DNA of 64,000 nucleotides from Streptomyces lydicus. Lineage in GTDB: Bacteria; Actinomycetota; Actinomycetes; Streptomycetales; Streptomycetaceae. Both the position numbers and the translations under genes were made by a program. The notes beneath the pieces are model-generated. The model was given only the letters and a program-made list of their open reading frames with translations, was not told the origin of the DNA and ran no database searches. The stretch spans positions 124,001-188,000 of the forward strand of contig NZ_JNZA01000010.1 in NCBI RefSeq assembly GCF_000717345.1. The letters are read 5' to 3'. Position 1 is the first letter of the stretch. Each line of letters begins with the position of its first letter. This document shows positions 1 through 64,000 of the stretch, one piece after another.

Positions 1-710
1 CCGAGCCACAGCAGCCGTTCGCCGAGCGCGAGACCGCGGCCGAAGACCTCGGGGTCGGCGGTCAGCGGCACCACGGCGCCGTCGGGGGAGTGGCCGGCGC
101 TCGCGAGGATCCAGCCGAGCAGCTCCGACGGGCCGACCGGGCGGCCCAGGTGGCGGGTGAGCAGGTCGAGCAGCCCGGGCGCCAGGTTCGGCTCCCGGCC
201 GCCGGGCCGCCGGTACAGCGGGTGGATCCGCCCCGGGCGGCCGGCCGGTGACCGGCCGTCGGGCAGCAGCGCGGAGCACCCCACCGCGGGGCCCGGCGCC
301 TGCGGGACCTGGCCCCATTCGACCGCGTACAGCTGGTGCTCGTCCGCCACCCGCCACAGCTCGGGCCGGGCCACGTCGATCAGCCGGTGGTCGGGCAGCA
401 GCCACTGCCGGTCGAACGGGCCGTGCAGGATCCGCACCGGCTCCGGGCACGGCCCGCTCGCCCGGTAGAGCCGGTCGGTCGCGGTGGCCTGCCCCGGCAG
501 CTGGCCCACCGCGGAGTGCAGGGTCCGGGCCCGGGACGGCCGGAACAGCCGCTCGCGGGCCGCCGCGTCCTCGGCGTCGACCAGCGCCTTCCACCGCGCG
601 CGCAGCGTCGCCGGGTCCGGCGCCCGCACCCAGGAGCGGCCGAGCCGCAGTGGTGCCACCGACCACGGCATGAGATCGGACAGCCGTGGCGCGTCCTGCT
701 TCGCCGTCAC
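1..710 (-). CDS. Type ISP-like restriction/modification protein, 3' end cut by the window
   Basis: The reading frame starts at GTG 710, with GGGAGGGG a few bases upstream, and runs off the left edge, so only the N-terminal 236 residues are visible. The protein begins MTAKQDAPRLSDLMPWS and contains LRLGRSWV, a FRPSRARTLH stretch, GPFDRQWLLPDHRLIDVARPELWRV and a [21 protein letters not shown] segment. I recognise this pattern from Streptomyces proteins annotated as type ISP restriction/modification or DNA methyltransferase-like, where it resembles the C-terminal specificity domain of type ISP enzymes without the helicase or methylase motifs. An upstream ATG at 749 is possible but has a poorer ribosome site. 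Whether it is an active enzyme cannot be judged from this fragment. Confidence 0.6.
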   Translation of the reverse strand, partial: MTAKQDAPRLSDLMPWSVAPLRLGRSWVRAPDPATLRARWKALVDAEDAAARERLFRPSRARTLHSAVGQLPGQATATDRLYRASGPCPEPVRILHGPFDRQWLLPDHRLIDVARPELWRVADEHQLYAVEWGQVPQAPGPAVGCSALLPDGRSPAGRPGRIHPLYRRPGGREPNLAPGLLDLLTRHLGRPVGPSELLGWILASAGHSPDGAVVPLTADPEVFGRGLALGERLLWL

Positions 711-848
711 GCGGAGCCCCTCCCGGACCGTTCGGTTCGACCCGGGCATGGTAGCCGCGGGCCGCGGCCCGCCACCGGCCCCGTGGCCGGGTTCCCTCCT
801 GCGGGGAGGGACCGGGGACGCGGTCTTCCGCTTGCTGATCTTGAAGGA

Positions 849-866
849 GTACGGTCCTGGCCGTAC
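849..866. promoter_or_regulatory. Palindrome GTACGG-N6-CCGTAC upstream of the first MFS gene
   Basis: Perfect 6-bp arms separated by TCCTGG lie about 95 bp upstream of the MFS start at 960, in the divergent gap shared with the type ISP-like gene. It has the size and symmetry of a TetR- or GntR-type operator. No regulator is adjacent, so its partner is unknown. Confidence 0.35.
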
Positions 867-900
867 GCCCCACGGCACGGTGCGGACGCCGCTCTTCCGC

Positions 901-1003
901 CACGCCTGAACGGCGCGGGGGGACTCCCCTCGCGCCGGACCTGCTCAGGGAGGACCGTCATGACGGACACCACCTCACCCACGCCGGAACGGCGCGGGGG
1001 GAC
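901..1003 (+). repeat. 24-nt direct repeat flanking the MFS start codon
   Basis: Positions 901-924 and 980-1003 match over 24 nt with one difference (CACGCC, then T or G, then GAACGGCGCGGGGGGAC). The first copy is in the leader and the second is inside the first codons of the MFS gene at 960. The first copy also forms the left part of a GC-rich hairpin (912-936) just before the ribosome site. This may be a local duplication that moved the start region. Confidence 0.6.
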
Positions 1004-2351
1004 CCCCGACGGCCACCGGGCCGCCGCGCGGCTGGACCGGCTGCCGCCGTCCCGTTGGCACCGCAGGATCACCCTCGTCGTCGGCATCGGCGCCTTCTTC
1101 GACCTCTACGAGATCTTCCTCGGCGGGGTGCTGGCCGCGGTCCTCGCCGAGCAGTGGCACCTCGGGCACACCGCGAAGTCCTGGGTGATCGCCGCCGGCT
1201 TCCTCGGCATGTTCGCCGGTGCCAATGTGCTGTCGGTGCTGGCCGACCGGTTCGGGCGGCGCCGGATGTTCCTGGTCAACCTCGGGGCCTACGCGCTCTT
1301 CTCCTTGCTGTGCGCGTTCGCGCCGAACCTGTCGTGGCTGCTGGCCCTGCGCGCGCTGTCGGGCCTCGGGCTGGGCGCCGAACTCGTGCTGGTGGACACC
1401 TATCTCGCGGAGTTCCTGCCCCGCGCGGTGCGCGGCCGCTACATCGCCTGGGCCTACACCCTGGGCTTTGTCGGCGTTCCGGTCGCCGCCCTGCTCGGTG
1501 CCCGCCTGGTGGCCGCGCACCAGCCGCTGGGTGTCGACGGCTGGCGCTGGCTGCTGGTCGCCGGCGCGCTGGGGGCCGCCTTCATCCAGCTGATGCGCCG
1601 CCAACTGCCCGAGTCGCCACGGTGGTTGACGGTGCAGGGGCGGGGCGAGGAGGCCGAGCGGATCGTCGCCGGGCTGGAGGAGCGGGTGGCCCGGGAGACC
1701 GGTGGCAGCCTGCCGTCCGTACCGGAGACGGAGACCGTACCGGAGCGGAGGGTGCCGCTCGGCGAGATGTTCCGCGGTGACCACCGGCGGCGGACCGTCA
1801 TGTGGTGGATCTTCCAGGTGCTGCAGACCGTCGGCTACTACGGTTTCGGTTCGCTGGCGCCGGTGGTGCTCACCGCGAAGGGCCACACCGTCACCGAGTC
1901 GCTGCTCTACGCGGCGCTCAGCTTCTGCGGCTATCCGCTGGGCTCCGCGCTGTCCGTCCCGCTGATCGACCGGATCGAGCGCCGCACCCTGATCATCGCC
2001 TCGGCGCTCGGCATCGCCGGCTGCGGCCTGGCCTTCGGCTTCGCCGACGCCACCTGGGCGATCGTCGCCTTCGGCTTCCTGCTGACGGTGTGCAGCAACG
2101 TCTTCTCCAACGCCTTCCACGTCTACCAGACCGAGATCTTCCCGACCGGACTGCGCAGCAGCGCGATCGGCATCGCCTACTCGCTGTCCCGGCTCACCTC
2201 GGTCGTGCTGCCGTTCGTCGCGCTGAGCGTGCTCGACGACCTCGGGCCGGCCGCGGTGTTCAGCGCTTCCGCGGGGCTGATGCTGCTGCTGTGCCTGGAC
2301 GTGGCACTGCTCGGGCCGCGCACCACCGGGCGCAGCCTGGAACGCATCTGA
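960..2351 (+). CDS. MFS transporter, sugar/metabolite:H+ symporter type
   Basis: A 463-residue inner-membrane transporter. The start ATG 960 follows GGGAGGACC. The N-terminal 35 residues are polar; membrane segments begin at about residue 38 (ITLVVGIGAFFDLYEIFLGG). The loop 2-3 signature is present as LADRFGRRRMF, and a large central loop (RQLPESPRWL and onward) separates the two six-helix halves, as in the SP/AAHS branches of the superfamily. The FDLYE motif resembles aromatic-acid and metabolite symporters. It stands alone, with its own palindrome upstream and a strong hairpin at its stop codon. The substrate cannot be told from sequence. Confidence 0.87.
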   Translation: MTDTTSPTPERRGGTPDGHRAAARLDRLPPSRWHRRITLVVGIGAFFDLYEIFLGGVLAAVLAEQWHLGHTAKSWVIAAGFLGMFAGANVLSVLADRFGRRRMFLVNLGAYALFSLLCAFAPNLSWLLALRALSGLGLGAELVLVDTYLAEFLPRAVRGRYIAWAYTLGFVGVPVAALLGARLVAAHQPLGVDGWRWLLVAGALGAAFIQLMRRQLPESPRWLTVQGRGEEAERIVAGLEERVARETGGSLPSVPETETVPERRVPLGEMFRGDHRRRTVMWWIFQVLQTVGYYGFGSLAPVVLTAKGHTVTESLLYAALSFCGYPLGSALSVPLIDRIERRTLIIASALGIAGCGLAFGFADATWAIVAFGFLLTVCSNVFSNAFHVYQTEIFPTGLRSSAIGIAYSLSRLTSVVLPFVALSVLDDLGPAAVFSASAGLMLLLCLDVALLGPRTTGRSLERI

Positions 2352-2386
2352 GGGCCCTAGCCACCCCGCGGTGGCCGAGGGCCCTC
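2350..2386 (+). terminator. Strong hairpin at the end of the MFS gene
   Basis: GAGGGCCCTAGCCACC pairs with GGTGGCCGAGGGCCCTC around a CCGC loop, with one bulged base. It begins on the MFS stop codon. There is no U tract, which is usual for actinobacterial terminators. Confidence 0.7.
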
Positions 2387-2396
2387 ATCGCTCAGC

Positions 2397-2447
2397 GCCG
2401 CACGGACGTCACCGCCGCACGGACGTCACCGCCGTGCGGACGTCACC
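2397..2447. repeat. Three tandem 17-bp copies at the 3' end of the ABM gene
   Basis: The unit GCCGCACGGACGTCACC occurs at 2397-2413, 2414-2430 and, with one change, 2431-2447. On the minus strand the innermost part encodes the last residues of the ABM protein (TAVTSARR) and its stop lies within the second copy, so the other copies are untranslated. This looks like a slippage-generated triplication that could change the C-terminus between strains. Confidence 0.75.
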
Positions 2448-2737
2448 GCGGTGGGCGCGTAGTGCTTCATCTCCTCGATGTCGTCGATGTAGGGGCGGAC
2501 GGAGGCGAGGAAGGGGCCGAAGAGCGGTCCGCCCCGGAAGCCCTTGAGGTGGTCCTCCACCGAGGTCCACTCGATCCGCAGGATGTAGCGCTCGGGCTCC
2601 TCGACGCCGTGCGCCAGGTCGTAACCCAAGCACTCGGGTGCCGCGTCGAGCTGTTCGGCGGCCGCGGTGTACGCCTTCTCGAAGGCGGCCCGGCGCTCGG
2701 GCTCGGTGATCCGGTAGCGGATGTACTCGATCGTCAT
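2426..2737 (-). CDS. Antibiotic biosynthesis monooxygenase (ABM) domain protein
   Basis: A 103-residue protein starting MTIEYIRYRI, with AGGAG just upstream of the ATG. It has the ferredoxin-like ABM pattern: an early beta strand, FEKAYTAAAEQL, CLGYDLAHGVEEPERYILRIEWTS, HLKGFRGGPLFGPF and PYIDDIEEMKHY. Small ABM proteins are cofactor-free quinone-forming monooxygenases or haem-degrading/stress proteins; the role here is not determined. It is transcribed away from the LysR gene at 2915 and shares a 177-bp gap with it, so it is the likely target of that regulator. The last residues lie in a 17-bp tandem repeat, so the C-terminus may be variable. Confidence 0.8.
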   Translation of the reverse strand: MTIEYIRYRITEPERRAAFEKAYTAAAEQLDAAPECLGYDLAHGVEEPERYILRIEWTSVEDHLKGFRGGPLFGPFLASVRPYIDDIEEMKHYAPTAVTSARR

Positions 2738-2862
2738 CAGTGGTTCTCCTGTGCCGGAATCATGCGTCCCCCAGGGTCAACGGGCTTGCCCCGCTTGGCT
2801 GTTCGGTCGGGCCAACGCTACGAGCGAGGTCCTCGATCAACAAGCGCAGCCGGTTGTGGACC

Positions 2863-2879
2863 GACAAGGTGAGCTTGTC
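2863..2879. promoter_or_regulatory. LysR-type operator candidate GACAAG-N5-CTTGTC
   Basis: A perfect 6-5-6 palindrome lies between the divergent ABM and LysR genes, 36 bp before the LysR ATG. It fits the interrupted-dyad layout of LysR recognition boxes. A TACGAT -10-like element sits at 2901-2906, only 8 bp before the ATG, so the LysR transcript may have almost no leader. Confidence 0.5.
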
Positions 2880-2914
2880 GACGGGTGCGCCGGACCGCCG
2901 TACGATGCGGTCGC

Positions 2915-3838
2915 ATGGAACCCGAGCTGCGCCAGATGCGGTACTTCGTGGCGGTGGCCGAGCGCCGTAGCTTCACCCGCGCCGCCGAGGACGTGTACGT
3001 CGCCCAGCAGGCGCTCAGTCAGCAGATCAAGGCGCTGGAGGACACCCTCGGCGTACGGCTGCTGGACCGCACCTCCCGCCGGGTCGACCTCACCCCGGCC
3101 GGCGCCGCCTATCTGGCCGACTGCAAGCGGCTGCTCTCCGCCGCCGGCCGCGCCACCCAGCACGCCCGGGCGGTGGCGGCCGGCGAGGCGGGGAAGGTGC
3201 GCATCGCCTATACCGTCACCGCGGTGTACGAGACCCTCCCGGCGCTGACCGCCCACCTCGCCGAGCGGGCGCCCCGGCTGAAGGTGGAGACCCGGGAGAT
3301 CTTCGCCGCCGATGTCTGCCGGATGCTGCGGGACGAGCGCTGCGACCTCGCGCTCGCGCCCGGCACCGGCTACCCGAACGGGATCGCCCGGCAGACCGTG
3401 CGGCGCGAGGAGTTGAGGGTTGCCGTCCGGGACGGCCATCCGTACGCCGGTGCCCCGGCCGTGGAGCTCGCCGGGCTCCGCGGCGAGACGTTCCAGCTGT
3501 GGCCGCGCGAGATGGCGCCCGGCTACTACGACGCGGTGGCCGGCGCGTGCCGGGCCGCCGGGTTCGAGCCGGTGCTCGACGAGACCGCCTCCGGCTCCAA
3601 CGCCTGGGCCGGCATCGCCGCCGGGCGCGGCGTCAACCTCGTCGTGGCCTCGCTCGCCCGCCAACTCCCGCGCGGCATCACCCTCGTACCCCTCGCGAAG
3701 CCGGTGCCCGTGCTCCGCATCGACGCCGTCTGGCGGGCCGAGCATCCGCACCCGGCGGTTCCCCGTGTCCTCGCCGGGTGCGCCGAGCTGTGGCCCGGGG
3801 AGACGGCCGGCGGTGCGGTCAGTGCGCCTCCAGGGTGA
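2915..3838 (+). CDS. LysR-family transcriptional regulator
   Basis: A 307-residue regulator starting MEPELRQMRYFVAVAERRSF. The winged helix-turn-helix covers about residues 3-62 (FTRAAEDVYVAQQALSQQIKALE and LGVRLLDRTSR), followed by the two-lobed effector domain from about residue 90 (KVRIAYTVTAVYETLPALTAHL). It is divergent from the ABM monooxygenase, with a palindrome in the shared gap, which is the classic layout for a LysR controlling its neighbour. Its 3' end overlaps the converging GntR gene by 20 bp. The inducer is unknown. Confidence 0.88.
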   Translation: MEPELRQMRYFVAVAERRSFTRAAEDVYVAQQALSQQIKALEDTLGVRLLDRTSRRVDLTPAGAAYLADCKRLLSAAGRATQHARAVAAGEAGKVRIAYTVTAVYETLPALTAHLAERAPRLKVETREIFAADVCRMLRDERCDLALAPGTGYPNGIARQTVRREELRVAVRDGHPYAGAPAVELAGLRGETFQLWPREMAPGYYDAVAGACRAAGFEPVLDETASGSNAWAGIAAGRGVNLVVASLARQLPRGITLVPLAKPVPVLRIDAVWRAEHPHPAVPRVLAGCAELWPGETAGGAVSAPPG

Positions 3839-4568
3839 CCGTGAAGGAGAAGCGGTCGCCGCGGTAGTGGATCCGGGCGACGTCGACCGGGCGGCCGTCC
3901 TCGTCGTAGGTGACGCCCGTGTAGTGCAGGATCGGGCTGAGCAGCGGGACCCGCAGCAGCCGGGCGGTCTCGGGATCGGCCAGCCGGGCCTCGACGGTGT
4001 CGGTGATCCGGCTGATCCGTACGCCGACCGCGTCGCGCAGCACCTTCGTCATCGGCCAGCGCACGAGGTCCTGCGGGTCGATCAGCGCCGCCACGTCGGG
4101 CCGTACGTAGTTGCAGGCGTGGTTGGTCGGCTCGCCGGTCTCCTCGTCGCTGCGCAGCCGCCGGAACCCGCCCACCTCGGACAGTTCCGGGAAGTACTCC
4201 GCGAGTTCGGCCGGGACCGCGGTCGGGCCGTGGTCCAGCAGTTCGGTGCTCATCCCGGACTGCTGGGCCACGATCGCGTCCACCGAGCCGAGCAGCCGCA
4301 CCGGCGCTCCGCGCTGCGCGCTCGGCTCGATGAACGTGCCGCGCCGCCGGTGCCGGCTGATCAGGCCCTCCGCCTCCAGCTCCTTGAGGGCCTGGCGCAT
4401 GGTCAGCACGCTCACGCCGTAGTGCGCGGCGAGCGCGTCCTCGGTCGGCAGCCGCAGCGGGTCCTTCGGGGAGCGGCCGAGTATGGAGGCGCGCAGCGAC
4501 TGCGAGACCTGGTACCACAGCGGCAGCTTGCGGTTCAGATCGAGCGAGTCGGGAGCGAAGGTGGTCAC
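3819..4568 (-). CDS. GntR-family (HutC subfamily) regulator downstream of hmgA
   Basis: A 249-residue protein. The N-terminal winged helix contains PLWYQVSQSLRASIL, RLPTEDALAAHYGVSVLTMRQALKELEAEGLI and the wing RHRRRGTF. A UTRA/chorismate-lyase-like ligand domain follows from about residue 95 and ends with SFTVTLEAH. The gene begins 16 bp after the hmgA stop on the same strand, so the two are almost certainly co-transcribed. The simplest reading is a local repressor sensing an intermediate of tyrosine/homogentisate breakdown. That link is inferred from position only. Confidence 0.85.
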   Translation of the reverse strand: MTTFAPDSLDLNRKLPLWYQVSQSLRASILGRSPKDPLRLPTEDALAAHYGVSVLTMRQALKELEAEGLISRHRRRGTFIEPSAQRGAPVRLLGSVDAIVAQQSGMSTELLDHGPTAVPAELAEYFPELSEVGGFRRLRSDEETGEPTNHACNYVRPDVAALIDPQDLVRWPMTKVLRDAVGVRISRITDTVEARLADPETARLLRVPLLSPILHYTGVTYDEDGRPVDVARIHYRGDRFSFTVTLEAH

Positions 4569-4584
4569 GAGCGTCCCCCGGGTG

Positions 4585-5943
4585 TCACAGGCGGAAGTGG
4601 CGCTGGAGACCCTGCCATACGTCGTCGTAGCCGCGCTGGAGGTGTCCGGCGTCCCGGGCCTGCTCGGTGAGCGTCAGCGGCCAGCGGGTCTCGAACATGA
4701 ACGCCAGCCCGTCGTCGATCTTCTGCGGCGCCAGCTCGGCGGCGCTCGCCCTGTCGAAGGTCTCCCGGTCGGGCCCGTGCGCCGACATCATGTTGTGCAG
4801 TGACCCGCCGCCCGGCACGAAGCCCCCTTCTCCGGCCGTCTTCGCGTCGTACGCCCCCTCGATCAGGCCCATGTACTCGGTCATCACGTTGCGGTGGAAG
4901 TACGGCGGACGGAAGGTGTCCTCGCCGACCAGCCAGCGCGGGGCGAAGACCACGAAGTCCACACCCGCCAGGCCCGGGGTGTCGGAGGGGGAGGTGAGCA
5001 CGGTGAAGATCGACGGGTCGGGGTGGTCGTAGCTGATCGAGCCGATGACGTTGAAGCTCCGCAGGTCGTAGACGTACGGGACGTGACTGCCGTGCCAGGC
5101 GACGACGTCCAGCGGCGAGTGGTCGTAGGTGGCGGTCCAGAGGTTGCCGCAGAACTTGTTGACGACCTCGACGGGGCCCTCGACGTCCTCGTAGGCGGCC
5201 AGCGGCGCGCGAAAGTCGCGGGCGTTGGCCAGGCCGTTGGCGCCGATCGGGCCGAGGTCGGGCAGCTCGAAGGGCCGGCCGTAGTTCTCGCAGACGTAGC
5301 CGCGGGCGGTCGGGGCCGGCCCGCCGTCGGGCGCGGCGTCCAGCAGCTCGACGCGGAAGCGGACCCCGCGCGGGATCAGGGCCACCTCACCCGGTTCGGC
5401 GCGCAGCAGGCCGAACTCGGTGCGCAGCAGCAGCCCGCCGCGCTCCGGCACGATCAGCAGCTCGCCGTCCGCGTCGCTGAACACCCGCCGCTCCATGGAG
5501 GCGTTGGCGTGGTACAGGTGGACCGCCATGCCGGTGCGCTGCGTCGCGTCGCCGTTTCCGCCCAGGGTCCACAGGCCGTCGACGAAGTCCGTCGGGCCCT
5601 CGGGGGCGGGCAGCGGGTTCCAGCGCAGCCGGTTGGGGTCGGCGGCGCAGTCGGTGAACGGCGCCGAGCGGAGCGCGCGCTGCTCGCCGCGGACGAACGG
5701 CGGATGGGCGGCCGACGGGCGGATGCGGTAGAGCCAGGAGCGGCGGTTGCTCGCGCGCGGTTCGGTGAACGCGGATCCGCTCAGCTGCTCGGCGTAGAGC
5801 CCGAGCGGGGCCCGCTGCGGGGAGTTGCGCCCCACCGGCAGCGCGCCGGGGACGGCCTCCGAGCTGTGCTCGTTGCCGAAGCCGGTGGCGTACGCCAGCC
5901 CCTCGGCCGTCTTCCTCGCCTGCTCGTTGCCCGTGCCTGCCAT
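4585..5943 (-). CDS. hmgA: Homogentisate 1,2-dioxygenase
   Basis: A 452-residue non-haem iron dioxygenase that opens the ring of homogentisate to maleylacetoacetate in the tyrosine/phenylalanine pathway. Length and sequence match the family: [19 protein letters not shown] near the N-terminus, RNSPQRAP, a cupin-like core, [15 protein letters not shown], and the metal site [20 protein letters not shown] plus SAHGPD, which supply the His-Glu-His iron ligands. The gene heads a two-gene unit with the GntR regulator. A divergent TetR gene starts at 6092. The later pathway genes (fumarylacetoacetase and isomerase) are not in the window. Confidence 0.95.
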
Positions 5944-6091
5944 CGCGCGCTCCCGCCGCTCAAGGAATCCTATGCAAGACCTTAGGATTGCCGTGGGGTG
6001 CCGTCAACGGAAGACTCCCGGCCGCCCTGGCCGGATCGGGTCGTACGCCCGGGGGTGCACCGCCGGCCCGCCGGGCGGGCAGGATGGTCGG

Positions 6092-6754
6092 GTGCAGCAG
6101 CCGCCCTCCCGTCCCGCCCCGCCGGCCTCCGACCCCGGGCCGCCGGCCACCCCGCTCCGCCGCGCACCCGTCCAGCGGCGCAGCGCCCAGCGCCTGGCAC
6201 GCATCCTCGACGCCTGTGCCGAAGTGCTGGAGGAGACCGGTTACGAGGACCTCAGCACCCGCGCGGTGGCCCTCCGTGCCGGGGTACCGATCGGCTCGGT
6301 CTACCGCTTCTTCCCCAACAAGCGCGCCATGGCCGAGGCGCTCGCGCGGCGCAACCTCGACGCCTACGCCGACCGCATCACCGCCCGGCTGACCGCCGTG
6401 GACGAGGCACCGCTGGAGTGGCGGCGCGCGATGGACGTGGTCGTCGACGAGTACCTCGCGATGAAGCGGACGGTGCCGGGCTTCGCCCTGGTCGAGTTCA
6501 CCGTCCCCGCGCCGCGCGAGACCCGGCAGGCCAACTACCTGGTCGCCGACCGCCTGCTGGCCCTGTTCGCCGGCCCGCTCGGACTGGACGCCGCCGACCA
6601 GCGGCTGCGCACCGCCTTCCTGGTGGGCGTCGAGACGGCCGATGCGCTGCTCCAGCTGGCCTTCCGCACGGACCCGGCCGGCGACCCGGCCATCGTCACC
6701 GAGGCCAAGGAGCTGCTGCGGGCCTATCTGGCGCGCTACCTGGACACCGCCTGA
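6092..6754 (+). CDS. TetR/AcrR-family regulator
   Basis: A 220-residue protein. GTG 6092 was chosen because AGGA lies 8 bp upstream and the sequence before it is not protein-like. The helix-turn-helix spans about residues 31-75 (RLARILDACAEVLEETGYEDLSTRAVALRAGVPIGSVYRFFPNKRAMAEAL split across helices 1-3). The C-terminal domain (DVVVDEYLAMKRTVPGFALVEF) resembles the TetR_C_17-type ligand domain. It is divergent from hmgA and sits 172 bp before the molybdopterin oxidoreductase, so either could be a target. Confidence 0.85.
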   Translation: MQQPPSRPAPPASDPGPPATPLRRAPVQRRSAQRLARILDACAEVLEETGYEDLSTRAVALRAGVPIGSVYRFFPNKRAMAEALARRNLDAYADRITARLTAVDEAPLEWRRAMDVVVDEYLAMKRTVPGFALVEFTVPAPRETRQANYLVADRLLALFAGPLGLDAADQRLRTAFLVGVETADALLQLAFRTDPAGDPAIVTEAKELLRAYLARYLDTA

Positions 6755-6823
6755 GGCGACCGCCCCGCCCGGTCGGCCGGCGCGGGACGCCGTTGGCGGG
6801 ATTCCGCCGCGGGGGCTGCCCTC

Positions 6824-6841
6824 ATGCCTACCGGTCGGTAT
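6824..6841. promoter_or_regulatory. Operator-like site related to those at 39658 and 45283
   Basis: ATGCCTACCGGTCGGTAT matches the site at 45283-45300 in 15 of 18 positions and contains the inner palindrome TACCGGTCGGTA. It lies 86 bp before the start of the molybdopterin oxidoreductase. See the four-site motif family in the findings. Confidence 0.5.
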
Positions 6842-6860
6842 GGTCGGACGGTACGCGCAC

Positions 6861-6897
6861 CTCCCCCGAGCTCTCGGCTCCGAGCAGGGGGTACCCC
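6861..6897. repeat. Streptomyces-type palindromic mini-repeat, copy 1
   Basis: CTCCCCCGAG, CTCTCGGCTC and GAGCAGGGGGTACCCC follow in order. The same architecture (CTCCCCC, variable centre, CAGGGGAGGTACCCC) recurs at 23593-23626 and 27686-27728. This copy is intergenic, 29 bp before the oxidoreductase start. Confidence 0.7.
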
Positions 6898-6926
6898 ATC
6901 GCCGGCACCGTCCCCGGGAGGGACCG

Positions 6927-9152
6927 ATGACCCGTACCGCCCTGCGCATCTGCCCGCTCTGCGAGGCCACCTGCGGGCTGACCGTCACCCTCGACGGCGA
7001 CCGGATCACCGCGGCCCGCGGCGACCGCGACGACGTCTTCAGCAAGGGCTTCGTCTGCCCCAAGGGCGCGTCCTTCGGCGAGCTGGACGCCGACCCCGAC
7101 CGGCTCATCCGCCCCCTGGTCCGGCGGGACGGCGTGCTCACCGAGGCCACCTGGGACGAGGCGTTCGCCGCCGTTCAGGCGGGGCTGCGCCCGGTGGTCG
7201 AGGCGCACGGCCCGGACGCGGTGGCCGTGGTGCTCGGCAACCCCAATGTGCACACCGTCGCCGGCGCCCTCTACCCGCCGGTGCTGCTCGCCGGCCTCCG
7301 CTCCCGCAGCGTCTTCACCGCCTCCACCGTCGACCAGATGCCCAAGCACGTCTCCAGCGGACTGCTCTACGGCGACCCGCTGGCCATCCCCGTCCCGGAC
7401 CTGGACCGCACCGACCACCTCCTGATCATCGGCGCCAACCCGATGGACTCCAACGGCAGCCTGTGCACCGCGCCCGACTTCCCCGGCCGGATCAGGGCGC
7501 TGCGCCGCCGCGGCGGCCGGCTGACCGTCATCGACCCGCGCCGCACCCGCACCGCGAAACTCGCCGACGAGCACCTCGCGATCCGGCCCGGCACCGACGC
7601 CCTGCTGCTCTTCGCGATGGTCCATGTGCTGTTCGAGGAGGGCCTGGTGGACCTGGGGGAGCGGGCCGCGCACGTCGTCCAGGCCGACGAGGTCGAGCGC
7701 CTGGCGGCCGGCTTCACCCCCGAGGCGGTCGCCGGGCCCTGCGACCTCCCCGCCGCGTCCGTCCGGCGGCTGGCCCGCGAGCTGGCCGCCGCCGACAGCG
7801 CCGCGGTGTACGGCCGGATCGGCGCCAGCACCGTCGAGTTCGGCACCCTCACCAGCTGGCTGGTGGACGTCCTCGCCGTCCTCACCGGGAACCTCGACCG
7901 CCCGGGCGGCCTGATGTTCCCGCTGTCCGCGACCGGAGCCGCGCCCCGCCCGGCCGGCCCCGGCCGCGGCTTCGCCCTCGGCCGCTGGCGCAGCCGGGTC
8001 TCCGGCCACCCCGAGGCCAAGTCCGAACTGCCCATCGCCGCCCTGGCCGAGGAGATCGACACCCCCGGCGAGGGCCGCGTGCGGGCCGCCGTCGCGATCG
8101 CCGCGAACCCGGTGCTGTCCGTCCCCGACGGCGACCGGCTCGATGCGGCGCTCGCCTCCCTGGACTTCATGGTGAGCGTCGACCCGTACCTCAACGAGAC
8201 CTCCCGGCACGCCGACGTCGTGCTGCCGCCGCCCCCGCCCTCCCGCGGCGCGCACTTCGACTACGCCTTCAACGCGCTGGCCGTCCGCAACCAGGTCCGC
8301 TACACCCGGCCGGTGCTCCCGCTCGCCGACGGGCAGCCCGACGAGTGCGCGATCCAGGCGCGGCTGATCCTCTGCCTGGGCGGGCAGGACGGCGCGGATC
8401 CCGCACTGGTGGACGCCATGGTGATCGACACCGTGCTCGGCAAGGCCGTCGCCGACCCGCACTCACCGGTCCACGGCCGTCAACCGGACGAGCTGGCAGC
8501 GCAGTTGACCGGCCGCGACGGCGCCGAGCGGCGGCTCGACATGATGCTGCGGCTCGGCCCGTACGGCGAGGGCTTCGGCGCCGACCCCGAGGGCCTCTCG
8601 CTGGCCCGGCTGCTGGACCACCCGCACGGCATCGACCTCGGCCCGCTCACCCCGCGGATACCGGCCCTGCTGCGGACCCCGAGCGGCGCCGTCGAGCTGT
8701 GCCCCGCACCGATCGCCGCCGAGGCGGAGCGGCTGCGCGGCCGGCTCGGCGCGGTCCCCGACGGGCTGCTGCTCGTCGGCCGCCGCCATCTGCGCTCCAA
8801 CAACAGCTGGCTGCACAACGTCCCCGCCCTCATGGGCGGCAGCAACCGCTGCACCCTCCATGTGCACCCCGAGGACGCGGCGCGCCTGGGGCTCACCGAC
8901 GGCGAACCGGCCCGGCTGAAGGGGGACGGCGGCGAGGTGGAGGTGCCCGTCGAGATCACCGACACCGTGCGGCCGGGCGTGGTGAGCCTGCCGCACGGCT
9001 GGGGGCACGACCGCCCCGGCACCCGGCTGGGCGTCGCCGCCGCCGACCCCGGCGTCAACGTCAACCAGCTCAACGCCGGACGGCTGCTGGACCCGCTCTC
9101 CGGCACCGCGGTGCTCAACGGGCTGCCCATTCTGCTCACGCCCGTCCGGTGA
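6927..9152 (+). CDS. Molybdopterin-dependent oxidoreductase (DMSO reductase superfamily)
   Basis: A 741-residue enzyme with an N-terminal 4Fe-4S site (C9, C12, C16, C44 in CPLCEATCG and FVCPKG), the long MGD-binding core (LIIGANPMDSNGS, VIDPRRTRTAKLADEHLAI) and the C-terminal molydopterin dinucleotide-binding domain (SNNSWLHNVPALMGGSNRC, VNVNQLN). No Tat signal is visible, so it is probably cytoplasmic. Members resemble formate dehydrogenase or assimilatory-type reductases, but the substrate is unknown and no dedicated electron-transfer subunit is adjacent. The start ATG 6927 follows GGGAGGG. A palindromic operator-like site lies 86 bp upstream. Confidence 0.85.
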   Translation: MTRTALRICPLCEATCGLTVTLDGDRITAARGDRDDVFSKGFVCPKGASFGELDADPDRLIRPLVRRDGVLTEATWDEAFAAVQAGLRPVVEAHGPDAVAVVLGNPNVHTVAGALYPPVLLAGLRSRSVFTASTVDQMPKHVSSGLLYGDPLAIPVPDLDRTDHLLIIGANPMDSNGSLCTAPDFPGRIRALRRRGGRLTVIDPRRTRTAKLADEHLAIRPGTDALLLFAMVHVLFEEGLVDLGERAAHVVQADEVERLAAGFTPEAVAGPCDLPAASVRRLARELAAADSAAVYGRIGASTVEFGTLTSWLVDVLAVLTGNLDRPGGLMFPLSATGAAPRPAGPGRGFALGRWRSRVSGHPEAKSELPIAALAEEIDTPGEGRVRAAVAIAANPVLSVPDGDRLDAALASLDFMVSVDPYLNETSRHADVVLPPPPPSRGAHFDYAFNALAVRNQVRYTRPVLPLADGQPDECAIQARLILCLGGQDGADPALVDAMVIDTVLGKAVADPHSPVHGRQPDELAAQLTGRDGAERRLDMMLRLGPYGEGFGADPEGLSLARLLDHPHGIDLGPLTPRIPALLRTPSGAVELCPAPIAAEAERLRGRLGAVPDGLLLVGRRHLRSNNSWLHNVPALMGGSNRCTLHVHPEDAARLGLTDGEPARLKGDGGEVEVPVEITDTVRPGVVSLPHGWGHDRPGTRLGVAAADPGVNVNQLNAGRLLDPLSGTAVLNGLPILLTPVR

Positions 9153-9201
9153 GATCACTGTTGACCTGGGGTTTTGCTCGTATTGCTCGGGCGTCAAGAC
9201 C

Positions 9202-9231
9202 TTGTTAACAAAAGTTTGCGGCACCTAACGT
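9202..9231 (+). promoter_or_regulatory. Candidate promoter with palindromic -35 before the citrate transporter
   Basis: TTGTTA (9202-9207) and TAACGT (9226-9231) are 18 bp apart and precede the CitMHS gene by about 55 bp. The -35 lies in a perfect 10-bp palindrome, TTGTTAACAA (9202-9211), in an AT-rich island unusual for this genome. A regulator probably binds there. Confidence 0.4.
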
Positions 9232-9286
9232 CCACCCAGACCGCCACCCCCGGCAGATGTTCAAGGGCGAACGTGAGGTACCCCTA

Positions 9287-10723
9287 ATGCTGACAATCCT
9301 CGGATTTGTCATGATCGCCACCTTCCTGGTGCTGATCATGATGAAGAAGATGTCGCCGCTGGCAGCGCTCGTGCTGATTCCCGCGCTGTTCTGCGTCCTG
9401 GTCGGACAGGGCGCGCACCTGGGCGACTACGTCATCAAGGGCATCGGTGACCTGGCCCCCACGGCCGCGATGCTGATGTTCGCCATCATCTACTTCGGGG
9501 TGATGATCGACGTCGGGCTCTTCGACCCGGTCGTGCGGGGCATCCTGCGGTTCTGCAAGGCCGACCCGGTGCGGGTCGTCGTCGGTACGGCGCTGCTCGC
9601 CGCGATCGTCTCGCTCGACGGCGACGGCTCCACCACCTTTATGATCACCGTCTCGGCGCTCTACCCGCTCTACAAGCGGCTGAAGATGAGCCTGGTCGTG
9701 ATGACCGGCGTCGCCGCCACCGCCAACGGCGTGATGAACACCCTGCCCTGGGGCGGCCCGACCGCCCGCGCCGCCACCGCCCTCAAGCTCGACGCCGGCG
9801 ACATCTTCGTCCCGATGATCCCGGCCCTCGCGGTCGGTCTGGTCGCCGTCTTCGCCCTCGCGTACGTCCTCGGCCGGCGCGAGCGCAAGCGGCTGGGCGT
9901 GCTGACCCTCGGCGACGTCGCGACGGTCACCGGGACCGTCGAGGAGAAGGAGACCGAGCAGGTCCTCGTCGGCGCGGGCGCCGGCGCCAAGGGCGGCGCC
10001 CCGGCCGCCGCCCGGCCCGCCACCGGCGGCTCCGCGGCCCCCGGCTCCGACGGCTCCGGCGGCTCCGTGCAGGACCTCGACCTCCAGGGCCTGGACCCGC
10101 GGCGGCCCACCCTGCGCCCCAGGCTCTACTGGTTCAACGCCGCGCTCACCGTCGCGCTGCTCACCCTGCTGATCCTCCAGACGCTGCCGATCCCGGTCCT
10201 CTTCCTGCTCGGCGCGGCCCTCGCCCTGACCGTCAACTTCCCGCACATGAAGGACCAGAAGGCCCGCATCGCGGCGCACGCCGAGAACGTCCTCAACGTC
10301 TCCGGCATGGTCTTCGCCGCCGCCGTCTTCACCGGCGTGCTCACCGGCACCGGCATGGTCGAGCACATGGCCCGCTGGCTGGTCTCCAACATCCCCGACG
10401 CGCTCGGCCCGCACATGGGCCTCGTCACCGGCGTCCTCAGCATCCCGCTGACCTACTTCATGTCCAACGACGGCTTCTACTTCGGCATCGTGCCGATCCT
10501 CGCCGAGGCCGGCGCCGCCCACGGCGTGGCCCCGATCGAGATCGCCCGCGCCTCCCTCGTCGGCCAGGCCCTGCACATGTCCAGCCCGCTGGTCCCGGCC
10601 GTCTACGTCCTGGTCGGCATGGCCAAGGTCGAGTTCGGCGACCACACCAGGTTCACCGTCAAGTGGGCCGCGCTCACCTCCCTGGTCGTCCTGGGAGCGA
10701 GCCTGCTCTTCGGCATCGTCTAG
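9287..10723 (+). CDS. CitMHS-family citrate (metal-citrate:H+) transporter
   Basis: A 478-residue membrane protein. ATG 9287 (MLTILGFVMIATFLV) was preferred over ATG 9257 because GTGAGG lies at the right distance. Family features include SLDGDGSTTFMITVSALYPLYKRL, NGVMNTLPWGGPTARAA and the conserved SNDGFYFGIVPIL segment. About 11-12 membrane helices are interrupted near residues 215-270 by a long hydrophilic Gly/Ala-rich loop, which is common in actinobacterial members. Such proteins import citrate complexed with a divalent metal. It abuts the next MFS gene with no gap. No citrate-sensing two-component system is adjacent. Confidence 0.9.
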   Translation: MLTILGFVMIATFLVLIMMKKMSPLAALVLIPALFCVLVGQGAHLGDYVIKGIGDLAPTAAMLMFAIIYFGVMIDVGLFDPVVRGILRFCKADPVRVVVGTALLAAIVSLDGDGSTTFMITVSALYPLYKRLKMSLVVMTGVAATANGVMNTLPWGGPTARAATALKLDAGDIFVPMIPALAVGLVAVFALAYVLGRRERKRLGVLTLGDVATVTGTVEEKETEQVLVGAGAGAKGGAPAAARPATGGSAAPGSDGSGGSVQDLDLQGLDPRRPTLRPRLYWFNAALTVALLTLLILQTLPIPVLFLLGAALALTVNFPHMKDQKARIAAHAENVLNVSGMVFAAAVFTGVLTGTGMVEHMARWLVSNIPDALGPHMGLVTGVLSIPLTYFMSNDGFYFGIVPILAEAGAAHGVAPIEIARASLVGQALHMSSPLVPAVYVLVGMAKVEFGDHTRFTVKWAALTSLVVLGASLLFGIV

Positions 10724-12028
10724 ATGACCGCGACCGACACCGCGAGGCCCGGCAGGAGCTGGCTGCTGCGCCTGGTCCTCACCTTCTCCTTCGCACAGGG
10801 AGCGGTGAGCATGGCCAGGCCGGCGGTCTCCTACCGGGCCCTCGCCCTGGGCGCCGACGGGCGCGCCGTCGGCGTGATCACCGCCGTCTACGCGCTGCTG
10901 CCGCTGCTCGTCGCCGTCCCGCTCGGCCGGCGCACCGACCACGGCCGCTGCGCACCGCTGCTGGTCGCCGGCGTGGCGCTGATCAGCGGCGGCTGCGCGC
11001 TGAGCGGGCTGGCCGGCTCGCTGCCCGCGATGGCCGCCTGGAGCGGGGTGATGGGCCTGGGGCATCTGTGCTTCGTCATCGGCGCGCAGTCCATCGTCGC
11101 CCGCCGCAGCGCGCCCGAGGACCGCGACCGCAACTTCGGCCACTTCACCATCGGCGCCTCCCTCGGCCAGCTGATCGGCCCGGTCGCCGCCGGGCTGGTC
11201 ATCTCCGAGCGGGACGGCCGGATGGCGCCGACCAGCGCCACCGCCCTGCTCGTCTCCGGCGCGGTCGCCGCCTTCTCCTACGCCTCCCTCTGGCGCCTCG
11301 AACGACGCGGCCGCCCGGCCCCCGCCGGCGACCGCGGCCGCCCGGCCGCCGCGCCGGTCCCCGTCCGCGGCATCCTCCGCAGCCGCGGGGTCGCGGCCGG
11401 CATCTTCATGAGCCTGGCCGTGCTCTCCGCGACCGATGTGCTGACCGCCTATCTCCCCGTCATCGGGGAGGACCGCGCGATCGCGCCCACTGCCATCGGC
11501 CTGCTGCTCAGCCTGCGGGCCGCGGCCACCCTCGCCTGCCGCCTGGTGATGACACCGATGATCCGGTGGCTGGGACGCACCGCGCTGATGGCCGGCAGCT
11601 GTGCGCTGGCCGGTCTGCTGTGCGGCGGGCTGGTCCTGCCGGTGCCGGTGTGGGCGCTGGCGGCGATGCTGGCCGCGCTCGGGTTCTGCCTGGGCGTGGG
11701 CCAGCCGCTGTCGATGACCACCGTCGTCCAGGCCGCTCCCGAGCGGGCCCGCAGCACGGCGCTGGCACTCCGCCTCACCGGCAACCGGCTCGGTCAGGTC
11801 GCCGCCCCGGCGGGCGCCGGAGTGCTGGCCGGCCTGGCGGGCACCGCGGCGCCCTTCGTCCTGCTCGGCGTGCTGCTGCTGGCCTCCGCCGGACTGGCGG
11901 CCCGTACCGGGGCCGAACGCGGCGGCCGGAGCGTGGCCGTGGCCGGCGGCGCCCGCGGGCCGACCGTGGCCGGCGGGGACCGCAAGCCGGCCCGAAGGGA
12001 CCGTAAGCGTCTCCGAAGGGAACCGTAA
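10724..12028 (+). CDS. MFS transporter, drug/metabolite exporter-like
   Basis: A 434-residue transporter whose ATG follows the CitMHS stop codon directly (TAGATG), so it is very likely translated in coupling with it. Twelve helices can be traced, with the loop 2-3 motif reduced to PLGRRTDHGR and a GVGQPLSMTTVVQ segment in helix 10. The C-terminal tail is highly basic (GGDRKPARRDRKRLRREP) and encoded by a 21-bp tandem repeat. Pairing with a citrate importer suggests a related organic acid or metal-complex substrate, but this is inference. Confidence 0.82.
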   Translation: MTATDTARPGRSWLLRLVLTFSFAQGAVSMARPAVSYRALALGADGRAVGVITAVYALLPLLVAVPLGRRTDHGRCAPLLVAGVALISGGCALSGLAGSLPAMAAWSGVMGLGHLCFVIGAQSIVARRSAPEDRDRNFGHFTIGASLGQLIGPVAAGLVISERDGRMAPTSATALLVSGAVAAFSYASLWRLERRGRPAPAGDRGRPAAAPVPVRGILRSRGVAAGIFMSLAVLSATDVLTAYLPVIGEDRAIAPTAIGLLLSLRAAATLACRLVMTPMIRWLGRTALMAGSCALAGLLCGGLVLPVPVWALAAMLAALGFCLGVGQPLSMTTVVQAAPERARSTALALRLTGNRLGQVAAPAGAGVLAGLAGTAAPFVLLGVLLLASAGLAARTGAERGGRSVAVAGGARGPTVAGGDRKPARRDRKRLRREP

Positions 12029-12038
12029 GCGCGGGTCG
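11976..12038 (+). repeat. 21-bp tandem repeat at the end of the MFS gene
   Basis: Units start GGGACCGCAAGC at 11976, GGGACCGTAAGC at 11997 and GGGAACCGTAAGC at 12018. The first two code for the basic tail and the third runs across the stop codon. In-frame repeats of this type can expand or contract. Confidence 0.7.
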
Positions 12039-12104
12039 GCAGGGTGGGGTGCCTCAGCGGGTCCGGCACCGGGCCGGCCCGCGGGCAGTTGCGAGGAGCA
12101 CCCC

Positions 12105-12995
12105 ATGACCCACCACACCCGCACCCCCGTCACCGTCCTCGGCCTCGGCGCCATGGGCCGGGCGCTGGCCGCGGCGTTCCTCCGGGCCGGGCACCCCACG
12201 ACGGTCTGGAACCGCACGCCGGGCCGCGCCGACGAACTGGTCGGGCGCGGCGCGGTCCGCGCGGGGACGGTGGCCGAGGCGGTGGCCGCGGCGCCGCTGG
12301 TGATCGTGTGCGTACTGGACTACGCCGCGGTCCGCGCGATCCTGGAGCCGGTCGGCGCGCAGCTGTCCGGGCGAACGCTGGTCAACCTCACCTCCGACAC
12401 CCCGGAGCGGGCGCGGGCCGCCGCCGCGTGGGCCGCCGGGCACGGCATCGACTACCTCGACGGTTCGATCATGGTGCCCACGCCGGTCATCGGACAGCCG
12501 GACGGGACCGTGCTCTACAGCGGCTCGCGGGACGCCTTCGAGACGTACGGGGCGACGCTGAAGGCGCTGGGCGGCCGGGCGCCGTACCTCGGCGAGGACC
12601 ACGGCACCGCGGCGGTGTACGACCTGTCGCTGCTCGGCTTCTTCTTCTCGGCGATGGCCGGGCTGGTGCACGCCTTCGCGCTGGCCGGGTCCGAGGGCGT
12701 ACCGGCGAAGGAGTTCGCGCCGTTCACGGAGACCATCGTCGGCATCCTGCCGGCCCTCGCCGCGGGCATGGCGGAGGACCTGGACCGCGGGGTCTTCTCC
12801 GGGGACCAGGACAATCTCGTCATGGAGGCCGCGGGCATCGGGCACGTCCTGGAGGCGGCCCGGGCCCATGGGCTCAACACCGAGGTGCTCGACGCGGTCA
12901 AGGGCATCGCGGACCGGACGATCGCCGCCGGCCACGGCAATGCCGGATTCGTCAGCGTCATCGAGGAGATGCGCAGGTCTTCCGCCAAGGCGTGA
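12105..12995 (+). CDS. NADPH-dependent imine reductase-like oxidoreductase (beta-hydroxyacid dehydrogenase superfamily)
   Basis: A 296-residue enzyme with an N-terminal Rossmann fold (VLGLGAMGRALAAAFLRAGH, VWNRTPGRA) and the all-helical 6-phosphogluconate-dehydrogenase-type C-terminal domain. The pattern YLDGSIMVPTPVIGQPDG and VYDLSLLGFFFSAMAGLVHAFAL is that of bacterial imine reductases. Asp173 lies where the proton-donor Asp sits in the Streptomyces kanamyceticus-type enzymes. The Lys of true hydroxyisobutyrate dehydrogenases is absent. The ATG follows GAGGAG. It probably reduces a cyclic imine or related C=N/C=C bond; the natural substrate is unknown. Confidence 0.82.
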   Translation: MTHHTRTPVTVLGLGAMGRALAAAFLRAGHPTTVWNRTPGRADELVGRGAVRAGTVAEAVAAAPLVIVCVLDYAAVRAILEPVGAQLSGRTLVNLTSDTPERARAAAAWAAGHGIDYLDGSIMVPTPVIGQPDGTVLYSGSRDAFETYGATLKALGGRAPYLGEDHGTAAVYDLSLLGFFFSAMAGLVHAFALAGSEGVPAKEFAPFTETIVGILPALAAGMAEDLDRGVFSGDQDNLVMEAAGIGHVLEAARAHGLNTEVLDAVKGIADRTIAAGHGNAGFVSVIEEMRRSSAKA

Positions 12996-13064
12996 GCGGG
13001 CCGTCGGCTCGTAGGGTCGTGGCGGCGGTCACCCGCGGGCGGCGGCGGGACTCCCTGGCGGCGG

Positions 13065-13084
13065 AAAACTACCGGCGCTAGTTT
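13065..13084. promoter_or_regulatory. Operator-like palindrome before the aldehyde dehydrogenase operon
   Basis: AAAACTACCGGCGCTAGTTT contains the arms AAACTA and TAGTTT. It agrees at 15 of 20 positions with the site at 19016-19035 in the tetR/acyl-CoA dehydrogenase gap. It lies about 45 bp before the GTG start of the aldehyde dehydrogenase. Confidence 0.5.
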
Positions 13085-13128
13085 GGCCTTGCGGGGGTGG
13101 ACCACACAGGCACCGGAGGGACCACGAC

Positions 13129-14523
<1,395 letters not shown>

Positions 14524-14636
14524 CCCGTCCGGGCGGCGGGGAGGCCCCGCGCGGCCGACCCGCCGCCCGCCGGTCCCGTCCCGACCGGTCCCGCCCCGAC
14601 CCGTCCCGTCCCGTCCAGCGCACCGAGGAGACCCCC

Positions 14637-15719
14637 GTGGTTCGCGCCGCCGTCCTGCCCGCCGTCAACGCCCCGCTCCAGGTCGCCGAGATCGACCTGC
14701 CCGACCCCGGCCCCGGCCAGGTCCGCGTCAAGCTGGCCGCCGCCGGCGTCTGTCACTCCGACCTCTCGCTGTCCAACGGCACGCTGCGCCAGCCCGTCCC
14801 GGCCGTCCTCGGTCACGAGGGCGCGGGCACCGTCACCGCGGTCGGCCCCGGCGTGACCACGGTGGCCCCCGGCGACCCGGTCGTCCTCAACTGGGCGCCG
14901 TCCTGCGGCGACTGCCACTTCTGCGGGCTCGCCGAGCCCTGGCTGTGCGCCAACGCGGGCGCCGCCGCGAACGCCCCGTACGCCACCCTCGTGGCCGACG
15001 GCAGCGCACTCCACCCGGGCCTGGGCACCGCCGCCTTCGCCGAGGAGACCGTGGTGGCCGCGCACGCCGCGCTGCCGCTGCCGGACGGGGTGCCGCTCAC
15101 CGACGCGGCGCTGCTCGGCTGTGCGGTGCTCACCGGCTGGGGCGCGATCCACCACAGCGCGGCGGTGCGGCCGGGGGAGTCGGTCGTGGTCCTCGGCGTC
15201 GGCGGGGTGGGCCTGGCCACGCTGCAGGCGGCGCGGATCGCCGGGGCGGGCACGATCGTGGCGGTGGACGTCTCCCCGGCGAAGGAGGAGCTGGCCCGCG
15301 CGGCGGGCGCCACGGAGTTCCTGATCGCCGGTGAGGACACTGCCAAACGGGTCCGCAGGCTCACCGGGGGCGTGGGCGCCGATGTCGCCGTGGAGTGCGT
15401 GGGCCGCGCCGACACCATCCGTACGGCCTGGTCGGCCACCCGGCGCGGGGGCCGCACCACGGTCGTCGGCATCGGCGGCCAGGACCAGCAGGTGAGCTTC
15501 TCCGCCCTGGAGCTCTTCTACTTCGGCCGGACGCTGTCCGGCTGCGTCTACGGCAACAGCGACCCCGCCCGCGACCTCCCGGTCGTCGCCGGGCACGTCC
15601 GCTCGGGCGCGCTGGACCTGTCCGCCCTGGTCACCGACCGCATCGGCCTCGACGACATCCCGGCCGCCTTCGAGGCGATGGTGGCGGGGAAGGGCGGACG
15701 TTCGCTGGTGGTCTTCTAG
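14637..15719 (+). CDS. Zinc-dependent alcohol dehydrogenase (MDR superfamily)
   Basis: A 360-residue enzyme starting at GTG 14637 ([16 protein letters not shown]) after GAGGAG. The catalytic zinc ligands lie in GVCHSD and GHEGAGTV. The structural zinc site is intact ([15 protein letters not shown]). The nucleotide fold is [22 protein letters not shown] followed by [17 protein letters not shown], with the acidic Asp favouring NAD(H). The layout matches the mycothiol/aryl-alcohol class of MDR enzymes. It follows the aldehyde dehydrogenase by 113 bp of low-complexity CCCGT/CCGAC repeats and ends at a strong hairpin. Confidence 0.9.
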
Positions 15720-15736
15720 GGGCTCCGCCGGGGGGC

Positions 15737-15766
15737 CGGGCCGGGGTGCGGGTGCGCCCCGGCCCG
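15737..15766 (+). terminator. Hairpin after the alcohol dehydrogenase
   Basis: CGGGCCGGGG and CCCCGGCCCG form a perfect 10-bp stem around a 10-base loop, 17 bp after the stop codon, followed by TTGTGTT. Confidence 0.75.
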
Positions 15767-15825
15767 TTGTGTTGCGGCGGGCGGAGGGCGCGTCCCGGCG
15801 CCGAGAACTCGTGGTGCGCGGTCCG

Positions 15826-15854
15826 TTGACGGCGTACCGGCTGGTCGGTACGGT
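15826..15854 (+). promoter_or_regulatory. Sigma-70-type promoter with embedded palindrome for the MHS transporter
   Basis: TTGACG (15826-15831) and TACGGT (15849-15854) are exactly 17 bp apart, an excellent HrdB-type promoter. The spacer and -10 are occupied by GTACCGGCTGGTCGGTAC (15834-15851), a 6-6-6 palindrome placed where a bound repressor would block polymerase. It resembles the sites at 6824, 39658 and 45283. Confidence 0.6.
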
Positions 15855-15913
15855 CGCCCGACATCAGGCGCCGCCCCCCATCCCTCCCGCACCCACCCCC
15901 GGAGTGTGCACGC

Positions 15914-17290
15914 ATGGACACGGCCCCCTCCGCGCCCCACGACAGCACCGGCGGCACCACCGCGCCGCCCTCCGCCGGCCGCCGCCGGGTCGCCACCGCG
16001 GCCGCCCTGGCCTCGGCCGTCGAGTGGTACGACTACTTCGTCTTCGGCATCGCCGCCGCCCTCGTCCTCGGCGACGCCTTCTTCCCCTCCGGCAGCCGGG
16101 CCGCCGGAGTGCTCGCCTCCTTCGCGACCTTCGCGGTGGGCTTCCTGGCCCGCCCCGTCGGCGGGGTGATCGCCGGTCACCTCGGCGACCGGCACGGCCG
16201 CAAGCCGATGCTGGTGCTCGCGCTGACCGTGATGGGGCTGGCCACTACCGCCATCGGCCTGCTGCCCCCGTACGACACCATCGGGCTGGCCGCGCCGGTC
16301 CTGCTGGTCGTGCTGCGGCTGATCCAGGGCATCGCGGTCGGCGCCCAGTGGGGCGGCGCGATGCTGATGGCCACCGAGTACGCACCCGAGGGCCGGCGCG
16401 GCCTGTACGGCTCGCTGGTGCAACTCGGGGTACCGATCGGCGTGATGACCGCCAACACCGTCTTCCTGCTGGCCGGGGCGGTCACCGGCGAGCGGGCGTT
16501 CGGGGCCTGGGGCTGGCGGATCCCGTTCCTGGTCGGCGCGCTGGTGCTGCTGCTCGCCCGCTACATCCACACCCACGTCGAGGAGACCCCCGCCTTCCGG
16601 GCCGCGGAGCGGGAGCTGGCGGCGGCCGAGCGGGCGGCCGAGGCCCGGCGCTCACCCCTGGGCACGATCCTGCGCCACCACCTCGGCACCGTCCTGCTGG
16701 CCGGCGGCTCCTTCGCGGTCAACACCGCCACCTTCTACATCCTGATCACCGGCGTGCTGGACTACGCCACCCGCTCGCTGCACATGCACCGCACCTCCGT
16801 ACTGGCCGTCTCCCTGCTGGTCAGCCTCACCCAGCTCGCGCTGATCCCGGCCGCCGCGGCGCTCTCCGACCGCATCGGCCGGCTGCGGGTCTACGCCGCG
16901 GGCGCCGTCGGACTGCTGCTCTGGGCGGTGCCCATGTTCCTGCTCATCGACACCGCGTCGCTGCCGTGGCTGGCGGTCGGCACGTTCGTCGGCAGCTGCT
17001 TCCTGAGCATCATGTACGGCCCGCAGGCCGCGCTGTTCGCCGAGCTGTTCACCCCCGAGATGCGCTACACGGGCGCCTCGCTCGGCTACCAGATCAGCGC
17101 CGTCCTGGGCGGCGGACTCGCGCCCTTCGTGATGGTGCTGCTGCTGGAGGCGAGCGGGACCTCGATGGCGGTGTCCGGGTACATCATGGTGCTCTCCGTC
17201 CTCGCGCTGGTGTCGATCCGGCTGCTCACCCGGCGGGCCCCGAAGACGGTCACCGGGCGGCCGGCCACCGGGCCCGCCCGGGGCGCGTAG
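15914..17290 (+). CDS. MFS transporter, metabolite:H+ symporter (MHS) family
   Basis: A 458-residue transporter with the MHS hallmarks: SAVEWYDYFVFGIAAALVLGDAFF in helix 1, GVIAGHLGDRHGRKPMLV in loop 2-3, RLIQGIAVGAQWGGAMLMATEYAP, GAWGWRIPFLVGALV and HVEETPAFR before the central loop. Relatives carry shikimate, proline/betaine, citrate or alpha-ketoglutarate. It has its own promoter overlapped by a palindrome, so it is probably induced by its substrate. It converges on the urea transporter gene with only 11 bp between stops. Confidence 0.9.
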   Translation: MDTAPSAPHDSTGGTTAPPSAGRRRVATAAALASAVEWYDYFVFGIAAALVLGDAFFPSGSRAAGVLASFATFAVGFLARPVGGVIAGHLGDRHGRKPMLVLALTVMGLATTAIGLLPPYDTIGLAAPVLLVVLRLIQGIAVGAQWGGAMLMATEYAPEGRRGLYGSLVQLGVPIGVMTANTVFLLAGAVTGERAFGAWGWRIPFLVGALVLLLARYIHTHVEETPAFRAAERELAAAERAAEARRSPLGTILRHHLGTVLLAGGSFAVNTATFYILITGVLDYATRSLHMHRTSVLAVSLLVSLTQLALIPAAAALSDRIGRLRVYAAGAVGLLLWAVPMFLLIDTASLPWLAVGTFVGSCFLSIMYGPQAALFAELFTPEMRYTGASLGYQISAVLGGGLAPFVMVLLLEASGTSMAVSGYIMVLSVLALVSIRLLTRRAPKTVTGRPATGPARGA

Positions 17291-17301
17291 CCGGCGCCGG
17301 A

Positions 17302-18267
17302 TCAGACCCTGCGCAGCCGGGGGAAGGCCGGCGCCGCCGCCAGGAAGACCAGCGCGACCAGCACGAACGGCCAGGTGAAGGCGTGGCCGCCGGACGGCGC
17401 GAAGAGGGCGGCCAGCGCCGGGTGCAGGAAGGTCGCGGCCGCCGCCCCGGCCACCGCGTACGCCAGGCTCCAGGCGTCCGCGACCAGCACCACCCCGCAC
17501 AGCGCCATCGTCACCAGCACGGCGTTGTAGCCCGCCACGCCCTCGGCCACCTGCTCGGCGGGTGTGCCGAGAGCCCACGCGGTGAGCAGGCCGACCACGC
17601 TGCCGACGCAGGCCAGCACGCCCGCACGGCGGCCGGCGAGGAAGAGGCCGAGCAGGAATATCAGGCCGACGTACCACTGCGGCATGAAGAAGACCTGCCC
17701 GATGTTGGCGAAGAAGCCGTGCCACAGGTCGCTGAAGGTGAGGGAGACCGGGCCGTCCGCGGCGCGGGGGAGCGCGGCCGGGCCCGCGTCCTCGTGCCAG
17801 ATCCGCGGGAAGCCGGGCGCCGCGATGGTCAGCGCGCTGGCCGTCATGCAGAACGGCAGGGTGAAGGTGGGCAGTTGCCAGGTGGCGAGGAGGCGCGCCA
17901 CGGCGGCGGTGAGGACCGTGACCAGCGCGGCGGCGGCCAGGGCGAGCAGCGCGGTGGACAGGTGGCGGGCGCCGAGGAGGACCGCGCAGCCGACCGCCAC
18001 CAGGCAGGCGTTGAAGCCTTCCAGGCCCGCGGTGATCCGGTCCCGGTCGACGCCCAGCAGGCGGGCGGTGGCGGTGCCGGCGGCCGTACCGGCCAGCCCG
18101 TACAGGCCGAACTCCCAGCCCGCCGCGCACAGGCCGGCCGAGAACACCACGCCGGTCAGGGCGTTCGGCACGAAGTCGACCTGCGCCTGCCCCCGCAGCA
18201 CCTCGATCACGAACCGCATGTACCGCGCCCGGAAAGGGCCGTTGATGGCCGTGCCCCACTCGCGCAC
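17302..18267 (-). CDS. Urea transporter (UT family)
   Basis: A 321-residue channel-like membrane protein starting at GTG 18267 after GGAGG (VREWGTAINGPFRARYMRFV). The UT fold is an internal duplication, and both repeats show their signature: GLEGFNACLVAVGCAVLL in the first half and GVAGYNAVLVTMALCG in the second, plus LPTFTLPFCMTASAL and LGQVF-like segments. It should allow passive urea entry. No urease genes are in the window, and the neighbours are an MHS symporter and a TetR gene, so its partner enzyme lies elsewhere. Confidence 0.88.
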   Translation of the reverse strand: MREWGTAINGPFRARYMRFVIEVLRGQAQVDFVPNALTGVVFSAGLCAAGWEFGLYGLAGTAAGTATARLLGVDRDRITAGLEGFNACLVAVGCAVLLGARHLSTALLALAAAALVTVLTAAVARLLATWQLPTFTLPFCMTASALTIAAPGFPRIWHEDAGPAALPRAADGPVSLTFSDLWHGFFANIGQVFFMPQWYVGLIFLLGLFLAGRRAGVLACVGSVVGLLTAWALGTPAEQVAEGVAGYNAVLVTMALCGVVLVADAWSLAYAVAGAAAATFLHPALAALFAPSGGHAFTWPFVLVALVFLAAAPAFPRLRRV

Positions 18268-18331
18268 GCCGCCTCCCGCTCGCACGCCAGGCTCCCGCCT
18301 GCCGCCCCTGCCGGTCAGGGGCCGGGGCACT

Positions 18332-18988
18332 TTACAGCGGCCGGGCGCGGTCCGTCGGCGGGACCAGCTCGGGGTGCCGCAGCGCCAGGCCGTCCACCAG
18401 GGCCTGGAGGCCGGTCTCGAACGCGCCCTCGTCCACCTGGCGCTGGTGCTCCGCGAGGAGGTGCGCCTGCCCGAGGTGCGGGTAGTCGGCCGGGTCGTAC
18501 GCGCCGGGGTCGTCGACGAAGCCGCGGGCGAACGAGCCCAGCGCGGAGCCCGCGACGAAGTAGCGGACCATCGCGCAGACCCGGGTGGCCTGCGCGGGCG
18601 GCCAGCCCGCCTCGACCATGCCGCCGAACGCCGCGTCGGCCATCCTCAGCCCGGCCGGGCGGCGGCCGGGGCCCTGCGCGAGGTACGGCACGACGTGCGG
18701 GTGCGCGGCCAGCGCCGCGCGGTAGGACCGGGCCCAGCCGAGCAGTCCGGTGCGCCAGTCGCCGCCCTCGAACGCCGCGACGTCGACCTCGGCGATCACC
18801 GTGTCGGCGACCGCGTCGAGGATCTCGTCCTTGGTCGTGAAGTGGTTGTACAGCGAGGGCCCGCTGACGCCCAGCTCCGCCGCCAGCCGCCGGGTGGAGA
18901 GGGCCGGCAGCCCCTCGGCGTCGATCAGCTCCAGCGCCGTGGCGACGATGCGCTCGCGGCTGAGGAGGGGCTTGCGGGGTCGGGCCAT
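18332..18988 (-). CDS. TetR-family regulator divergent from acyl-CoA dehydrogenase
   Basis: A 218-residue regulator beginning MARPRKPLLSRERIVATALEL; an ATG three codons upstream is less likely. The helix-turn-helix is TRRLAAELGVSGPSLYNHFTTKDEIL (about residues 33-58). The C-terminal domain is of the TetR_C_11 (VanT/TetR-like) sort. It is divergent from the acyl-CoA dehydrogenase at 19087 and the shared gap holds a palindrome (19016-19035) whose near-copy precedes the aldehyde/alcohol dehydrogenase operon. That makes it a candidate regulator of both. Confidence 0.86.
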   Translation of the reverse strand: MARPRKPLLSRERIVATALELIDAEGLPALSTRRLAAELGVSGPSLYNHFTTKDEILDAVADTVIAEVDVAAFEGGDWRTGLLGWARSYRAALAAHPHVVPYLAQGPGRRPAGLRMADAAFGGMVEAGWPPAQATRVCAMVRYFVAGSALGSFARGFVDDPGAYDPADYPHLGQAHLLAEHQRQVDEGAFETGLQALVDGLALRHPELVPPTDRARPL

Positions 18989-19015
18989 GACGCACATAGT
19001 AGAGCCTGCCCAGCG

Positions 19016-19035
19016 AAAACTAGCAGTGCTAATTA
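19016..19035. promoter_or_regulatory. Operator-like palindrome between tetR and acyl-CoA dehydrogenase
   Basis: AAAACTAGCAGTGCTAATTA holds the perfect core TAGCAGTGCTA (19021-19031), in an AT-rich patch between divergent genes. The position suits autoregulation plus control of the dehydrogenase. Confidence 0.55.
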
Positions 19036-19086
19036 AAGGCGTCGGTGGGACCCTCCGGCGCTGCTCACGCCCATGAGGGGACCGGG

Positions 19087-20238
19087 ATGGATCTGGAGCT
19101 CAGCGCGGAGCAGACCGCGGTACGCCGGCTCGCCAGGGACTTCGTCGACCGCGAGGTCGCGCCGCACGCCGCCGCCTGGGACCGCGCGGAGAAGGTCGAC
19201 CGCGCCGTCGTCAAGAAGCTCGCCGGCCTCGGCTTCCTCGGGCTCACCGTCCCCGAGGAGTACGGCGGTTCGGGCGGCGACCATCTCTCGTACGTGCTGG
19301 TGACCGAGGAGCTGGGCCGCGGCGACTCCTCGGTGCGGGGCATCGTCTCGGTCTCCTTGGGGCTGGTCGCCAAGACGATCGCCACCTGGGGCGACGAGGA
19401 CCAGAAGCGCCACTGGCTGCCGCGGCTGACCTCCGGCGAGGCGCTCGGCTGCTTCGGCCTGACCGAGCCGGGCACCGGCTCCGACGCGGCAAGCCTCGCC
19501 ACCCGCGCGGTCCGCGACGGGGACGGGTTCGTCATCGACGGCGCCAAGATGTTCATCACCAACGGCACCTGGGCCGATGTCGTCCTGCTCTTCGCCCGCA
19601 CCGGCGACGCCCCGGGCCACCACGGCATCAGCGCCTTCCTCGTGCCCGCCGACAGCCCCGGCCTGGAGCGCCGGGAGATCCACGGCAAGCTGGGGCTGCG
19701 CGGCCAGGCCACCGCCGAGCTGGTGTTCGACGGCGTACGGGTGCCGGCGTCCGCGATGCTCGGGCCGGAGGGCAAGGGCTTCTCGGTCGCGATGTCCGCG
19801 CTGGCCAAGGGCCGGATGTCGGTCGCCGCCGGCTGCGTGGGCATCGCCCGGGCCGCACTGGAGGCCGCGCTCGGCTACGCGGGCCAACGGGAGCAGTTCG
19901 GCGGCCCGCTCGCACGTCACCAGCTGGTGCAGGAGCTGCTCAGCGACATCGCGGTGGACGTCGACGCCGCACGGCTGCTGACCTGGCGGGTCGCCGATCT
20001 GATCGACCGCGGCGAGCCGTTCGCCACCGCCGCTTCGCAGGCCAAGCTGTTCGCCTCGGAGGCCGCGGTGCGCGCCGCCAACAACGCCCTGCAGGTCTTC
20101 GGCGGCTACGGCTACATCGACGAGTACCCGGTCGGCAAGCTGCTGCGGGACGCCCGCGTGATGACCCTCTACGAGGGCACCAGCCAGATCCAGAAGCTGC
20201 TCATCGGCCGGGCACTGACCGGGGTCTCCGCCTTCTGA
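19087..20238 (+). CDS. Acyl-CoA dehydrogenase
   Basis: A 383-residue flavoenzyme of standard length. It starts MDLELSAEQTAVRRLARDFV after GGGACCGGG. It has the FAD-binding GCFGLTEPGTGSDAASL and KMFITNGTWADV patterns, GRMSVAAGCVGIARAALEAAL, and the short-chain-type catalytic base Glu363 in LYEGTSQIQKLLIGR. These features place it with the short/medium-chain or branched-chain acyl-CoA dehydrogenases that need electron transfer flavoprotein. It is monocistronic, faces away from its likely TetR regulator, and is followed by a second TetR/MaoC module that also suits fatty-acyl metabolism. Confidence 0.92.
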   Translation: MDLELSAEQTAVRRLARDFVDREVAPHAAAWDRAEKVDRAVVKKLAGLGFLGLTVPEEYGGSGGDHLSYVLVTEELGRGDSSVRGIVSVSLGLVAKTIATWGDEDQKRHWLPRLTSGEALGCFGLTEPGTGSDAASLATRAVRDGDGFVIDGAKMFITNGTWADVVLLFARTGDAPGHHGISAFLVPADSPGLERREIHGKLGLRGQATAELVFDGVRVPASAMLGPEGKGFSVAMSALAKGRMSVAAGCVGIARAALEAALGYAGQREQFGGPLARHQLVQELLSDIAVDVDAARLLTWRVADLIDRGEPFATAASQAKLFASEAAVRAANNALQVFGGYGYIDEYPVGKLLRDARVMTLYEGTSQIQKLLIGRALTGVSAF

Positions 20239-20276
20239 CGGTGCCGCCCCGGCCCGCACCGGCCGCCCGACCGGAC

Positions 20277-20292
20277 CTAAGCGCTTGCTCAG
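20277..20292. promoter_or_regulatory. Operator copy 1 for the TetR/MaoC pair
   Basis: CTAAGCGCTTGCTCAG occurs here, 65 bp before the TetR start, and again identically at 21509-21524 before the MaoC gene. The core AAGCGCTT is self-complementary. Such sites are typical of TetR regulators of acyl-CoA genes. Confidence 0.65.
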
Positions 20293-20357
20293 TGCCGCGG
20301 TATGGTGTTCGATCCGTCTGAGGAACGTCCCTGGCGGGTCGAGGAGCGGGGTGCGCG

Positions 20358-21008
20358 ATGGGTGCGGCGGCACAGCAGGCTGCGGAGGAGAACGAGGAGT
20401 GGGCCGGGGTGACCCCGGACGCCGCGCGACGGCTGGTCAGCGCGGCCGTCGAGGCGTTCGCCGAGCGCGGCTACCACGCCACCACCACCCGTGACATCGC
20501 CGGCCGCGCCGGGATGAGCCCGGCCGCGCTCTACATCCACTACAAGACCAAGGAGGAGCTGCTCTACCGCATCAGCGGGATCGGCCACGAGAAGGCGCTG
20601 CGCATCATGGGCGCCGCCGCCGAGGCCCCGGGCAGCGCCCCCGAGCGGCTCCGCGACGCCGTGCGCACCTTCGCCCGCTGGCACGCCGAGCACCACACCA
20701 CCGCCCGGGTCATCCAGTACGAGCTCCAGGCGCTGAGCCCGGAGCACTACGCCGAGATCGCCGGACTGCGCCGGCAGACCGACCGGCTGCTGCGGCAGAT
20801 CATCCAGGACGGCGCGGACAGCGGCGCGTTCCATGTCGACGACGTACCCGGCACCACCCTGGCCGTGCTGTCGCTGTGCGTGGACGTCGCCCGCTGGTTC
20901 TCCGCGGACGGCTCGCGCACGCCCGACGAGGTCGGCGCGCTCTACGCCGACCTCGTCCTGCGGATGGTGGGCGCCCCGCCGCTGCCCGCTACAGGTAAAA
21001 GCGGCTGA
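20358..21008 (+). CDS. TetR-family regulator convergent with MaoC dehydratase
   Basis: A 216-residue regulator, ATG 20358 after GAGGAGCGGGG. The helix-turn-helix is TTRDIAGRAGMSPAALYIHYKTKEELLYRI (about residues 42-71). The ligand domain has the KstR2-like/TetR_C_33 look (FARWHAEHHTTARVIQYELQAL). It converges on the MaoC gene with a 20-bp overlap of the 3' ends. The same 16-bp site lies upstream of each gene, so it probably represses itself and the dehydratase until an acyl-CoA binds. Confidence 0.88.
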   Translation: MGAAAQQAAEENEEWAGVTPDAARRLVSAAVEAFAERGYHATTTRDIAGRAGMSPAALYIHYKTKEELLYRISGIGHEKALRIMGAAAEAPGSAPERLRDAVRTFARWHAEHHTTARVIQYELQALSPEHYAEIAGLRRQTDRLLRQIIQDGADSGAFHVDDVPGTTLAVLSLCVDVARWFSADGSRTPDEVGALYADLVLRMVGAPPLPATGKSG

Positions 21009-21450
21009 CCGTCTCCGCCACGCACACCGGCTTCTCGCCGCCCTCGCGCTCGATCGTCACGACCGTGGTGAGCTGCACCCCGCCCGAGACCTCGGTGACC
21101 TCCGCGATCCTGGCCGTGGCGCGCAGCCGCGAGCCGACCGGCACGGTGGCGGGGAAGCGCACCTTGTTCGTGCCGTAGTTGATGCCCATCTTCACGCCGT
21201 CGACCCGCATCAGCTGGGGTACGAGGGCGGGCAGCAGCGACAGCGTGAGATAGCCGTGCGCGATGGTGGTGCCGAACGGGCCGGCGGCGGCCTTCTCCGG
21301 GTCCACGTGGATCCACTGGTGGTCGCCGGTGGCGTCCGCGAACAGGTCGACCCGCTTCTGGTCGACCTCCAGCCAGTCGCTGGTGCCCAGTTCCTCGCCG
21401 ACCGCTCCGCGCAGTTCGTCGAGCGATCCAAACACTCGGGGCTCTGCCAT
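20989..21450 (-). CDS. MaoC-family (R)-specific enoyl-CoA hydratase/dehydratase
   Basis: A 153-residue single hot-dog protein. The catalytic Asp-His pair lies in LFADATGDHQWIHVDPEKA and is followed by GTTIAHGYLTLSLLPAL, the hydratase-2 motif. The protein ends VAETVSRFYL. It would hydrate trans-2-enoyl-CoA to the (R)-3-hydroxyacyl-CoA. The chosen ATG 21450 (MAEPRVFGSLDEL) follows GGAGG. It lies under its own copy of the 16-bp operator at 21509 and opposite the TetR gene. Confidence 0.9.
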   Translation of the reverse strand: MAEPRVFGSLDELRGAVGEELGTSDWLEVDQKRVDLFADATGDHQWIHVDPEKAAAGPFGTTIAHGYLTLSLLPALVPQLMRVDGVKMGINYGTNKVRFPATVPVGSRLRATARIAEVTEVSGGVQLTTVVTIEREGGEKPVCVAETVSRFYL

Positions 21451-21508
21451 CTCCGCCTGCCTCCCTGGGATCCGCCGGCCGCCGTCGTCCGGTACCGGCC
21501 GACTGTTA

Positions 21509-21524
21509 CTAAGCGCTTGCTCAG
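21509..21524. promoter_or_regulatory. Operator copy 2 upstream of MaoC
   Basis: Identical 16-bp sequence to 20277-20292. It lies 59 bp before the MaoC start on the minus strand and about 65 bp before soxR on the plus strand. Confidence 0.65.
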
Positions 21525-21589
21525 CATGCGGAGTGCGGGCACCCCCTGTCAACGCCCGGGCGACCGCGGACACGTTCTAGGGTTGAACC

Positions 21590-22078
21590 GTGCCCCAGCT
21601 TCCGTACAAGGTTCATGAGCTCACCGTCGGCCAGCTCTCCGCGCGCAGCGGCGCCGCGGTCTCCGCGCTGCACTTCTACGAGTCCAAGGGGCTGATCAGC
21701 AGCACCCGGACGGCCGGCAACCAGCGCCGCTACACCCGCGACGCGCTGCGCCGGGTGGCCTTCGTCCGGGCGGCGCAGCGGGTCGGCATCCCGCTCGCGG
21801 TGATCCGCGACGCGCTGGCGGAGCTGCCCGACGAGCGCACCCCCAACCGCGACGACTGGGCCCGGCTCTCCCAGGTCTGGCGCTCCGAACTGGACGAGCG
21901 GATCAGCCAGCTCGTCGAACTGCGCGACCGGCTGACCGACTGCATCGGCTGCGGCTGCCTCTCGATGCAGACGTGCGCGCTGTCCAACCCGTACGACAAC
22001 CTCGGCGAGCAGGGGCCCGGCGCCCGGCGGCTGCGGGTGGACCGCAGCGCCAAGGACCCCGGCAGCACGGACGGCTGA
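21590..22078 (+). CDS. soxR: Redox-sensitive MerR-family regulator SoxR
   Basis: A 162-residue regulator. The MerR winged helix starts [20 protein letters not shown] and a dimerisation helix follows. The [2Fe-2S] cluster site is intact: C118, C121, C123 and C129 in [12 protein letters not shown], which is diagnostic of SoxR. In Streptomyces, SoxR responds to redox-active antibiotics rather than driving SoxS. GTG 21590 has no clear Shine-Dalgarno site, but TAGGGT lies at 21578-21583, six bases upstream, so the mRNA may be leaderless. I found no convincing SoxR box in the window; its targets are elsewhere. Confidence 0.95.
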
Positions 22079-22086
22079 CCGCCGGC

Positions 22087-22113
22087 GCGCCCGCCCCGCG
22101 GCGGGACGGGCGC
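22087..22113. terminator. Hairpin between converging soxR and amidase genes
   Basis: GCGCCCG pairs with CGGGCGC, with CCCGC and GCGGG extending the stem inward. It lies 9 bp after soxR and 20 bp before the amidase stop, so it could serve both strands. Confidence 0.5.
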
Positions 22114-22132
22114 ACGCAGACCGGGGCGGAGG

Positions 22133-23575
22133 TCACCACACGGACGGGGTGCGGGCCGCCCACGGGCGGGCCTGCTCCAGCTGCGCGGACAGCGCGATCA
22201 GCGTCGCCTCGTCGCCGTAGCGCCCGCCCAGCATCACCCCGATCGGCAGTCCCTCGGCGTTCCACTGCAGCGGGACGTTCACCGCGGGCTGCCCGGTCGC
22301 GTTGTAGAGCGGGGTGAACGGGGTGAAGGCCCCGATGGCGGCGAACTCGGCCTGCGGATCGGTGTCGTCGCGCAGCGCGCCCACCGCCACCGGAGGCGCC
22401 GCCACGGTCGGGCTGAGGAGCACGTCGTAGCCGCCGTCGGCCGGCATCAGGCCGTCGGCGAGGGACTGGCCGAGCGCGCGGAAGGCGTACATCGCGCGAG
22501 CGAAGTCCGTGCCGGCGACCTCGGCGCCGCGGCCGCGCAGATAGCGGCTGAGCGGCATCAGCAGCTCCTCGCCGGCCGGCGGCACCGGGCGGATCGCGGC
22601 CATGACGGACCAGGCGCGGGTGAACGCGAGGCGGATGCCGTCGTCGGCCGGCAGTGCCAACTCCTCGACCTGGTGGCCGAGTCCGGTCAGCAGCGCGGCG
22701 GTGTCGGCGGTGGCGGCGAGGCAGTCGGGGTGCAGCGTGACGTCCGGTACCGGGGGCTGGGTCAGGACGGCGATCCGCAGCCGGCCGGGCTCGCGCCGGG
22801 CGTACGAGGCGAAGGTCTCACCCGGTGGCAGCGCGGGCGCCGCGTAGGGGTCGCCGGGCATCGGGCCCGCCATGACGTCCAGCAGGGTGGCCGCGTCGGC
22901 GACCGTACGGGCCAGCGGACCGGACGTGGACAGGCCCGTCACGTCGTGCAGCAGCGGGCCGCCGCTGATCCGGCCGCGGCTGGGCTTGATGCCGTACAGC
23001 CCGCACACCGACGCCGGAATCCGGATGGAGCCGCCGCCGTCGCTGGCGTGCGCGACGGGCGCCAGCCCGCCGGCCACCGCGGCGGCCGCCCCGCCGCTGG
23101 ACCCGCCGGCCGAGCGCGCCAGGTCCCAGGGTGTGCGGGCGGGTGGCGCGACGCCGTTCTCGGTGTAGCAGGGCAGCCCGAACTCGGGGGTGTTGGTCTT
23201 GCCGAGCAGGATCGTGCCGCCCGCCCGCAGCCTGGTCACGACGTGGTCGTCGACGTCCGGTACGTACTCGGCCAGCGCCCGCGAGCCCATCGTGCAGCGC
23301 ACCCCGGCGACCGAATTGAGGTCCTTGACGGGCACCGGAACGCCGTACAGCGGCGGGAGTTCGCGGCCCGCGCGGCGGGCCGCCGCGGCCTCGCCCTCGG
23401 CCTCCGCGGCCTGCTTGCGGGCGATCTCCGGGGTGCGGGTGATGAAGGCGCCCAGGGTGTCGTCGAGCCGGTCGATCCGCGCGAGGTAGTGCTCGGTGAG
23501 CTCGACGGGGGAGAGCTCACCGGACCGGATTTCCCGGGCCTGCTCGACCGCGGTCAGATCGTGCAGTTCGGCCAT
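22133..23575 (-). CDS. Amidase signature family protein
   Basis: A 480-residue hydrolase with the Ser-cisSer-Lys triad visible: catalytic Lys in YGVPVPVKDLNSVAG, the Ser/Gly-rich signature SAGGSSGGAAAAVAGGLAP, and the nucleophile region SDGGGSIRIPASVCGLYGIKP. Length and layout match bacterial amidases acting on carboxamides or nitrile-derived amides. It lacks GatA-specific features and has no gatB/gatC beside it, so it is not the tRNA amidotransferase. The ATG follows GGAGAGG on the minus strand. No regulator is adjacent. Confidence 0.9.
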   Translation of the reverse strand: MAELHDLTAVEQAREIRSGELSPVELTEHYLARIDRLDDTLGAFITRTPEIARKQAAEAEGEAAAARRAGRELPPLYGVPVPVKDLNSVAGVRCTMGSRALAEYVPDVDDHVVTRLRAGGTILLGKTNTPEFGLPCYTENGVAPPARTPWDLARSAGGSSGGAAAAVAGGLAPVAHASDGGGSIRIPASVCGLYGIKPSRGRISGGPLLHDVTGLSTSGPLARTVADAATLLDVMAGPMPGDPYAAPALPPGETFASYARREPGRLRIAVLTQPPVPDVTLHPDCLAATADTAALLTGLGHQVEELALPADDGIRLAFTRAWSVMAAIRPVPPAGEELLMPLSRYLRGRGAEVAGTDFARAMYAFRALGQSLADGLMPADGGYDVLLSPTVAAPPVAVGALRDDTDPQAEFAAIGAFTPFTPLYNATGQPAVNVPLQWNAEGLPIGVMLGGRYGDEATLIALSAQLEQARPWAARTPSVW

Positions 23576-23592
23576 GGACGTCCACCTCTCCT

Positions 23593-23626
23593 GGGTACCT
23601 CCCCTGCCGTCAGTGGCACGGGGGAG
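23593..23626. repeat. Palindromic mini-repeat, copy 2
   Basis: On the minus strand it reads CTCCCCC, a variable 20-base centre, then CAGGGGAGGTACCC. It sits between the amidase start and the small MFS-partner gene, in a gap with no other feature. Confidence 0.6.
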
Positions 23627-23695
23627 TGCCGCACGGCCCTGCTGCCGTACGGGCGCGGGGGCCGACGCCGTCCGGGGTGATGCCGGTGCGGGTGG

Positions 23696-23806
23696 TCAGC
23701 CCGTGAACAGTTGTTTCAGTTTCAGGGTGAGTTCGTAAAGGCCGTACAGGAACGGAAGTCCCACCCAGAGCCAGGCCAGGACGAGGAGGGTGCGGCGGCC
23801 GGTCAC
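23696..23806 (-). CDS. MFS transporter small subunit (36 residues)
   Basis: A very short gene whose GTG start overlaps the stop codon of the upstream MFS gene in GTGA, so translation should be coupled. The product (TGRRTLLVLAWLWVGLPFLY then GLYELTLKLKQLF) has one hydrophobic helix and an amphipathic tail. I recognise this pattern from the tiny proteins encoded directly after oxalate:formate-type antiporters in Streptomyces and annotated as MFS small subunit. Its function is not established. It is easily missed because of its size. Confidence 0.75.
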   Translation of the reverse strand: MTGRRTLLVLAWLWVGLPFLYGLYELTLKLKQLFTG

Positions 23807-25207
23807 TGCTCGGCTCCCTTCGGGCGGACGGTTCCGGGAGCGGCGCCGGGGCGGTCCCCGGTCGCCAACTGCGCGGCCGGCGCCGGTGGTTCGTGGTGGC
23901 GGGGATGCACCGGCCGGACGAGTTCGTTGGCGGCGAAGCCCACCACCAGCAGGCCGATCATGATGAAGAACGAGGTGGTGTAGAGGTCGGGGCCGCTGCG
24001 GCCGGCCGACCCGGCGCGGTCGGCGACGGCGTTGACGATCAGCGGGCCGAGCACACCGGCGGTGGACCAGGCGGTCAGCAGCCGGCCGTGGATCGCGCCC
24101 ACCTGGTACGTGCCGAACAGGTCCGTCAAGTACGCCGGGGCGGTGGCGAACCCGCCACCGTAGAAGGACAGGATCACCATGGCGCAGCCGATGAACAACG
24201 GCTTGGAGGCGTCGCCGGCCAGCGCGATCAGCAGGTACAGCAGGGCGCCGGCGCCGAGGTAGAGGCGGTAGACGTTCTTGCGGCCCATCAGGTCGGAGGC
24301 CGAGGACCAGACGATCCGGCCGAGCATGTTGGCCAGCGAGAGCATGCCGACGAAGCCGGCCGCGGCCGAGGCGCTGACCGGTGCCGCGGTGTGCCCGAAG
24401 AAGTCGGAGATCATCGGCGCGGCCTTCTCCAGGATGCCGATGCCGGCCGTCACGTTGGTGCACAGCACCACCCACAGGCACCAGAACTGCGGGGTGCGCA
24501 GCGCGCTGCGGGCGGAGACCTGCGCCGTGGTCACCGGGGGCCGGTCCGCCGGGAGGCCCGCGGCCGGCCGGGCGGACGGCTGCCGGTCGTCGGCGGGCAC
24601 CCGCACCAGCAGCACCCCCACCGTCATGAACACCGCGTAGGCCACGCCCATGACCAGGAACGTCCGCGCGATGCCGGAGGCGTCCCCGCCGAGTGCGGCC
24701 AGCAGCCGGCTGGACCAGGGCGAGGCGATCAGCGCGCCGCCTCCGAAGCCCATGATGGCGATGCCGGTGGCCATTCCGGGCCGGTCGGGGAACCACTTGA
24801 TCAGGGTGGAGACCGGTGAGATGTAGCCGATGCCCAGGCCGATGCCGCCGATGAAGCCGTAACCGAGGACGATCAGCCAGTACCGGCCGGTGGCCGCGCC
24901 GAGGGCGGCGATCAGGAACCCCGGCCGAGAAGCAGACGGCCGAGACGCACATCGCCCAGCGCGGGCCGTTGCGTTCGACGAGGGTGCCGCCGAAGGCGGC
25001 GGACAGCCCGAGCATCACGACGGCCAGCTGGAACGGGAGCGCGGAGGCCGTCCCGGACAGCTGGAGCGAGGACTCCAGGGGCGGTTTGAACACGCTCCAG
25101 GCATAAGCCTGTCCGATGGCGAGGTGGATGGACAGGGCGGCGGGCGGGACGAGCCAGCGGCTCCATCCGGGCGGGGCGACGATGCGGGAGCGGGCGAGCA
25201 CGGACAT
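23803..25207 (-). pseudogene. Oxalate/formate antiporter-family MFS transporter with a one-base frameshift
   Basis: Reading from ATG 25207 gives MSVLARSRIVAPPGWSRWLV and the first three helices, as far as AMCVSAVCFSAG. There the frame breaks at a run of four C (24919-24922, plus strand). Losing one base restores SAGFLIAALGAATGRYWLIV and the rest of a normal OFA transporter (GYISPVSTLIKWFPDRPGMA, GFGGGALIASPW, LLSLANMLGRIVWSS-like), ending in frame at 23803. The full protein would be about 467 residues. Codon use is normal on both sides of the break. This is either a sequencing slip in a homopolymer or a very recent mutation. The small partner gene downstream is intact. Confidence 0.85.
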
Positions 25208-25312
25208 GCGCGGAACGTACCCCGCGCTCCCCCCTCCCGGAAGGCCGCGTGGCCCAAGTCCCCTGATCCCGGGGCCCGTACGGCGTCGCCCCGGCCCGTA
25301 CGGGCACCCGCC

Positions 25313-25999
25313 TCAGTCGCTGCGGCGCTGGTCGTGGCTGTCCTGGCGGAGCCGGTCGGTGTGGCGCGCGAGGTCGTCGATCCGCCCGGCGAGATCGGGG
25401 TGGCGCTCGCGCAGGTGCGGCCGGGCCGCGGCCAGCGGGCCGACCAGCCCGGCCGCGTCGTCGTCGCCGAGGGCCCGGCTGAGGTGCCCGACCGGGCCGT
25501 CGGCGGCGTCCGGAAGATCGGTCAGGGCGGTGATCTGCCCGGCCAGTCCGCGCAGGTCGGCGGCGTTGTGCCGGGCCCACGCGGTGACGGTGCGGTCGGC
25601 GGCGCGGCGGTCGCGGGTGGCTTTGACGCGCTGCTCGCCCGTGGTGTCGGCGGCGCCGGGGCGCAGCCGGAGGTAGCGGCGCTCGGCGGCCTGCCGGCTG
25701 GCGACGCCGAGCGGCCCGGCCAGGTCGGCCCAGCTGGCGCCCGCCGCACGGGCCGCCTCGATCAGCCCGGTCTCCCAGCCGGCCAGCCGCTCGCGCACCT
25801 CACGCAGCAACAGCAGGGAGGCCAGCGCCTGTTCGGGCCCGCTGCCGGCCGGTGGTGCCTCGTCGGCGTCGGCGGCGTGGGCGGCGCGCACCGCCCGGTC
25901 GATGTCCTCCAGTGCCGAGGCGGTGGCGGGGAAGGGGGCCGGGCCGGGGCGCGGATCCTCGACCGGGCCGGGCGGGTCGGGCAGCTCGCCAGTGGTCAT
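25313..25999 (-). CDS. rheA: RheA-like heat-shock repressor of hsp18
   Basis: A 228-residue protein divergent from hsp18. It starts [19 protein letters not shown] and is rich in Ala, Arg and Asp. The core [44 protein letters not shown] holds a helix-turn-helix. In Streptomyces albus the divergent neighbour of hsp18, RheA, is a repressor of about this size that acts as the thermosensor. Size, orientation, partner gene and the exact spacing of the operator in the gap all agree. I did not align the two proteins, so the symbol rests on context plus family memory. Confidence 0.75.
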
Positions 26000-26055
26000 C
26001 GCGGTCTCCTGCCGTCGGGGTCGTCGTTCCGTGGTGTGCGTCGCGGGGGCGCCCG

Positions 26056-26074
26056 TGTCGTCACTCCGATGACG
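26056..26074. promoter_or_regulatory. Second, imperfect RheA-type operator
   Basis: TGTCGTC-N5-GATGACG has the same 7-5-7 geometry as the canonical repeat at 26083-26101 and differs from it at two arm positions. The two centres are 27 bp apart. It lies nearer the rheA start and may serve autoregulation. Confidence 0.55.
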
Positions 26075-26081
26075 TCTGCGG

Positions 26082-26110
26082 TTGTCATCGATTGGATGAC
26101 ATGCTACAAC
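26082..26110 (+). promoter_or_regulatory. hsp18 promoter
   Basis: TTGTCA (26082-26087) and TACAAC (26105-26110) are 17 bp apart, with TG two bases before the -10 giving an extended -10. The start site would be near 26117, leaving a leader of about 50 bases before the ATG. Confidence 0.7.
26083..26101. promoter_or_regulatory. RheA operator TGTCATC-N5-GATGACA
   Basis: A perfect inverted repeat, matching the consensus I know for RheA binding. It lies inside the hsp18 promoter, so bound repressor would cover the -35 and spacer. Confidence 0.8.
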
Positions 26111-26166
26111 GGAGTCAGGTGAAGCGCATAGGCAGCAAGTGCCTGAACCGTTGGAGGTGTTTCGTG

Positions 26167-26601
26167 ATGTTGATGCGCACTGACCCGTTCCGCGAACTCG
26201 ACCGGCTCACCCAGCAGCTCATGGGAACGTCCGGCACGTGGTCACGCCCCTCGCCCATGCCGATGGACGCCTATCGCGAGGGTGACGTGTACGTGATCGC
26301 GCTCGACCTGCCCGGGGTCGCGAAGGACGCGATCGACATCGACGTCGAGCGGAACATGCTGACCGTCCGGGCCGAGCGCCGGCCGGTCGCCGAGCGCGAC
26401 GACGTGCAGAAGGAGCTGTCCGAGCGCCCGTTGGGCGTCTTCTCCCGCCAGGTCGTGCTGGCCGACACGCTCGACACGGAACACATCGAGGCCGATTACG
26501 AGGCGGGCGTGCTGACCCTGCGCATCCCGATCGCGGAGCGCGCCAAGCCCCGCAAGGTCGCCATCGGCGACGGCACGCCGCGCAAGGAGATCAGGGGCTG
26601 A
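26167..26601 (+). CDS. hsp18: Small heat-shock protein Hsp18 (HSP20/alpha-crystallin)
   Basis: A 144-residue chaperone of the length of S. albus Hsp18. It begins [20 protein letters not shown]. The alpha-crystallin domain covers about residues 35-130 ([65 protein letters not shown], and a final KPRKVAIG with basic tail). GGAGGTG lies 9 bases before GTG 26164 and ATG 26167; I chose the ATG. It holds unfolding proteins during heat stress. The operator-covered promoter explains tight heat induction. Confidence 0.95.
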
Positions 26602-26799
26602 GCGCCTCCCGCCGCCATCCGTGACGGAGGACGGGGATCACCTGTCCGTCCCCCCTTCGGCCCCGTCCTCCGCACCCCGCCGCCTGCCGGTGGGCGGACG
26701 CCGGCCGGCTTCCCCGCTCCCGGCCGCGCCACCCGTCCCCCCGGCCGTCCGGCCAACCGTCCGACCAACCATCCGACGAGAAAGGCGACCGCAGCGCCC

Positions 26800-27234
26800 A
26801 TGGTCACCCAGCCCGAACCGACCCGTCCCGCACCGGCGATGACGTTCCTCCGGATGCTGGAACGGGTGCGGTACGAAGGGGCCTATCCCACCCGTGAACG
26901 TGCCGAGGAGGTCGTACGCGCCGTGCTGGCCGCACTCGGCCGGCAGGTCACCGGCGACGAACGCGTCGACCTCGCGGCCCGCCTGCCCGTCGAGGCGGCC
27001 CGGGAGTTCACCGCCCGGCCTCCGGTCCTCGAACGGCTCACCGGCTGGGGCTTCGTGAAGGACCTCGCCGAACGCACCGGCGGCACGCCCGCGACCACGC
27101 GCTGGGACACCGGCGCCGTACTGTCCGTCGTCGCCGAACTCGCCGGTCCCGAGCTCCTCACCCGGATCCTCGCCCAACTGCCCACCGGGTACGCCCTGTT
27201 GTTCGGCCGCGCCGAGCTCGTCCAGGCCGCCTGA
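26800..27234 (+). CDS. DUF2267 domain protein
   Basis: A 144-residue cytoplasmic protein with the DUF2267 pattern: MTFLRMLERVRYEG, ERAEEVVRAVLAALGRQVTGDERVDLAARLPVEA, EFTARPPVLERLTGWGFVKDLAE. A second internal ATG at 26839 (MTFLRMLE) could be the real start, because the first 13 residues are Pro/Thr-rich and unlike the family. DUF2267 proteins often sit with stress genes in Streptomyces and their function is unknown. It follows hsp18 by 198 bp without a visible terminator, so co-expression is possible. Confidence 0.8.
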   Translation: MVTQPEPTRPAPAMTFLRMLERVRYEGAYPTRERAEEVVRAVLAALGRQVTGDERVDLAARLPVEAAREFTARPPVLERLTGWGFVKDLAERTGGTPATTRWDTGAVLSVVAELAGPELLTRILAQLPTGYALLFGRAELVQAA

Positions 27235-27685
27235 CCCGTCGCGACCGAGGGCCCGGCGCCGCGTCCTACGGGGCCCCCGGACCGGCCGCCGCCGCCCGTA
27301 CCAGCTGGGCGTTGTCGGCGGCCGGGCGGCCGTCGGGGAGCAGGAGGGTGTCCTCGACGCCGATCCGGGTGTCCAGGCCCCGCTGCCGGGCCAGTCGCAG
27401 CACCGGCCACGCGCCGCCGTCCGACCCGTGCAGCAGCACCGGGCGGCCGTGGCCGCTCGCGGCCACCGCGGCCAGCAGCTCGCGCGCGGTGGCCGTCGCC
27501 GTGTCCGGGTCGGTGACGGTCACCTCGGCCAGCACCCGCAGTACCCGGGGCGCGAGCGGCGAGCGGGCGAACCGCTCCGGGCCGTCCGTGCCGGACCACC
27601 GGCCCGCCTCGACGCCGATGCCGCGCTCCAGCAGCGCCGCGGTCACCGCCTCCGCGCCCGGCTCGTGCCAGTTCACCGAGGCGAT

Positions 27686-27728
27686 GGGGGTACCTCCCTG
27701 TTCGAGCGGAGCCGAGAACTTGGGGGAG
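27686..27728. repeat. Palindromic mini-repeat, copy 3, inside the BKACE gene
   Basis: GGGGGTACCTCCCTG, then TTCGAGCGGAGCCGAGAAC, then TTGGGGGAG. This is the same type as at 6861-6897 (which has CTCTCGGCTCCGAG) and 23593-23626. Here it interrupts the conserved segment between WTVLP and ASVNWHEPG and shifts the frame. Confidence 0.7.
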
Positions 27729-27867
27729 GCAGCACCGTCCAGGAGCCGATGCGCGCCACCCGGCGAGAGGGGTCGGGCTCGGCCCGGGCGCCGGTCGTCA
27801 CGCCCACCGGGACGTCCACCACCGCCCGGAGCGCCGCCAGCGCCGGGCCGACCACGCGCGGCGAGAG

Positions 27868-28033
27868 CTAGGGGCTGTCGTTTGGATCATGCCGGGCTCG
27901 CGGGGTCTGGCACCGCACCTCGCCGCGTTGTCGTCGGTCGCCAGCGCTCCGCCCTGACTCCCTCCTCCGCCTTGCGATGCACGGCACCAGACCCCGCTCC
28001 CTGATCCGGCCTGATCCAAACGACAGCCCCTAG
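27868..28033. mobile_element. 166-bp MITE-like element with perfect 22-bp inverted ends
   Basis: Both ends read CTAGGGGCTGTCGTTTGG inward, and the match is perfect for 22 bases and continues for five more after one mismatch. The palindromic CTAG at each edge is the likely target duplication (TA or CTAG), as in IS5-group elements. The interior (about 120 bp) has no open reading frame, so movement would need a transposase elsewhere. The insertion is within the BKACE gene. Removing one element plus one CTAG (162 bp) puts the two parts back in frame. Confidence 0.85.
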
Positions 28034-28253
28034 TCCCGGCCGCACGGGGTCTTGGGGTGGACATGGATGTCCGTCGCACCGGCCGCCACCGCCTGCCGCG
28101 CGGCCTCGGCGAGCGCGGCGGGCGACATCGGGACGGCACCCGAATCGGCGGCGGTCCGGGGGCCGTTGAGGCATACCTGCAACATCGTCCGATGATGCCC
28201 GAGGGGTACGACCACGCGGCGGCGGGTGCGCCGGCCGCAGGGCCGCGGGCGGC

Positions 28254-28859
28254 TCAGGCCGCGGCGAACGCCCCCGCTCCGTGGGCGGCCCGGAGCGTCT
28301 CCGGTGCCAGAACCGACACGGGCGCCAGCACCCCGCACTGCCCGCAGGCCGGCCCGGGCACCGGGACCTCCGCGGTCTCGGGGGGCCAGGCGAAGCGGGT
28401 GCAGCCGCACACCGGGCAGTCGCGGCGCGGCAGCCCCGACTCCATCGCCGCGATCATGCTGCGCAGCACCACCGCGAGCCGGGCCGCCGGATGCCGCTGC
28501 GGCGAGGCGCACGGCACGATGTCACAGCCGCCCCAGGTCCGGCGGTGCCAGTCGTCGAGCGCGCTGGGCTGCCGGATGCCGTCGTGCTTCTCCTTGCGGC
28601 GCCGGGCGGCGAATTCGTCCTCGTAGGCGAGCCAGAGGGTGCGGGCCTCCTCCAGCTCGGCGAGCGCGGCGACCAGCCGCTCCGGGTCCGGGGTGCGGTC
28701 GTACGTCGCGATACCGGCCCGGGTGCACAGATGGTGCCAGGTCGCCCGGTGCCCGTAAGGGGCGAAGCGCTCAAGGCACTTGCGCAGGGCGGTGCGCCGC
28801 TGCGTAGAGATGAGTCGTGGATTGCGGACCTGTTCTGCGAGGGCTCTGAAACCGGCCAT
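28254..28859 (-). CDS. Conserved Streptomyces hypothetical protein with a zinc-ribbon-like C-terminus
   Basis: A 201-residue protein starting MAGFRALAEQVRNPRLISTQ. The N-terminal half is helical and charged (RRTALRKCLERFAPYGHRATWHHLCTRAGI, EFAARRRKEKHDGIRQPS, DDWHRRTWGGCDIVPCASP). The C-terminal part has two CxxC pairs (CPVCGCTRF and CGQCGVL), fitting a zinc ribbon. I know close relatives as conserved hypotheticals in Streptomyces genomes but no function. It lies just upstream of the broken BKACE gene on the same strand. Confidence 0.7.
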   Translation of the reverse strand: MAGFRALAEQVRNPRLISTQRRTALRKCLERFAPYGHRATWHHLCTRAGIATYDRTPDPERLVAALAELEEARTLWLAYEDEFAARRRKEKHDGIRQPSALDDWHRRTWGGCDIVPCASPQRHPAARLAVVLRSMIAAMESGLPRRDCPVCGCTRFAWPPETAEVPVPGPACGQCGVLAPVSVLAPETLRAAHGAGAFAAA

Positions 28860-29102
28860 TTCATCCCACCTCCGGGGGGAGGACCCGACTGGACGGGGGT
28901 GGGACGTAGCCGATCACCACCTGGATCCATCGAACTTACGTGCGGCTTGCGCGACCCGGCTCCCGGCGTCAACGGCCGGGCGTCTGTGGGGAATGCGAAA
29001 AGATGACTGTTGTTCATCTTCCGGCCGGGGATAACCGCCGGTAACGTCCCGCCCACCCTCCCCCGCGCCCTCACAGAGCAGGGGCCCCTCCGAGGAGCAG
29101 GA

Positions 29103-31922
29103 ATGCGACGACGTACCGGACGCCTCAGGACTGCCGCGGCGGCAGCCCTGTTCGCCCTGGGGGCCACGGTGCTGGCCCCGCCCCCCACCGTGGCCGCCGC
29201 GCCGAACGATGCCAACGACTACTGCCAGGACCAGTGCGCCGACATCCTGCCGCCCGGCGCGACCGGCAACGCCACCCTGGTCGAGATCCTCGGCAACAAG
29301 CTGTTCGGCACCCACCCCGAGCACTCCACCGACCAACTCGCCCCGTACGGCGCGCTGGCCGGCGGCTACCCGTCGCTCACCGACGACACCCTGACGAAGT
29401 TCTTCAACGACGCGTCCTTCGGCGTGCCCCAGGACCAGGTCGGCAAGGTCACCGCGCCCCGCGACGACGTGACCATCACCCGTGACAGGAAGACCGGGGT
29501 GCCGCACATCAAGGGCACCACCCGCTACGGCACCGAGTACGGCGCCGGTTACGCCGCGGGCCAGGACCGGCTGTGGCTGATGGACCTCTTCCGGCACATC
29601 GGCCGCGGCGAGCTGACCTCCTTCGCCGGCGGCGCGCCCGCCAACCAGGGCCTGGAGCAGGAGTTCTGGCCGCAGGCGCCGTACACCGAGAAGGACCTCC
29701 AGGAGCAGGTCGACTACATCAGGGACCACAACGGCGAGCGCGGCAAGCAGGCCATGGCCGACGCCCAGGCGTACGTCGACGGGATCAACGCCTACCGCGA
29801 ACAGTCCAAGAACGGCCGCTACTTCCCGGGCGAGTACGTGCTCACCGGGCACGTCGACGCGATCACCAACGCCGGTGAGATCGAGCCCTTCAAACTCACC
29901 GACCTGATAGCGCTGGCCTCCGTCGTCGGTGGCCTCTTCGGCAACGGCGGGGGCGGGGAGGTCACCAACGCGCTGTCGCTGCTGGCCGCCCAGCAGAAGT
30001 ACGGCGTCGAGAAGGGCACCGAGGTCTGGGAGTCCTTCCGCGAGCGCAACGACCCCGAGGCCACCAAGACCCTGCACGACGGCCAGCGCTTCCCGTACGC
30101 CGTCAAACCGGCCAGGGCCAAGGGCGTGGCGCTGCCGGACCGCGGCTCGGTCACCGCCGAGCCGCTGGTGTACGACCGCACCGGCGCGGCCACCGTCAAG
30201 GGCGACAAGGCGCCGCAGGACCCCGTCAAGGCGCCGAAGAAGTACCGGAAGCTGGAGGGCCTCTTCAAGGACGGGGTGCTGCCCAAGGGCAGCTTCAACC
30301 CCACCCAGCACCGCGGGATGTCCAACGCCCTGGTGGTCTCCGGCAAGCACACCGCGAGCGGCCACCCCGTCGCCGTCTTCGGTCCGCAGACCGGCTACTT
30401 CGCGCCCCAGCTGCTGATGCTCCAGGAGATCCAGGGCCCCGGCATCAGCGCCCGCGGCGCCTCCTTCGCGGGCGTCGGGATGTACGTCCAGCTCGGCCGC
30501 GGCCAGGACTACGCCTGGAGCGCCACCTCCGCCGGCCAGGACATCACCGACACCTACGCCGTCGAGCTGTGCAACGCGGACGGATCGAAGCCCACCAAGG
30601 ACTCCACCTCCTACCGCTACCGCGGCGCCTGCGTCCCCATGGAGAAGCTGGAGCGCACCAACTCCTGGAAGCCCACCGTCGCCGACCCGACGGCGGCCGG
30701 CTCGTACCGGATGCAGGTCTTCCGCACCAAGTACGGGACCGTCACCCACCGCGCCACCGTCGGCGGCAAGCCCGTCGCCTACACCGCGCAGCGCTCCACC
30801 TACCGCCACGAGGCCGACTCCATCATCGGCTTCCAGATGCTCAACGACCCCTCGTACGTACGCGACGCCGCGACCTTCCAGCAGGCCGCCCAGCACATCG
30901 GCTACGCCTTCAACTGGTTCTACGCCGACTCCCGCGACACCGCCTACTACAACAGCGGCCTCAACCCGGTCCGCAACCCCGACGTCGACCCGTCGCTGCC
31001 CGTCACCGCGGACGACGCCTACGAGTGGCGCGGCTACGACCCCGCCACCAACACCACCGACTACACCCCGCCCGCCCAGCACCCGCAGTCCGTCAACCAG
31101 GACTACTACGTCTCCTGGAACAACAAGCAGGCCAAGGACTACGACTCGGCCGGCTTCGGCAACGGCCCGGTGCACCGCGCCGATCTGCTGGACGACCGGG
31201 TGCGCGCGCTGACCGAGGAGGGCGGGGTGACCCGGGCCTCGCTGACCCGGGCGATGGCCGAGGCCGCGGTCACCGACCTGCGCGGCGAGGACGTGCTGCC
31301 CGAACTCCTGCGCGTGGTGGGCAGCAAGCCGGTCACCGAGCCCGCCCTGAAGACCGCGGTGCAGCAGCTCGCGGCCTGGCACAAGGACGGCAGCCAGCGC
31401 CGGGAGACCGCCGCGGGCTCGCACACCTACACCCACCCCGACGCGGTGCGCCTGATGGACGCCTGGTGGCCGCTGCTGGCCGAGGCCGTCTTCAAGCCCG
31501 GCCTCGGCGGCGACCTCTACGACGCGCTGAAGGCGGACCTCGCCGTCGACGAGTCACCGTCCGCGGGCCACGGACCGACCGGGGGGCACGCCGGATCGGC
31601 CTTCCAGTACGGCTGGTGGAGCTACGCCGACAAGGACCTGCGCTCCGTCCTCGGCGACAAGGTCAACGGCCCGCTCGCGCAGCGCTACTGCGGCGACGGC
31701 GACCTCTCCGCCTGCCGTGACACCCTGCTGACCACGCTCCGGCAGGCCGCCGCCAAGACGGCCGAGCAGGTCTACCCGGGCGACGGCAGCTGCAAGGCCG
31801 GCGACCAGTGGTGCGCCGACGCGATCATCCACCGCGCGGTGGGCGGTCTGACGCACGACACCATCAGCTGGCAGAACCGGCCGACCTACCAGCAGGTCGT
31901 GGAGTTCCCGGCACACCGCTGA
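29103..31922 (+). CDS. Secreted penicillin acylase-family Ntn hydrolase
   Basis: A 939-residue precursor. ATG 29103 follows GAGGAGCAGG. The signal peptide is MRRRTGRLRTAAAAALFALG and onward to about AAA at residue 34; the mature part begins with a Cys-containing DYCQDQCADIL. The alpha-chain region shows TRYGTEYGAGYAAGQDRLWLMDLFRH, and the beta-chain nucleophile is Ser407 in HRGMSNALVVSGKHTASG, preceded by the usual autocleavage site. Family members hydrolyse amides such as beta-lactam side chains, N-acyl-homoserine lactones or echinocandin-type acyl chains. The length and four paired cysteines suit an extracellular enzyme. A strong terminator follows. Confidence 0.9.
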   Translation: MRRRTGRLRTAAAAALFALGATVLAPPPTVAAAPNDANDYCQDQCADILPPGATGNATLVEILGNKLFGTHPEHSTDQLAPYGALAGGYPSLTDDTLTKFFNDASFGVPQDQVGKVTAPRDDVTITRDRKTGVPHIKGTTRYGTEYGAGYAAGQDRLWLMDLFRHIGRGELTSFAGGAPANQGLEQEFWPQAPYTEKDLQEQVDYIRDHNGERGKQAMADAQAYVDGINAYREQSKNGRYFPGEYVLTGHVDAITNAGEIEPFKLTDLIALASVVGGLFGNGGGGEVTNALSLLAAQQKYGVEKGTEVWESFRERNDPEATKTLHDGQRFPYAVKPARAKGVALPDRGSVTAEPLVYDRTGAATVKGDKAPQDPVKAPKKYRKLEGLFKDGVLPKGSFNPTQHRGMSNALVVSGKHTASGHPVAVFGPQTGYFAPQLLMLQEIQGPGISARGASFAGVGMYVQLGRGQDYAWSATSAGQDITDTYAVELCNADGSKPTKDSTSYRYRGACVPMEKLERTNSWKPTVADPTAAGSYRMQVFRTKYGTVTHRATVGGKPVAYTAQRSTYRHEADSIIGFQMLNDPSYVRDAATFQQAAQHIGYAFNWFYADSRDTAYYNSGLNPVRNPDVDPSLPVTADDAYEWRGYDPATNTTDYTPPAQHPQSVNQDYYVSWNNKQAKDYDSAGFGNGPVHRADLLDDRVRALTEEGGVTRASLTRAMAEAAVTDLRGEDVLPELLRVVGSKPVTEPALKTAVQQLAAWHKDGSQRRETAAGSHTYTHPDAVRLMDAWWPLLAEAVFKPGLGGDLYDALKADLAVDESPSAGHGPTGGHAGSAFQYGWWSYADKDLRSVLGDKVNGPLAQRYCGDGDLSACRDTLLTTLRQAAAKTAEQVYPGDGSCKAGDQWCADAIIHRAVGGLTHDTISWQNRPTYQQVVEFPAHR

Positions 31923-31936
31923 CGCGCCGCACCGAC

Positions 31937-31969
31937 GAAGGCCCCGGGGAGAGCCGCCCCGGGGCCTTC
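31937..31969 (+). terminator. Terminator after the acylase
   Basis: GAAGGCCCCGGGG and CCCCGGGGCCTTC form a perfect 13-bp stem with a 7-base loop, followed by GATTT. It lies 15 bp after the stop codon. Confidence 0.9.
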
Positions 31970-32033
31970 GATTTCCCCGCGGGATATGCTGCACAGTCCT
32001 GAATTCCGGGGACGGGGAGGCGAGTAGGGCCGC

Positions 32034-33056
32034 ATGACCTTCTCAGGTCCGCAGCAGTACCCGACGGAGCTGCTAGACACCACCATGGACCAGCTGCGCA
32101 CGCTGATCGTCGTCCACGAGGCGGGGACCGCGCTGCGCGCCGCCCGCCTGCTGGGCCGCGAACAGTCCAGTGTGCAGAAGCAGTTGGACACCATGAACCG
32201 CACCTTCGCGGCACTGTGCGGCGAGGAACTGGTCCTCAAGCAGGGGCGGGGGCAGGACGCCCTGTTCACCGCGACCGGCGAGGCGCTGGTCGGCCTGGCG
32301 CGGCGCACCCTCGACGCGTGGTCGGACGGGGTGCACGACGCCCGCCGCCGGCTCGGCCGGACGCTGTCGGTCGGCTCCACCCGCTACACGCTCGGCTTCC
32401 TGCTGGACGCCGTGGAACGCGTCAGCGAGGACTACGCCCGCGACCACGTCGATCTCAAGGTCACCCACGTCCGCACCGGCGACCTCTTCGGCAAGCTGCG
32501 CGCCAAGGAACTCGACCTGGTCTGCGGCAGCGTCGTCGTCACCGAGGGCCACGAGGAGGAGCTGCTGGCGCCGTACGACGTGATGGAGTGGCGGCGCAGC
32601 GGGCTGTCGCTGCTGACGAACCTGCCACCGGACCGGCTCCCCGGCACGTCCTTCCGGGCCGGTGACCTCACCCGGCTGCCCCTGGTGATCTCCACCCGCG
32701 GCCTCATCAGCCGCTTCCTGACCTCGTGGTACGGCCCCGACTACCGCCAGAAGCTGAACGTCGCCGCCGAGATAGAGGCCGCGCACTACGGCTTCGAGCT
32801 GCTGCGCTCAGGGGTGGTGAGCGGCGCGATGCTGGTCACCCGGGGCATCGGGGAGGCCGCCGCGGACGGCCGGCTCCCGGAGGCCGGCGGACTGCGCACG
32901 GTGCGGATCGTCGGGGACGTCGGCCCGCGGACCGAGGTGCTGGTCGGGGTCTTCACCCGGCGCGGCGAGCGGGCGTCCGCCCCGCCCGGCCACCCGCTGA
33001 ACCTGCTGTGGGACGCGCTGTCGCGGGAGAGCGGACCGTGGTGGCTCAGCTCCTGA
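32034..33056 (+). CDS. LysR-family regulator, atypical N-terminus
   Basis: A 340-residue protein. The helix-turn-helix begins later than usual, at MDQLRTLIVVHEAGTALRAA (from residue 18) with REQSSVQKQLDTMNRTF as recognition helix, so ATG 32085 is an alternative start. The effector domain runs from LGRTLSVGSTRYTLGFLLDA to WWLSS. It is separated from the acylase by a terminator, so it has its own promoter. Its 3' end nearly meets the MHS transporter gene coming the other way. Either neighbour could be a target; no operator-like repeat stands out. Confidence 0.8.
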   Translation: MTFSGPQQYPTELLDTTMDQLRTLIVVHEAGTALRAARLLGREQSSVQKQLDTMNRTFAALCGEELVLKQGRGQDALFTATGEALVGLARRTLDAWSDGVHDARRRLGRTLSVGSTRYTLGFLLDAVERVSEDYARDHVDLKVTHVRTGDLFGKLRAKELDLVCGSVVVTEGHEEELLAPYDVMEWRRSGLSLLTNLPPDRLPGTSFRAGDLTRLPLVISTRGLISRFLTSWYGPDYRQKLNVAAEIEAAHYGFELLRSGVVSGAMLVTRGIGEAAADGRLPEAGGLRTVRIVGDVGPRTEVLVGVFTRRGERASAPPGHPLNLLWDALSRESGPWWLSS

Positions 33057-33095
33057 GAGCCGGGCCCGCCGCCCGCCCGCGGACGCGCCCCGGGA

Positions 33096-34409
33096 TCACG
33101 CCAGTTCGCGCTCCCGGGTCTCCGGCAGCGCCAGCACGCACCCCAGCGAGACCACCGCCATCGCGGACACGTACCAGCCCACCGACGCCGAGCCGAACGC
33201 CGACTGGAGCCGGGTGGCGACCAGCGGAGCCACCGCGCCGCCCAGCACGCCGCCCAGGTTGTAGGCCAGCGAGGCGCCCGAGTACCGCACCGTCGTCCCG
33301 AACAGCTCCGGCAGGTACGCGCCCATCGGGCCGTACACCACGCCCATGCAGAACAGCGCGCCGCCGATGCCGAGCGCGATCAGCAGCGGCGTCCCGGTGT
33401 CCAGCAGCGGGAAGAGCACCAGCCCCCAGACCGCCGCGAGTCCGCAGCCGGCGAGGACCAGCTTCCGGCGCCCGGCCGCGTCGGAGCGGGTGGCGGCGAG
33501 CCAGGTACCGGCCGCCAGGAAGAGGCAGGCGACGAGGGAGAGCCCCAGCATGGTGTTGCGCGAGACGCCCAGCGCGGAGGTGGTGTAGGCGAGGCAGTAC
33601 GTCGTCGCGGTGTAGAAGAGGCCGTACGCGACGATCATGCCGCCCGCGCCCAGCAGCAGTTCGCGCGGATGCCGCCGCAGCACCTCCACGGCGGGGACCT
33701 TGCCGGCCTCCTGGGCGTCCAGCACCTTCGCGAACACCGGCGTCTCGCTGATCTTCAGCCGTACGAACAGTCCCACGCCCACCAGCAGGAACGACAGCAG
33801 AAACGGCACCCGCCAGCCCCACGACCGGAACGCCGCGTCGTCGAGGGCGGACGACAGCAGCCAGAACACCCCGGTCGCCGCGAAGAACCCCACCGACGGG
33901 CCGAGTTGCGGGAACGCCGCGTACAGCCCGCGGCGCCCGCGCGGCGCGTGCTCGACCGCGAGCAGCGCGGCCCCGCCCCACTCGCCCCCCAGCCCGATGC
34001 CCTGCAGGAAGCGCAGCACGATCAGCAGCAGCGGCGCCCAGATGCCCCACGTGCCGTATCCCGGCAGCAGTCCGACGAACGCCGTGGACAGCCCCATCAG
34101 CAGCAGCGAGGCGACCAGTACCGACTTGCGGCCCACCCGGTCGCCGAAGTGCCCGAACACCACCGAGCCGAGCGGCCGGGCGGCGAACGCCACCGCGTAG
34201 GTGGAGAACGCGGCGAGGGTGGCGTTGACCGGCGTGAGCGTCGGGAAGAACGCCTGGTTGAGGACCAGCGCGGCGGCCGTCCCGTAGATGTAGAAGTCGT
34301 AGAACTCGATGGCCGTCCCGATGAACGAGGCGACCGCGACCCGGCGCAGGCTCTCGGTGGAGTCGGCGGCCGCTGCCGGGACCTTGGATGAGATTGCTTC
34401 ACTGTGCAC
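33096..34409 (-). CDS. MFS transporter, metabolite:H+ symporter (MHS) family
   Basis: A 437-residue transporter starting at GTG 34409 (VHSEAISSKVPAAAA). It has ASFIGTAIEFYDFYIYGTAAALVL in helix 1, SVVFGHFGDRVGRKSVLVASLL, RFLQGIGLGGEWGGAALLAVEHAP, WGWRVPFLLSFLLVGVGLFVRLKISETPVF, all MHS hallmarks. It ends PETRERELA. Relatives carry alpha-ketoglutarate, shikimate, proline/betaine or aromatic acids. Upstream GTG codons in the same frame lack better ribosome sites. It is the second MHS gene in the window, and the two differ clearly in sequence. Confidence 0.9.
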   Translation of the reverse strand: MHSEAISSKVPAAAADSTESLRRVAVASFIGTAIEFYDFYIYGTAAALVLNQAFFPTLTPVNATLAAFSTYAVAFAARPLGSVVFGHFGDRVGRKSVLVASLLLMGLSTAFVGLLPGYGTWGIWAPLLLIVLRFLQGIGLGGEWGGAALLAVEHAPRGRRGLYAAFPQLGPSVGFFAATGVFWLLSSALDDAAFRSWGWRVPFLLSFLLVGVGLFVRLKISETPVFAKVLDAQEAGKVPAVEVLRRHPRELLLGAGGMIVAYGLFYTATTYCLAYTTSALGVSRNTMLGLSLVACLFLAAGTWLAATRSDAAGRRKLVLAGCGLAAVWGLVLFPLLDTGTPLLIALGIGGALFCMGVVYGPMGAYLPELFGTTVRYSGASLAYNLGGVLGGAVAPLVATRLQSAFGSASVGWYVSAMAVVSLGCVLALPETRERELA

Positions 34410-34483
34410 GCGTCGCACTCTCACGGAGCGCCGGAGGCTGGTCAAGGGGTGAAATGGACTGTCCCGGCCCTTGGGACGCCGGC

Positions 34484-35689
34484 TCAGTCCAGCCGCTCCA
34501 CCGCCCGCACCACGTGCCCCGCGCCGTCCTCGGTGGTGACCAGCGCGGCGAGTTGCCGGGCGCGGTGGCGGTAGCGGGGGTCGTGCGCGGCCGTGCGGAC
34601 GGCGTCGGCGAGCCGCTCCGCGGACAGGTGGCGGAAGGGGAGGCGCGCGGGGCTGACGCCCAGGGCGGTCAGCCGGGACGCCCAGAAGGACTGGTCCAGC
34701 ATCATGGGGACCGGCACCGCCGGCACCCCGGCGCGCAGCCCGGCCGCGGTGGTGCCGGCCCCCGCGTGGTGCACCACGGCCGCGGTCCGCGGGAACAGCC
34801 AGGAGTGCGGGACCTCTCCCACGGTCAGCACGTCGTCGCCGGCCACCGACAGCCCGGCCCACCCCGTCTGGAGCACCCCCCGCACCCGGGCCAGCCGCAG
34901 CGCCCGGGCGACCAGGTCCCCGAGGCGCTCCGGATCGGCGGCCGCCATGCTGCCGAAGCCCACGAACACCGGTGGCGGGCCGGCCTGCAGAAAGTCCGTC
35001 AGCCGGGCCGGCGGGGTCCAGCCGGGGGGCTCCGCCGGCCACCAGTAGCCGGCCACCTCCAGCCCCGGCCGCCAGTCCAGGGGCCGGGGCACCACCGTCG
35101 GGCTGAACCCGTGCAGCACCGGCCAGTCCGCGCGCCGCCGCGCGAGCGCGGCCCCGGTCACGCCCAGCTGCCGGCGGAGGTGGCGCACTCCGGGAGCGAA
35201 GGCCAGTGCCAGCAGCGCCTGGGCGCCCCGCGCCGCGGCCCGGTTGCCGTACGGCCCCCAGGACGGCGCGCCGAGGAGGACCGGCGGGAACTCCCGGGTG
35301 GGCGCGAGGGGTTGCAGGAAGACACCGAGGGCGGGCAGCCGCAGCCCCGCGGCGGCCACCAGCCCCAGGGGGGCCAGGCTGCCGGACACCAGCAGGGCGT
35401 CGGTGCCCGCGGCGCAGACCTCCGCCAGCGCGTCGGCCGCCCTGGGCGCCCACTCCCGGGCCAGCCCCAGCTGTGCGGCCGGGGAGAGGCCGGCGCCGGT
35501 GCGGCCCTCGGCGGCGACGCGGTCCAGCGGCAGCGGACGGAAGGTGAGCCCGCTGTGGTGGATCAGCCCGGCCGAGCGGGGGTCCGCGGCCACCACGACC
35601 GTGTGCCCGGCGGCGTGCAGCCGGGCGCCGAGGCCGGTGTAGGGAGCCACGTCCCCGCGCGAACCCGCGGTGGCGATGAGGATGCGCAT
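34484..35689 (-). CDS. Glycosyltransferase, GT1 (UGT/sterol- or macrolide-type)
   Basis: A 401-residue GT-B enzyme. The N-terminal acceptor domain begins MRILIATAGSRGDVAPYTGL, with GDV at the usual place. The C-terminal donor domain has VFVGFGSMAAADPERL, the VLTVGEVPHSWLFPRTAAVVHHAGAGTTAAGL signature and VPVPMMLDQSFWASRL for sugar-nucleotide binding. This architecture resembles short bacterial sterol/lipid 3-beta-glucosyltransferases and antibiotic glycosyltransferases. It is the last gene of the acyltransferase-methyltransferase-glycosyltransferase unit. Donor and acceptor are unknown. Confidence 0.88.
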   Translation of the reverse strand: MRILIATAGSRGDVAPYTGLGARLHAAGHTVVVAADPRSAGLIHHSGLTFRPLPLDRVAAEGRTGAGLSPAAQLGLAREWAPRAADALAEVCAAGTDALLVSGSLAPLGLVAAAGLRLPALGVFLQPLAPTREFPPVLLGAPSWGPYGNRAAARGAQALLALAFAPGVRHLRRQLGVTGAALARRRADWPVLHGFSPTVVPRPLDWRPGLEVAGYWWPAEPPGWTPPARLTDFLQAGPPPVFVGFGSMAAADPERLGDLVARALRLARVRGVLQTGWAGLSVAGDDVLTVGEVPHSWLFPRTAAVVHHAGAGTTAAGLRAGVPAVPVPMMLDQSFWASRLTALGVSPARLPFRHLSAERLADAVRTAAHDPRYRHRARQLAALVTTEDGAGHVVRAVERLD

Positions 35690-35764
35690 GGCCGGGATGC
35701 CCCGCCTTCCTGGGTGAGGTGGTGAAGGGGTGGGTTGGCCGCGGCGGCGGTGCGGCCGCCGGGG

Positions 35765-36844
35765 TCAGGTGCGCCGGGCGATCACCCGGTAGGCGTTGGC
35801 CAGCCGCGTGCGCCGGGCGAGCGGGGCCAGCAGCAGGTCGAGGCCGAACAGCACCAGGAGCACGGGCGTGGCGGCCGCCAGGGCCAGCGCGCGGACCGTG
35901 CGCCGCACCGGGCCCGGGGAGGCCGGCAGCCACGGCAGGTCCTGGGCCGGCAGCACGGCCTTGAGCAGGTTCAGCGCCGCGGACGTGAGATCGGTGGGGA
36001 CGTGCGGCTCGCGCCGGCCGGCGGCCACGACGGTGAAGCCCTGCTCGGTCAGCGCGGTACGGAGGTTGTCCAGCGGGACGAGGTGGAGGTGCTGGGGCTG
36101 GAGCCACGGTCCCCACCACCGGCCGAGCAGCCGGGCCGCGGCGGACTGCGGGTCGGGCACCTCGATCAGCAGGTGCCCGCCGGGACGCAGGACCCGGTGC
36201 GCGGCGGCCAGTTCCCGCCGGGGCGCCGTGGTGTGTTCCAGGTAGTGGTGCATGCTCACCACGTCGTAGCGGCCGGCCAGCCGGGCGGCGAGGTCCGGGA
36301 AGGAGCCCCGGTAGGCCCGCTCGATCCGGCCGCTGCGCGCCCCGCTCTCCACGCCCTCGCCCAGGTCGAGCCCGTGGAACGCGGTCCCCGGGTGGATCTT
36401 CCGGGCCTCGGCGCAGAAGTGGCCGTGGCCGGTGCCCACGTCCAGCCAGCGGGCCGGGCGGCCGAACGGCAGCAGGGCCCGGGCGCGCGACCGGTAGAGC
36501 CGGACGGCGAGCGGCGAGACGGCCGTCCGTGCCATCGTCGACCGGCCCAGGCCGTCGTAGCAGTCGCGGTAGTAGAACGCCAGGCCGTCGTCGCCGAGCC
36601 GGGGGTTCTGGAACACGTGCCCGCAGTCGCGGCACTCGTCGAGCACGAAGTGCCCGGGTTTGCCCTGGAGGTGGTCGGTGGTGCGCAGCCGGCGGCGGAG
36701 GCGGCCGGAGTCGCACCACGGGCAGCTGGTGCGCCGCTCCTCGAAGAACCGCCCCGTGCCGTCCTTCAGTTCGTCCAGGTAGCGCGGCCGGCGGGCGGCG
36801 ACCCGGGCACGCCGTCCACCCCGGTCCGGCGGCGGCCCGCTCAT
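35765..36844 (-). CDS. Class I SAM-dependent methyltransferase with N-terminal zinc ribbon
   Basis: A 359-residue protein. Its ATG overlaps the acyltransferase stop in ATGA. The N-terminus has two zinc-binding CxxC pairs (CPWCDSGRL and CRDCGHVFQNPR), as in sugar/lipid C-methyltransferases. The SAM fold follows: WLDVGTGHGHFCAEARKI, YDVVSMHHYLEHT, RVLRPGGHLLIEVPDP. A C-terminal hydrophobic stretch (ALALAAATPVLLVLFGLDLLLAPLA) could attach it to the membrane. Family members commonly modify sugars or glycolipids, which suits the flanking acyltransferase and glycosyltransferase. Confidence 0.85.
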   Translation of the reverse strand: MSGPPPDRGGRRARVAARRPRYLDELKDGTGRFFEERRTSCPWCDSGRLRRRLRTTDHLQGKPGHFVLDECRDCGHVFQNPRLGDDGLAFYYRDCYDGLGRSTMARTAVSPLAVRLYRSRARALLPFGRPARWLDVGTGHGHFCAEARKIHPGTAFHGLDLGEGVESGARSGRIERAYRGSFPDLAARLAGRYDVVSMHHYLEHTTAPRRELAAAHRVLRPGGHLLIEVPDPQSAAARLLGRWWGPWLQPQHLHLVPLDNLRTALTEQGFTVVAAGRREPHVPTDLTSAALNLLKAVLPAQDLPWLPASPGPVRRTVRALALAAATPVLLVLFGLDLLLAPLARRTRLANAYRVIARRT

Positions 36845-37995
36845 GACGAACCCCGTCCGGCGGTGGCCCTCCTGGGCACGCGATGTCGTCCGCCGGGGGT
36901 GGGGCGGGGCGCCGAGAAGCGGCGCACACACGGCCGCTCGACCCCCGTGTACAGCAGCCAGGCGGCCGCCAGCGCGAGGGGCAGCCCGACGAGTACGGCC
37001 CCCAGCCGGCTCCAGCCGAGCCCGGTCAGGCACAGGTAGACCACGCCCAGCACCATGAAGTGCACGAGGTACAGGGCGTAGGAGATCTCCCCGAGGAGGA
37101 CCAGCGGCGGGGTCCGCAGCAGCGAGGGCCGGCCGCGCAGGTCCAGCTCGGCGACGGCATGCACCAGCAGGACGAGCGGCAGCGCGGTCGCGGCCGCGTA
37201 CATGTAGACGTACGGCAGGAAGGACGAGTTGACCAGCAGGGTGCTGATCACGCCCAGCGCCGCGGGCAGCACGGCGAGCCGCGGCAGCCGGAGCCCGGTC
37301 GCCCGGATCCGGGCCGCCATCATGCCGAGGACGAATTCCGGCAGGCGGGCCAGCGGCAGCATGTACACGCACCAGTAGCCGGTGAAGAACGACCCGTCGG
37401 GGTTGAGGACCGTCTCGCACAGCAGCGGCCACGCCCAGACGAGTGCGAGGGCGCCCGCCGCGCCGGCCAGCAGCCCGCGGCGGGACAGCCGCGCGACCCA
37501 GGGCCGGAGCACGGGGAAGAGCAGGTAGAAGAACATCTCCGCGGCCAGCGACCAGGAGACGGGGTTTCCCGCGGAGACGAAACTCCGGCTGGGCACCCAG
37601 GTGTTCACCAGGAACAGGGCGGCGAGATGGGCCACCACGCCCGGGGCGTTCGCGGCCGCGGTGCCGGCGCAGGCGAGCGCGATCAGGACCACGCACCAGG
37701 TGAGGACGTGGTTGGGCAGGATCTTCGCGGCCCGCCGCCGCCAGAAGGCCCGTGCGGTGTCGTCCGGCCGCGCCGAGTGCATCAGCACGTATCCGCTGAG
37801 GACGAAGAACAGCGAGACCGCGCTCGCGCCCACCCACACCTGCGGGCCGAGCGTTGTGGCGAGCCGCGGATCGGTCAGCAGCGCGCAGTGGGTGAAGACG
37901 ACCCCGCCCGCGGCGGCGAACCGCAGACCGGTCAGCGAGGGCAGTCTGGCGGGGCGGGGCCCGGGGCCGGACGAGGACCGGGGGAGTGGACGCAT
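36841..37995 (-). CDS. Acyltransferase family 3 membrane protein
   Basis: A 384-residue integral membrane O-acyltransferase. ATG 37995 was chosen for AGGAGG six bases upstream. The catalytic region is RLPSLTGLRFAAAGGVVFTH (with H49 or so), FFVLSGYVLM and FWRRRAAKILPNH, followed by about ten helices, as in acyltransferase 3 (NodX/OafA-type) proteins. It transfers an acyl group from CoA to an extracytoplasmic sugar or lipid. It is first in the three-gene unit and carries a large hairpin in its leader. Confidence 0.88.
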   Translation of the reverse strand: MRPLPRSSSGPGPRPARLPSLTGLRFAAAGGVVFTHCALLTDPRLATTLGPQVWVGASAVSLFFVLSGYVLMHSARPDDTARAFWRRRAAKILPNHVLTWCVVLIALACAGTAAANAPGVVAHLAALFLVNTWVPSRSFVSAGNPVSWSLAAEMFFYLLFPVLRPWVARLSRRGLLAGAAGALALVWAWPLLCETVLNPDGSFFTGYWCVYMLPLARLPEFVLGMMAARIRATGLRLPRLAVLPAALGVISTLLVNSSFLPYVYMYAAATALPLVLLVHAVAELDLRGRPSLLRTPPLVLLGEISYALYLVHFMVLGVVYLCLTGLGWSRLGAVLVGLPLALAAAWLLYTGVERPCVRRFSAPRPTPGGRHRVPRRATAGRGSS

Positions 37996-38052
37996 ACATG
38001 GCCTCCTGCGAGCGAAGCCCAGGCCGATGACCGCCACTCACCTGCAAAATGA

Positions 38053-38129
38053 CGCGCGAGGGGGCCGCCCTGGACCGGTGTGCACGACTGATCGGTCTCC
38101 GTGCAACGGAATGGGCGGCCCCTCGCGCG
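38053..38129. promoter_or_regulatory. Long nested hairpin in the leader of the acyltransferase operon
   Basis: CGCGCGAGGGGGCCGCCC (38053-38070) pairs with GGGCGGCCCCTCGCGCG (38113-38129) with one extra G. Inside, TGCAC and GTGCA form a second stem around the near-palindrome GACTGATCGGTC. It lies 58-134 bp upstream of the acyltransferase ATG. It could be a regulatory leader, an attenuator, or the end of a transcript from the other side. Confidence 0.6.
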
Positions 38130-38250
38130 GTTGGCTCGATTGACCCACCGCGGCACACCCCCGGCATAGGGGAGGCGGACCTATTTCACCCGTACGGCCC
38201 AGCCGCCCCGGCGAGGGCGCCGGTGCTCTCCTTCGCTTCGCGGCGAGGCG

Positions 38251-39540
38251 TCAGGAAGCGTGCGGATAGCGCAGGTACCGGGCCCGCACGGAGCGGAAGG
38301 CGGTCAGGGCCGGCTGCCAGGCGGCGACGATCTCCTCGGTCCCCGCGCCCGCGTCGATCATCGTGCGGACCGTCGAGGAGCCGGTGAGCCGGTCGATGCC
38401 ATTGTCCGGCCGCCAGGCGAAACCGTTCCAGACCCGCTTCGCGGTCACCAGCAGCGCGATGCCGGTGCGCACCGGGTCGAACGCCTCCCGGTCGTGGACG
38501 TGGAGCTGGACGCCGCCGATGGTCTTCCCCTGGAACTTGGAGAAGGTGGGGGCGAAGTACGCCTCCCTGAAGTGCACGCCGGGCAGGGCGAGTTCGTTGG
38601 CGGCCGCCGCCCAGCGGTGGTCGATGCCGTCGGCGCCCAGCAGCTCGAAGGGACGGGTGGTGCCGCGCCCCTCGGACAGGTTGGTGCCCTCGAAGAGGCA
38701 GGTGCCCGAGTAGACCAGGGCGGTGTCCGGGGTGGGCATGTTGGGGCTCGGGGGCACCCAGGGCAGCCCGGTCGCGTCGTGGAAGTCGCCGCGCCGCCAG
38801 CCGGTCATCAGCACGGTCTCCAGCTCGACCGGGCGCCCGGCCGCCTTCGGCACGAACTCGCCGTTGAACAGCAGTGCCAGCTCGGCCACCGTCATGCCGT
38901 GCGCCTGCGCGATCGGCTCCCGGCCGACGAAGGAGGCGTACGCCTTGTCCAGTACCGGGCCGGTGGCGGCGCGTCCGGTGACGGGGTTGGGGCGGTCCAG
39001 GACCACGAAGCGCTTGCCCGCGAGGACGGCGGCCACCATGCAGTCGTAGAGCGTCCAGATGTAGGTGTAGAAGCGCGCGCCGACGTCCTGGATGTCGAAG
39101 ACGACCGTGTCCACGCCGGAGGCGGTGAAGATGTCGGCGAGGGCCCGGCCGCTCTTGTTGTACGTGTCGTAGACCGGCAGCCCGGTGGCCGGGTCGTCGT
39201 AGCGGCCCTCGGAGCCGCCGGCCTGCGCGGTGCCGCGGAAGCCGTGCTCCGGGCCGAAGACGGCGATCAGGCGCACCCGGTCGTCGGCGTGCAGCACGTC
39301 GACGATGTGCGCGACGTCCGGGGTGACACCGGTGGGGTTGGTGACGACGCCGACCCGGCGGCCGGCCAGGAGGCGGTAGCCGTCGGCGGCCAGCCGGTCG
39401 AAGCCGGTGTGCACCCGCCGTCGTCGGTGGCCGGGCGCCGGGCCGGCCGCCCGTGCGGGCGCCGCGGCCGCGGTCAGGGCCGCGCCGGCCGCTCCGGTCG
39501 CGGCCAGATGCCCCAGCAGCAGGCGTCTCGACAGAGCCAT
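38251..39540 (-). CDS. NamZ-type exo-beta-N-acetylmuramidase (DUF1343, GH171), Tat-secreted
   Basis: A 429-residue protein. ATG 39540 was chosen for GGAGGT six bases upstream. The N-terminus MALSRRLLLGHLAATGAAGA is a twin-arginine signal, ending near ARAAG. The DUF1343 body has RVGVVTNPTGVTPDVAHIVDVL, FGPEHGFRGTAQAG, VFDIQDVGARFYTYIWTLYDCM, LDRPNPVTGR, LPWVPPSPNMPTPDTALVYSGTCLFEGTNLSEGRGTT in sequence. Characterised members remove terminal MurNAc from peptidoglycan fragments in cell-wall recycling. It is divergent from the SDR gene. No MurNAc uptake or etherase genes are in the window. Confidence 0.88.
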   Translation of the reverse strand: MALSRRLLLGHLAATGAAGAALTAAAAPARAAGPAPGHRRRRVHTGFDRLAADGYRLLAGRRVGVVTNPTGVTPDVAHIVDVLHADDRVRLIAVFGPEHGFRGTAQAGGSEGRYDDPATGLPVYDTYNKSGRALADIFTASGVDTVVFDIQDVGARFYTYIWTLYDCMVAAVLAGKRFVVLDRPNPVTGRAATGPVLDKAYASFVGREPIAQAHGMTVAELALLFNGEFVPKAAGRPVELETVLMTGWRRGDFHDATGLPWVPPSPNMPTPDTALVYSGTCLFEGTNLSEGRGTTRPFELLGADGIDHRWAAAANELALPGVHFREAYFAPTFSKFQGKTIGGVQLHVHDREAFDPVRTGIALLVTAKRVWNGFAWRPDNGIDRLTGSSTVRTMIDAGAGTEEIVAAWQPALTAFRSVRARYLRYPHAS

Positions 39541-39657
39541 CCGCACACCTCCGTGATCAACAGAATCGACCGGGTACGTGTCGTGCGCACGCTAACGCGC
39601 CACGGCGCGGCGGGGAACATGCCGGGCCGCGGCGGAAACCGGCTCTTCCGCTGGGAC

Positions 39658-39675
39658 ATACCGACTGGTTAGTCT
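39658..39675. promoter_or_regulatory. Operator-like site, left end of the acyl-CoA/kinase gene island
   Basis: ATACCGACTGGTTAGTCT starts identically to the reverse complement of the site at 45283-45300 (ATACCGACT-A-GT). It lies 39 bp before the GTG start of the SDR gene, in the divergent gap with namZ. Confidence 0.55.
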
Positions 39676-39713
39676 GCCCTCGGCCGATCCGAGCGACCGA
39701 GGGAGACCCAGCA

Positions 39714-40484
39714 GTGGAAGCCGTCAGGGACAAAGCCGTCGTCGTGACCGGGGCGGGCGGGGGGATCGGCGCCGCCCTGGCCCGCCGCTTCGCCGCCGAG
39801 GGCGCCCGGGTCGTGGTCAACGACCTGGACGAGGCCAAGGCCCGCAAGACCGCCGAGGAGATCGGGGCGCTCGCGGTGCCCGGCGACGCCTCGGCCGTCG
39901 TCCCGCTCGCCCGCGAGGCGCTCGGCGGCGCGGTCGACATCTTCTGCGCCAACGCCGGGGTCGGCACCGGCGGCGGCCCCGACGCACCGGACGACGACTG
40001 GGCGCTGGCCTGGGACGTCAACGTCATGGCCCATGTCCGGGCGGCGCGCGAGCTGGTGCCGGAGTGGCTGGCGCGCGGCAGCGGACGCTTCATCTCCACC
40101 GTCTCCGCCGCCGGGCTGCTCACCATGGTCGCCGCGGCCCCCTACAGCGTCACCAAGCACGGTGCGTACGCCTTCGCCGAGTGGCTCTCGCTGACCTACC
40201 GGCACCGCGGCATCGACGTGCACGCCATCTGCCCGCAGGGCGTACGCACCGACATGCTGGCCGCCACCGGGACCGCCGGGGACCTCGTGCTGACCCCCAC
40301 CGCCGTCGAGCCCGAGGACGTCGCCGAGGCGCTCTTCGCGGCCATGGCCGAGGGCCGCTTCCTGGTGCTGCCGCACCCCGAGGTCGCGGACTACTACACC
40401 GCGCGGGCCGCCGACCCCGACCGCTGGCTCGGCGGGATGAACCACCTCCAGCGGAAGCTGGAGGAGGCCGAGGGCCGCGCGTAG
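39714..40484 (+). CDS. SDR-family NAD(P)-dependent oxidoreductase
   Basis: A 256-residue classical short-chain dehydrogenase starting at GTG 39714 after GGGAGACC. The cofactor motif is VVVTGAGGGIGAALARRFAAEGA, with NDLDEAK suggesting NAD, then CANAGVGTGG. The catalytic residues are Ser in FISTVSAAGL, Tyr144 and Lys148 in YSVTK. The C-terminus carries the extension YYTARAADPDRWLGGMNHLQ seen in fatty-acid and steroid-type members. First gene of the plus-strand operon with an acyl-CoA ligase and TetR. It probably oxidises a hydroxyacyl intermediate. Confidence 0.9.
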   Translation: MEAVRDKAVVVTGAGGGIGAALARRFAAEGARVVVNDLDEAKARKTAEEIGALAVPGDASAVVPLAREALGGAVDIFCANAGVGTGGGPDAPDDDWALAWDVNVMAHVRAARELVPEWLARGSGRFISTVSAAGLLTMVAAAPYSVTKHGAYAFAEWLSLTYRHRGIDVHAICPQGVRTDMLAATGTAGDLVLTPTAVEPEDVAEALFAAMAEGRFLVLPHPEVADYYTARAADPDRWLGGMNHLQRKLEEAEGRA

Positions 40485-40497
40485 GGCCGCTCCGGAC

Positions 40498-40535
40498 GGG
40501 GTGGCGGCCCGGCCGGGCCCGGCGCGCGCCACCCC
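40498..40535 (+). terminator. Hairpin between the SDR and ligase genes
   Basis: GGGGTGGC and GCCACCCC form the outer stem with a GC-rich centre (GGCCCGGCCGGGCC). It lies 14 bp after the SDR stop and 64 bp before the ligase start. It may attenuate readthrough or protect the upstream message. Confidence 0.45.
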
Positions 40536-40598
40536 ACCGCACCTCAGGTGTTCCCCCGCAGGGATGATCTGGCGATCAGGAAGAAAGGGCCGCACCCG

Positions 40599-42260
40599 AT
40601 GACCTCCTACCAGGACAAGCCGTGGCTGGCGCAGCTCACCGAAGCCCAGCGCGCCCCCGTCCAGCCGCCCCCCTCGACACTGCACGCGTTCCGCGCGGCG
40701 GTCCGGGCCGTCCCCGACCGCACGGCGCTCGCCTACTTCGACGGCCGGCTGTCCTACGCCGAGACCGACGCGCTCTCCGACGGCGTCGCCGCCCACCTCG
40801 CCGCACGTGGATTCCGCCGCGGCGACCGGGCCGCGGTCATGCTGCAGAACACCCCGCACTTCGTGCTGGCCCTGCTCGGCGTCTGGAAGGCAGGCGGGGT
40901 GGTCGTCCCCGTCAACCCCATGTACAAGTCGGCCGAGATGCGGCACATCCTGGACGACGCCGAGGTCACCGCCGTCATCTGCGCCGACCGCACCTGGGAC
41001 GGCTTCCTGCGCGCCACCGCCGCCGGGGCGCCGTCCGTGCGGATCGCGCTCACCGCCTGCGAGCGGGAGCTGCAGACCCGCGACGACGCCCGGGTGCTGC
41101 GCGGCGAGCCGCTCGGCCCGCAGGAGGACGCCGACGACCTGCTCGCGGTGGCCCGCGGCGCGGGCCGGCTCCGTGCGGCGCCCGCCGATCCCGGGCTCAC
41201 CGCCGACGACGTCGCCCTGATCAGCTACACCTCCGGCACCTCCGGCACCCCCAAGGGCGCCACCAACACCCACGGCAACATCGCCTACAACGCCGAACGC
41301 CAGCGCACCGGCCTCGGCCTGCCCGAAGGCGCCACCTACTTCGCACTCGCCCCGCTCTTCCACATCACCGGCATGGTCTGCGAACTGGCCGCCTGCGTCG
41401 CCAACGCGGGCACCCTCGCGCTCGCCTACCGCTTCGAGGCCGGCGTCGTCCTGGACGCCTTCCTGGAGCACCGGCCCGCCTACACCGTCGGCCCCTCCAC
41501 CGCCTACATGGCGCTGATGGCCCACCCCGGCGTGACCCGCGACCACTTCGCGTCCTTCGTGACGATGTCCTCCGGCGGCGCGCCGCTGCCGCCCGTGCTG
41601 GTCGAGAAGTTCCGCGCCGGCTTCGGCCCGTACCTCCACAACGGCTACGGTCTGACCGAGTGCACCGCCCCCTGCGCCAGCGTCCCGCCCGGCAGGCAGG
41701 CGCCGGTCGACAAGGTCTCCGGGACGCTCGCGGTCGGCGTGCCCGGCCCCGACACCGTCGTCCGGATCCTCGGTGAGGACGGCCGGGAGCTGCCGTTCGG
41801 CGAACCGGGCGAGATCGCGGTGCGCGGCCCGCAGGTCGTCCCCGGCTACTGGCGCCGCCCCGACGCCACCGCCGAGGCCATCCCCGACGGTGAACTGCGC
41901 ACCGGCGACATCGGCTTCATGGACCCCGACGGCTGGCTCTACGTCGTCGACCGCAAGAAGGACATGATCAACGCCTCCGGCTTCAAGGTGTGGCCGCGCG
42001 AGGTCGAGGACGTGCTGTACAGCCACCCGGCGGTGCGCGAGGCGGCGGTCGTCGGCGTGCCCGACGCCTACCGCGGCGAGACCGTCAAGGCGTATGTCAG
42101 CCTGCGTCCCGGTGCCGCGCCGCAACCCGCCGAGCTGGCCGCGTACTGCAAGGAACGGCTCGCGGCGTACAAATATCCCCGTGAGGTGGAGATCCTGGCA
42201 GAGCTCCCGAAGACCACGAGTGGCAAGATCCTCCGACGGGAGCTGCGCCACCGCGCATGA
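40599..42260 (+). CDS. AMP-dependent acyl-CoA synthetase (ligase)
   Basis: A 553-residue adenylating enzyme activating a carboxylic acid to its CoA thioester. ATG 40599 (MTSYQDKPWLAQL) follows GAAAGGG. Core motifs: ISYTSGTSGTPKGATNTHGN (A3), LFHITGMVCELA, SSGGAPLPPVL, NGYGLTECTA (A5), TGDIGFMDPDGWLYVVDRKKDMINASGFKVWPREVE (A7-A8 region), and the catalytic Lys in PKTTSGKILRREL (A10). It is complete. It is close in layout to long/medium-chain acyl-CoA ligases. Its 3' end is followed directly by the TetR gene. Confidence 0.92.
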   Translation: MTSYQDKPWLAQLTEAQRAPVQPPPSTLHAFRAAVRAVPDRTALAYFDGRLSYAETDALSDGVAAHLAARGFRRGDRAAVMLQNTPHFVLALLGVWKAGGVVVPVNPMYKSAEMRHILDDAEVTAVICADRTWDGFLRATAAGAPSVRIALTACERELQTRDDARVLRGEPLGPQEDADDLLAVARGAGRLRAAPADPGLTADDVALISYTSGTSGTPKGATNTHGNIAYNAERQRTGLGLPEGATYFALAPLFHITGMVCELAACVANAGTLALAYRFEAGVVLDAFLEHRPAYTVGPSTAYMALMAHPGVTRDHFASFVTMSSGGAPLPPVLVEKFRAGFGPYLHNGYGLTECTAPCASVPPGRQAPVDKVSGTLAVGVPGPDTVVRILGEDGRELPFGEPGEIAVRGPQVVPGYWRRPDATAEAIPDGELRTGDIGFMDPDGWLYVVDRKKDMINASGFKVWPREVEDVLYSHPAVREAAVVGVPDAYRGETVKAYVSLRPGAAPQPAELAAYCKERLAAYKYPREVEILAELPKTTSGKILRRELRHRA

Positions 42261-42286
42261 GGTACGACGAAGGACAGGTGAGGGCG

Positions 42287-42892
42287 ATGGCCGGCACGAA
42301 GGACGGCAACGGCAACGGTGGCGCGAAGCCGGTGGCCCAGCGGCTGCTGGCCACCGCCACCAGACTCTTCGCGGAGCAGGGCTACGACCGCACCTCCGTC
42401 CAGGAGATCGTCGATGCCGCGGGGGTCACCAAGGGCGCCCTCTACCACTACTTCGGCTCCAAGGACGATCTGCTGCACGAGGTCTACGGCCGGGTCCTGC
42501 GCCTCCAGCAGGAGCGCCTGGACCACTTCGCGGGCGCCGACGCGCCCGTGGAGCAGCGGCTGCGGGACGCCGCCGCCGACGTGGTCGTCACCACCATCGA
42601 GAACCTCGACGACACCAAGATCTTCTTCCGTTCGATGCACCACCTCGGCCCGGAGAAGGACAAGCAGGTGCGCGCCGAGCGCCGGCGTTACCACGAGCGC
42701 TTCCGGGCGCTGATCGAGGAGGGCCAGCGCACCGGCGTGTTCGCCGACGACGTGCCCGCCGACCTCGTCGTGGACTACCACTTCGGCTCGGTGCACCACC
42801 TCGGCACGTGGTACCGCGAGGACGGTCCGCTCACCCCCCAGCAGGTCGCCGACCACCTGGCCGACCTGCTGCTGCGGGCCCTGCGCCCGTAA
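42287..42892 (+). CDS. TetR-family regulator of the acyl-CoA/kinase island
   Basis: A 201-residue regulator. ATG 42287 (MAGTKDGNGNGG) has GGTGAGG upstream; an earlier ATG at 42257 overlaps the ligase stop in ATGA but has no ribosome site. The helix-turn-helix is TSVQEIVDAAGVTKGALYHYFGSKDDLLHEVY (about residues 35-66), with a FadR/TetR_C_33-like ligand domain. It is the last gene of the plus-strand operon and converges on the acyl-CoA dehydrogenase. The two palindromes at the outer ends of the island are its best candidate sites. Confidence 0.9.
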   Translation: MAGTKDGNGNGGAKPVAQRLLATATRLFAEQGYDRTSVQEIVDAAGVTKGALYHYFGSKDDLLHEVYGRVLRLQQERLDHFAGADAPVEQRLRDAAADVVVTTIENLDDTKIFFRSMHHLGPEKDKQVRAERRRYHERFRALIEEGQRTGVFADDVPADLVVDYHFGSVHHLGTWYREDGPLTPQQVADHLADLLLRALRP

Positions 42893-42909
42893 CGCCGGCA
42901 CCCGCGCAC

Positions 42910-42942
42910 GGGCCCCGCGACCGCCTGCCGGTCGCGGGGCCC
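42910..42942. terminator. Bidirectional terminator between converging operons
   Basis: GGGCCCCGCGACCG and CGGTCGCGGGGCCC form a perfect 14-bp stem with a CCTGC loop, midway between the TetR stop (42892) and the acyl-CoA dehydrogenase stop (42955). Confidence 0.9.
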
Positions 42943-42954
42943 GCCGCTCTTCGG

Positions 42955-44169
42955 CTACCGGTACTGCTTGAGCTCACGACGCGCCAGCGACCGCTGGTGC
43001 ACCTCGTCGGGGCCGTCCGCCAGCCGCAGGGTCCGCGCGCCCGCCCACAGTTCGGCCAGCGGGAAGTCCTGGCTGACACCGCCCGCGCCGTGCAGCTGCA
43101 CCGCCTTGTCGAGGATGTCCACGACGGTGCGCGGGGTGGCGATCTTGATGGCCTGGATCTCGGTGTGCGCGCCCTTGTTGCCGACGGTGTCCATCAGCCA
43201 GGCCGTCTTCAGCACCAGCAGCCGCAGCTGCTCCACCGCCACCCGGGCGTCCGCGATCCACGCCTGGACCACGCCCTGCTGGGCCAGCGGCTTGCCGAAG
43301 GCGGTACGGCCCACCGCCCGGCGGCACATCAGCTCGATGGCCCGCTCGGCCATGCCGATCAGCCGCATGCAGTGGTGGATCCGGCCGGGGCCGAGCCGGG
43401 CCTGGGCGATGCCGAAGCCGCCGCCCTCCTCGCCGATCAGATTGCTCGCCGGCACCCGCACGTCGTGGAAGACCACCTCGGCGTGGCCGCCGTGCCAGTG
43501 GTCCTCGTAGCCGTAGACCTGCATGGCGCGCCGCACCTCCAGGCCGGGGGTGTCGCGCGGCACCAGGATCATCGACTGCTGGCGGCGGATGTCCGCGCCG
43601 TCCGGGTCGGTCTTGCCCATCACGATGAAGATCCGGCACAGCGGGTTCATCGCCCCGGAGATGTACCACTTGCGGCCGTTGATGACATATTCGTCGCCGT
43701 CCCGCTCGATCCGGGTCTCGATGTTGGTGGCGTCCGACGAGGCCACCTCCGGCTCGGTCATCGCGAACGCCGACCGGATCTCACCGGCCAGCAGCGGCTC
43801 CAGCCACTGCTTCTGCTGCGCCTCGTCGCCGAACTGCGCCAGCACCTCCATGTTGCCGGTGTCCGGCGCCGCGCAGTTCAGCGCGGTGGGCGCCAACTGA
43901 GGGCTGCGGCCGGTGATTTCGGCCAGCGGCGCGTACTGGAGGTTCGTCAGCCCGGCACCGTGCTCCCGGTCCGGGAGGAAGAGGTTCCACAGCCCCTGCT
44001 TCCGGGCCTCGGCCTTCAGCTCCTCGACGATCGCCGGGGTGTCCCACGGCGAGGCGAGGCCGGCCCGCTGCTCACGGGCGGTCTCCTCGGCCGGGTGCAC
44101 ATGCTCGTCCATGAAGGTCAGGAGCCTCTCGCGGAGCTCCTGCGTACGGGCGTCGAATGCGAAGTCCAT
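42955..44169 (-). CDS. ACAD10/ACAD11-type acyl-CoA dehydrogenase
   Basis: A 404-residue acyl-CoA dehydrogenase of the group with FAFDARTQELRERLLTFMDEHVHPAEE at the N-terminus, FAMTEPEVASSDATNIET for FAD/substrate binding, WYISGAMNPLCRIFIVMGKTDP, GYEDHWHGGHAEVVFHDVRVP, LGPGRIHHCMRLIGMAERA, and LADGPDEVHQRSLARRELKQY at the end. This set is typical of the ACAD10/ACAD11 and LvaC-like branch, not of ordinary beta-oxidation enzymes. It starts 5 bp after the stop of the APH-type kinase gene. In the known systems the pair removes a 4- or 3-phosphate to give an enoyl-CoA. Confidence 0.88.
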   Translation of the reverse strand: MDFAFDARTQELRERLLTFMDEHVHPAEETAREQRAGLASPWDTPAIVEELKAEARKQGLWNLFLPDREHGAGLTNLQYAPLAEITGRSPQLAPTALNCAAPDTGNMEVLAQFGDEAQQKQWLEPLLAGEIRSAFAMTEPEVASSDATNIETRIERDGDEYVINGRKWYISGAMNPLCRIFIVMGKTDPDGADIRRQQSMILVPRDTPGLEVRRAMQVYGYEDHWHGGHAEVVFHDVRVPASNLIGEEGGGFGIAQARLGPGRIHHCMRLIGMAERAIELMCRRAVGRTAFGKPLAQQGVVQAWIADARVAVEQLRLLVLKTAWLMDTVGNKGAHTEIQAIKIATPRTVVDILDKAVQLHGAGGVSQDFPLAELWAGARTLRLADGPDEVHQRSLARRELKQYR

Positions 44170-44174
44170 GGGCC

Positions 44175-45227
44175 TCAGCCTTCCTTGAGGGTGGTCAGTC
44201 CGTGGTCGATGAAGACGGGGACGAGTTCGCCGATCCGGTCGAACCCGGCGCCGACGGTCTGGCCGAGCGTGAAGCGGTAGTGGATGCCCTCCAGGATCAC
44301 GGCGAGCTTGAACCAGGCGAAGGCGGTGTACCAGGCGATCGACGAGGTGTCGCGGCCCGAGCGGGCGGCGTAGCGCTCGATCAGCTCGCCGGGGGAGGGG
44401 TGGCCGGGGGCGCCACTGGTGGTGCTGACCGGGGACTCGGGCAGGCCCAGGTCCGAGCTGTACATCACCAGCAGCCCGAGGTCGGTCAGCGGATCACCGA
44501 GCGTGGACATCTCCCAGTCCAGCACGGCCTTGATGGTGTCGTCGGCGCCGACCAGGACGTTGTCCAGGCGGAAGTCGCCGTGCACGACGGTGGGCGCGGG
44601 GGAGGCGGGCAGCGCCCGGCCCAGCGTCTCGTGCAGCTCATCGATGCCCGCCAGTTCGCGGTTCCTGGACGCAGCCAGCTGCTTGCCCCAGCGCCGCAGC
44701 TGGCGCTCCAGGAAGCCGTCCGGGCGGCCGAAGTCGCCGAGCCCGACCGCCTCGGGGTCCACGGCGTGCAGCTCCACCAGCGTGTCGACCAGGGAGAGGA
44801 CCACGGCGCGGGTGCGCTCCGGGCCGAGCGTGGCCAGCTGCCCGGCCGTGCGGTACGGGGTGCCCTCGACCAGCTCCATCACATAGAAGGGCGAGCCGGT
44901 CACCGACTCGTCCTCGCACAGCAGCAGCGCCTCGGGCACCGGCACCGGGGTGTCGTGCAGCGCGCTGATCACCCGGTGCTCGCGCCGCATGTCGTGCGCG
45001 GTGGCCAGCACGTGGCCGAGCGGCGGGCGGCGTACGACCCAGGAGCCGGTGCCGTCGGTGACCCGGTAGGTGAGGTTGGAGCGCCCGCCCTCGATCAGCT
45101 GCGCGCGCAGCGGGCCGCCGGCCAGCCCCGGCCGCACGCGGTCCAGGTGCTCGCGCAATCGTGTCAGGTCGAGACCGGGTGGATCCTCCCGGTCCGGGGC
45201 CTGAGGGGGAGGGGTGCCCTTGCTCAT
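44175..45227 (-). CDS. APH-type phosphotransferase (ACAD10/11 or LvaA kinase-like)
   Basis: A 350-residue kinase-fold protein. ATG 45227 (MSKGTPPPQAPDRED) was chosen for GGAGGAG upstream. It has GGRSNLTYRVTDGTGSWVVRRPP (nucleotide loop and Lys/Arg), VMELVEGTPYR hinge, the catalytic VVHGDFRLDNVLVG and metal-binding VLDWEMSTLGDPLTDLG. This is the sequence signature of the APH domain found fused to mammalian ACAD10/11 and of bacterial LvaA-type hydroxyacyl-CoA kinases, not of antibiotic-modifying enzymes. It is first in a two-gene unit with the dehydrogenase and has a palindrome 56 bp upstream. Confidence 0.88.
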   Translation of the reverse strand: MSKGTPPPQAPDREDPPGLDLTRLREHLDRVRPGLAGGPLRAQLIEGGRSNLTYRVTDGTGSWVVRRPPLGHVLATAHDMRREHRVISALHDTPVPVPEALLLCEDESVTGSPFYVMELVEGTPYRTAGQLATLGPERTRAVVLSLVDTLVELHAVDPEAVGLGDFGRPDGFLERQLRRWGKQLAASRNRELAGIDELHETLGRALPASPAPTVVHGDFRLDNVLVGADDTIKAVLDWEMSTLGDPLTDLGLLVMYSSDLGLPESPVSTTSGAPGHPSPGELIERYAARSGRDTSSIAWYTAFAWFKLAVILEGIHYRFTLGQTVGAGFDRIGELVPVFIDHGLTTLKEG

Positions 45228-45282
45228 CGTGCTCCTCCGTACGGGGGTGGACGGTCCGTCGTGGTCGGTCGCTGCCCCGATC

Positions 45283-45300
45283 ATGCCGACTAGTCGGTAT
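45283..45300. promoter_or_regulatory. Operator-like site, right end of the acyl-CoA/kinase gene island
   Basis: ATGCCGACTAGTCGGTAT contains the perfect core CCGACTAGTCGG. It lies 56 bp upstream of the kinase start. It is the most symmetric of the four related sites. Confidence 0.65.
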
Positions 45301-45417
45301 GGAGTCCAGTGCCGGTGCGTGGGGTCTCCGTCACGCGGCCGCCCGGACGGCGGTTTTCCGCCGCTTTCCCGCACGGTGCCGGGCGTCGCGGGCCCGGCAC
45401 GACTCGAAAGACCCGCC

Positions 45418-46347
45418 CTAGGCGTGGCAGGCCATCGGCACCCCGCCGTTCATCGCCGTCATGTCGCCGAAGCCCGCCAGCGGGTCGAGCGGCGCGCCCG
45501 GTTCCCGGCCGTCCAGCTCCGCGTACGCCCGGTGCAGGTTCGCCACCAGCCGCTCGCTCTCGGCCAGCTCCGCGAACGCGCCGAGATCCGCCTCCCGGGC
45601 CACCTCCAGCGGCGTCCGGCCGGCCGCCCGGCCCTCCTGCGCCAGCCGGCCGACGAACTCCAGATAGCGCTCGATGCCGTCGTACACCTCCGGGCCGGTC
45701 ACCGGCCCGTGCCCCGGGACGACGGTCGTCGCGTCCAGCGAACGCAGCAGCCGCAGCGCCCGCAGCGACCCGGAGACCGACCCCATGAAGACGAACGGCG
45801 TCCCGCCGTGGAAGACCAGGTCGCCGGTGAACACCACGCGCCGCTCGGGCAGCCACACGATGGTGTCCCCGGTCGTGTGTGCCACGCCCGGGTGGATCAG
45901 CCGCACCTCGATGTCCCCGACGTGCAGCGTGAGTTCGCGGTCGTAGGTGACGGTCGGCGGGGTCAGCCGGATGTCGCCGTACTCCACCTCGGGCCACACC
46001 GCGTGCAGCTGGTGCCCGGCGTCCAGCAGTTCCCGTCGGCAGGCGGTGTGCCCGATGACCGTGGCTTCCGGCGCGAAGACGCCGTTGCCGTAGGTGTGGT
46101 CGCCGTGGTGGTGGGTGTTGACCACCGTACGGGGTACCGGCGCGCCGCTCTCCGCGATCCGGCGGCGCAGCAGCCGCGCCCGGCGCTCGGTGGCGGCGGT
46201 GTCCACCACGAGGGTGGCGTCCCCGTCGGTGACGAAACCGGCGTTGTTCAGGCACCAGCCGCCGTCCGGCTGGATGAACGCATGGACGCCGGCGGCGAGT
46301 TCGGTCAGATACGGCTCGTCCACGGCCGGTGCGGTCGGGTCGCCCAT
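45418..46347 (-). CDS. Metallo-beta-lactamase-fold hydrolase
   Basis: A 309-residue protein starting MGDPTAPAVDEPYLTEL. The metal motif is complete: NTHHHGDHTYGN, IHPGVAHTTGDTIVWLP, FTGDLVFHGGTPF and VVPGHGPV. The family includes lactonases, thioesterases and flavin-free quinolone- or cyclase-like enzymes. The two-residue spacing of the metal ligands suggests a binuclear zinc or iron site. It lies 190 bp downstream of the kinase gene on the same strand direction but with its own start region. I cannot name a substrate. Confidence 0.88.
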   Translation of the reverse strand: MGDPTAPAVDEPYLTELAAGVHAFIQPDGGWCLNNAGFVTDGDATLVVDTAATERRARLLRRRIAESGAPVPRTVVNTHHHGDHTYGNGVFAPEATVIGHTACRRELLDAGHQLHAVWPEVEYGDIRLTPPTVTYDRELTLHVGDIEVRLIHPGVAHTTGDTIVWLPERRVVFTGDLVFHGGTPFVFMGSVSGSLRALRLLRSLDATTVVPGHGPVTGPEVYDGIERYLEFVGRLAQEGRAAGRTPLEVAREADLGAFAELAESERLVANLHRAYAELDGREPGAPLDPLAGFGDMTAMNGGVPMACHA

Positions 46348-46521
46348 GCGGTGTGGTCCCCTTCGGTGATGGCACGTCACGGCCCGCCGGGGGGCCGGTC
46401 CTTGGTCGCTTCCCCTCGTCACAGGGGTCGCGTCACGGTACCGCCGCCGGGCGCCGGGCCGGCCGCCGGGCCCGCCGCCGGCGCCCGTACGAACCACGGT
46501 CGGTGCCCGTACGCGCCGCGC

Positions 46522-46884
46522 TCAGTGCCCCGTACGCGCCACGATCAGCGCACCGCACAGCGCCAGCGCGAGCGTGCAGCCGGCCAGCAGCAGCGCGGTC
46601 CGCGCCGGCAGGCCCGCCGGGCGGCCGCCGGCCATGGCCCGCATCCGGTGGTGCGACAACGCCAGGAACGCCAGCCACAGCACCCCCGTCAGCACCGCCA
46701 GCGCCACCTCCGCCGGGCCCGGCCGCCCGCTCCGCAGCAGCTGCCGGCCGGCCAGCACCGCCACCACCGTCGCGGACAGCGTGGTGCGCCGCCAGGCCAG
46801 CCTGGTCCGCTCCGGCTGGAGACCCGGGTCCCGGTCGGACGCCGGACGAGGTCCCCCCGCGCCCGGCCGCGCGCCGCCCGCCAT
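46522..46884 (-). CDS. DUF202 membrane protein
   Basis: A 120-residue protein with the DUF202 start LQPERTRLAWRRTTLSATVV and three hydrophobic helices (about residues 38-55, 58-78, 96-117). The Gly/Pro-rich N-terminus (MAGGARPGAGGPRPASDRD) is cytosolic. It begins 3 bp after the stop of the second DUF202 gene, so the two are co-translated and may form one complex. Function is unknown. Confidence 0.85.
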   Translation of the reverse strand: MAGGARPGAGGPRPASDRDPGLQPERTRLAWRRTTLSATVVAVLAGRQLLRSGRPGPAEVALAVLTGVLWLAFLALSHHRMRAMAGGRPAGLPARTALLLAGCTLALALCGALIVARTGH

Positions 46885-46887
46885 CGG

Positions 46888-47298
46888 TCAGCCGGTCCAG
46901 CCCAGCAGCACCAGCACCACCACCGCCACCGCCAGCGCCCCGACGGCCAGCGCCAGCGCCGTGGGGAAGCGGGACACCGGCAGGTCCTCGCCGCGCCGCA
47001 TCGCCCGTTCGCAGCGCACCCAGTGGTTGACCGCCCGCAGCGCGCACAGCGCCCCGCCGACCAGCAGCGCGAGGGTGAAGGCCAGCCGCACCCCCGGGTG
47101 CAGCCGGGGCAGGAACTGGTCCACCGCGAACCCGCCGCCGACCAGCGCCAGCCCGGTGCGCAGCCAGGCGAGGAAGGTGCGCTCGTTGGCGAGCGAGAAG
47201 CGGTAGTCGGGGGTGGCGCCCTCCTCGCGGATCCGCGCGGGCGACAACCACAGCCGTACGGCCGCGACGGCCGACCGCAGTCCGTCGGTGAGGATCAT
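46888..47298 (-). CDS. YidH-family DUF202 membrane protein
   Basis: A 136-residue protein with DYRFSLANERTFLAWLRTGLALVGGGFAV, the YidH/DUF202 signature, followed by two more helices (RLAFTLALLVGGALCALRAV and TALALAVGALAVAVVVLVLLGW). It is the upstream partner of the second DUF202 gene. Such tandem pairs are widespread in Streptomyces. No function is established; a stress or membrane-potential role has been suggested for relatives only by association. Confidence 0.88.
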   Translation of the reverse strand: MILTDGLRSAVAAVRLWLSPARIREEGATPDYRFSLANERTFLAWLRTGLALVGGGFAVDQFLPRLHPGVRLAFTLALLVGGALCALRAVNHWVRCERAMRRGEDLPVSRFPTALALAVGALAVAVVVLVLLGWTG

Positions 47299-47341
47299 GG
47301 CCGAAACCCTATCCGGCGGGCCCGCGCCGGGCCCGCCCGCC

Positions 47342-47875
47342 TCAGAACTCCCCCGCCTCCCGCCGGGCGAGCAGCTCCCGGTAGGCGGCCGTCCCGTCCG
47401 GTGTCCACGGCCACTCGTCCAGCCGCCGGATCAGCTCCTCCTCGGGCAGGAACGCGTGCCAGTCGATCTCCGCCTCCTGCGGGGCCACCGGCAGCGTGCA
47501 GCGCACCTGGTACACCGCGGACCACCAGGTGTGCTCGGCCGTCTCGTAGAGGAACTTGAACAGCGGCTCGGGCTGCGCCAGCCCCTGCACGCCCAGCTCC
47601 TCCTCGGCCTCGCGCAGCGCCGCCCGGTCGTAGCTCTCGCCGGCGCCGACCACCCCGCCGACGAACATGTCGTAGTGCGAGGGGAAGACCAGCTTGTTCG
47701 GGGTGCGGCGGTGCACGAAGATCCGGTCCTCGGCGTCCCGGACCAGGATGAAGGCAGCGCGGGTGCGCATCCGGCGGGCGTAGGTCTCGCCGCGCGGGGC
47801 CTGCCCGACGACCTGATCGTTCTCGTCGACGACGTCGAGGATCTCGTCCGCGTTGAGCGGTTGCTGATCGGTCAT
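47342..47875 (-). CDS. Nudix hydrolase (YfcD/isopentenyl-diphosphate-isomerase-like)
   Basis: A 177-residue protein starting MTDQQPLNADEILDVVDENDQVVGQAPRGE split across its first strands. The Nudix box is intact: GGVVGAGESYDRAALREAEEELGV. The FPSHYDMFVGGVVGAGE context and EHTWWSAVYQV resemble the YfcD/idi-like Nudix group. It hydrolyses a nucleoside- or prenyl-diphosphate-linked substrate not identifiable here. It is transcribed towards the DUF202 pair with a 43-bp gap. Confidence 0.88.
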   Translation of the reverse strand: MTDQQPLNADEILDVVDENDQVVGQAPRGETYARRMRTRAAFILVRDAEDRIFVHRRTPNKLVFPSHYDMFVGGVVGAGESYDRAALREAEEELGVQGLAQPEPLFKFLYETAEHTWWSAVYQVRCTLPVAPQEAEIDWHAFLPEEELIRRLDEWPWTPDGTAAYRELLARREAGEF

Positions 47876-48007
47876 GGGGCCATGCAACCACCAGCGGCCC
47901 CGGCGGCACCCGCCGGGGCCGGCGCACACCGGCCCGCCGAATACGCCCGGACGGCGCAGCGCCCGCGGGGCCGTACGGGGGAGCGCGAACGACCGGCCCG
48001 GCCCGCG

Positions 48008-48901
48008 TCAGTGCGGCTGGAGCTCCCGTACGTCCTCGGTCCGGCCGGCCCCCGGCGGCATCGCCGGGTGCGTGCCGATCAGCACGATGCCCGCGACCAC
48101 CGCCACGATCCCGGCCACCTCCCAGGCCAGCGCCCCGGCCGTCACCTGGAGCCGGTCGCCGAGGAAGCCCACCCCGCACAGGATCCCGGCCAGCGGCTGG
48201 GCCGCGGTCAGCGCGGGCAGCGACAGCCGCAGCGGCGCCGACTCGAAGGCGCTCTGCACCATGACCAGCGCCAGCACCCCGAGCACGACGATGGCGTACG
48301 GCTGCCAGCTGGAGAGCAGCGCCGACCAGCTGCCCTGGGCGAAGTGCTCACCGCTGATCCGGGTCAGCGCGTCCTGCAGCCCGTAGATCAGGCCGGCCGC
48401 CACGCCCAGCAGCGCGGCCTCCAGGCTCACGTGCACCCGCTCGCGCTTGGCGACGGCCGCCAGGGTCAGGGCGGTGCCCAGCACCAGCCCCATGATCAGC
48501 CACTGCCACAGATGATCGGTGCTGCGGGAGCCGCCCTGGGGGCGGCCGGCCACGATGAACGCCGTGACCCCGCCTGCCAGCAGCCACAGCCCGCCCCACC
48601 CGGTGCGGCCGAGCCGCTGCCGGGTCAGCCGCCGGGACAGCGCCATCGCGAACAGCAGATTGGTCGCCAGCAGTGGCTCCACCAGGGTGATGTCGCCCAT
48701 GCCCAGCGCCACCGCGCCGAGCGCCATGCCGACCACCATCAGTCCGATGCCGGCCACCCACTGCGGCATCCGCACCAGGTCGAGCAGCAGCCGCAGGGAC
48801 AGGTAGTCCTTCATCGGGGCCTGCTGGGCGGCGGCCTGCTGGAGGACGAAGCCGAGTCCCAGACAGCAGGCGGCGCCAAGGGCGAGCAGTATCACCGTCA
48901 C
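48008..48901 (-). CDS. DMT-superfamily (EamA-like) membrane transporter
   Basis: A 297-residue protein starting at GTG 48901 (VTVILLALGAACCLGLGFVLQ) with GAGGTG seven bases upstream. Nine to ten hydrophobic helices can be traced, with a repeated GDITLVEPLLATNLLFAMALSRR-like and LPALTAAQPLAGILCGVGFLGDR pattern typical of DMT proteins with two five-helix halves. The C-terminal tail is polar. Substrate is unknown. It is divergent from the FAD dehydrogenase at 49114 with about 210 bp between. Confidence 0.8.
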   Translation of the reverse strand: MTVILLALGAACCLGLGFVLQQAAAQQAPMKDYLSLRLLLDLVRMPQWVAGIGLMVVGMALGAVALGMGDITLVEPLLATNLLFAMALSRRLTRQRLGRTGWGGLWLLAGGVTAFIVAGRPQGGSRSTDHLWQWLIMGLVLGTALTLAAVAKRERVHVSLEAALLGVAAGLIYGLQDALTRISGEHFAQGSWSALLSSWQPYAIVVLGVLALVMVQSAFESAPLRLSLPALTAAQPLAGILCGVGFLGDRLQVTAGALAWEVAGIVAVVAGIVLIGTHPAMPPGAGRTEDVRELQPH

Positions 48902-49113
48902 GTCGCACACCTCGTATCGCGCGTGGGCGGGGGATGCGGCAGAGGATAGCCATCCGGCCGGGGATGTGGGGTGGCCGCGGTCACTGCCATTCTCCCGCGC
49001 GCCCCCGCGTACTGCGCGGTAATCAAACGGTTGACGCGGCAGGCGGGCGCGCTGAGGATCGTTCACCACGGCGGCCGGTGCGGGCCGCGGGCCCCGGTGA
49101 GGAGAAGCGGAAG

Positions 49114-50769
49114 ATGGCGTACGACGCTGATGTGATCGTGATCGGAGCGGGGCTCGCGGGCCTGGCGGCCACCGCCGAGCTGGTGGACGCCGGACGCAAG
49201 GTGATCCTGCTCGACCAGGAGCCCGAGCAGTCCCTCGGCGGGCAGGCGCACTGGTCCTTCGGCGGCCTCTTCCTGGTGGACTCGCCCGAGCAGCGCCGGC
49301 TGCGGATCCGCGACAGCCACGCGCTGGCCTGGCAGGACTGGCTGGGCACGGCCGGCTTCGACCGCCCCGAGGACCGCTGGCCGCGCAGCTGGGCCGAGGC
49401 GTACGTCGACTTCGCGGCCGGGGAGAAGCGCTCCTGGCTGCACCGGCAGGGCGTCCGGTTCTTCCCGGTCGTCGGCTGGGCCGAGCGCGGCGGCTACGGG
49501 GCGACCGGGCACGGCAACTCCGTCCCGCGCTTCCACATCACCTGGGGCACCGGACCCGGCCTGGTCGCACCGTTCGAGCGCCGGGTACGGGCCGGGGCCG
49601 CCCGTGGCCTGGTGGACCTGCGCTTCCGCCACCGGGTCACCGGGCTCTCCCGCAGCGCCGGCAGCGTGGACACCGTCAGCGGTGAGATCCTCGAGCCCTC
49701 GGACGTCGAGCGCGGCAGGGCCAGCAGCCGCGAGGTGACCGGCGCCTTCGAGCTGCGGGCGCAGGCCGTGATCGTCACCTCGGGCGGGATCGGCGGCAAC
49801 CACGACCTGGTGCGCGCCAACTGGCCCGAGCGGCTGGGCACACCCCCCGAGCGGATGCTGTCGGGCGTACCGGCGCACGTCGACGGCAAGATGCTGGGCA
49901 TCGCCGAGGCCGCCGGCGGCCGGATCATCAACCGCGACCGGATGTGGCACTACACCGAGGGCATCGACAACTGGAACCCCATATGGCCGATGCACGGCAT
50001 CCGCATCCTGTCGGGGCCCTCCCCGCTGTGGCTGGACGCCCGCGGCAACCGGCTGCCGGTGCCGCTGTTCCCCGGCTTCGACACCCTCGGCACCCTCGAA
50101 CACATCATGCGGACCGGCCACGACCACACCTGGTTCGTGCTCACCCAAAAGATCATCGAGAAGGAGTTCACGCTCTCCGGATCCGAGCAGAACCCCGACC
50201 TGACCGGCAAGAGCGTCCGCGACGTGCTCGGCCGGGCCAGGGCGGGCGCCCCCGGCCCGGTGCAGGCGTTCATGGACCACGGCGCGGACTTCGTCGTCGA
50301 ACGCTCGCTGACCGAACTCGTCCGGCGGATGAACGAGCTGACCGGGAAGCCCCTGATCGACGAGGCCGCGCTGCGCGACGAGATCGTCGCCCGGGACCGT
50401 GAGATCACCAACCCCTTCACCAAGGACCTCCAGGTGACCGCGGTGCGCGGGACCCGCAAGTACCTCGGCGACCGGCTGATCCGCACCGCGGCCCCGCACC
50501 GGCTGCTCGACCCGAAGGCCGGCCCGCTGATCGCCGTACGGCTCAACATCCTCACCCGCAAGACCCTCGGCGGCCTGGAGACCGACCTCAGCTCCCGGGT
50601 GCTGACCGACGGCGGCGCGCCGCTCCCGGGCGTCTACGCCGCGGGCGAGGCGGCCGGATTCGGCGGCGGCGGGGTGCACGGCTACCGCTCGCTGGAGGGC
50701 ACCTTCCTCGGCGGCTGCCTCTTCTCCGGGCGCACCGCGGGCCGGGCGGCGGCGCGCGCGGTGGACTGA
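49114..50769 (+). CDS. FAD-binding dehydrogenase (3-ketosteroid dehydrogenase/fumarate reductase family)
   Basis: A 551-residue flavoprotein. ATG 49114 follows GGAGAAGCGG. The FAD motif is VIVIGAGLAGLAATAELVDAGRKV with LLDQEPEQSLGGQA, and the C-terminal FAD site is PLPGVYAAGEAAGFGGGGVHGYRSLEGTFLGGC. The body (SGGIGGNHDLVRANWP, WHYTEGIDNWNPIWPMHGIRI) matches the actinobacterial group annotated as FAD-binding dehydrogenase, related to but longer than KstD. It likely oxidises a C-C bond or reduces an enoyl substrate. It is monocistronic and no steroid genes are near. Confidence 0.87.
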   Translation: MAYDADVIVIGAGLAGLAATAELVDAGRKVILLDQEPEQSLGGQAHWSFGGLFLVDSPEQRRLRIRDSHALAWQDWLGTAGFDRPEDRWPRSWAEAYVDFAAGEKRSWLHRQGVRFFPVVGWAERGGYGATGHGNSVPRFHITWGTGPGLVAPFERRVRAGAARGLVDLRFRHRVTGLSRSAGSVDTVSGEILEPSDVERGRASSREVTGAFELRAQAVIVTSGGIGGNHDLVRANWPERLGTPPERMLSGVPAHVDGKMLGIAEAAGGRIINRDRMWHYTEGIDNWNPIWPMHGIRILSGPSPLWLDARGNRLPVPLFPGFDTLGTLEHIMRTGHDHTWFVLTQKIIEKEFTLSGSEQNPDLTGKSVRDVLGRARAGAPGPVQAFMDHGADFVVERSLTELVRRMNELTGKPLIDEAALRDEIVARDREITNPFTKDLQVTAVRGTRKYLGDRLIRTAAPHRLLDPKAGPLIAVRLNILTRKTLGGLETDLSSRVLTDGGAPLPGVYAAGEAAGFGGGGVHGYRSLEGTFLGGCLFSGRTAGRAAARAVD

Positions 50770-50932
50770 GGCCGAGCCGCCGGGCCGCGCCGCGGGCGGG
50801 CCCGGCGGACCCGCCGTGGGGCCCCGCGGGGGCGCGGCCCAATGCCGCGAAGCCGAACGGATGTTGGCGGATCCGGCCATTCCTCTTCCCGCCTTGACGC
50901 GGAGCTCTGCGGAGCGCTTTGCTGTCCGCGAT

Positions 50933-50951
50933 GACTGGTGCGGAACCAGTC
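50933..50951. promoter_or_regulatory. Palindrome GACTGGT-N5-ACCAGTC in a 278-bp gap
   Basis: Perfect 7-bp arms lie about 97 bp before the hypothetical gene at 51048. Nothing else coding is visible in 50770-51047. It could be an operator or a short hairpin. Confidence 0.4.
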
Positions 50952-51047
50952 CGTCACCCTCTGCACAGGCGCGCACGGACCGGCCGCACCCCGAGGACGA
51001 CGGTGCGGCGCACGGCCGCCGCGGCGCGCCATGGAGCCCCCTGACCC

Positions 51048-52049
51048 GTGATGTCGATATCCCCTTCGCCACCGCCGCCACCGGCCCTCCGGCGCGCCCG
51101 CCGCCCGGGGGCCCCGGCCCTCGCGCCGGCCCTGGACGACACCGAACTGGCCGTCGCCGCCGACGCGCTGGCACTCGGCCAGTGGGCCCGGGTGCGCACC
51201 CTGCTCGCCGGGACCGGCACGGACTGGGACCGGCGCGGCCACCGATTAACGGTCCTGGCCGCCTGCCCCGGCAGCGCCGCCTGGGCCGGCGACTGGCAGC
51301 TCGCCGAACCGGACAGCGGCGACGCCGCCACCCTCCTGGCCCTCGCCACCGTCCGCCGCGCCCTGCGTGGACGCACCACCACCGGCGACGCCGCCGCGGC
51401 CTGCGCCACCGCCGCCCGGATGCTGCCCGACGACCCCACCCCCTGGCTCGGCGCGCTGCTCCTCGCCCGCCGCGCCGGCACCCCCGACGAACGCGCCTAC
51501 GCCTTCCACCAGATTCGCGCCCGCCACCCCGACCACCACCACGCCCACCACCTGATGACCGCCGCCCTCGCCGAGGAGCGGCCGGACGGCACCTGCGGCC
51601 CGCACCACCCCGCCCACGGCTTCGCCGCCCGGGCCGCCGAGCGCGCCCCCGCCGACTCGCCGCTCGCCCTGCTGCCCGTCGTCGCGCACGCCGAGCGCTA
51701 CCGCGTACGGGCCCGCGCCGGGCTGGAGCCCCCCGACCCCGCGGACTCCGGCCACTGGGCCACCCGGCACGCCCACGCCGTCCAGCGGGCCGCCTTCGAC
51801 TGGTGGCTGGAATGGGAGGGCGAGGGCCACCCCCGCAGCAAGCTCGACATCAACTTCCTCGCCCACGCCACGTTCCACCAGGGGCGGCTGGCCGAGGCCG
51901 CCACCCTCTTCCAGCGCATCGGCCCGCACGCCACCCGCGCGCCGTGGTCGTACGCGGGCCGCGACGCGGAGGGCGCGTTCCAGGCTGCCCGCGAGGCCGC
52001 CCTGGGCGGGGACCACGACCGGGACGACGACCGGCGCGAACCCGGCTGA
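51048..52049 (+). CDS. Hypothetical protein, alpha-helical, TPR-like
   Basis: A 333-residue protein of unknown function. After a Pro/Arg-rich start (MMSISPSPPPPPALRRARR) it is Ala-rich and helical, with segments such as ALGQWARVRTLLAGTG, WLGALLLARRAGTPDERAYA, HHHAHHLMTAALAEE, and HATFHQGRLAEAATLFQRIGPH near the end that look like degenerate tetratricopeptide repeats. His is frequent (several HH and HAHH runs), which may be compositional. I know similar proteins as conserved Streptomyces hypotheticals. It stands alone, with 66 bp before the molybdoenzyme operon. Confidence 0.6.
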   Translation: MMSISPSPPPPPALRRARRPGAPALAPALDDTELAVAADALALGQWARVRTLLAGTGTDWDRRGHRLTVLAACPGSAAWAGDWQLAEPDSGDAATLLALATVRRALRGRTTTGDAAAACATAARMLPDDPTPWLGALLLARRAGTPDERAYAFHQIRARHPDHHHAHHLMTAALAEERPDGTCGPHHPAHGFAARAAERAPADSPLALLPVVAHAERYRVRARAGLEPPDPADSGHWATRHAHAVQRAAFDWWLEWEGEGHPRSKLDINFLAHATFHQGRLAEAATLFQRIGPHATRAPWSYAGRDAEGAFQAAREAALGGDHDRDDDRREPG

Positions 52050-52115
52050 TGACGAAAGTCTGACGCCGGGGCCCGGACACTGGCCCCCGGGCCCCCGCGG
52101 TGTTCGAATCGAAGG

Positions 52116-52874
52116 GTGACCAAGGAAGCGAATCCGGCCGGCGCGCCGGACCACGGCGCGGGCGCGGACGGCAGCGGCACCCCCGTCGGCCGCCGGGTGG
52201 TGCTCGGCATGCTCGCCGCCGGCGCCGCGGGCGTCGCCGCGGCCCCGTTCCTCCAGCGCGCCTGGGACGACACCCTCGGCGCCGCCGCACAGCAGGACCC
52301 CACCGGCCTCTCCGGGCTGCTCCCGGGCGGCGGCGGCTTCCGCTACTACTCGGTGACCGGCCCCGTACCGGACCGGGACGAGCGCACCTACCGCCTCACC
52401 GTCGACGGCCTGGTGCGCCACCGGGCCGCGTACCGCCTCGCCGACCTGCGCGCGCTGCCGCAGACCCGGGTCGTGCGCGACGTCCAGTGCGTCACCGGCT
52501 GGCGGGTGCCGCACACCCCCTTCGAGGGGGTACGGCTCTCCGCCCTCCTCGACGCCGCCGGCGTCCGTCCCGAGGCCAAGGCCGTCCGCTTCACCTGCTT
52601 CGACGGCGCCTACAGCGAATCCCTCACCCTCGAACAGGCCCGCCGCGACGACGTCCTGGTCGCGCTGCGGATGCAGGACGCGCCGCTCGCCCACGCCCAC
52701 GGCGGGCCGGTGCGCCTCTACGTCGCACCCATGTACTTCTACAAGTCGGCGAAGTGGCTCTCCGGCATCACCGTCACCGACCACGTCCTGCCCGGATACT
52801 GGGAGAACCTCGGATATGACGTCGACGCCTGGGTCGGCCGGTCGAACGGACGCGACGATGCCCCGACCACCTGA
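52116..52874 (+). CDS. Sulfite oxidase/MsrP-fold molybdopterin oxidoreductase subunit
   Basis: A 252-residue exported or membrane-anchored molybdoenzyme. After a polar start, a hydrophobic segment (RRVVLGMLAAGAAGVAAAPFL, residues about 26-47, with an RR pair) looks like a Tat-type anchor. The Mo-cofactor domain has TYRLTVDGLVRHRAAYRLAD, the ligand Cys in DVQCVTGWRVPHTPFEGVRL, and RFTCFDGAYSESL, VRLYVAPMYFYKSAKWLSGI. The length suits the YedY/MsrP class without the dimerisation domain. The cytochrome b gene overlaps its end. The likely partner reaction is reduction of a methionine sulfoxide or other small oxidised substrate; this is inference. Confidence 0.85.
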   Translation: MTKEANPAGAPDHGAGADGSGTPVGRRVVLGMLAAGAAGVAAAPFLQRAWDDTLGAAAQQDPTGLSGLLPGGGGFRYYSVTGPVPDRDERTYRLTVDGLVRHRAAYRLADLRALPQTRVVRDVQCVTGWRVPHTPFEGVRLSALLDAAGVRPEAKAVRFTCFDGAYSESLTLEQARRDDVLVALRMQDAPLAHAHGGPVRLYVAPMYFYKSAKWLSGITVTDHVLPGYWENLGYDVDAWVGRSNGRDDAPTT

Positions 52875-53487
52875 GCCCCCGGCCGGCCGCCCCCGGGTGC
52901 CGCGCTTCACCCCCGCCGAACACCGGGTGCACCGCGCCACCGCCGTCCTGATGGCCGTCTGCGTGCTCACCGCGGCTTGCCTGTATCTGCCCTTCCTCGC
53001 CGAACTCGTCGGCCGCCGCGCCCTGATGGTCGCCGTCCACGAGTGGTCCGGCATCCTGCTGCCCGTCCCCCTGCTGCTCGGCCTCGCCTCCCGCGCGCTC
53101 CGCACCGACCTGCGCCACCTCAACCGCTTCGGCCCGCACGACCGCCGGTGGCTGCGCGCCGCGCTGCGCCGCCGCGGGGACCGCCCGGCCGGGAAGTTCA
53201 ACGCCGGGCAGAAGCTCTACGCCGCCTGGATCGCCGGCGCGGTCCTGGTGATGGCCGCCACCGGCCTGCTGATGTGGTTCACCCACCTGGCGCCCCTGGT
53301 GTGGCGGACCGGCGCCACCTTCGTCCACGACTGGCTCGCCCTCACCGTGATCGTGGTGATCGCCGGCCATGTCTGGAAGGCGTACGCCGACCCCGAGTCC
53401 CGCCGCGGGATGCGCACCGGGTCGGTGGACGCCGGGTGGGCCGCCCGCGAGCACCCGCTGTGGGAGCACGAGGACAAGGCCCGGTAA
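52858..53487 (+). CDS. Cytochrome b/b6-type membrane subunit
   Basis: A 209-residue membrane protein. ATG 52858 lies within the end of the molybdoenzyme gene (17-bp overlap), so the two are coupled. Four hydrophobic helices carry the expected histidines: HRVHRATAVLMAVCVLTAA, VAVHEWSGILLPVPLLLGL, FVHDWLALTVIVVIAGHVWKAY. It is of the cytochrome b561/formate-dehydrogenase gamma type and would bring electrons from the quinol pool to the molybdoenzyme, as YedZ/MsrQ does for YedY/MsrP. The product ends in a charged tail (REHPLWEHEDKAR). Confidence 0.85.
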   Translation: MPRPPEPPAGRPRVPRFTPAEHRVHRATAVLMAVCVLTAACLYLPFLAELVGRRALMVAVHEWSGILLPVPLLLGLASRALRTDLRHLNRFGPHDRRWLRAALRRRGDRPAGKFNAGQKLYAAWIAGAVLVMAATGLLMWFTHLAPLVWRTGATFVHDWLALTVIVVIAGHVWKAYADPESRRGMRTGSVDAGWAAREHPLWEHEDKAR

Positions 53488-53524
53488 CCGCGGGGGAGTT
53501 GCCGGGGGAGCGGTCCGGAAAAAT

Positions 53525-53571
53525 TGCAGAGGTTTCTCTGCAGAGAAGGCTGTGCAGAGAGTTCTCTGCAC
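53525..53571. promoter_or_regulatory. ArsR-type operator array before the ArsR-MFS operon
   Basis: Site 1 is TGCAGAG-N4-CTCTGCA (53525-53542). Site 2 is GTGCAGAGA-GT-TCTCTGCAC (53552-53571). They share the perfect core CTCTGCAGAG (53536-53545). The array ends 16 bp before ATG 53588, covering the expected promoter. Confidence 0.75.
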
Positions 53572-53587
53572 CTCTATGCTCCTCTCC

Positions 53588-54217
53588 ATGACCGCCTCCT
53601 CCGGGCCCGACCCGGCGCGCCCCGACCCGTCCGCCGCCCCTCCCGTCCGCCGCATGGACGCCCGCAGCCTGCGCGCTCTCGCCCACCCGCTGCGGATGCG
53701 CATCCTGGACCTGCTGACCCTCGACGGGCCCGACACCGCCACCGGACTCGCCCGCCGTCTCGGCGAGAACACCGGCACCGTCAGCTGGCACCTGCGCCAC
53801 CTCGCCGACCACGGCTTCATCGAGGAGGACACCGGGCGCGGCACCCGGCGCGAACGCTGGTGGCGGGCGGTGCGGGTGGCCCGCCGCCTCGACACCAACG
53901 ACTTCCGCCACGACCCCGACATCCGCGGCGCCCTGTCGGTCTACCTGCACGAAACCGTCCAGCGGGACTTCGAGCAGGTCACCACCTACCTAGCCGAGGA
54001 CTGGGACGAGGAGTGGCGCGACGCCGGCACCCTCTCCCGCTGGCAGGACCTGCGCCTGACCCCGGAACAACTCGCCGCCCTCAACGCCGAGCTGGAGGCC
54101 GTCGTCGTCCGGCACCGGGCGGCCGCCCGAAGCGGGACCGCCGCCGATGCCGGCGACGCCCGGCCCGTCCTCGTCCAGCTCCAGTCCTTCCCCCGCAAGC
54201 AGAGGGACGCGAGATGA
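53588..54217 (+). CDS. ArsR-family (winged helix) regulator
   Basis: A 209-residue regulator starting at ATG 53588 (MTASSGPDPARPDPSA); ATG 53576, four codons earlier, is an alternative. The helix-turn-helix is RALAHPLRMRILDLLTLDGPDTATGLARRLGENTGTVSWHLRHLADHGFIEED, with the wing RGTRRERWW. The C-terminal part is longer than in metal-sensing ArsR proteins and has no metal-binding cysteines, so the signal is probably a small molecule. Its 3' end overlaps the MFS start in ATGA. The palindrome array upstream points to autorepression with the transporter. Confidence 0.88.
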   Translation: MTASSGPDPARPDPSAAPPVRRMDARSLRALAHPLRMRILDLLTLDGPDTATGLARRLGENTGTVSWHLRHLADHGFIEEDTGRGTRRERWWRAVRVARRLDTNDFRHDPDIRGALSVYLHETVQRDFEQVTTYLAEDWDEEWRDAGTLSRWQDLRLTPEQLAALNAELEAVVVRHRAAARSGTAADAGDARPVLVQLQSFPRKQRDAR

Positions 54218-55500
54218 GCGGACTCCTGCGCCGCCACCGCGACTTCCGGCTGCTGTGGTGCGGCGAGACCGCCGGCAAATTCGGCGCGGCGGTCACCAAC
54301 GTGGCGATGCCGCTGGTGGCGGTCGCCACCCTGCACGCCTCCACCTTCGCGGTCGGCCTGCTCAGCGCCTGCGGCTGGCTGCCCTGGCTGCTGATCGGCC
54401 TCCCGGTCGGGGTGTGGGTGGACCGGCTGCGCCGCCGCCCCCTGATGCTGGCCGCCGCCGCGGTGTCGCTGGTGCTGTTCGCCGCCGTACCGGTCCTGGC
54501 CCGGACCGGCGGGCTGAGCCTCGGCCTGCTGATCGCCGTGGCGCTGCTGACCGGTGCCGCCGCGGTGGTCTTCCAGACCGCCTACAGCGCCTATCTCCCC
54601 ACCCTGCTCGCGCCCGCCGACCGGGCCGAGGGCAACGCCAAGCTGCACGGCAGCGCCTCCGCCGCGCAGATCGCCGGCCAGGGCGCGGCCGGCCTCCTCG
54701 CCCAACTGGCGGGCGCCGTCAACGGCTTGCTCGCCAACGCCGCCACCTTCCTCGTCGCGCTGCTCTGCCTGCTCGGCATCCGCCACCGCGAGCCCCGCCC
54801 CGAGGCCCGGGACGGGGCGCCGCGCGCGCTGCGCCGGGAGGTCGCCGAGGGCCTGCGGCTGGTCGCCGACGACGTCTGGTTCCGTACGATGACGCTCTTC
54901 GGCGCCGCCTCCAACCTCGCCCTCATGGGATACCAGTCCCTCGCCGCGGTCTTCCTGGTCCGCGAGGTGGGACTGCCCGCCGGAGCGGTCGGCGGACTGC
55001 TGGCGCTGGCGAGCACGGGCGGCATCGCGGGCGCCTTCGCGGCACGCCGCACCGCCGCCCGCCTCGGCACCGCCCGCGCCATGCTGGTCTTCGAACTCGG
55101 CGTCCCCTTCCTGGCGTTGCTCATCCCGCTCACCACGTCCGGCGCCGGGGCGCTGCTCTACGTCGCCGGCAGCTTCGGCGTCAGCGCGGGAGTGGTGGCC
55201 GGCAACATCCTCAAGGTCAGCTTCCAGCAGTCCTACTGCCCACCGCCCCTGCTCGGCCGGCTGATCGCCAGCAGCGCCTTCCTCAACTACGGCACCCTGC
55301 CGCTGGGTGCGCTGCTCGGCGGCGCGCTGGGCTCCGCCCTGGGCATCCGCACCGCCATGTGGATCATGACGGCCGGTGTTCCGCTCGCCGCCCTGATCCT
55401 GCTGTTCTCGCCGGTCCGCACCGTCCGCGAACTGCCCGCACGCCGTACGGAACCGGGCCCGGGAGCCGAACGGGATCAGGCCGTCGGCGACCCCGTCTGA
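54214..55500 (+). CDS. MFS exporter, second gene of the ArsR operon
   Basis: A 428-residue transporter of the drug/macrolide-efflux type: RHRDFRLLWCGETAGKFGAAVTNVAMPLVAV at the start, with the loop 2-3 region GVWVDRLRRRPLML and helix 10-11 segments (PPPLLGRLIASSAFLNYGTLPLGALLGGALG). This is the Bcr/MefE-like group used for macrolide, enterobactin or tetracenomycin export. Coupling to an ArsR-type regulator is a standard efflux-operon layout. Its stop overlaps the converging sensor kinase gene by 25 bp. Confidence 0.88.
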   Translation: MSGLLRRHRDFRLLWCGETAGKFGAAVTNVAMPLVAVATLHASTFAVGLLSACGWLPWLLIGLPVGVWVDRLRRRPLMLAAAAVSLVLFAAVPVLARTGGLSLGLLIAVALLTGAAAVVFQTAYSAYLPTLLAPADRAEGNAKLHGSASAAQIAGQGAAGLLAQLAGAVNGLLANAATFLVALLCLLGIRHREPRPEARDGAPRALRREVAEGLRLVADDVWFRTMTLFGAASNLALMGYQSLAAVFLVREVGLPAGAVGGLLALASTGGIAGAFAARRTAARLGTARAMLVFELGVPFLALLIPLTTSGAGALLYVAGSFGVSAGVVAGNILKVSFQQSYCPPPLLGRLIASSAFLNYGTLPLGALLGGALGSALGIRTAMWIMTAGVPLAALILLFSPVRTVRELPARRTEPGPGAERDQAVGDPV

Positions 55501-56633
55501 GGCTCCGTCCGCGGCTGCGCCGACGGCAGCGTCACCTCGAAGCGGCAACCCGCCCCGGTGTTCCGGACCGTCGCCCGGCCCTCATGGGCCTCCACGATGC
55601 CGCGGACGATCGCGAGGCCCAGACCCGCCCCGCCCTCGCCGTCCGCCCGCGGCGTGCGCGCGCTGCCGCCCCGCCAGCCGGTGTCGAAGACCCGCGCCAG
55701 GTCCCCGGGCGGGATGCCGCCGCAGCCGTCCTCCACCGCCAGCACCACCCGGCCCTCCTCGTCCCGTGCGCTGACCGCGACGGTGCCGTCGGCCGGCGTC
55801 GCCCGGATCGCGTTGACCAGCAGATTGCCCAGGACCCGGGTGATCTGCTGGGCGTCCACCCGCACCGGCAGCGGCACCACCCCGCCGTCCACCAGCCGCA
55901 CCCCGCTCGCCCGCGCCAGCGGCCGGGCACCGGCCAGCGCGTCGTCCACCAGGTCGTAGACCGACACCCGCGAGAAGGTCAGCGCCAGCGCACCGGCCTG
56001 GATGCGGGCCAGTTCGAAGAGGTCGTCGACCATCGCGGCCAGCCGGTCCACCTCGATCCGCATCCGCGAGTGGTACCGCGCGGTGTCCTCGGCGACCCCG
56101 TCCTCCAGCGCCTCGGCCATCGCCCGCAGCCCGGCCAGCGGCGTCCGCAGATCGTGCGAGATCCCGGCGATCAGCTCCCGCCGGGAGGCGTCCAGCGCCC
56201 GCTCCCGCTCCCGCGCCTCGGCGAGGTGCGCGCTGGTCTCCTCCAACGCCTGTGCCAGTGCGGACAGTTCGGCCGTCGGCGGTTCGGCGGGCGCCACGAA
56301 GCCGCCCTCGCTGCCGACCGTACGGGCCGAGCGCGCCAGCTCCCGGCTGCCCGCCGCGATCCGCCGCCCGAAGAGCAGCGCGGCGGCCAGCGACACCACG
56401 CCGGACACCGCGACCACGGCCATCACCACGCCCAGGTCGTGCCCGGACAGGAACATCGCCTGGGCGACCGCCACCGTGCCCGCCGCCATCGCGGCCACCG
56501 CCAGCGCCGCCACCGCGAACAGCGACAGCGCGACCGAGCGCCGCCGCAGCGCCCGGACCGCGGGCGCGGCGAGCAGCCCCGCCAGCGCCGCGCCCAGCGC
56601 CGCGAGCGCCACGATGACCAGGAAGTCCGTCAT
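55476..56633 (-). CDS. Sensor histidine kinase of a two-component system
   Basis: A 385-residue membrane kinase, starting in ATGA overlap with the response regulator stop. It has two N-terminal helices (about residues 2-24 and 36-95 with a HAMP-like RRIAAGSRELARSARTV region), the H box with phospho-acceptor His160 in AGISHDLRTPLAGLRAMAEAL, then N box NLLVNAIRATPADG, G1 EDGCGGIPPGD and G2 GGAGLGLAIVRGIV. No large sensor domain is present outside, so the signal is probably intramembrane. The partner is the upstream OmpR-type regulator. The 3' end overlaps the MFS gene. Confidence 0.93.
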   Translation of the reverse strand: MTDFLVIVALAALGAALAGLLAAPAVRALRRRSVALSLFAVAALAVAAMAAGTVAVAQAMFLSGHDLGVVMAVVAVSGVVSLAAALLFGRRIAAGSRELARSARTVGSEGGFVAPAEPPTAELSALAQALEETSAHLAEARERERALDASRRELIAGISHDLRTPLAGLRAMAEALEDGVAEDTARYHSRMRIEVDRLAAMVDDLFELARIQAGALALTFSRVSVYDLVDDALAGARPLARASGVRLVDGGVVPLPVRVDAQQITRVLGNLLVNAIRATPADGTVAVSARDEEGRVVLAVEDGCGGIPPGDLARVFDTGWRGGSARTPRADGEGGAGLGLAIVRGIVEAHEGRATVRNTGAGCRFEVTLPSAQPRTEPQTGSPTA

Positions 56634-57430
56634 GTTCCGTCGCCTTCCCAGGGTGTTCCGCCGCCGGCCGGCGCCTCGTCCCCCGACGGGTCGAAGCGGT
56701 AGCCGGCGCCCCAGACCGTCGTCACCAGCCGGGGCGCGGCCGGGTCCGTCTCGATCTTCTCGCGCAGCCGCCGGACGTGCACGGTCACCGTCGACAGGTC
56801 GCCGAACTCCCACCCCCACACCCGGTGCAGCAGCTCCTCGCGGGAGAACACCCGCCCAGGGTGGCGCATCAGGAAGACCAGCAGGTCGAACTCGCGGGCG
56901 GTCAGGGAGAGCTGGCGCCCGGCGCGGTCGGCCCGCCGGCCGCCCGGGTCGGCGGTGAGGGAGCCGGCCCGCAGCACGGGGGAGGGGGCCGCGGCCGGCG
57001 GCGCGGCCTCCGCGCGGCGCAGCACCGAGCCGATCCGCAGCACCAGCTCCCGCGGACTGAACGGCTTGGTCACGTAGTCGTCCGCGCCCAGCTCCAGGCC
57101 GAGGATGCGATCCGCCTCCTCGCCGCGCGCCGTCAGCATCACCACCGGAACGGCAAGGCCGTCCTCCGTGCGGCGCAGCCTGCGGCACACCTCCAGGCCG
57201 TCCAGGCCCGGCAGCATCAGGTCGAGCACGACCAGGTGCGGGCGGAACGCGGCGGCCCGGTCCAGCGCGGCGAAGCCGTCGGCGGCGTGCTCGGTGGCGT
57301 AGCCGGCGCGCGAGAGGTAGCCGGTGACGACCTCGGCGACGGTCGGGTCGTCCTCGACGACGAGGACGCGGCGCGGCGGCCCGGGCGCGGCGGCGGACGG
57401 GTCGGCGGGGGGCGGCGGTGGTCGGTGCAC
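56630..57430 (-). CDS. OmpR/PhoB-family response regulator
   Basis: A 266-residue regulator. The receiver domain begins RRVLVVEDDPTVAEVVTGYL and carries the phosphorylation site Asp70 in LVVLDLMLPG, with T and K of LTARGEE and VTKPFSPREL. The winged-helix domain has LSLTAREFDLLVFLMRHPGRVFSREELLHRVWG and DLSTVTVHVRRLREKIE. A Pro/Ala-rich N-terminus and tail are extra. It is the first gene of the pair, and ATGA overlap couples it to the kinase. Targets are unknown. Confidence 0.94.
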   Translation of the reverse strand: MHRPPPPPADPSAAAPGPPRRVLVVEDDPTVAEVVTGYLSRAGYATEHAADGFAALDRAAAFRPHLVVLDLMLPGLDGLEVCRRLRRTEDGLAVPVVMLTARGEEADRILGLELGADDYVTKPFSPRELVLRIGSVLRRAEAAPPAAAPSPVLRAGSLTADPGGRRADRAGRQLSLTAREFDLLVFLMRHPGRVFSREELLHRVWGWEFGDLSTVTVHVRRLREKIETDPAAPRLVTTVWGAGYRFDPSGDEAPAGGGTPWEGDGT

Positions 57431-57593
57431 GGGATCAGCGTGCCCGGCCCGGAGGATACGTCATGTTCCCAGCCAACACCAGCGGCCGCCGCCGCGGGTA
57501 CCCCGGCCCGCGTCCGTAAGACTCCGGTAACCGGACCGGACCGGGCGGCGCCGTCACCGGGTGGTGCCGTCAGTGCGGAAGCGGGCGTCCGGG

Positions 57594-58007
57594 TCAGCCC
57601 TCCAGGCCCTCCCGTACGCGCCGCGACACGGTGATCGCGTACAGGTCGAGCACCCCCGGCGGCTCCGCCAGGCCGGGGCCGCCGGCGCGGATCCAGGCGG
57701 CGATGTCGGCCAGCGCGTCGTCGTCGTTGACCAGTCCCAGCCAGACCGGGCGGCCGCCCGCGGCGCGGCCCGCCGCCGACGGCTGCACCACGACCACGTT
57801 CGCCTGGTCGCAGACGTCCAGGCACTCCGACGCCCGCACCGGCGCCGCCCCGTCCAGCGCCGCCCGCAGCCGGGGTATCTGCCCGGTGTGGTCGACGCCC
57901 GGGATCTTGGCCGCATCGCCGCAGCAGCAGCCGCGGCACACGGTGACCCGGCACGGGGCCTCGGTGGTGGCCGGCCGGCCGGCACGCTTGTTGATCATCC
58001 GGCCCAT
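57594..58007 (-). CDS. Thioredoxin-like [2Fe-2S] ferredoxin
   Basis: A 137-residue protein with the pattern CRVTVCRGCCCGDAAK near the start and ECLDVCDQANVVVVQPS further in, which matches the thioredoxin-fold [2Fe-2S] ferredoxin family (also called sucrase/ferredoxin-like or CbiX-associated). An internal ATG (MINKRAGRPA) is a possible start. Four cysteines suit one [2Fe-2S] cluster. It lies next to the P450 gene but is divergent from it and belongs to a different ferredoxin class from P450 redox partners, so I do not pair them. Confidence 0.75.
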   Translation of the reverse strand: MGRMINKRAGRPATTEAPCRVTVCRGCCCGDAAKIPGVDHTGQIPRLRAALDGAAPVRASECLDVCDQANVVVVQPSAAGRAAGGRPVWLGLVNDDDALADIAAWIRAGGPGLAEPPGVLDLYAITVSRRVREGLEG

Positions 58008-58141
58008 GCTACGCGGGCCCCCGGACCGGCCCCACGCCGCGCTCCCCGCCCCGGCCCGCGCCGCCCGTCACCGCCCCCGCCGCGAAATCCGGACCCCGCC
58101 GGCGGAATAGGTGCGTACCCCAACTGGATAGAGATCCGGGC

Positions 58142-59563
58142 ATGTCCCTTACCGAGTCCCACCCCCAGCCCGGCGCCGCGGCGCGCCGCGAGATACCCGG
58201 CCCGGCCGGCCTGCCCGTCCTCGGCTCGATGTTAGAACTGCGGCGCGACTCGCTCGCCACCTTCCTCGGCGCCCAGCGCGAACACGGCGACGTGATCCGC
58301 CTGGAGGCCGGACCGCCCGGGCTGCGCAGCGTCTTCCACGCCCTCTTCGCCCCCGAGGGCGTACAGCAGGTCCTCGCCTCCCAGGCCGCCAACTTCCGCA
58401 AGGACCACCCGCTGTACGAGGAGGTCCGGCAGTCCTTCGGCAACGGCCTGCTCACCAGCCAGGACGCCGACTACCTCCGCCAACGACGGCTGGTGCAGCC
58501 GCTGTTCACCAAGCGCCGGGTGGACGGCTACGCCTCGGCGGTGACCGCCGAGGCCGGCACCCTCGCCGACCGCTGGCACACCGCCCGGGACCACACCGTC
58601 GACCTCGTCCCCGAGATGAACCGGCTCGCGCTGCGCACCGTCTCCCGGATCCTCTTCGGCGTGGACGCCGAGCAGGCCGTGGCCGCCATCCACCGGTGCC
58701 TGCCGGTCATCAATGCCTACGTCGTCCAGCGCGCCTACGTACCCGTGAAGCTCCCGCGCCACTGGCCCACCCCCGCCAACCTGCGGGCCCGGGCCGCCAC
58801 CGACGAGCTCAACGCCGTGTGCGACAGCGTCATCGCCGAACGCCGGGCGGCCGGCACGGACGTGGCGGAGGGCGACGATCTGCTGTCCCTGCTCTCCGCC
58901 GCCGGCAACGACGAGGACGGCTCGCTGGACGCCACCGAGATCCGCGAACAGGTCCTGATCTTCCTGCTCGCCGGGCACGAGACCACTGCAACCTCGCTGG
59001 CCTTCACCCTCCACCTCCTCGCCCGGCACCCCGACGAACAGGCCGCGGTGCGCGCGGAGATCGACCGGGTGCTGGCCGGCCGCACGCCCACCGCCGCGGA
59101 CCTGGACCGGCTGCCGTACCTGACCCAGGCGCTCAAGGAGGCCATGCGGCTGTACCCGGCGGCGCCGGTCGTCAGCCGCCGCGCCGTCGAGGCCACCGAG
59201 ATCGGCGGGTACCGCATCCCGGCCGGCGCCGACGTGGTCGTCTCGCCCTGGGTGACGCACCGCAACCCGGCGCTGTGGCCGGACCCGGAGCGCTTCGACC
59301 CCGGCCGCTTCGCACCCGAGCGGGAGGCCGAACGGCACCGCTACGCCTGGTTCCCGTTCGGCGGCGGCCCGCGCGCCTGCATCGGCCAGCACTTCTCGAT
59401 GCTGGAGTCGGTGCTGGCGCTGGCGGTGCTGCTGCGCGCGTACGAGCTGGAGGCGGTGGACGAGGACGTGCCGGTCGCCGCCGGGATCACCCTGCAGGCC
59501 ACCGGTCCGGCCCGGGTACGGCTGCGCCCGCGCGCCGGGTCCGGCGGGGGAGCGGGGGAGTAG
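58142..59563 (+). CDS. Cytochrome P450
   Basis: A 473-residue haem monooxygenase, soluble and of bacterial length. It starts MSLTESHPQPGAAARREIPG. Signatures: I helix LLAGHETTATSLAFTLHLLA, K helix ExxR in KEAMRLYP, and the haem loop FPFGGGPRACIGQHF with ligand Cys413. The meander RFDPGRFAPER is in place. It has no adjacent ferredoxin or reductase, so electrons come from shared partners. Nothing nearby defines the substrate; it sits upstream of the ABC-F gene with a long leader between. Confidence 0.93.
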   Translation: MSLTESHPQPGAAARREIPGPAGLPVLGSMLELRRDSLATFLGAQREHGDVIRLEAGPPGLRSVFHALFAPEGVQQVLASQAANFRKDHPLYEEVRQSFGNGLLTSQDADYLRQRRLVQPLFTKRRVDGYASAVTAEAGTLADRWHTARDHTVDLVPEMNRLALRTVSRILFGVDAEQAVAAIHRCLPVINAYVVQRAYVPVKLPRHWPTPANLRARAATDELNAVCDSVIAERRAAGTDVAEGDDLLSLLSAAGNDEDGSLDATEIREQVLIFLLAGHETTATSLAFTLHLLARHPDEQAAVRAEIDRVLAGRTPTAADLDRLPYLTQALKEAMRLYPAAPVVSRRAVEATEIGGYRIPAGADVVVSPWVTHRNPALWPDPERFDPGRFAPEREAERHRYAWFPFGGGPRACIGQHFSMLESVLALAVLLRAYELEAVDEDVPVAAGITLQATGPARVRLRPRAGSGGGAGE

Positions 59564-59615
59564 ACCGGAAGACCGCACGACCGGGGCGCCGCGCCGGGCC
59601 GACCACCGGCCCGGC

Positions 59616-59639
59616 CAAACGCAACGAAAATAGCGTTTG
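59616..59639. promoter_or_regulatory. Inverted repeat CAAACGC-N10-GCGTTTG
   Basis: Perfect 7-bp arms around an AT-rich centre (AACGAAAATA), overlapping the -35 of the ABC-F promoter candidate. It has the shape of a repressor or activator site. The low-GC centre stands out against the surrounding sequence. Confidence 0.5.
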
Positions 59640-59665
59640 CTTTTCGGTGGCGCCCCCCGTACCGT
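59637..59665 (+). promoter_or_regulatory. Candidate ABC-F promoter
   Basis: TTGCTT (59637-59642) and TACCGT (59660-59665) are 17 bp apart. The transcript would start near 59672, giving a leader of about 200 bases before the GTG, long enough for attenuation. Confidence 0.4.
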
Positions 59666-59702
59666 CATTCCCGGTCCCATTGCCGCCGATCGGAGAAGGC
59701 CG

Positions 59703-59714
59703 TTGCTCGTCTGA
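59703..59714 (+). CDS. Possible three-residue leader peptide in the ABC-F leader
   Basis: TTG CTC GTC TGA follows GGAGAAGG at the proper distance, so a ribosome could start here and stop after three codons (Met-Leu-Val). Antibiotic-resistance genes often carry such short frames for ribosome-mediated attenuation. The evidence is weak because the frame is so short. Confidence 0.25.
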   Translation: MLV

Positions 59715-59734
59715 GGTCCGCAAGACACCGCGCC

Positions 59735-59756
59735 CGCGCATGCCCGGCATCGCGCG
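59735..59756 (+). promoter_or_regulatory. Hairpin in the ABC-F leader, attenuator candidate
   Basis: CGCGCATGC pairs with GCATCGCGCG around CCG, with one bulge, 20 bp after the short reading frame and 115 bp before the ABC-F start. Confidence 0.35.
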
Positions 59757-59871
59757 GCGTCGTCCGCGACCTCGGCGTACCCCCACGGCGTACCCCGGCG
59801 CACCCGGCGTTCCCGCGGTGTCTCCTGCGCAAGCCCCCCGCACACCTGCCACGCGCACCCAGGAGACCCCT

Positions 59872-61515
59872 GTGTCAAAGACACCCCCGTCCGCCTCCCT
59901 CGCCACCCCCGGCGGCCCCGCCTCCGTCGTCTGCACCGGACTCGGCTTCGACTGGCCCGACGGCACCCCCGTCCTCGACGGCTTCCACCTCGCCGTCGGC
60001 CCCGGCCGGACCGGCCTCATCGGCCTCAACGGATCAGGAAAATCAACCCTGTTGAAGCTGATCGCGGGCGAACTGACACCCACCACGGGCAGCGTCAAGG
60101 TCGCCGGCGAGGTCGGCTACCTCCCGCAGCACGCCCCGCTCGACACCCACCTCCGCGTCGACGAAGCCCTCGGCATCGCCGCCGCCCGCACCGCCCTGCA
60201 CGCCATCGAGAACGGCGACGCGAGCGAGGAACACTTCACCGCCGTCGGCGACGACTGGGACGTCGAGGAACGCGCCCGCGCCACCCTCGACCAGCTCGGC
60301 CTGCCCGGCATCGACCTCGACCGCACCATCGGCGAGATCTCCGGCGGCGAGTCCGTCCTCCTCCGGCTGGCCGCCCTGCTGCTGCGCCGCCCCGACGTCC
60401 TGCTGCTCGACGAACCCACCAACAATCTCGACCGGGCCGCCCGGCAACGCCTCCACACCGCCGTCAGCAGCTGGTCCGGAGTGCTCGTCGTGGTCAGCCA
60501 CGACCGCGAACTCCTCCAGCTCGTCGACCGGATCGCCGACCTCCGCGACGGCGAGATCCACTGGTACGGCGGCAACTTCAGCGCCTACGAACAGGCCCTC
60601 GCCGTCGAACAGGAGGCGGCCGAGCGCATGATGCGGGTCGCCGAGGCCGACGTCCAGCGCCAGAAGCGCGAACTGGCCGACGCCCACGTCAAACTGGCCC
60701 GCCGGGTCCGCTACGGCAACAAGATGAACGCCAACAAGCGCGAACCCAAGATCGTCATGAATGAACGCAAGAGGGAGGCCCAGGTCTCCGCCGGCAAACA
60801 CCGCACCCTGCACACCGAACGCCTCAAGGAAGCCAGGGAACGCCTCGACGAAGCCACCGAAGCGGTCCGGGACGACGACGAGATCCGCATCGACCTGCCG
60901 CACACCGCTGTACCACCGGGCCGCACCGTCCTGACCCTTGACGCCCTGCGGACCCGCTACGGCGTCCGCGCCGACCTGGAGGTGCGCGGACCCGAACGGA
61001 TCGCGCTGACCGGCCGCAACGGCTCCGGCAAGACCACCCTGCTGCGGACCGTCGCCGGTGAGGTCCCACCGGACGCCGGCACGGCCCACGTGCACGTCCC
61101 GCACCGCTTCCTGCCGCAGCGCCTGGACGTCCTCGACGACACCCTGACCGTCGTCGAGAACGTCGCCCGGCACGCCCCGGACGCCACCAACAACCACATC
61201 CGGGCCCGCCTCGCCCGCTTCCTCTTCAAGGGCGCCCGCGCCGACCAGCAGGCCGGCACGCTCTCCGGCGGCGAACGCTTCCGCGCCTCGCTCGCCGCGC
61301 TGATGCTCGCCGAACCGGCCCCGCAACTGCTGATGCTCGACGAACCGACGAACAACCTCGACATGGCGTCGGTCCGCCGGCTGGTCACCGCCCTGGAGTC
61401 CTACGAGGGCGCGCTGCTGGTCGTCAGCCACGACCTGCCGTTCCTGCGGGACCTCGGCATCACCCGCTGGCTCGCCGTGGAGGACGGTGAACTGACCGGC
61501 ATCGAACCGCTGTAG
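59872..61515 (+). CDS. ABC-F family ATPase
   Basis: A 547-residue cytosolic protein with two ATP-binding cassettes and no membrane domain. GTG 59872 follows AGGAGACC. Cassette 1 has GLIGLNGSGKSTLLKLIAGEL, signature GEISGGESVLLRLAALLL and Walker B VLLLDEPTNNLDRAARQRL. Cassette 2 has ALTGRNGSGKTTLLRTVAGEV, TLSGGERFRASLAALML and LLMLDEPTNNLDMASVRRL. The charged linker between (VQRQKRELADAHVKLARRVR to GKHRTLHTERL) is the P-site tRNA interaction motif. ABC-F proteins act on the ribosome; many confer antibiotic resistance. The subgroup and drug cannot be named by eye. Confidence 0.92.
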   Translation: MSKTPPSASLATPGGPASVVCTGLGFDWPDGTPVLDGFHLAVGPGRTGLIGLNGSGKSTLLKLIAGELTPTTGSVKVAGEVGYLPQHAPLDTHLRVDEALGIAAARTALHAIENGDASEEHFTAVGDDWDVEERARATLDQLGLPGIDLDRTIGEISGGESVLLRLAALLLRRPDVLLLDEPTNNLDRAARQRLHTAVSSWSGVLVVVSHDRELLQLVDRIADLRDGEIHWYGGNFSAYEQALAVEQEAAERMMRVAEADVQRQKRELADAHVKLARRVRYGNKMNANKREPKIVMNERKREAQVSAGKHRTLHTERLKEARERLDEATEAVRDDDEIRIDLPHTAVPPGRTVLTLDALRTRYGVRADLEVRGPERIALTGRNGSGKTTLLRTVAGEVPPDAGTAHVHVPHRFLPQRLDVLDDTLTVVENVARHAPDATNNHIRARLARFLFKGARADQQAGTLSGGERFRASLAALMLAEPAPQLLMLDEPTNNLDMASVRRLVTALESYEGALLVVSHDLPFLRDLGITRWLAVEDGELTGIEPL

Positions 61516-61563
61516 CCGCCCGCGACCGGCCGGCGGGGACGGAACACCCCGCCGGCCGGACCG

Positions 61564-61986
61564 TCAGCGCCCGGCGAACAGCGCCAGACTCTCCCCGCAC
61601 TGCGAATGCAGCGGCGCCGGCAACTCCCCGAGCCCGCACCACGCGAGCGCATCGAACTTGTGCGGCTCACCGATCCGCACCGCGTCCGGATCCACCCGCA
61701 CGGCGAACACCACCGCCACCCAGTGCGAGGTGACCGGATCGCCGCGCAGCACATTGCGCACCCCCAGCCGCTCCACGCCCAGCGGCCGGACGCCGTACTC
61801 CTCGTACACCTCCCGGTCCACCGCCGCCTCGAAGGACTCACCGAACTCCAGCGCCCCGGCGCCGCAGTCCCAACTGCCCGGCTCGTCCCGCGCCCCGGCG
61901 CTCCGCCGCGCCAGCAGCACCCGCCCCGCGCCGTCATGGCACACGAAGACACACGACACCTTGGGCTGCCGCACCACTGTGCTCAC
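61564..61986 (-). CDS. Nudix hydrolase
   Basis: A 140-residue protein, start GTG 61986 (VSTVVRQPKVSCVFVC) with AGAGGGG upstream. The Nudix box is GALEFGESFEAAVDREVYEEYGV, intact. PGSWDCGAGALEFGES and VTSHWVAVVFAVRV suggest an ADP-ribose/NADH or ADP-sugar-type substrate, but this is only a fold-level guess. It begins 18 bp after the HAD gene stop, so both are one unit. Confidence 0.88.
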   Translation of the reverse strand: MSTVVRQPKVSCVFVCHDGAGRVLLARRSAGARDEPGSWDCGAGALEFGESFEAAVDREVYEEYGVRPLGVERLGVRNVLRGDPVTSHWVAVVFAVRVDPDAVRIGEPHKFDALAWCGLGELPAPLHSQCGESLALFAGR

Positions 61987-62004
61987 CCGCCCCACCCCTC
62001 TCGC

Positions 62005-62679
62005 TCAGAAGTGCCGCAGCAGGTCGCCGAACGCCGCCAGCCGCAGCACCTTCTCGTCGCCCGGATCGAGCTCGCCGTGCTCCAGCACCCACGTGTGGTC
62101 GTTCGGGATGAACACCGCGTTGAGGCCCGCCGCACGGGCCGGCAGGATGTCCGACTTCGGGGAGTTGCCGATCATCCACACCGACGACGGCACCAGGTCG
62201 TAGGAGCGGATCAGCTCCTCGTACGTACCGACGTTCTTCTCCGCCACGACGTGCACCGCCCGGAAGTGCCCGGTCAGCCCGGACACCGCCACCTTCCGCT
62301 GCTGCTCCTCGGTGTCCCCCTTGGTCAGCAGCAGCAACTCGTGCCGCCGCGCCAGCTCCGCCAGCGTCTCGGCGACCCCCGGGATCAGCTCCACCCGGCC
62401 CCCGTCGAAGGCCGCCGCCCACCCGGCGATGCGCGCCGTCTCCGCCGCCGTCGCCGCCCGCCCCCGCAGCCGCTGCACACACTCCCCGAGACTGTGCAGG
62501 AAAACCTTGCTGCCGTACCCGAGCGTCACCGCGTGCGCCGCCTCGATCCCGTCCAGCACCGCCCGCACCGCGCTCCGGTCCCCGCCGGGCGGAGTCATCC
62601 ACTCCAGGAACTCGTCGATGACCCGCTCAAAGATCACGTTGTTCTCCCACAACGTGTCATCCGCGTCAAAAATCAGCAT
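62005..62679 (-). CDS. HAD-family hydrolase (phosphatase-like)
   Basis: A 224-residue protein starting MLIFDADDTLWENNVIFERV. HAD motif 1 is DADDTLW, motif 2 LLLLTKGDTEEQQRKV, motif 3 around KNVGTYEELIRSYDLVPSSVW, motif 4 GNSPKSDILPARAAGLNAVFIP. The small cap and WENN pattern suit the YjjG/haloacid-dehalogenase-like group acting on small phosphates. Upstream in-frame sequence is open but unlike the family. It forms a unit with the Nudix gene downstream and probably cleans up damaged nucleotides or sugar phosphates, which is inference. Confidence 0.87.
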   Translation of the reverse strand: MLIFDADDTLWENNVIFERVIDEFLEWMTPPGGDRSAVRAVLDGIEAAHAVTLGYGSKVFLHSLGECVQRLRGRAATAAETARIAGWAAAFDGGRVELIPGVAETLAELARRHELLLLTKGDTEEQQRKVAVSGLTGHFRAVHVVAEKNVGTYEELIRSYDLVPSSVWMIGNSPKSDILPARAAGLNAVFIPNDHTWVLEHGELDPGDEKVLRLAAFGDLLRHF

Positions 62680-62722
62680 CTGCCGGCCAGCCCTCTCCCC
62701 GCACTCCCATGACCAGCGCACC

Positions 62723-63223
62723 CTACGCACGCGCCCCGCCCCGACGCACCGCAAATTCCGCGGGCCGGCCGCCGGCCCGGCGGCTCACCACCACTTGACG
62801 TACGACCCACCGGTACGACGCCCCGACCGCAGGAAGCGGTTGGCGGCCTCGAAGTCCACAGCAGAAAGAACGACGCCGCGGCGACCGCCACCCCCACTCA
62901 TGACGAACGACCACACCCCGCCGTCCCACAGTCCCGGATCCACGCCACACCACGCCGACACCAGATCCGCCAGGAACAGCACCACCTACCGCCACCACCA
63001 GCGACGCCAGCTGCACCGCACTGTCGAACACCGCCTCGACGGCCTCCAGCGCCGGCCCCATCGGCCCCGGCTCCTCCGCCCGCCGCACCAGCGACAGCCC
63101 GGCCTCGCAGACCACGTCCGGATCACGGCTCAGCCACGTGAACAGCGACCGCACCGCCTCCACGGCCGCCTCATCCGCACCGGCCGTGACGCCCTCCCGA
63201 CCCACCTCGATACGAACCCGCAC
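62723..63223 (-). CDS. EACC1-like effector-associated protein, N-terminal half recognisable
   Basis: From GTG 63223 (VRVRIEVGREGVTAGADEAA) the first 90 residues resemble the EACC1 component of Streptomyces conflict systems: AVRSLFTWLSRDPDVVCEAG, LSLVRRAEEPGPMGPALEAV, FDSAVQLASLVVAVGGA. After about residue 95 the frame becomes Arg/Gly/Trp-rich with poorer codon bias, while the alternative frame at 62985-62785 has better coding character. The gene is therefore likely frameshifted or truncated. No caspase, trypsin or NTPase partner is in the window. EACC1 itself has no known enzymatic activity. Confidence 0.5.
   Translation of the reverse strand: MRVRIEVGREGVTAGADEAAVEAVRSLFTWLSRDPDVVCEAGLSLVRRAEEPGPMGPALEAVEAVFDSAVQLASLVVAVGGAVPGGSGVGVVWRGSGTVGRRGVVVRHEWGWRSPRRRSFCCGLRGRQPLPAVGASYRWVVRQVVVSRRAGGRPAEFAVRRGGARA
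62785..62985 (-). CDS. Small open frame with better codon bias than the EACC1-like C-terminus
   Basis: A 66-residue frame starting at GTG 62985 (VVLFLADLVSAWCGVDPGLW) and ending FLRSGRRTGGSYVKWW. I recognise no family. It overlaps the C-terminal half of the EACC1-like gene in another frame and its third-codon positions are more GC-rich. It may be the real end of that gene after a frameshift, or a remnant. Low confidence as a separate gene. Confidence 0.3.
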   Translation of the reverse strand: MVLFLADLVSAWCGVDPGLWDGGVWSFVMSGGGGRRGVVLSAVDFEAANRFLRSGRRTGGSYVKWW

Positions 63224-63353
63224 GCCGCCGCCCCCGCCGCCGTTCCCCCCCCGCCCCGAGCCCGCCCGGAAGCGCCTCCTGAGCCCGCACGAGGCGCTCC
63301 TCAGCCCGCCGGGGCCGTCAGCACAGGCGCCACGCGTGACCCAGGTCTCCCGA

Positions 63354-64000
63354 TCAGGCCATCGTGTCCGCCGGCCACGCCGCCAACCGCAGCCGGCTCT
63401 CGAACCGCAGCGCCCGCCCGTCGACCGGATCGGTGAACTCCAGCACCCTGGCCAGCAGTTGCAGCGGCGCCCCGAAATCCTCCGGCTCCATCGATCCGCC
63501 CGCAGCGTCCCCCGGACCCGGATACAGCGGATCGTTCAGGATCGGCAGCCCCAGCGAATTCATGTGCACCCGCAGCTGATGCGTCCGCCCCGTCACCGGC
63601 CGCAGCCGGTAACGCGCCAGCCCGCCCCGCCGCCCGACCCGCTCGATCCGGCTCTCCGCATTGACCTCGCCGGGCACCTCCCGTGCCGCCGGCACCCCCC
63701 GCTCCTTCACGATCCGGCTGCGCACCGTCACCGGCAGCGCCACCGCCCCGTCGTACCGCGCCACCGCCTCGTACTCCTTACGCACCTGCCGCGCGGCGAA
63801 CAGCCCCTGGTACGCACCCCGGTCCCCGGGCCGTACGACGAACAGCGCCAGCCCCGCCGTCAGCCGGTCCAGCCGGTGCGCGGGCTGCAGCGCCGGCAAC
63901 CCGAGCTCCCGCCGCAGCCGCGCCAAAGCAGTCTCCGTGACATGCCGCCCACGCGGCGTCGTCGCCAGGAAATGCGGCTTGTCGACGACCACGATCCGCT
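63354..64000 (-). CDS. RluA-family RNA pseudouridine synthase, 5' end cut by the window
   Basis: The visible 215 residues begin in mid-protein at RIVVVDKPHFLATTPRGRHV and run to the stop at 63354. The catalytic motif is present: PAHRLDRLTAGLALFV, with the Asp in HRLDR. Later segments RLRPVTGRTHQLRVHMNSLGLPILNDPLYPG confirm the RluA/RluD fold. The last part is LRLAAWPADTMA. The start lies beyond position 64000. The target RNA (rRNA or tRNA) cannot be told. It isomerises uridine to pseudouridine. Confidence 0.93.
   Translation of the reverse strand, partial: RIVVVDKPHFLATTPRGRHVTETALARLRRELGLPALQPAHRLDRLTAGLALFVVRPGDRGAYQGLFAARQVRKEYEAVARYDGAVALPVTVRSRIVKERGVPAAREVPGEVNAESRIERVGRRGGLARYRLRPVTGRTHQLRVHMNSLGLPILNDPLYPGPGDAAGGSMEPEDFGAPLQLLARVLEFTDPVDGRALRFESRLRLAAWPADTMA

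Follow-up and report, generated by a model that had tools for sequence, protein, structure and literature searches.

The closest described systems are the mammalian proteins ACAD10 and ACAD11 (PMC12440821, PMC11342911). Mutagenesis and modelling single out R626, R631, HCMR at 634 to 637, and D753 as the key residues of mouse ACAD11 (PMC12440821), and Burkholderia orthologs of LvaA (UniProt Q88G01) and LvaC replace the ACAD10 domains in vitro (PMC11342911). The locus described here, from a 64,000-nucleotide window of the Streptomyces lydicus genome, resembles the mammalian proteins in its homologous kinase and acyl-CoA dehydrogenase (ACAD), which have the same catalytic and phosphate-binding residues, and presumably in a sequence of phosphorylation followed by elimination. 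Yet its kinase and ACAD are two separate proteins, accompanied by a dedicated ligase, an SDR, and a TetR regulator, and the HAD domain of ACAD10 has no counterpart among its five genes. The Burkholderia LvaA and LvaC proteins are likewise a stand-alone bacterial kinase and ACAD and a proven functional pair (PMC11342911), but they are proteobacterial and were likened to our proteins by description, not by sequence. Bacterial orthologs have thus been proven enzymatically before (PMC11342911), and the Streptomyces locus is predicted to be a further case of this chemistry. We found no paper in the open-licence literature that links Streptomyces with ACAD11 or treats this locus.

In the lva system of Pseudomonas putida (LvaEDABC), LvaD is reportedly an SDR-type reductase and LvaB a small partner. 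Compared by partial description rather than by sequence, the two loci each bring together a ligase, an SDR-type reductase, a kinase, and an ACAD-family elimination enzyme; the Streptomyces locus differs in lacking LvaB, in having a TetR regulator, and in its convergent two-operon layout. The initial annotation had noted the missing LvaB and cautioned that the need for a partner might differ. The absence at the locus stands, but the concern is weakened because the assays of ACAD10, ACAD11, and the Burkholderia orthologs, in the parts of the papers seen, mention no LvaB (PMC12440821, PMC11342911).

Gene content and the identity of the enzyme pair

Open reading frames and domain matches place five genes in two convergent operons. 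On the plus strand, an SDR-family dehydrogenase of 256 aa (39714..40484; GTG start; PF00106, E 3.6e-36) is followed by a FadD-like acyl-CoA ligase of 553 aa (40599..42260; PF00501, E 7.7e-86, and PF13193) and a TetR-family regulator (PF00440, PF17932), which ends at 42892 and starts either at 42257, overlapping the ligase stop, or at 42287. The minus strand carries an ACAD10/11-type ACAD of 404 aa (42955..44169) and an APH-type kinase of 350 aa (44175..45227), a predicted 4-hydroxyacyl-CoA kinase. Coordinates and domains bear out the gene set first proposed. Neighboring genes of one operon are separated by 114, at most 26, and 5 bases, and the operons themselves lie 62 bases apart (42893-42954), so that the description of the operons as five bases apart is true only of the ACAD and kinase (44170-44174). 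These gaps leave no room in the operons for a gene the size of LvaB.

Between the operons, on neither strand in particular, lies a GC-rich hairpin (42909..42943) of 15 perfect base pairs. In folding comparisons with shuffled sequences, its z scores were -4.1 and -5.2 on the two strands, and its stability was reached by 0 of 200 shuffles on either. The structure of the shared terminator proposed earlier is therefore present. Since a U-run is lacking and the hairpin is missing from the output of the terminator scan, we only infer its function, which is probably that of a bidirectional terminator.

The dehydrogenase is of the ACAD10/11 type, as the initial annotation held. Among PDB entries, it matched mouse ACAD11 at 470 bits (56% identity over 395 aligned positions) and 4hr3 at 447; the highest score of an ordinary ACAD was 149. 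Furthermore, it carries the complete published active-site set of seven residues, namely, R258, R263, H266-C-M-R269, and D385. Within the mouse set, R631 is general to ACADs, and the remaining positions are not. All seven positions are intact in 99 of 101 ACAD matches from 103 Streptomyces loci, the exceptions being one fragment and one alignment gap. This bears on a very improbable alternative, in which the locus serves ordinary fatty acid beta-oxidation, with a plain dehydrogenase for its ACAD and an APH-like protein that phosphorylates something unrelated. An SDR, a ligase, a TetR, and an ACAD are indeed standard fatty acid genes, and such genes stand under PfmR-like operators (PMC7022988). 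However, the full residue set occurred in none of the 9 other ACADs of the same genome that were scanned (of 25 further matches), 6 of which have Glu in place of Asp385, and the kinase and ACAD co-occur (see below).

The kinase tells a similar story in its PDB ranking, where 9o56 (228 bits), 3dxp (179), and ACAD11 (162) are followed at a distance by 9fsg (45), 3ats (33), and the macrolide kinase MphH (23). When aligned with the ACAD11 kinase domain, its catalytic loop HGDFRLDN (216-223) keeps Asp218 and Asn223, and the CoA-contacting arginines of ACAD11 are matched by an Arg beside the helix-C Glu and by Arg175. For this comparison, the ACAD11 PDB chain numbering equals that of the paper minus one at R176, D220, and N225; R86 of the paper was assumed to be the Arg beside the helix-C Glu, three below the paper number. 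In a phylogenetic tree with long branches, a split of 87/89 sets the kinase, along with ACAD11 and 3dxp, apart from three APH paralogs encoded in the same genome (taken from 3 of 10 regions). The actinobacterial group to which the kinase belongs lies next to that of ACAD11 and 3dxp and not within it, and the deeper splits are weak. The entry 9o56 has as its nearest kin in the tree a Cytobacillus kinase encoded near an ACAD10/11-type ACAD.

It is hardly credible that the kinase is an aminoglycoside- or macrolide-modifying enzyme lying beside catabolic genes by chance. Its Pfam family is APH (PF01636), 9o56 was deposited as an "aminoglycoside phosphotransferase," and the top NCBIfam model is APH(3'); yet that model scored 37 bits against a cut-off of 205, MphH lies far below ACAD11, and synteny and operator are conserved across the genus. 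A grouping with choline or aminoglycoside kinases, named earlier as the outcome that would count against the proposal, did not appear in the part tested, that is, in the bit scores and in a tree that held neither choline kinase nor classical drug kinases.

Operators and conservation across Streptomyces

The top two PDB matches of the regulator are 3dcf and then 3vpr, which we take to be PfmR. Putative TetR-type operators flank the locus, on the left before the SDR (ATACCGACTGGTTAGTCT, 39658..39675, plus strand) and on the right before the kinase (ATACCGACTAGTCGGCAT, 45283..45300, minus strand). They share 13 of 18 bases, chiefly the half-site ATACCGACT. The initial annotation described matching 18-bp palindromes; a common half-site is there, but only the right site is near-perfect (8 of 9 symmetric pairs, against 5 of 9 on the left). 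By sequence comparison, the locus promoters have putative operators of the PfmR-like type, TACCGACCGGTCGGTA. PfmR, a TetR regulator of fatty acid genes in Thermus thermophilus, binds TACCGACCGGTYGG sites that nearly equal the locus operator (PMC7022988), although its target genes are not those of the Streptomyces locus.

The window sequence does not by itself establish these sites, because a loose pattern allowing up to 2 mismatches matched 13 times with 13.8 expected, which is no rarer than chance. It is their conservation in relatives that establishes them. We used the best 80 loci of at least 500 relatives, all close kin, and a separate set of 23 further Streptomyces loci. The right operator preceded the kinase in 80/80 and 23/23 loci, in the latter with 15 to 18 of 18 matches. 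The left operator preceded the SDR in all 48 testable loci of the larger set (SDR present, as in 63/80, and over 150 bases around its start), with 13 to 15 of 18 positions matching the symmetric consensus. As a control for the operator counts, 400 windows were drawn at random from these loci; 4 scored at least 14 and 5 at least 13. In the smaller set, 18 of 23 loci matched ATACCGACTGGTTAGTCT at 16 to 18 of 18 positions; four of the others (L073, L074, L075, L087) end at or before the SDR start, and no SDR was found in L091. Beyond those loci, sites with at least 15 of 18 matches occurred in 3/3 loci with a TetR ortholog (at least 60% identity over most of the length) and in 1/69 others. The exact operator occurs at three places in the genome, two at the locus and one at C32:20190, where reading of the adjoining genes revealed none plainly related. 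A wider regulon was rejected: when up to 2 mismatches were allowed, the operator gave 99 and 99 matches, as many as a reversed-pattern control (98 and 96).

The enzyme pair is also conserved. The protein search lists the best 120 of 7,998 matches. The ACAD was found in 36 of 37 Streptomyces genomes searched, and the kinase in 41 of 42 actinobacterial genomes with the ACAD versus 10 of 77 without it (119 genomes; Fisher p 3e-21, uncorrected for shared ancestry). Outside Streptomyces, the kinase is often not close by; it turned up in the stretch retrieved for 6 of 39 loci of a phylum sample, some of them truncated by contig ends. All five genes were present in 55/80 loci; if only the 71 whose sequence extends 5.5 kb or more past the kinase are counted, the figure is 53. 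In the smaller set, it is 17/23. Among the 71 long loci, the ligase is absent from seven, the SDR from five, and the SDR, ligase, and TetR together from five; in the smaller set, L074 and L081 have no ligase between SDR and TetR, L109 has neither, and L091 has a partial ligase only. These three genes are therefore not indispensable.

Some Streptomyces have a second locus (L100, L103) with an SDR (46-48%), a ligase (62% in L100), an ACAD, a kinase, and an enoyl-CoA hydratase. The gap between ACAD and TetR exceeds 1.1 kb in 29 of the 71 long loci; such gaps in the smaller set hold peptidase-like, MarR/GNAT-like, LysR-like, and sensor-kinase-like genes, among others, that look unrelated by eye. 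An apparent ACAD-kinase fusion in L108, from a stop-to-stop scan, proved to be two genes in different frames in the list of open reading frames. An MBL-fold gene (45418-46437), detected in 8 of the 23 further loci, was not taken for a lactonase; it passes the cut-off of the general Pfam model Lactamase_B but no NCBIfam cut-off among the models shown. No lactonase was recognized among the genes scanned.

A predicted route for hydroxylated acids

Similarity of ACAD and kinase, their residues, their co-occurrence, and the conserved operators together make a kinase and ACAD mechanism of the ACAD10/11 type well supported at the sequence level. The locus probably serves, under TetR control, to break down a carboxylic acid that a hydroxyl group shields from beta-oxidation; the likeliest substrate is a 4-hydroxy (or 4-keto) acid or its gamma-lactone. 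The actinobacterial route for a hydroxy fatty acid put forward in the initial annotation is supported in the same way, by the ACAD active-site set, the kinase scores, and the tree. The substrate would be converted to its acyl-CoA by the locus ligase or, where a strain has none, by a housekeeping ligase. The SDR, whose top PDB match is the (3R)-hydroxyacyl-CoA dehydrogenase 2et6 (97 bits), is a possible 4-keto/4-hydroxy or 3-hydroxyacyl-CoA dehydrogenase, and it may interconvert the 4-keto and 4-hydroxy forms or oxidize a later 3-hydroxyacyl-CoA. The kinase would phosphorylate the 4-hydroxyl of the acyl-CoA, a position assigned by homology. The ACAD, with FAD, with Asp385 as the base, and with Arg258, His266, and Arg269 holding the phosphate, would then expel it to give a 2-enoyl-CoA with no outside electron acceptor, and ordinary beta-oxidation would complete the breakdown. 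The TetR would repress both operons at the two outer operators until released by an acyl-CoA, probably the pathway's own. The SDR role, substrate, and inducer are given here as we infer them.

Alternatively, the chemistry could be the same and the substrate something other than a straight 4-hydroxy fatty acid: the hydroxyl might sit at a different position, or the hydroxyacyl-CoA might be branched, cyclic, or terpenoid-derived. We regard this as unlikely, though it deserves some weight. The actinobacterial kinases form their own group, and relatives' neighborhoods vary widely (MaoC and SDR genes; ketoacyl synthases and an AfsA-like gene; HMG-CoA lyase and enoyl-CoA hydratases near one relative with the kinase only; a P450 near another). 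In addition, the ligase matched long-chain-fatty-acid--CoA ligase models below their cut-offs, and neither it nor the SDR reached a curated NCBIfam cut-off among the models shown. Nevertheless, the residues R258, H266, R269, and D385 recur unchanged in enzymes with proven activity on 4-phosphoacyl-CoAs, which favors a 4-hydroxy substrate.

A broader and rather doubtful idea is that streptomycetes, genus-wide, use the locus to dispose of their own 4-hydroxy acids and gamma-lactones (arising from oxidized lipids, polyketide by-products, or signaling lactones), with the locus induced through a TetR that senses the 4-hydroxyacyl-CoA itself. Two related pairs give a hint of this and nothing stronger: one is plasmid-borne and lies near an AfsA-like gene, and one, in Tsukamurella, lies near a phosphotriesterase-type gene and an alpha/beta hydrolase gene.

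Our analysis gives a concrete predicted role to genes whose present annotation is "phosphotransferase family protein" or "acyl-CoA dehydrogenase." The locus offers a simple separated-enzyme model of ACAD10/11 and a candidate biosensor for hydroxyacyl-CoAs. More generally, a pathway whose proof in mammals is recent would, on this evidence, be a regulated function that is widely conserved in a major genus of soil-dwelling and antibiotic-producing bacteria.

Gene layout and the identity of the kinase/dehydrogenase pair

Our reading of open reading frames, together with a domain search of the window, bore out the five genes proposed in the initial annotation, with these coordinates: an SDR (39714-40484), an acyl-CoA ligase (40599-42260) and a TetR regulator (42257 or 42287-42892) on the plus strand, followed by an acyl-CoA dehydrogenase (ACAD, 42955-44169) and an APH-type kinase (44175-45227) on the minus strand. 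The annotation had also placed the convergent operons five bases apart. That spacing holds for the ACAD and the kinase, but the operons themselves are separated by 62 bases containing a strong 15-bp hairpin. Across the best 80 of at least 500 related loci (79 Streptomyces and one "Actinobacteria bacterium"), the distance between ACAD and TetR varies between 40 and 2720 bases; insertions at the central junction are therefore tolerated.

Among PDB entries, the window ACAD was best matched by mouse ACAD11 (470 bits). Next came ACAD11 2wbi and 4hr3, the latter a stand-alone protein, with ordinary ACADs beginning at 149 bits. According to one study, non-conservative substitutions of R626, H634 and R637 in mouse ACAD11 abolish the ACAD step, D753 is the catalytic residue and R631 is common to ACADs (PMC12440821). 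The window ACAD carries R258, H266, R269, D385 and R263. The full set, seven positions that include the HCMR motif, was exact in 99 of the 101 Streptomyces loci with an ACAD match (103 examined), the two others being a fragment (L167) and an alignment gap (L175). It was also exact in 14 of 17 other loci with a match (L094, L102 and L106 deviate at H or C), in 13 of the 14 matches from 16 plasmid loci, and in 37 of 39 from the phylum sample. Within the window's genome, the full set occurred in none of the nine other ACADs scanned, out of 25 further matches. The closest of these, in region L002 (L110:4517-6181, plus strand), reads R, R, R, C, L, R, D; it retains the Asp that serves as base and both Arg residues equivalent to R626 and R637, with His634 replaced by Arg, and lies beside a divergent ORF that, read by eye, resembles a CaiB-type CoA-transferase.

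Among the best 120 of 7998 matches to the kinase, the named proteins most similar to it come from Streptomyces (93-94% identity); this kinship, with the make-up of the 80 loci above, places the window in a Streptomyces genome. Its PDB matches were 9o56 (228 bits), 3dxp (179) and ACAD11 (162), then entries at 45, 33 and 23, and its catalytic loop, HGDFRLDN, corresponds to HGDFKLDN of ACAD11. A tree of 39 rows placed the window kinase among Streptomyces rows (support 99/99), nested in ten actinobacterial kinases (95/89) and then in a larger group of 16 with lower support (87/67). ACAD11, 3dxp, Azoarcus and Sphingobium formed one group (100/99), and 9o56 paired with Cytobacillus. Three APH paralogs from the same genome fell outside (87/89) on long branches; seven other paralog regions gave no row.

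Furthermore, we searched 119 phylum genomes with both proteins (E of 1e-110 or better for the ACAD, 1e-30 or better for the kinase). Lists compared by hand placed the ACAD in 42 genomes and the kinase in 51. Both occurred in 41 of the 42 ACAD genomes (G112 is without the kinase), and the kinase occurred without the ACAD in 10 of the remaining 77, a co-occurrence assessed with a Fisher test uncorrected for ancestry. Physical linkage is variable outside the genus: the kinase lay within the examined stretch in 15 of 17 related loci, in 6 of 39 phylum-sample loci (several stretches end early) and in 13 of 14 ACAD-holding plasmid loci, six of which had been picked via a kinase match.

Conservation and putative operators in Streptomyces

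The ACAD is present in 36 of 37 same-genus genomes, the window's own included. All five genes keep their order and strands in 55 of the 80 loci. Where at least 5.5 kb lies beyond the kinase (n = 71), 53 loci are complete, seven are without the ligase, five are without the SDR, five have kinase and ACAD only, and one is without the ACAD at threshold. Some Streptomyces (L100, L103) have a second, separate locus in which the SDR, ligase, ACAD and kinase types recur with an enoyl-CoA hydratase and, in L100, a thioesterase.

The kinase-side operator (45283..45300) matched at 14-17 of 18 positions in all 80 loci, and the SDR-side operator (39658..39675) at 13-15 of 18 in all 48 loci with an SDR and more than 150 bases around its start. 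Of 400 windows drawn at random from these loci, 5 scored 13 or more, true sites possibly among them. In a separate set of 23 Streptomyces loci, every locus had the right site and 18 had the left one. Of the five stretches without the left site, four end at or before the SDR start. In L109, where no SDR or ligase was seen, a left-type site precedes the TetR gene itself. Outside the genus, the site tracks the TetR ortholog, occurring in 3 of 3 loci with it and 1 of 69 without (L101). A plasmid copy (L212), left out of the ortholog count because of the shortness of its TetR match, has a site at 14 of 18. The sites of PfmR from Thermus (PMC7022988) closely resemble the locus motif, as does the inverted repeat of PaaR from Burkholderia. 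Both are TetR regulators of CoA-dependent catabolism, and thus the motif type is already known. Separately, an operator-like site, ACCGGCTGGTCGGT, lies at window:15836-15849 upstream of an MFS-transporter-like ORF, a few kb from an ordinary ACAD and TetR-like ORFs; the observation also takes in window:19045-20238.

Proposed chemistry, neighboring genes and novelty

The pair most likely acts by phosphorylation and then phosphate elimination, because its catalytic and phosphate-binding residues are identical to those of proven enzymes; a substrate hydroxyl at C4 would follow from homology only. The SDR could reduce a 4-keto group, as LvaD of Pseudomonas putida reportedly does, or could instead oxidize a 3-hydroxyacyl-CoA. 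Since some strains are without the locus ligase, a general ligase may substitute for it.

The 75 loci scanned include 73 with an ACAD, and in 9 of these HAD phosphatases lie close to it: L098, L103, L213 and L214, with tblastn matches also in L097, L099, L101, L238 and L253; four of the nine supplied queries. For the four scanned, the top NCBIfam model was TIGR02247 (epoxide-hydrolase-N-terminal-like), below cut-off. ACAD10 contains a HAD domain, so bacteria may have its three parts as separate genes. In addition, a histidine phosphatase gene adjoins the kinase in 5 of the 73 loci (L108, L218, L222, L224 and L226, four of which supplied queries; they belong to Proteobacteria, Deinococcus and a single actinobacterium), and its product might reset trapped phosphoacyl-CoA. 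On the linear plasmid of Streptomyces sp. NBC_00388 (L214), the kinase and ACAD have ketoacyl synthases and an AfsA-like gene in their vicinity, surroundings that recall butyrolactone-type signaling genes.

Published work has already demonstrated that stand-alone bacterial orthologs of both ACAD10 domains are functional (PMC11342911). We found no paper on the Streptomyces locus in the open-licence literature. What is new here is that locus, genus-wide and operator-linked.
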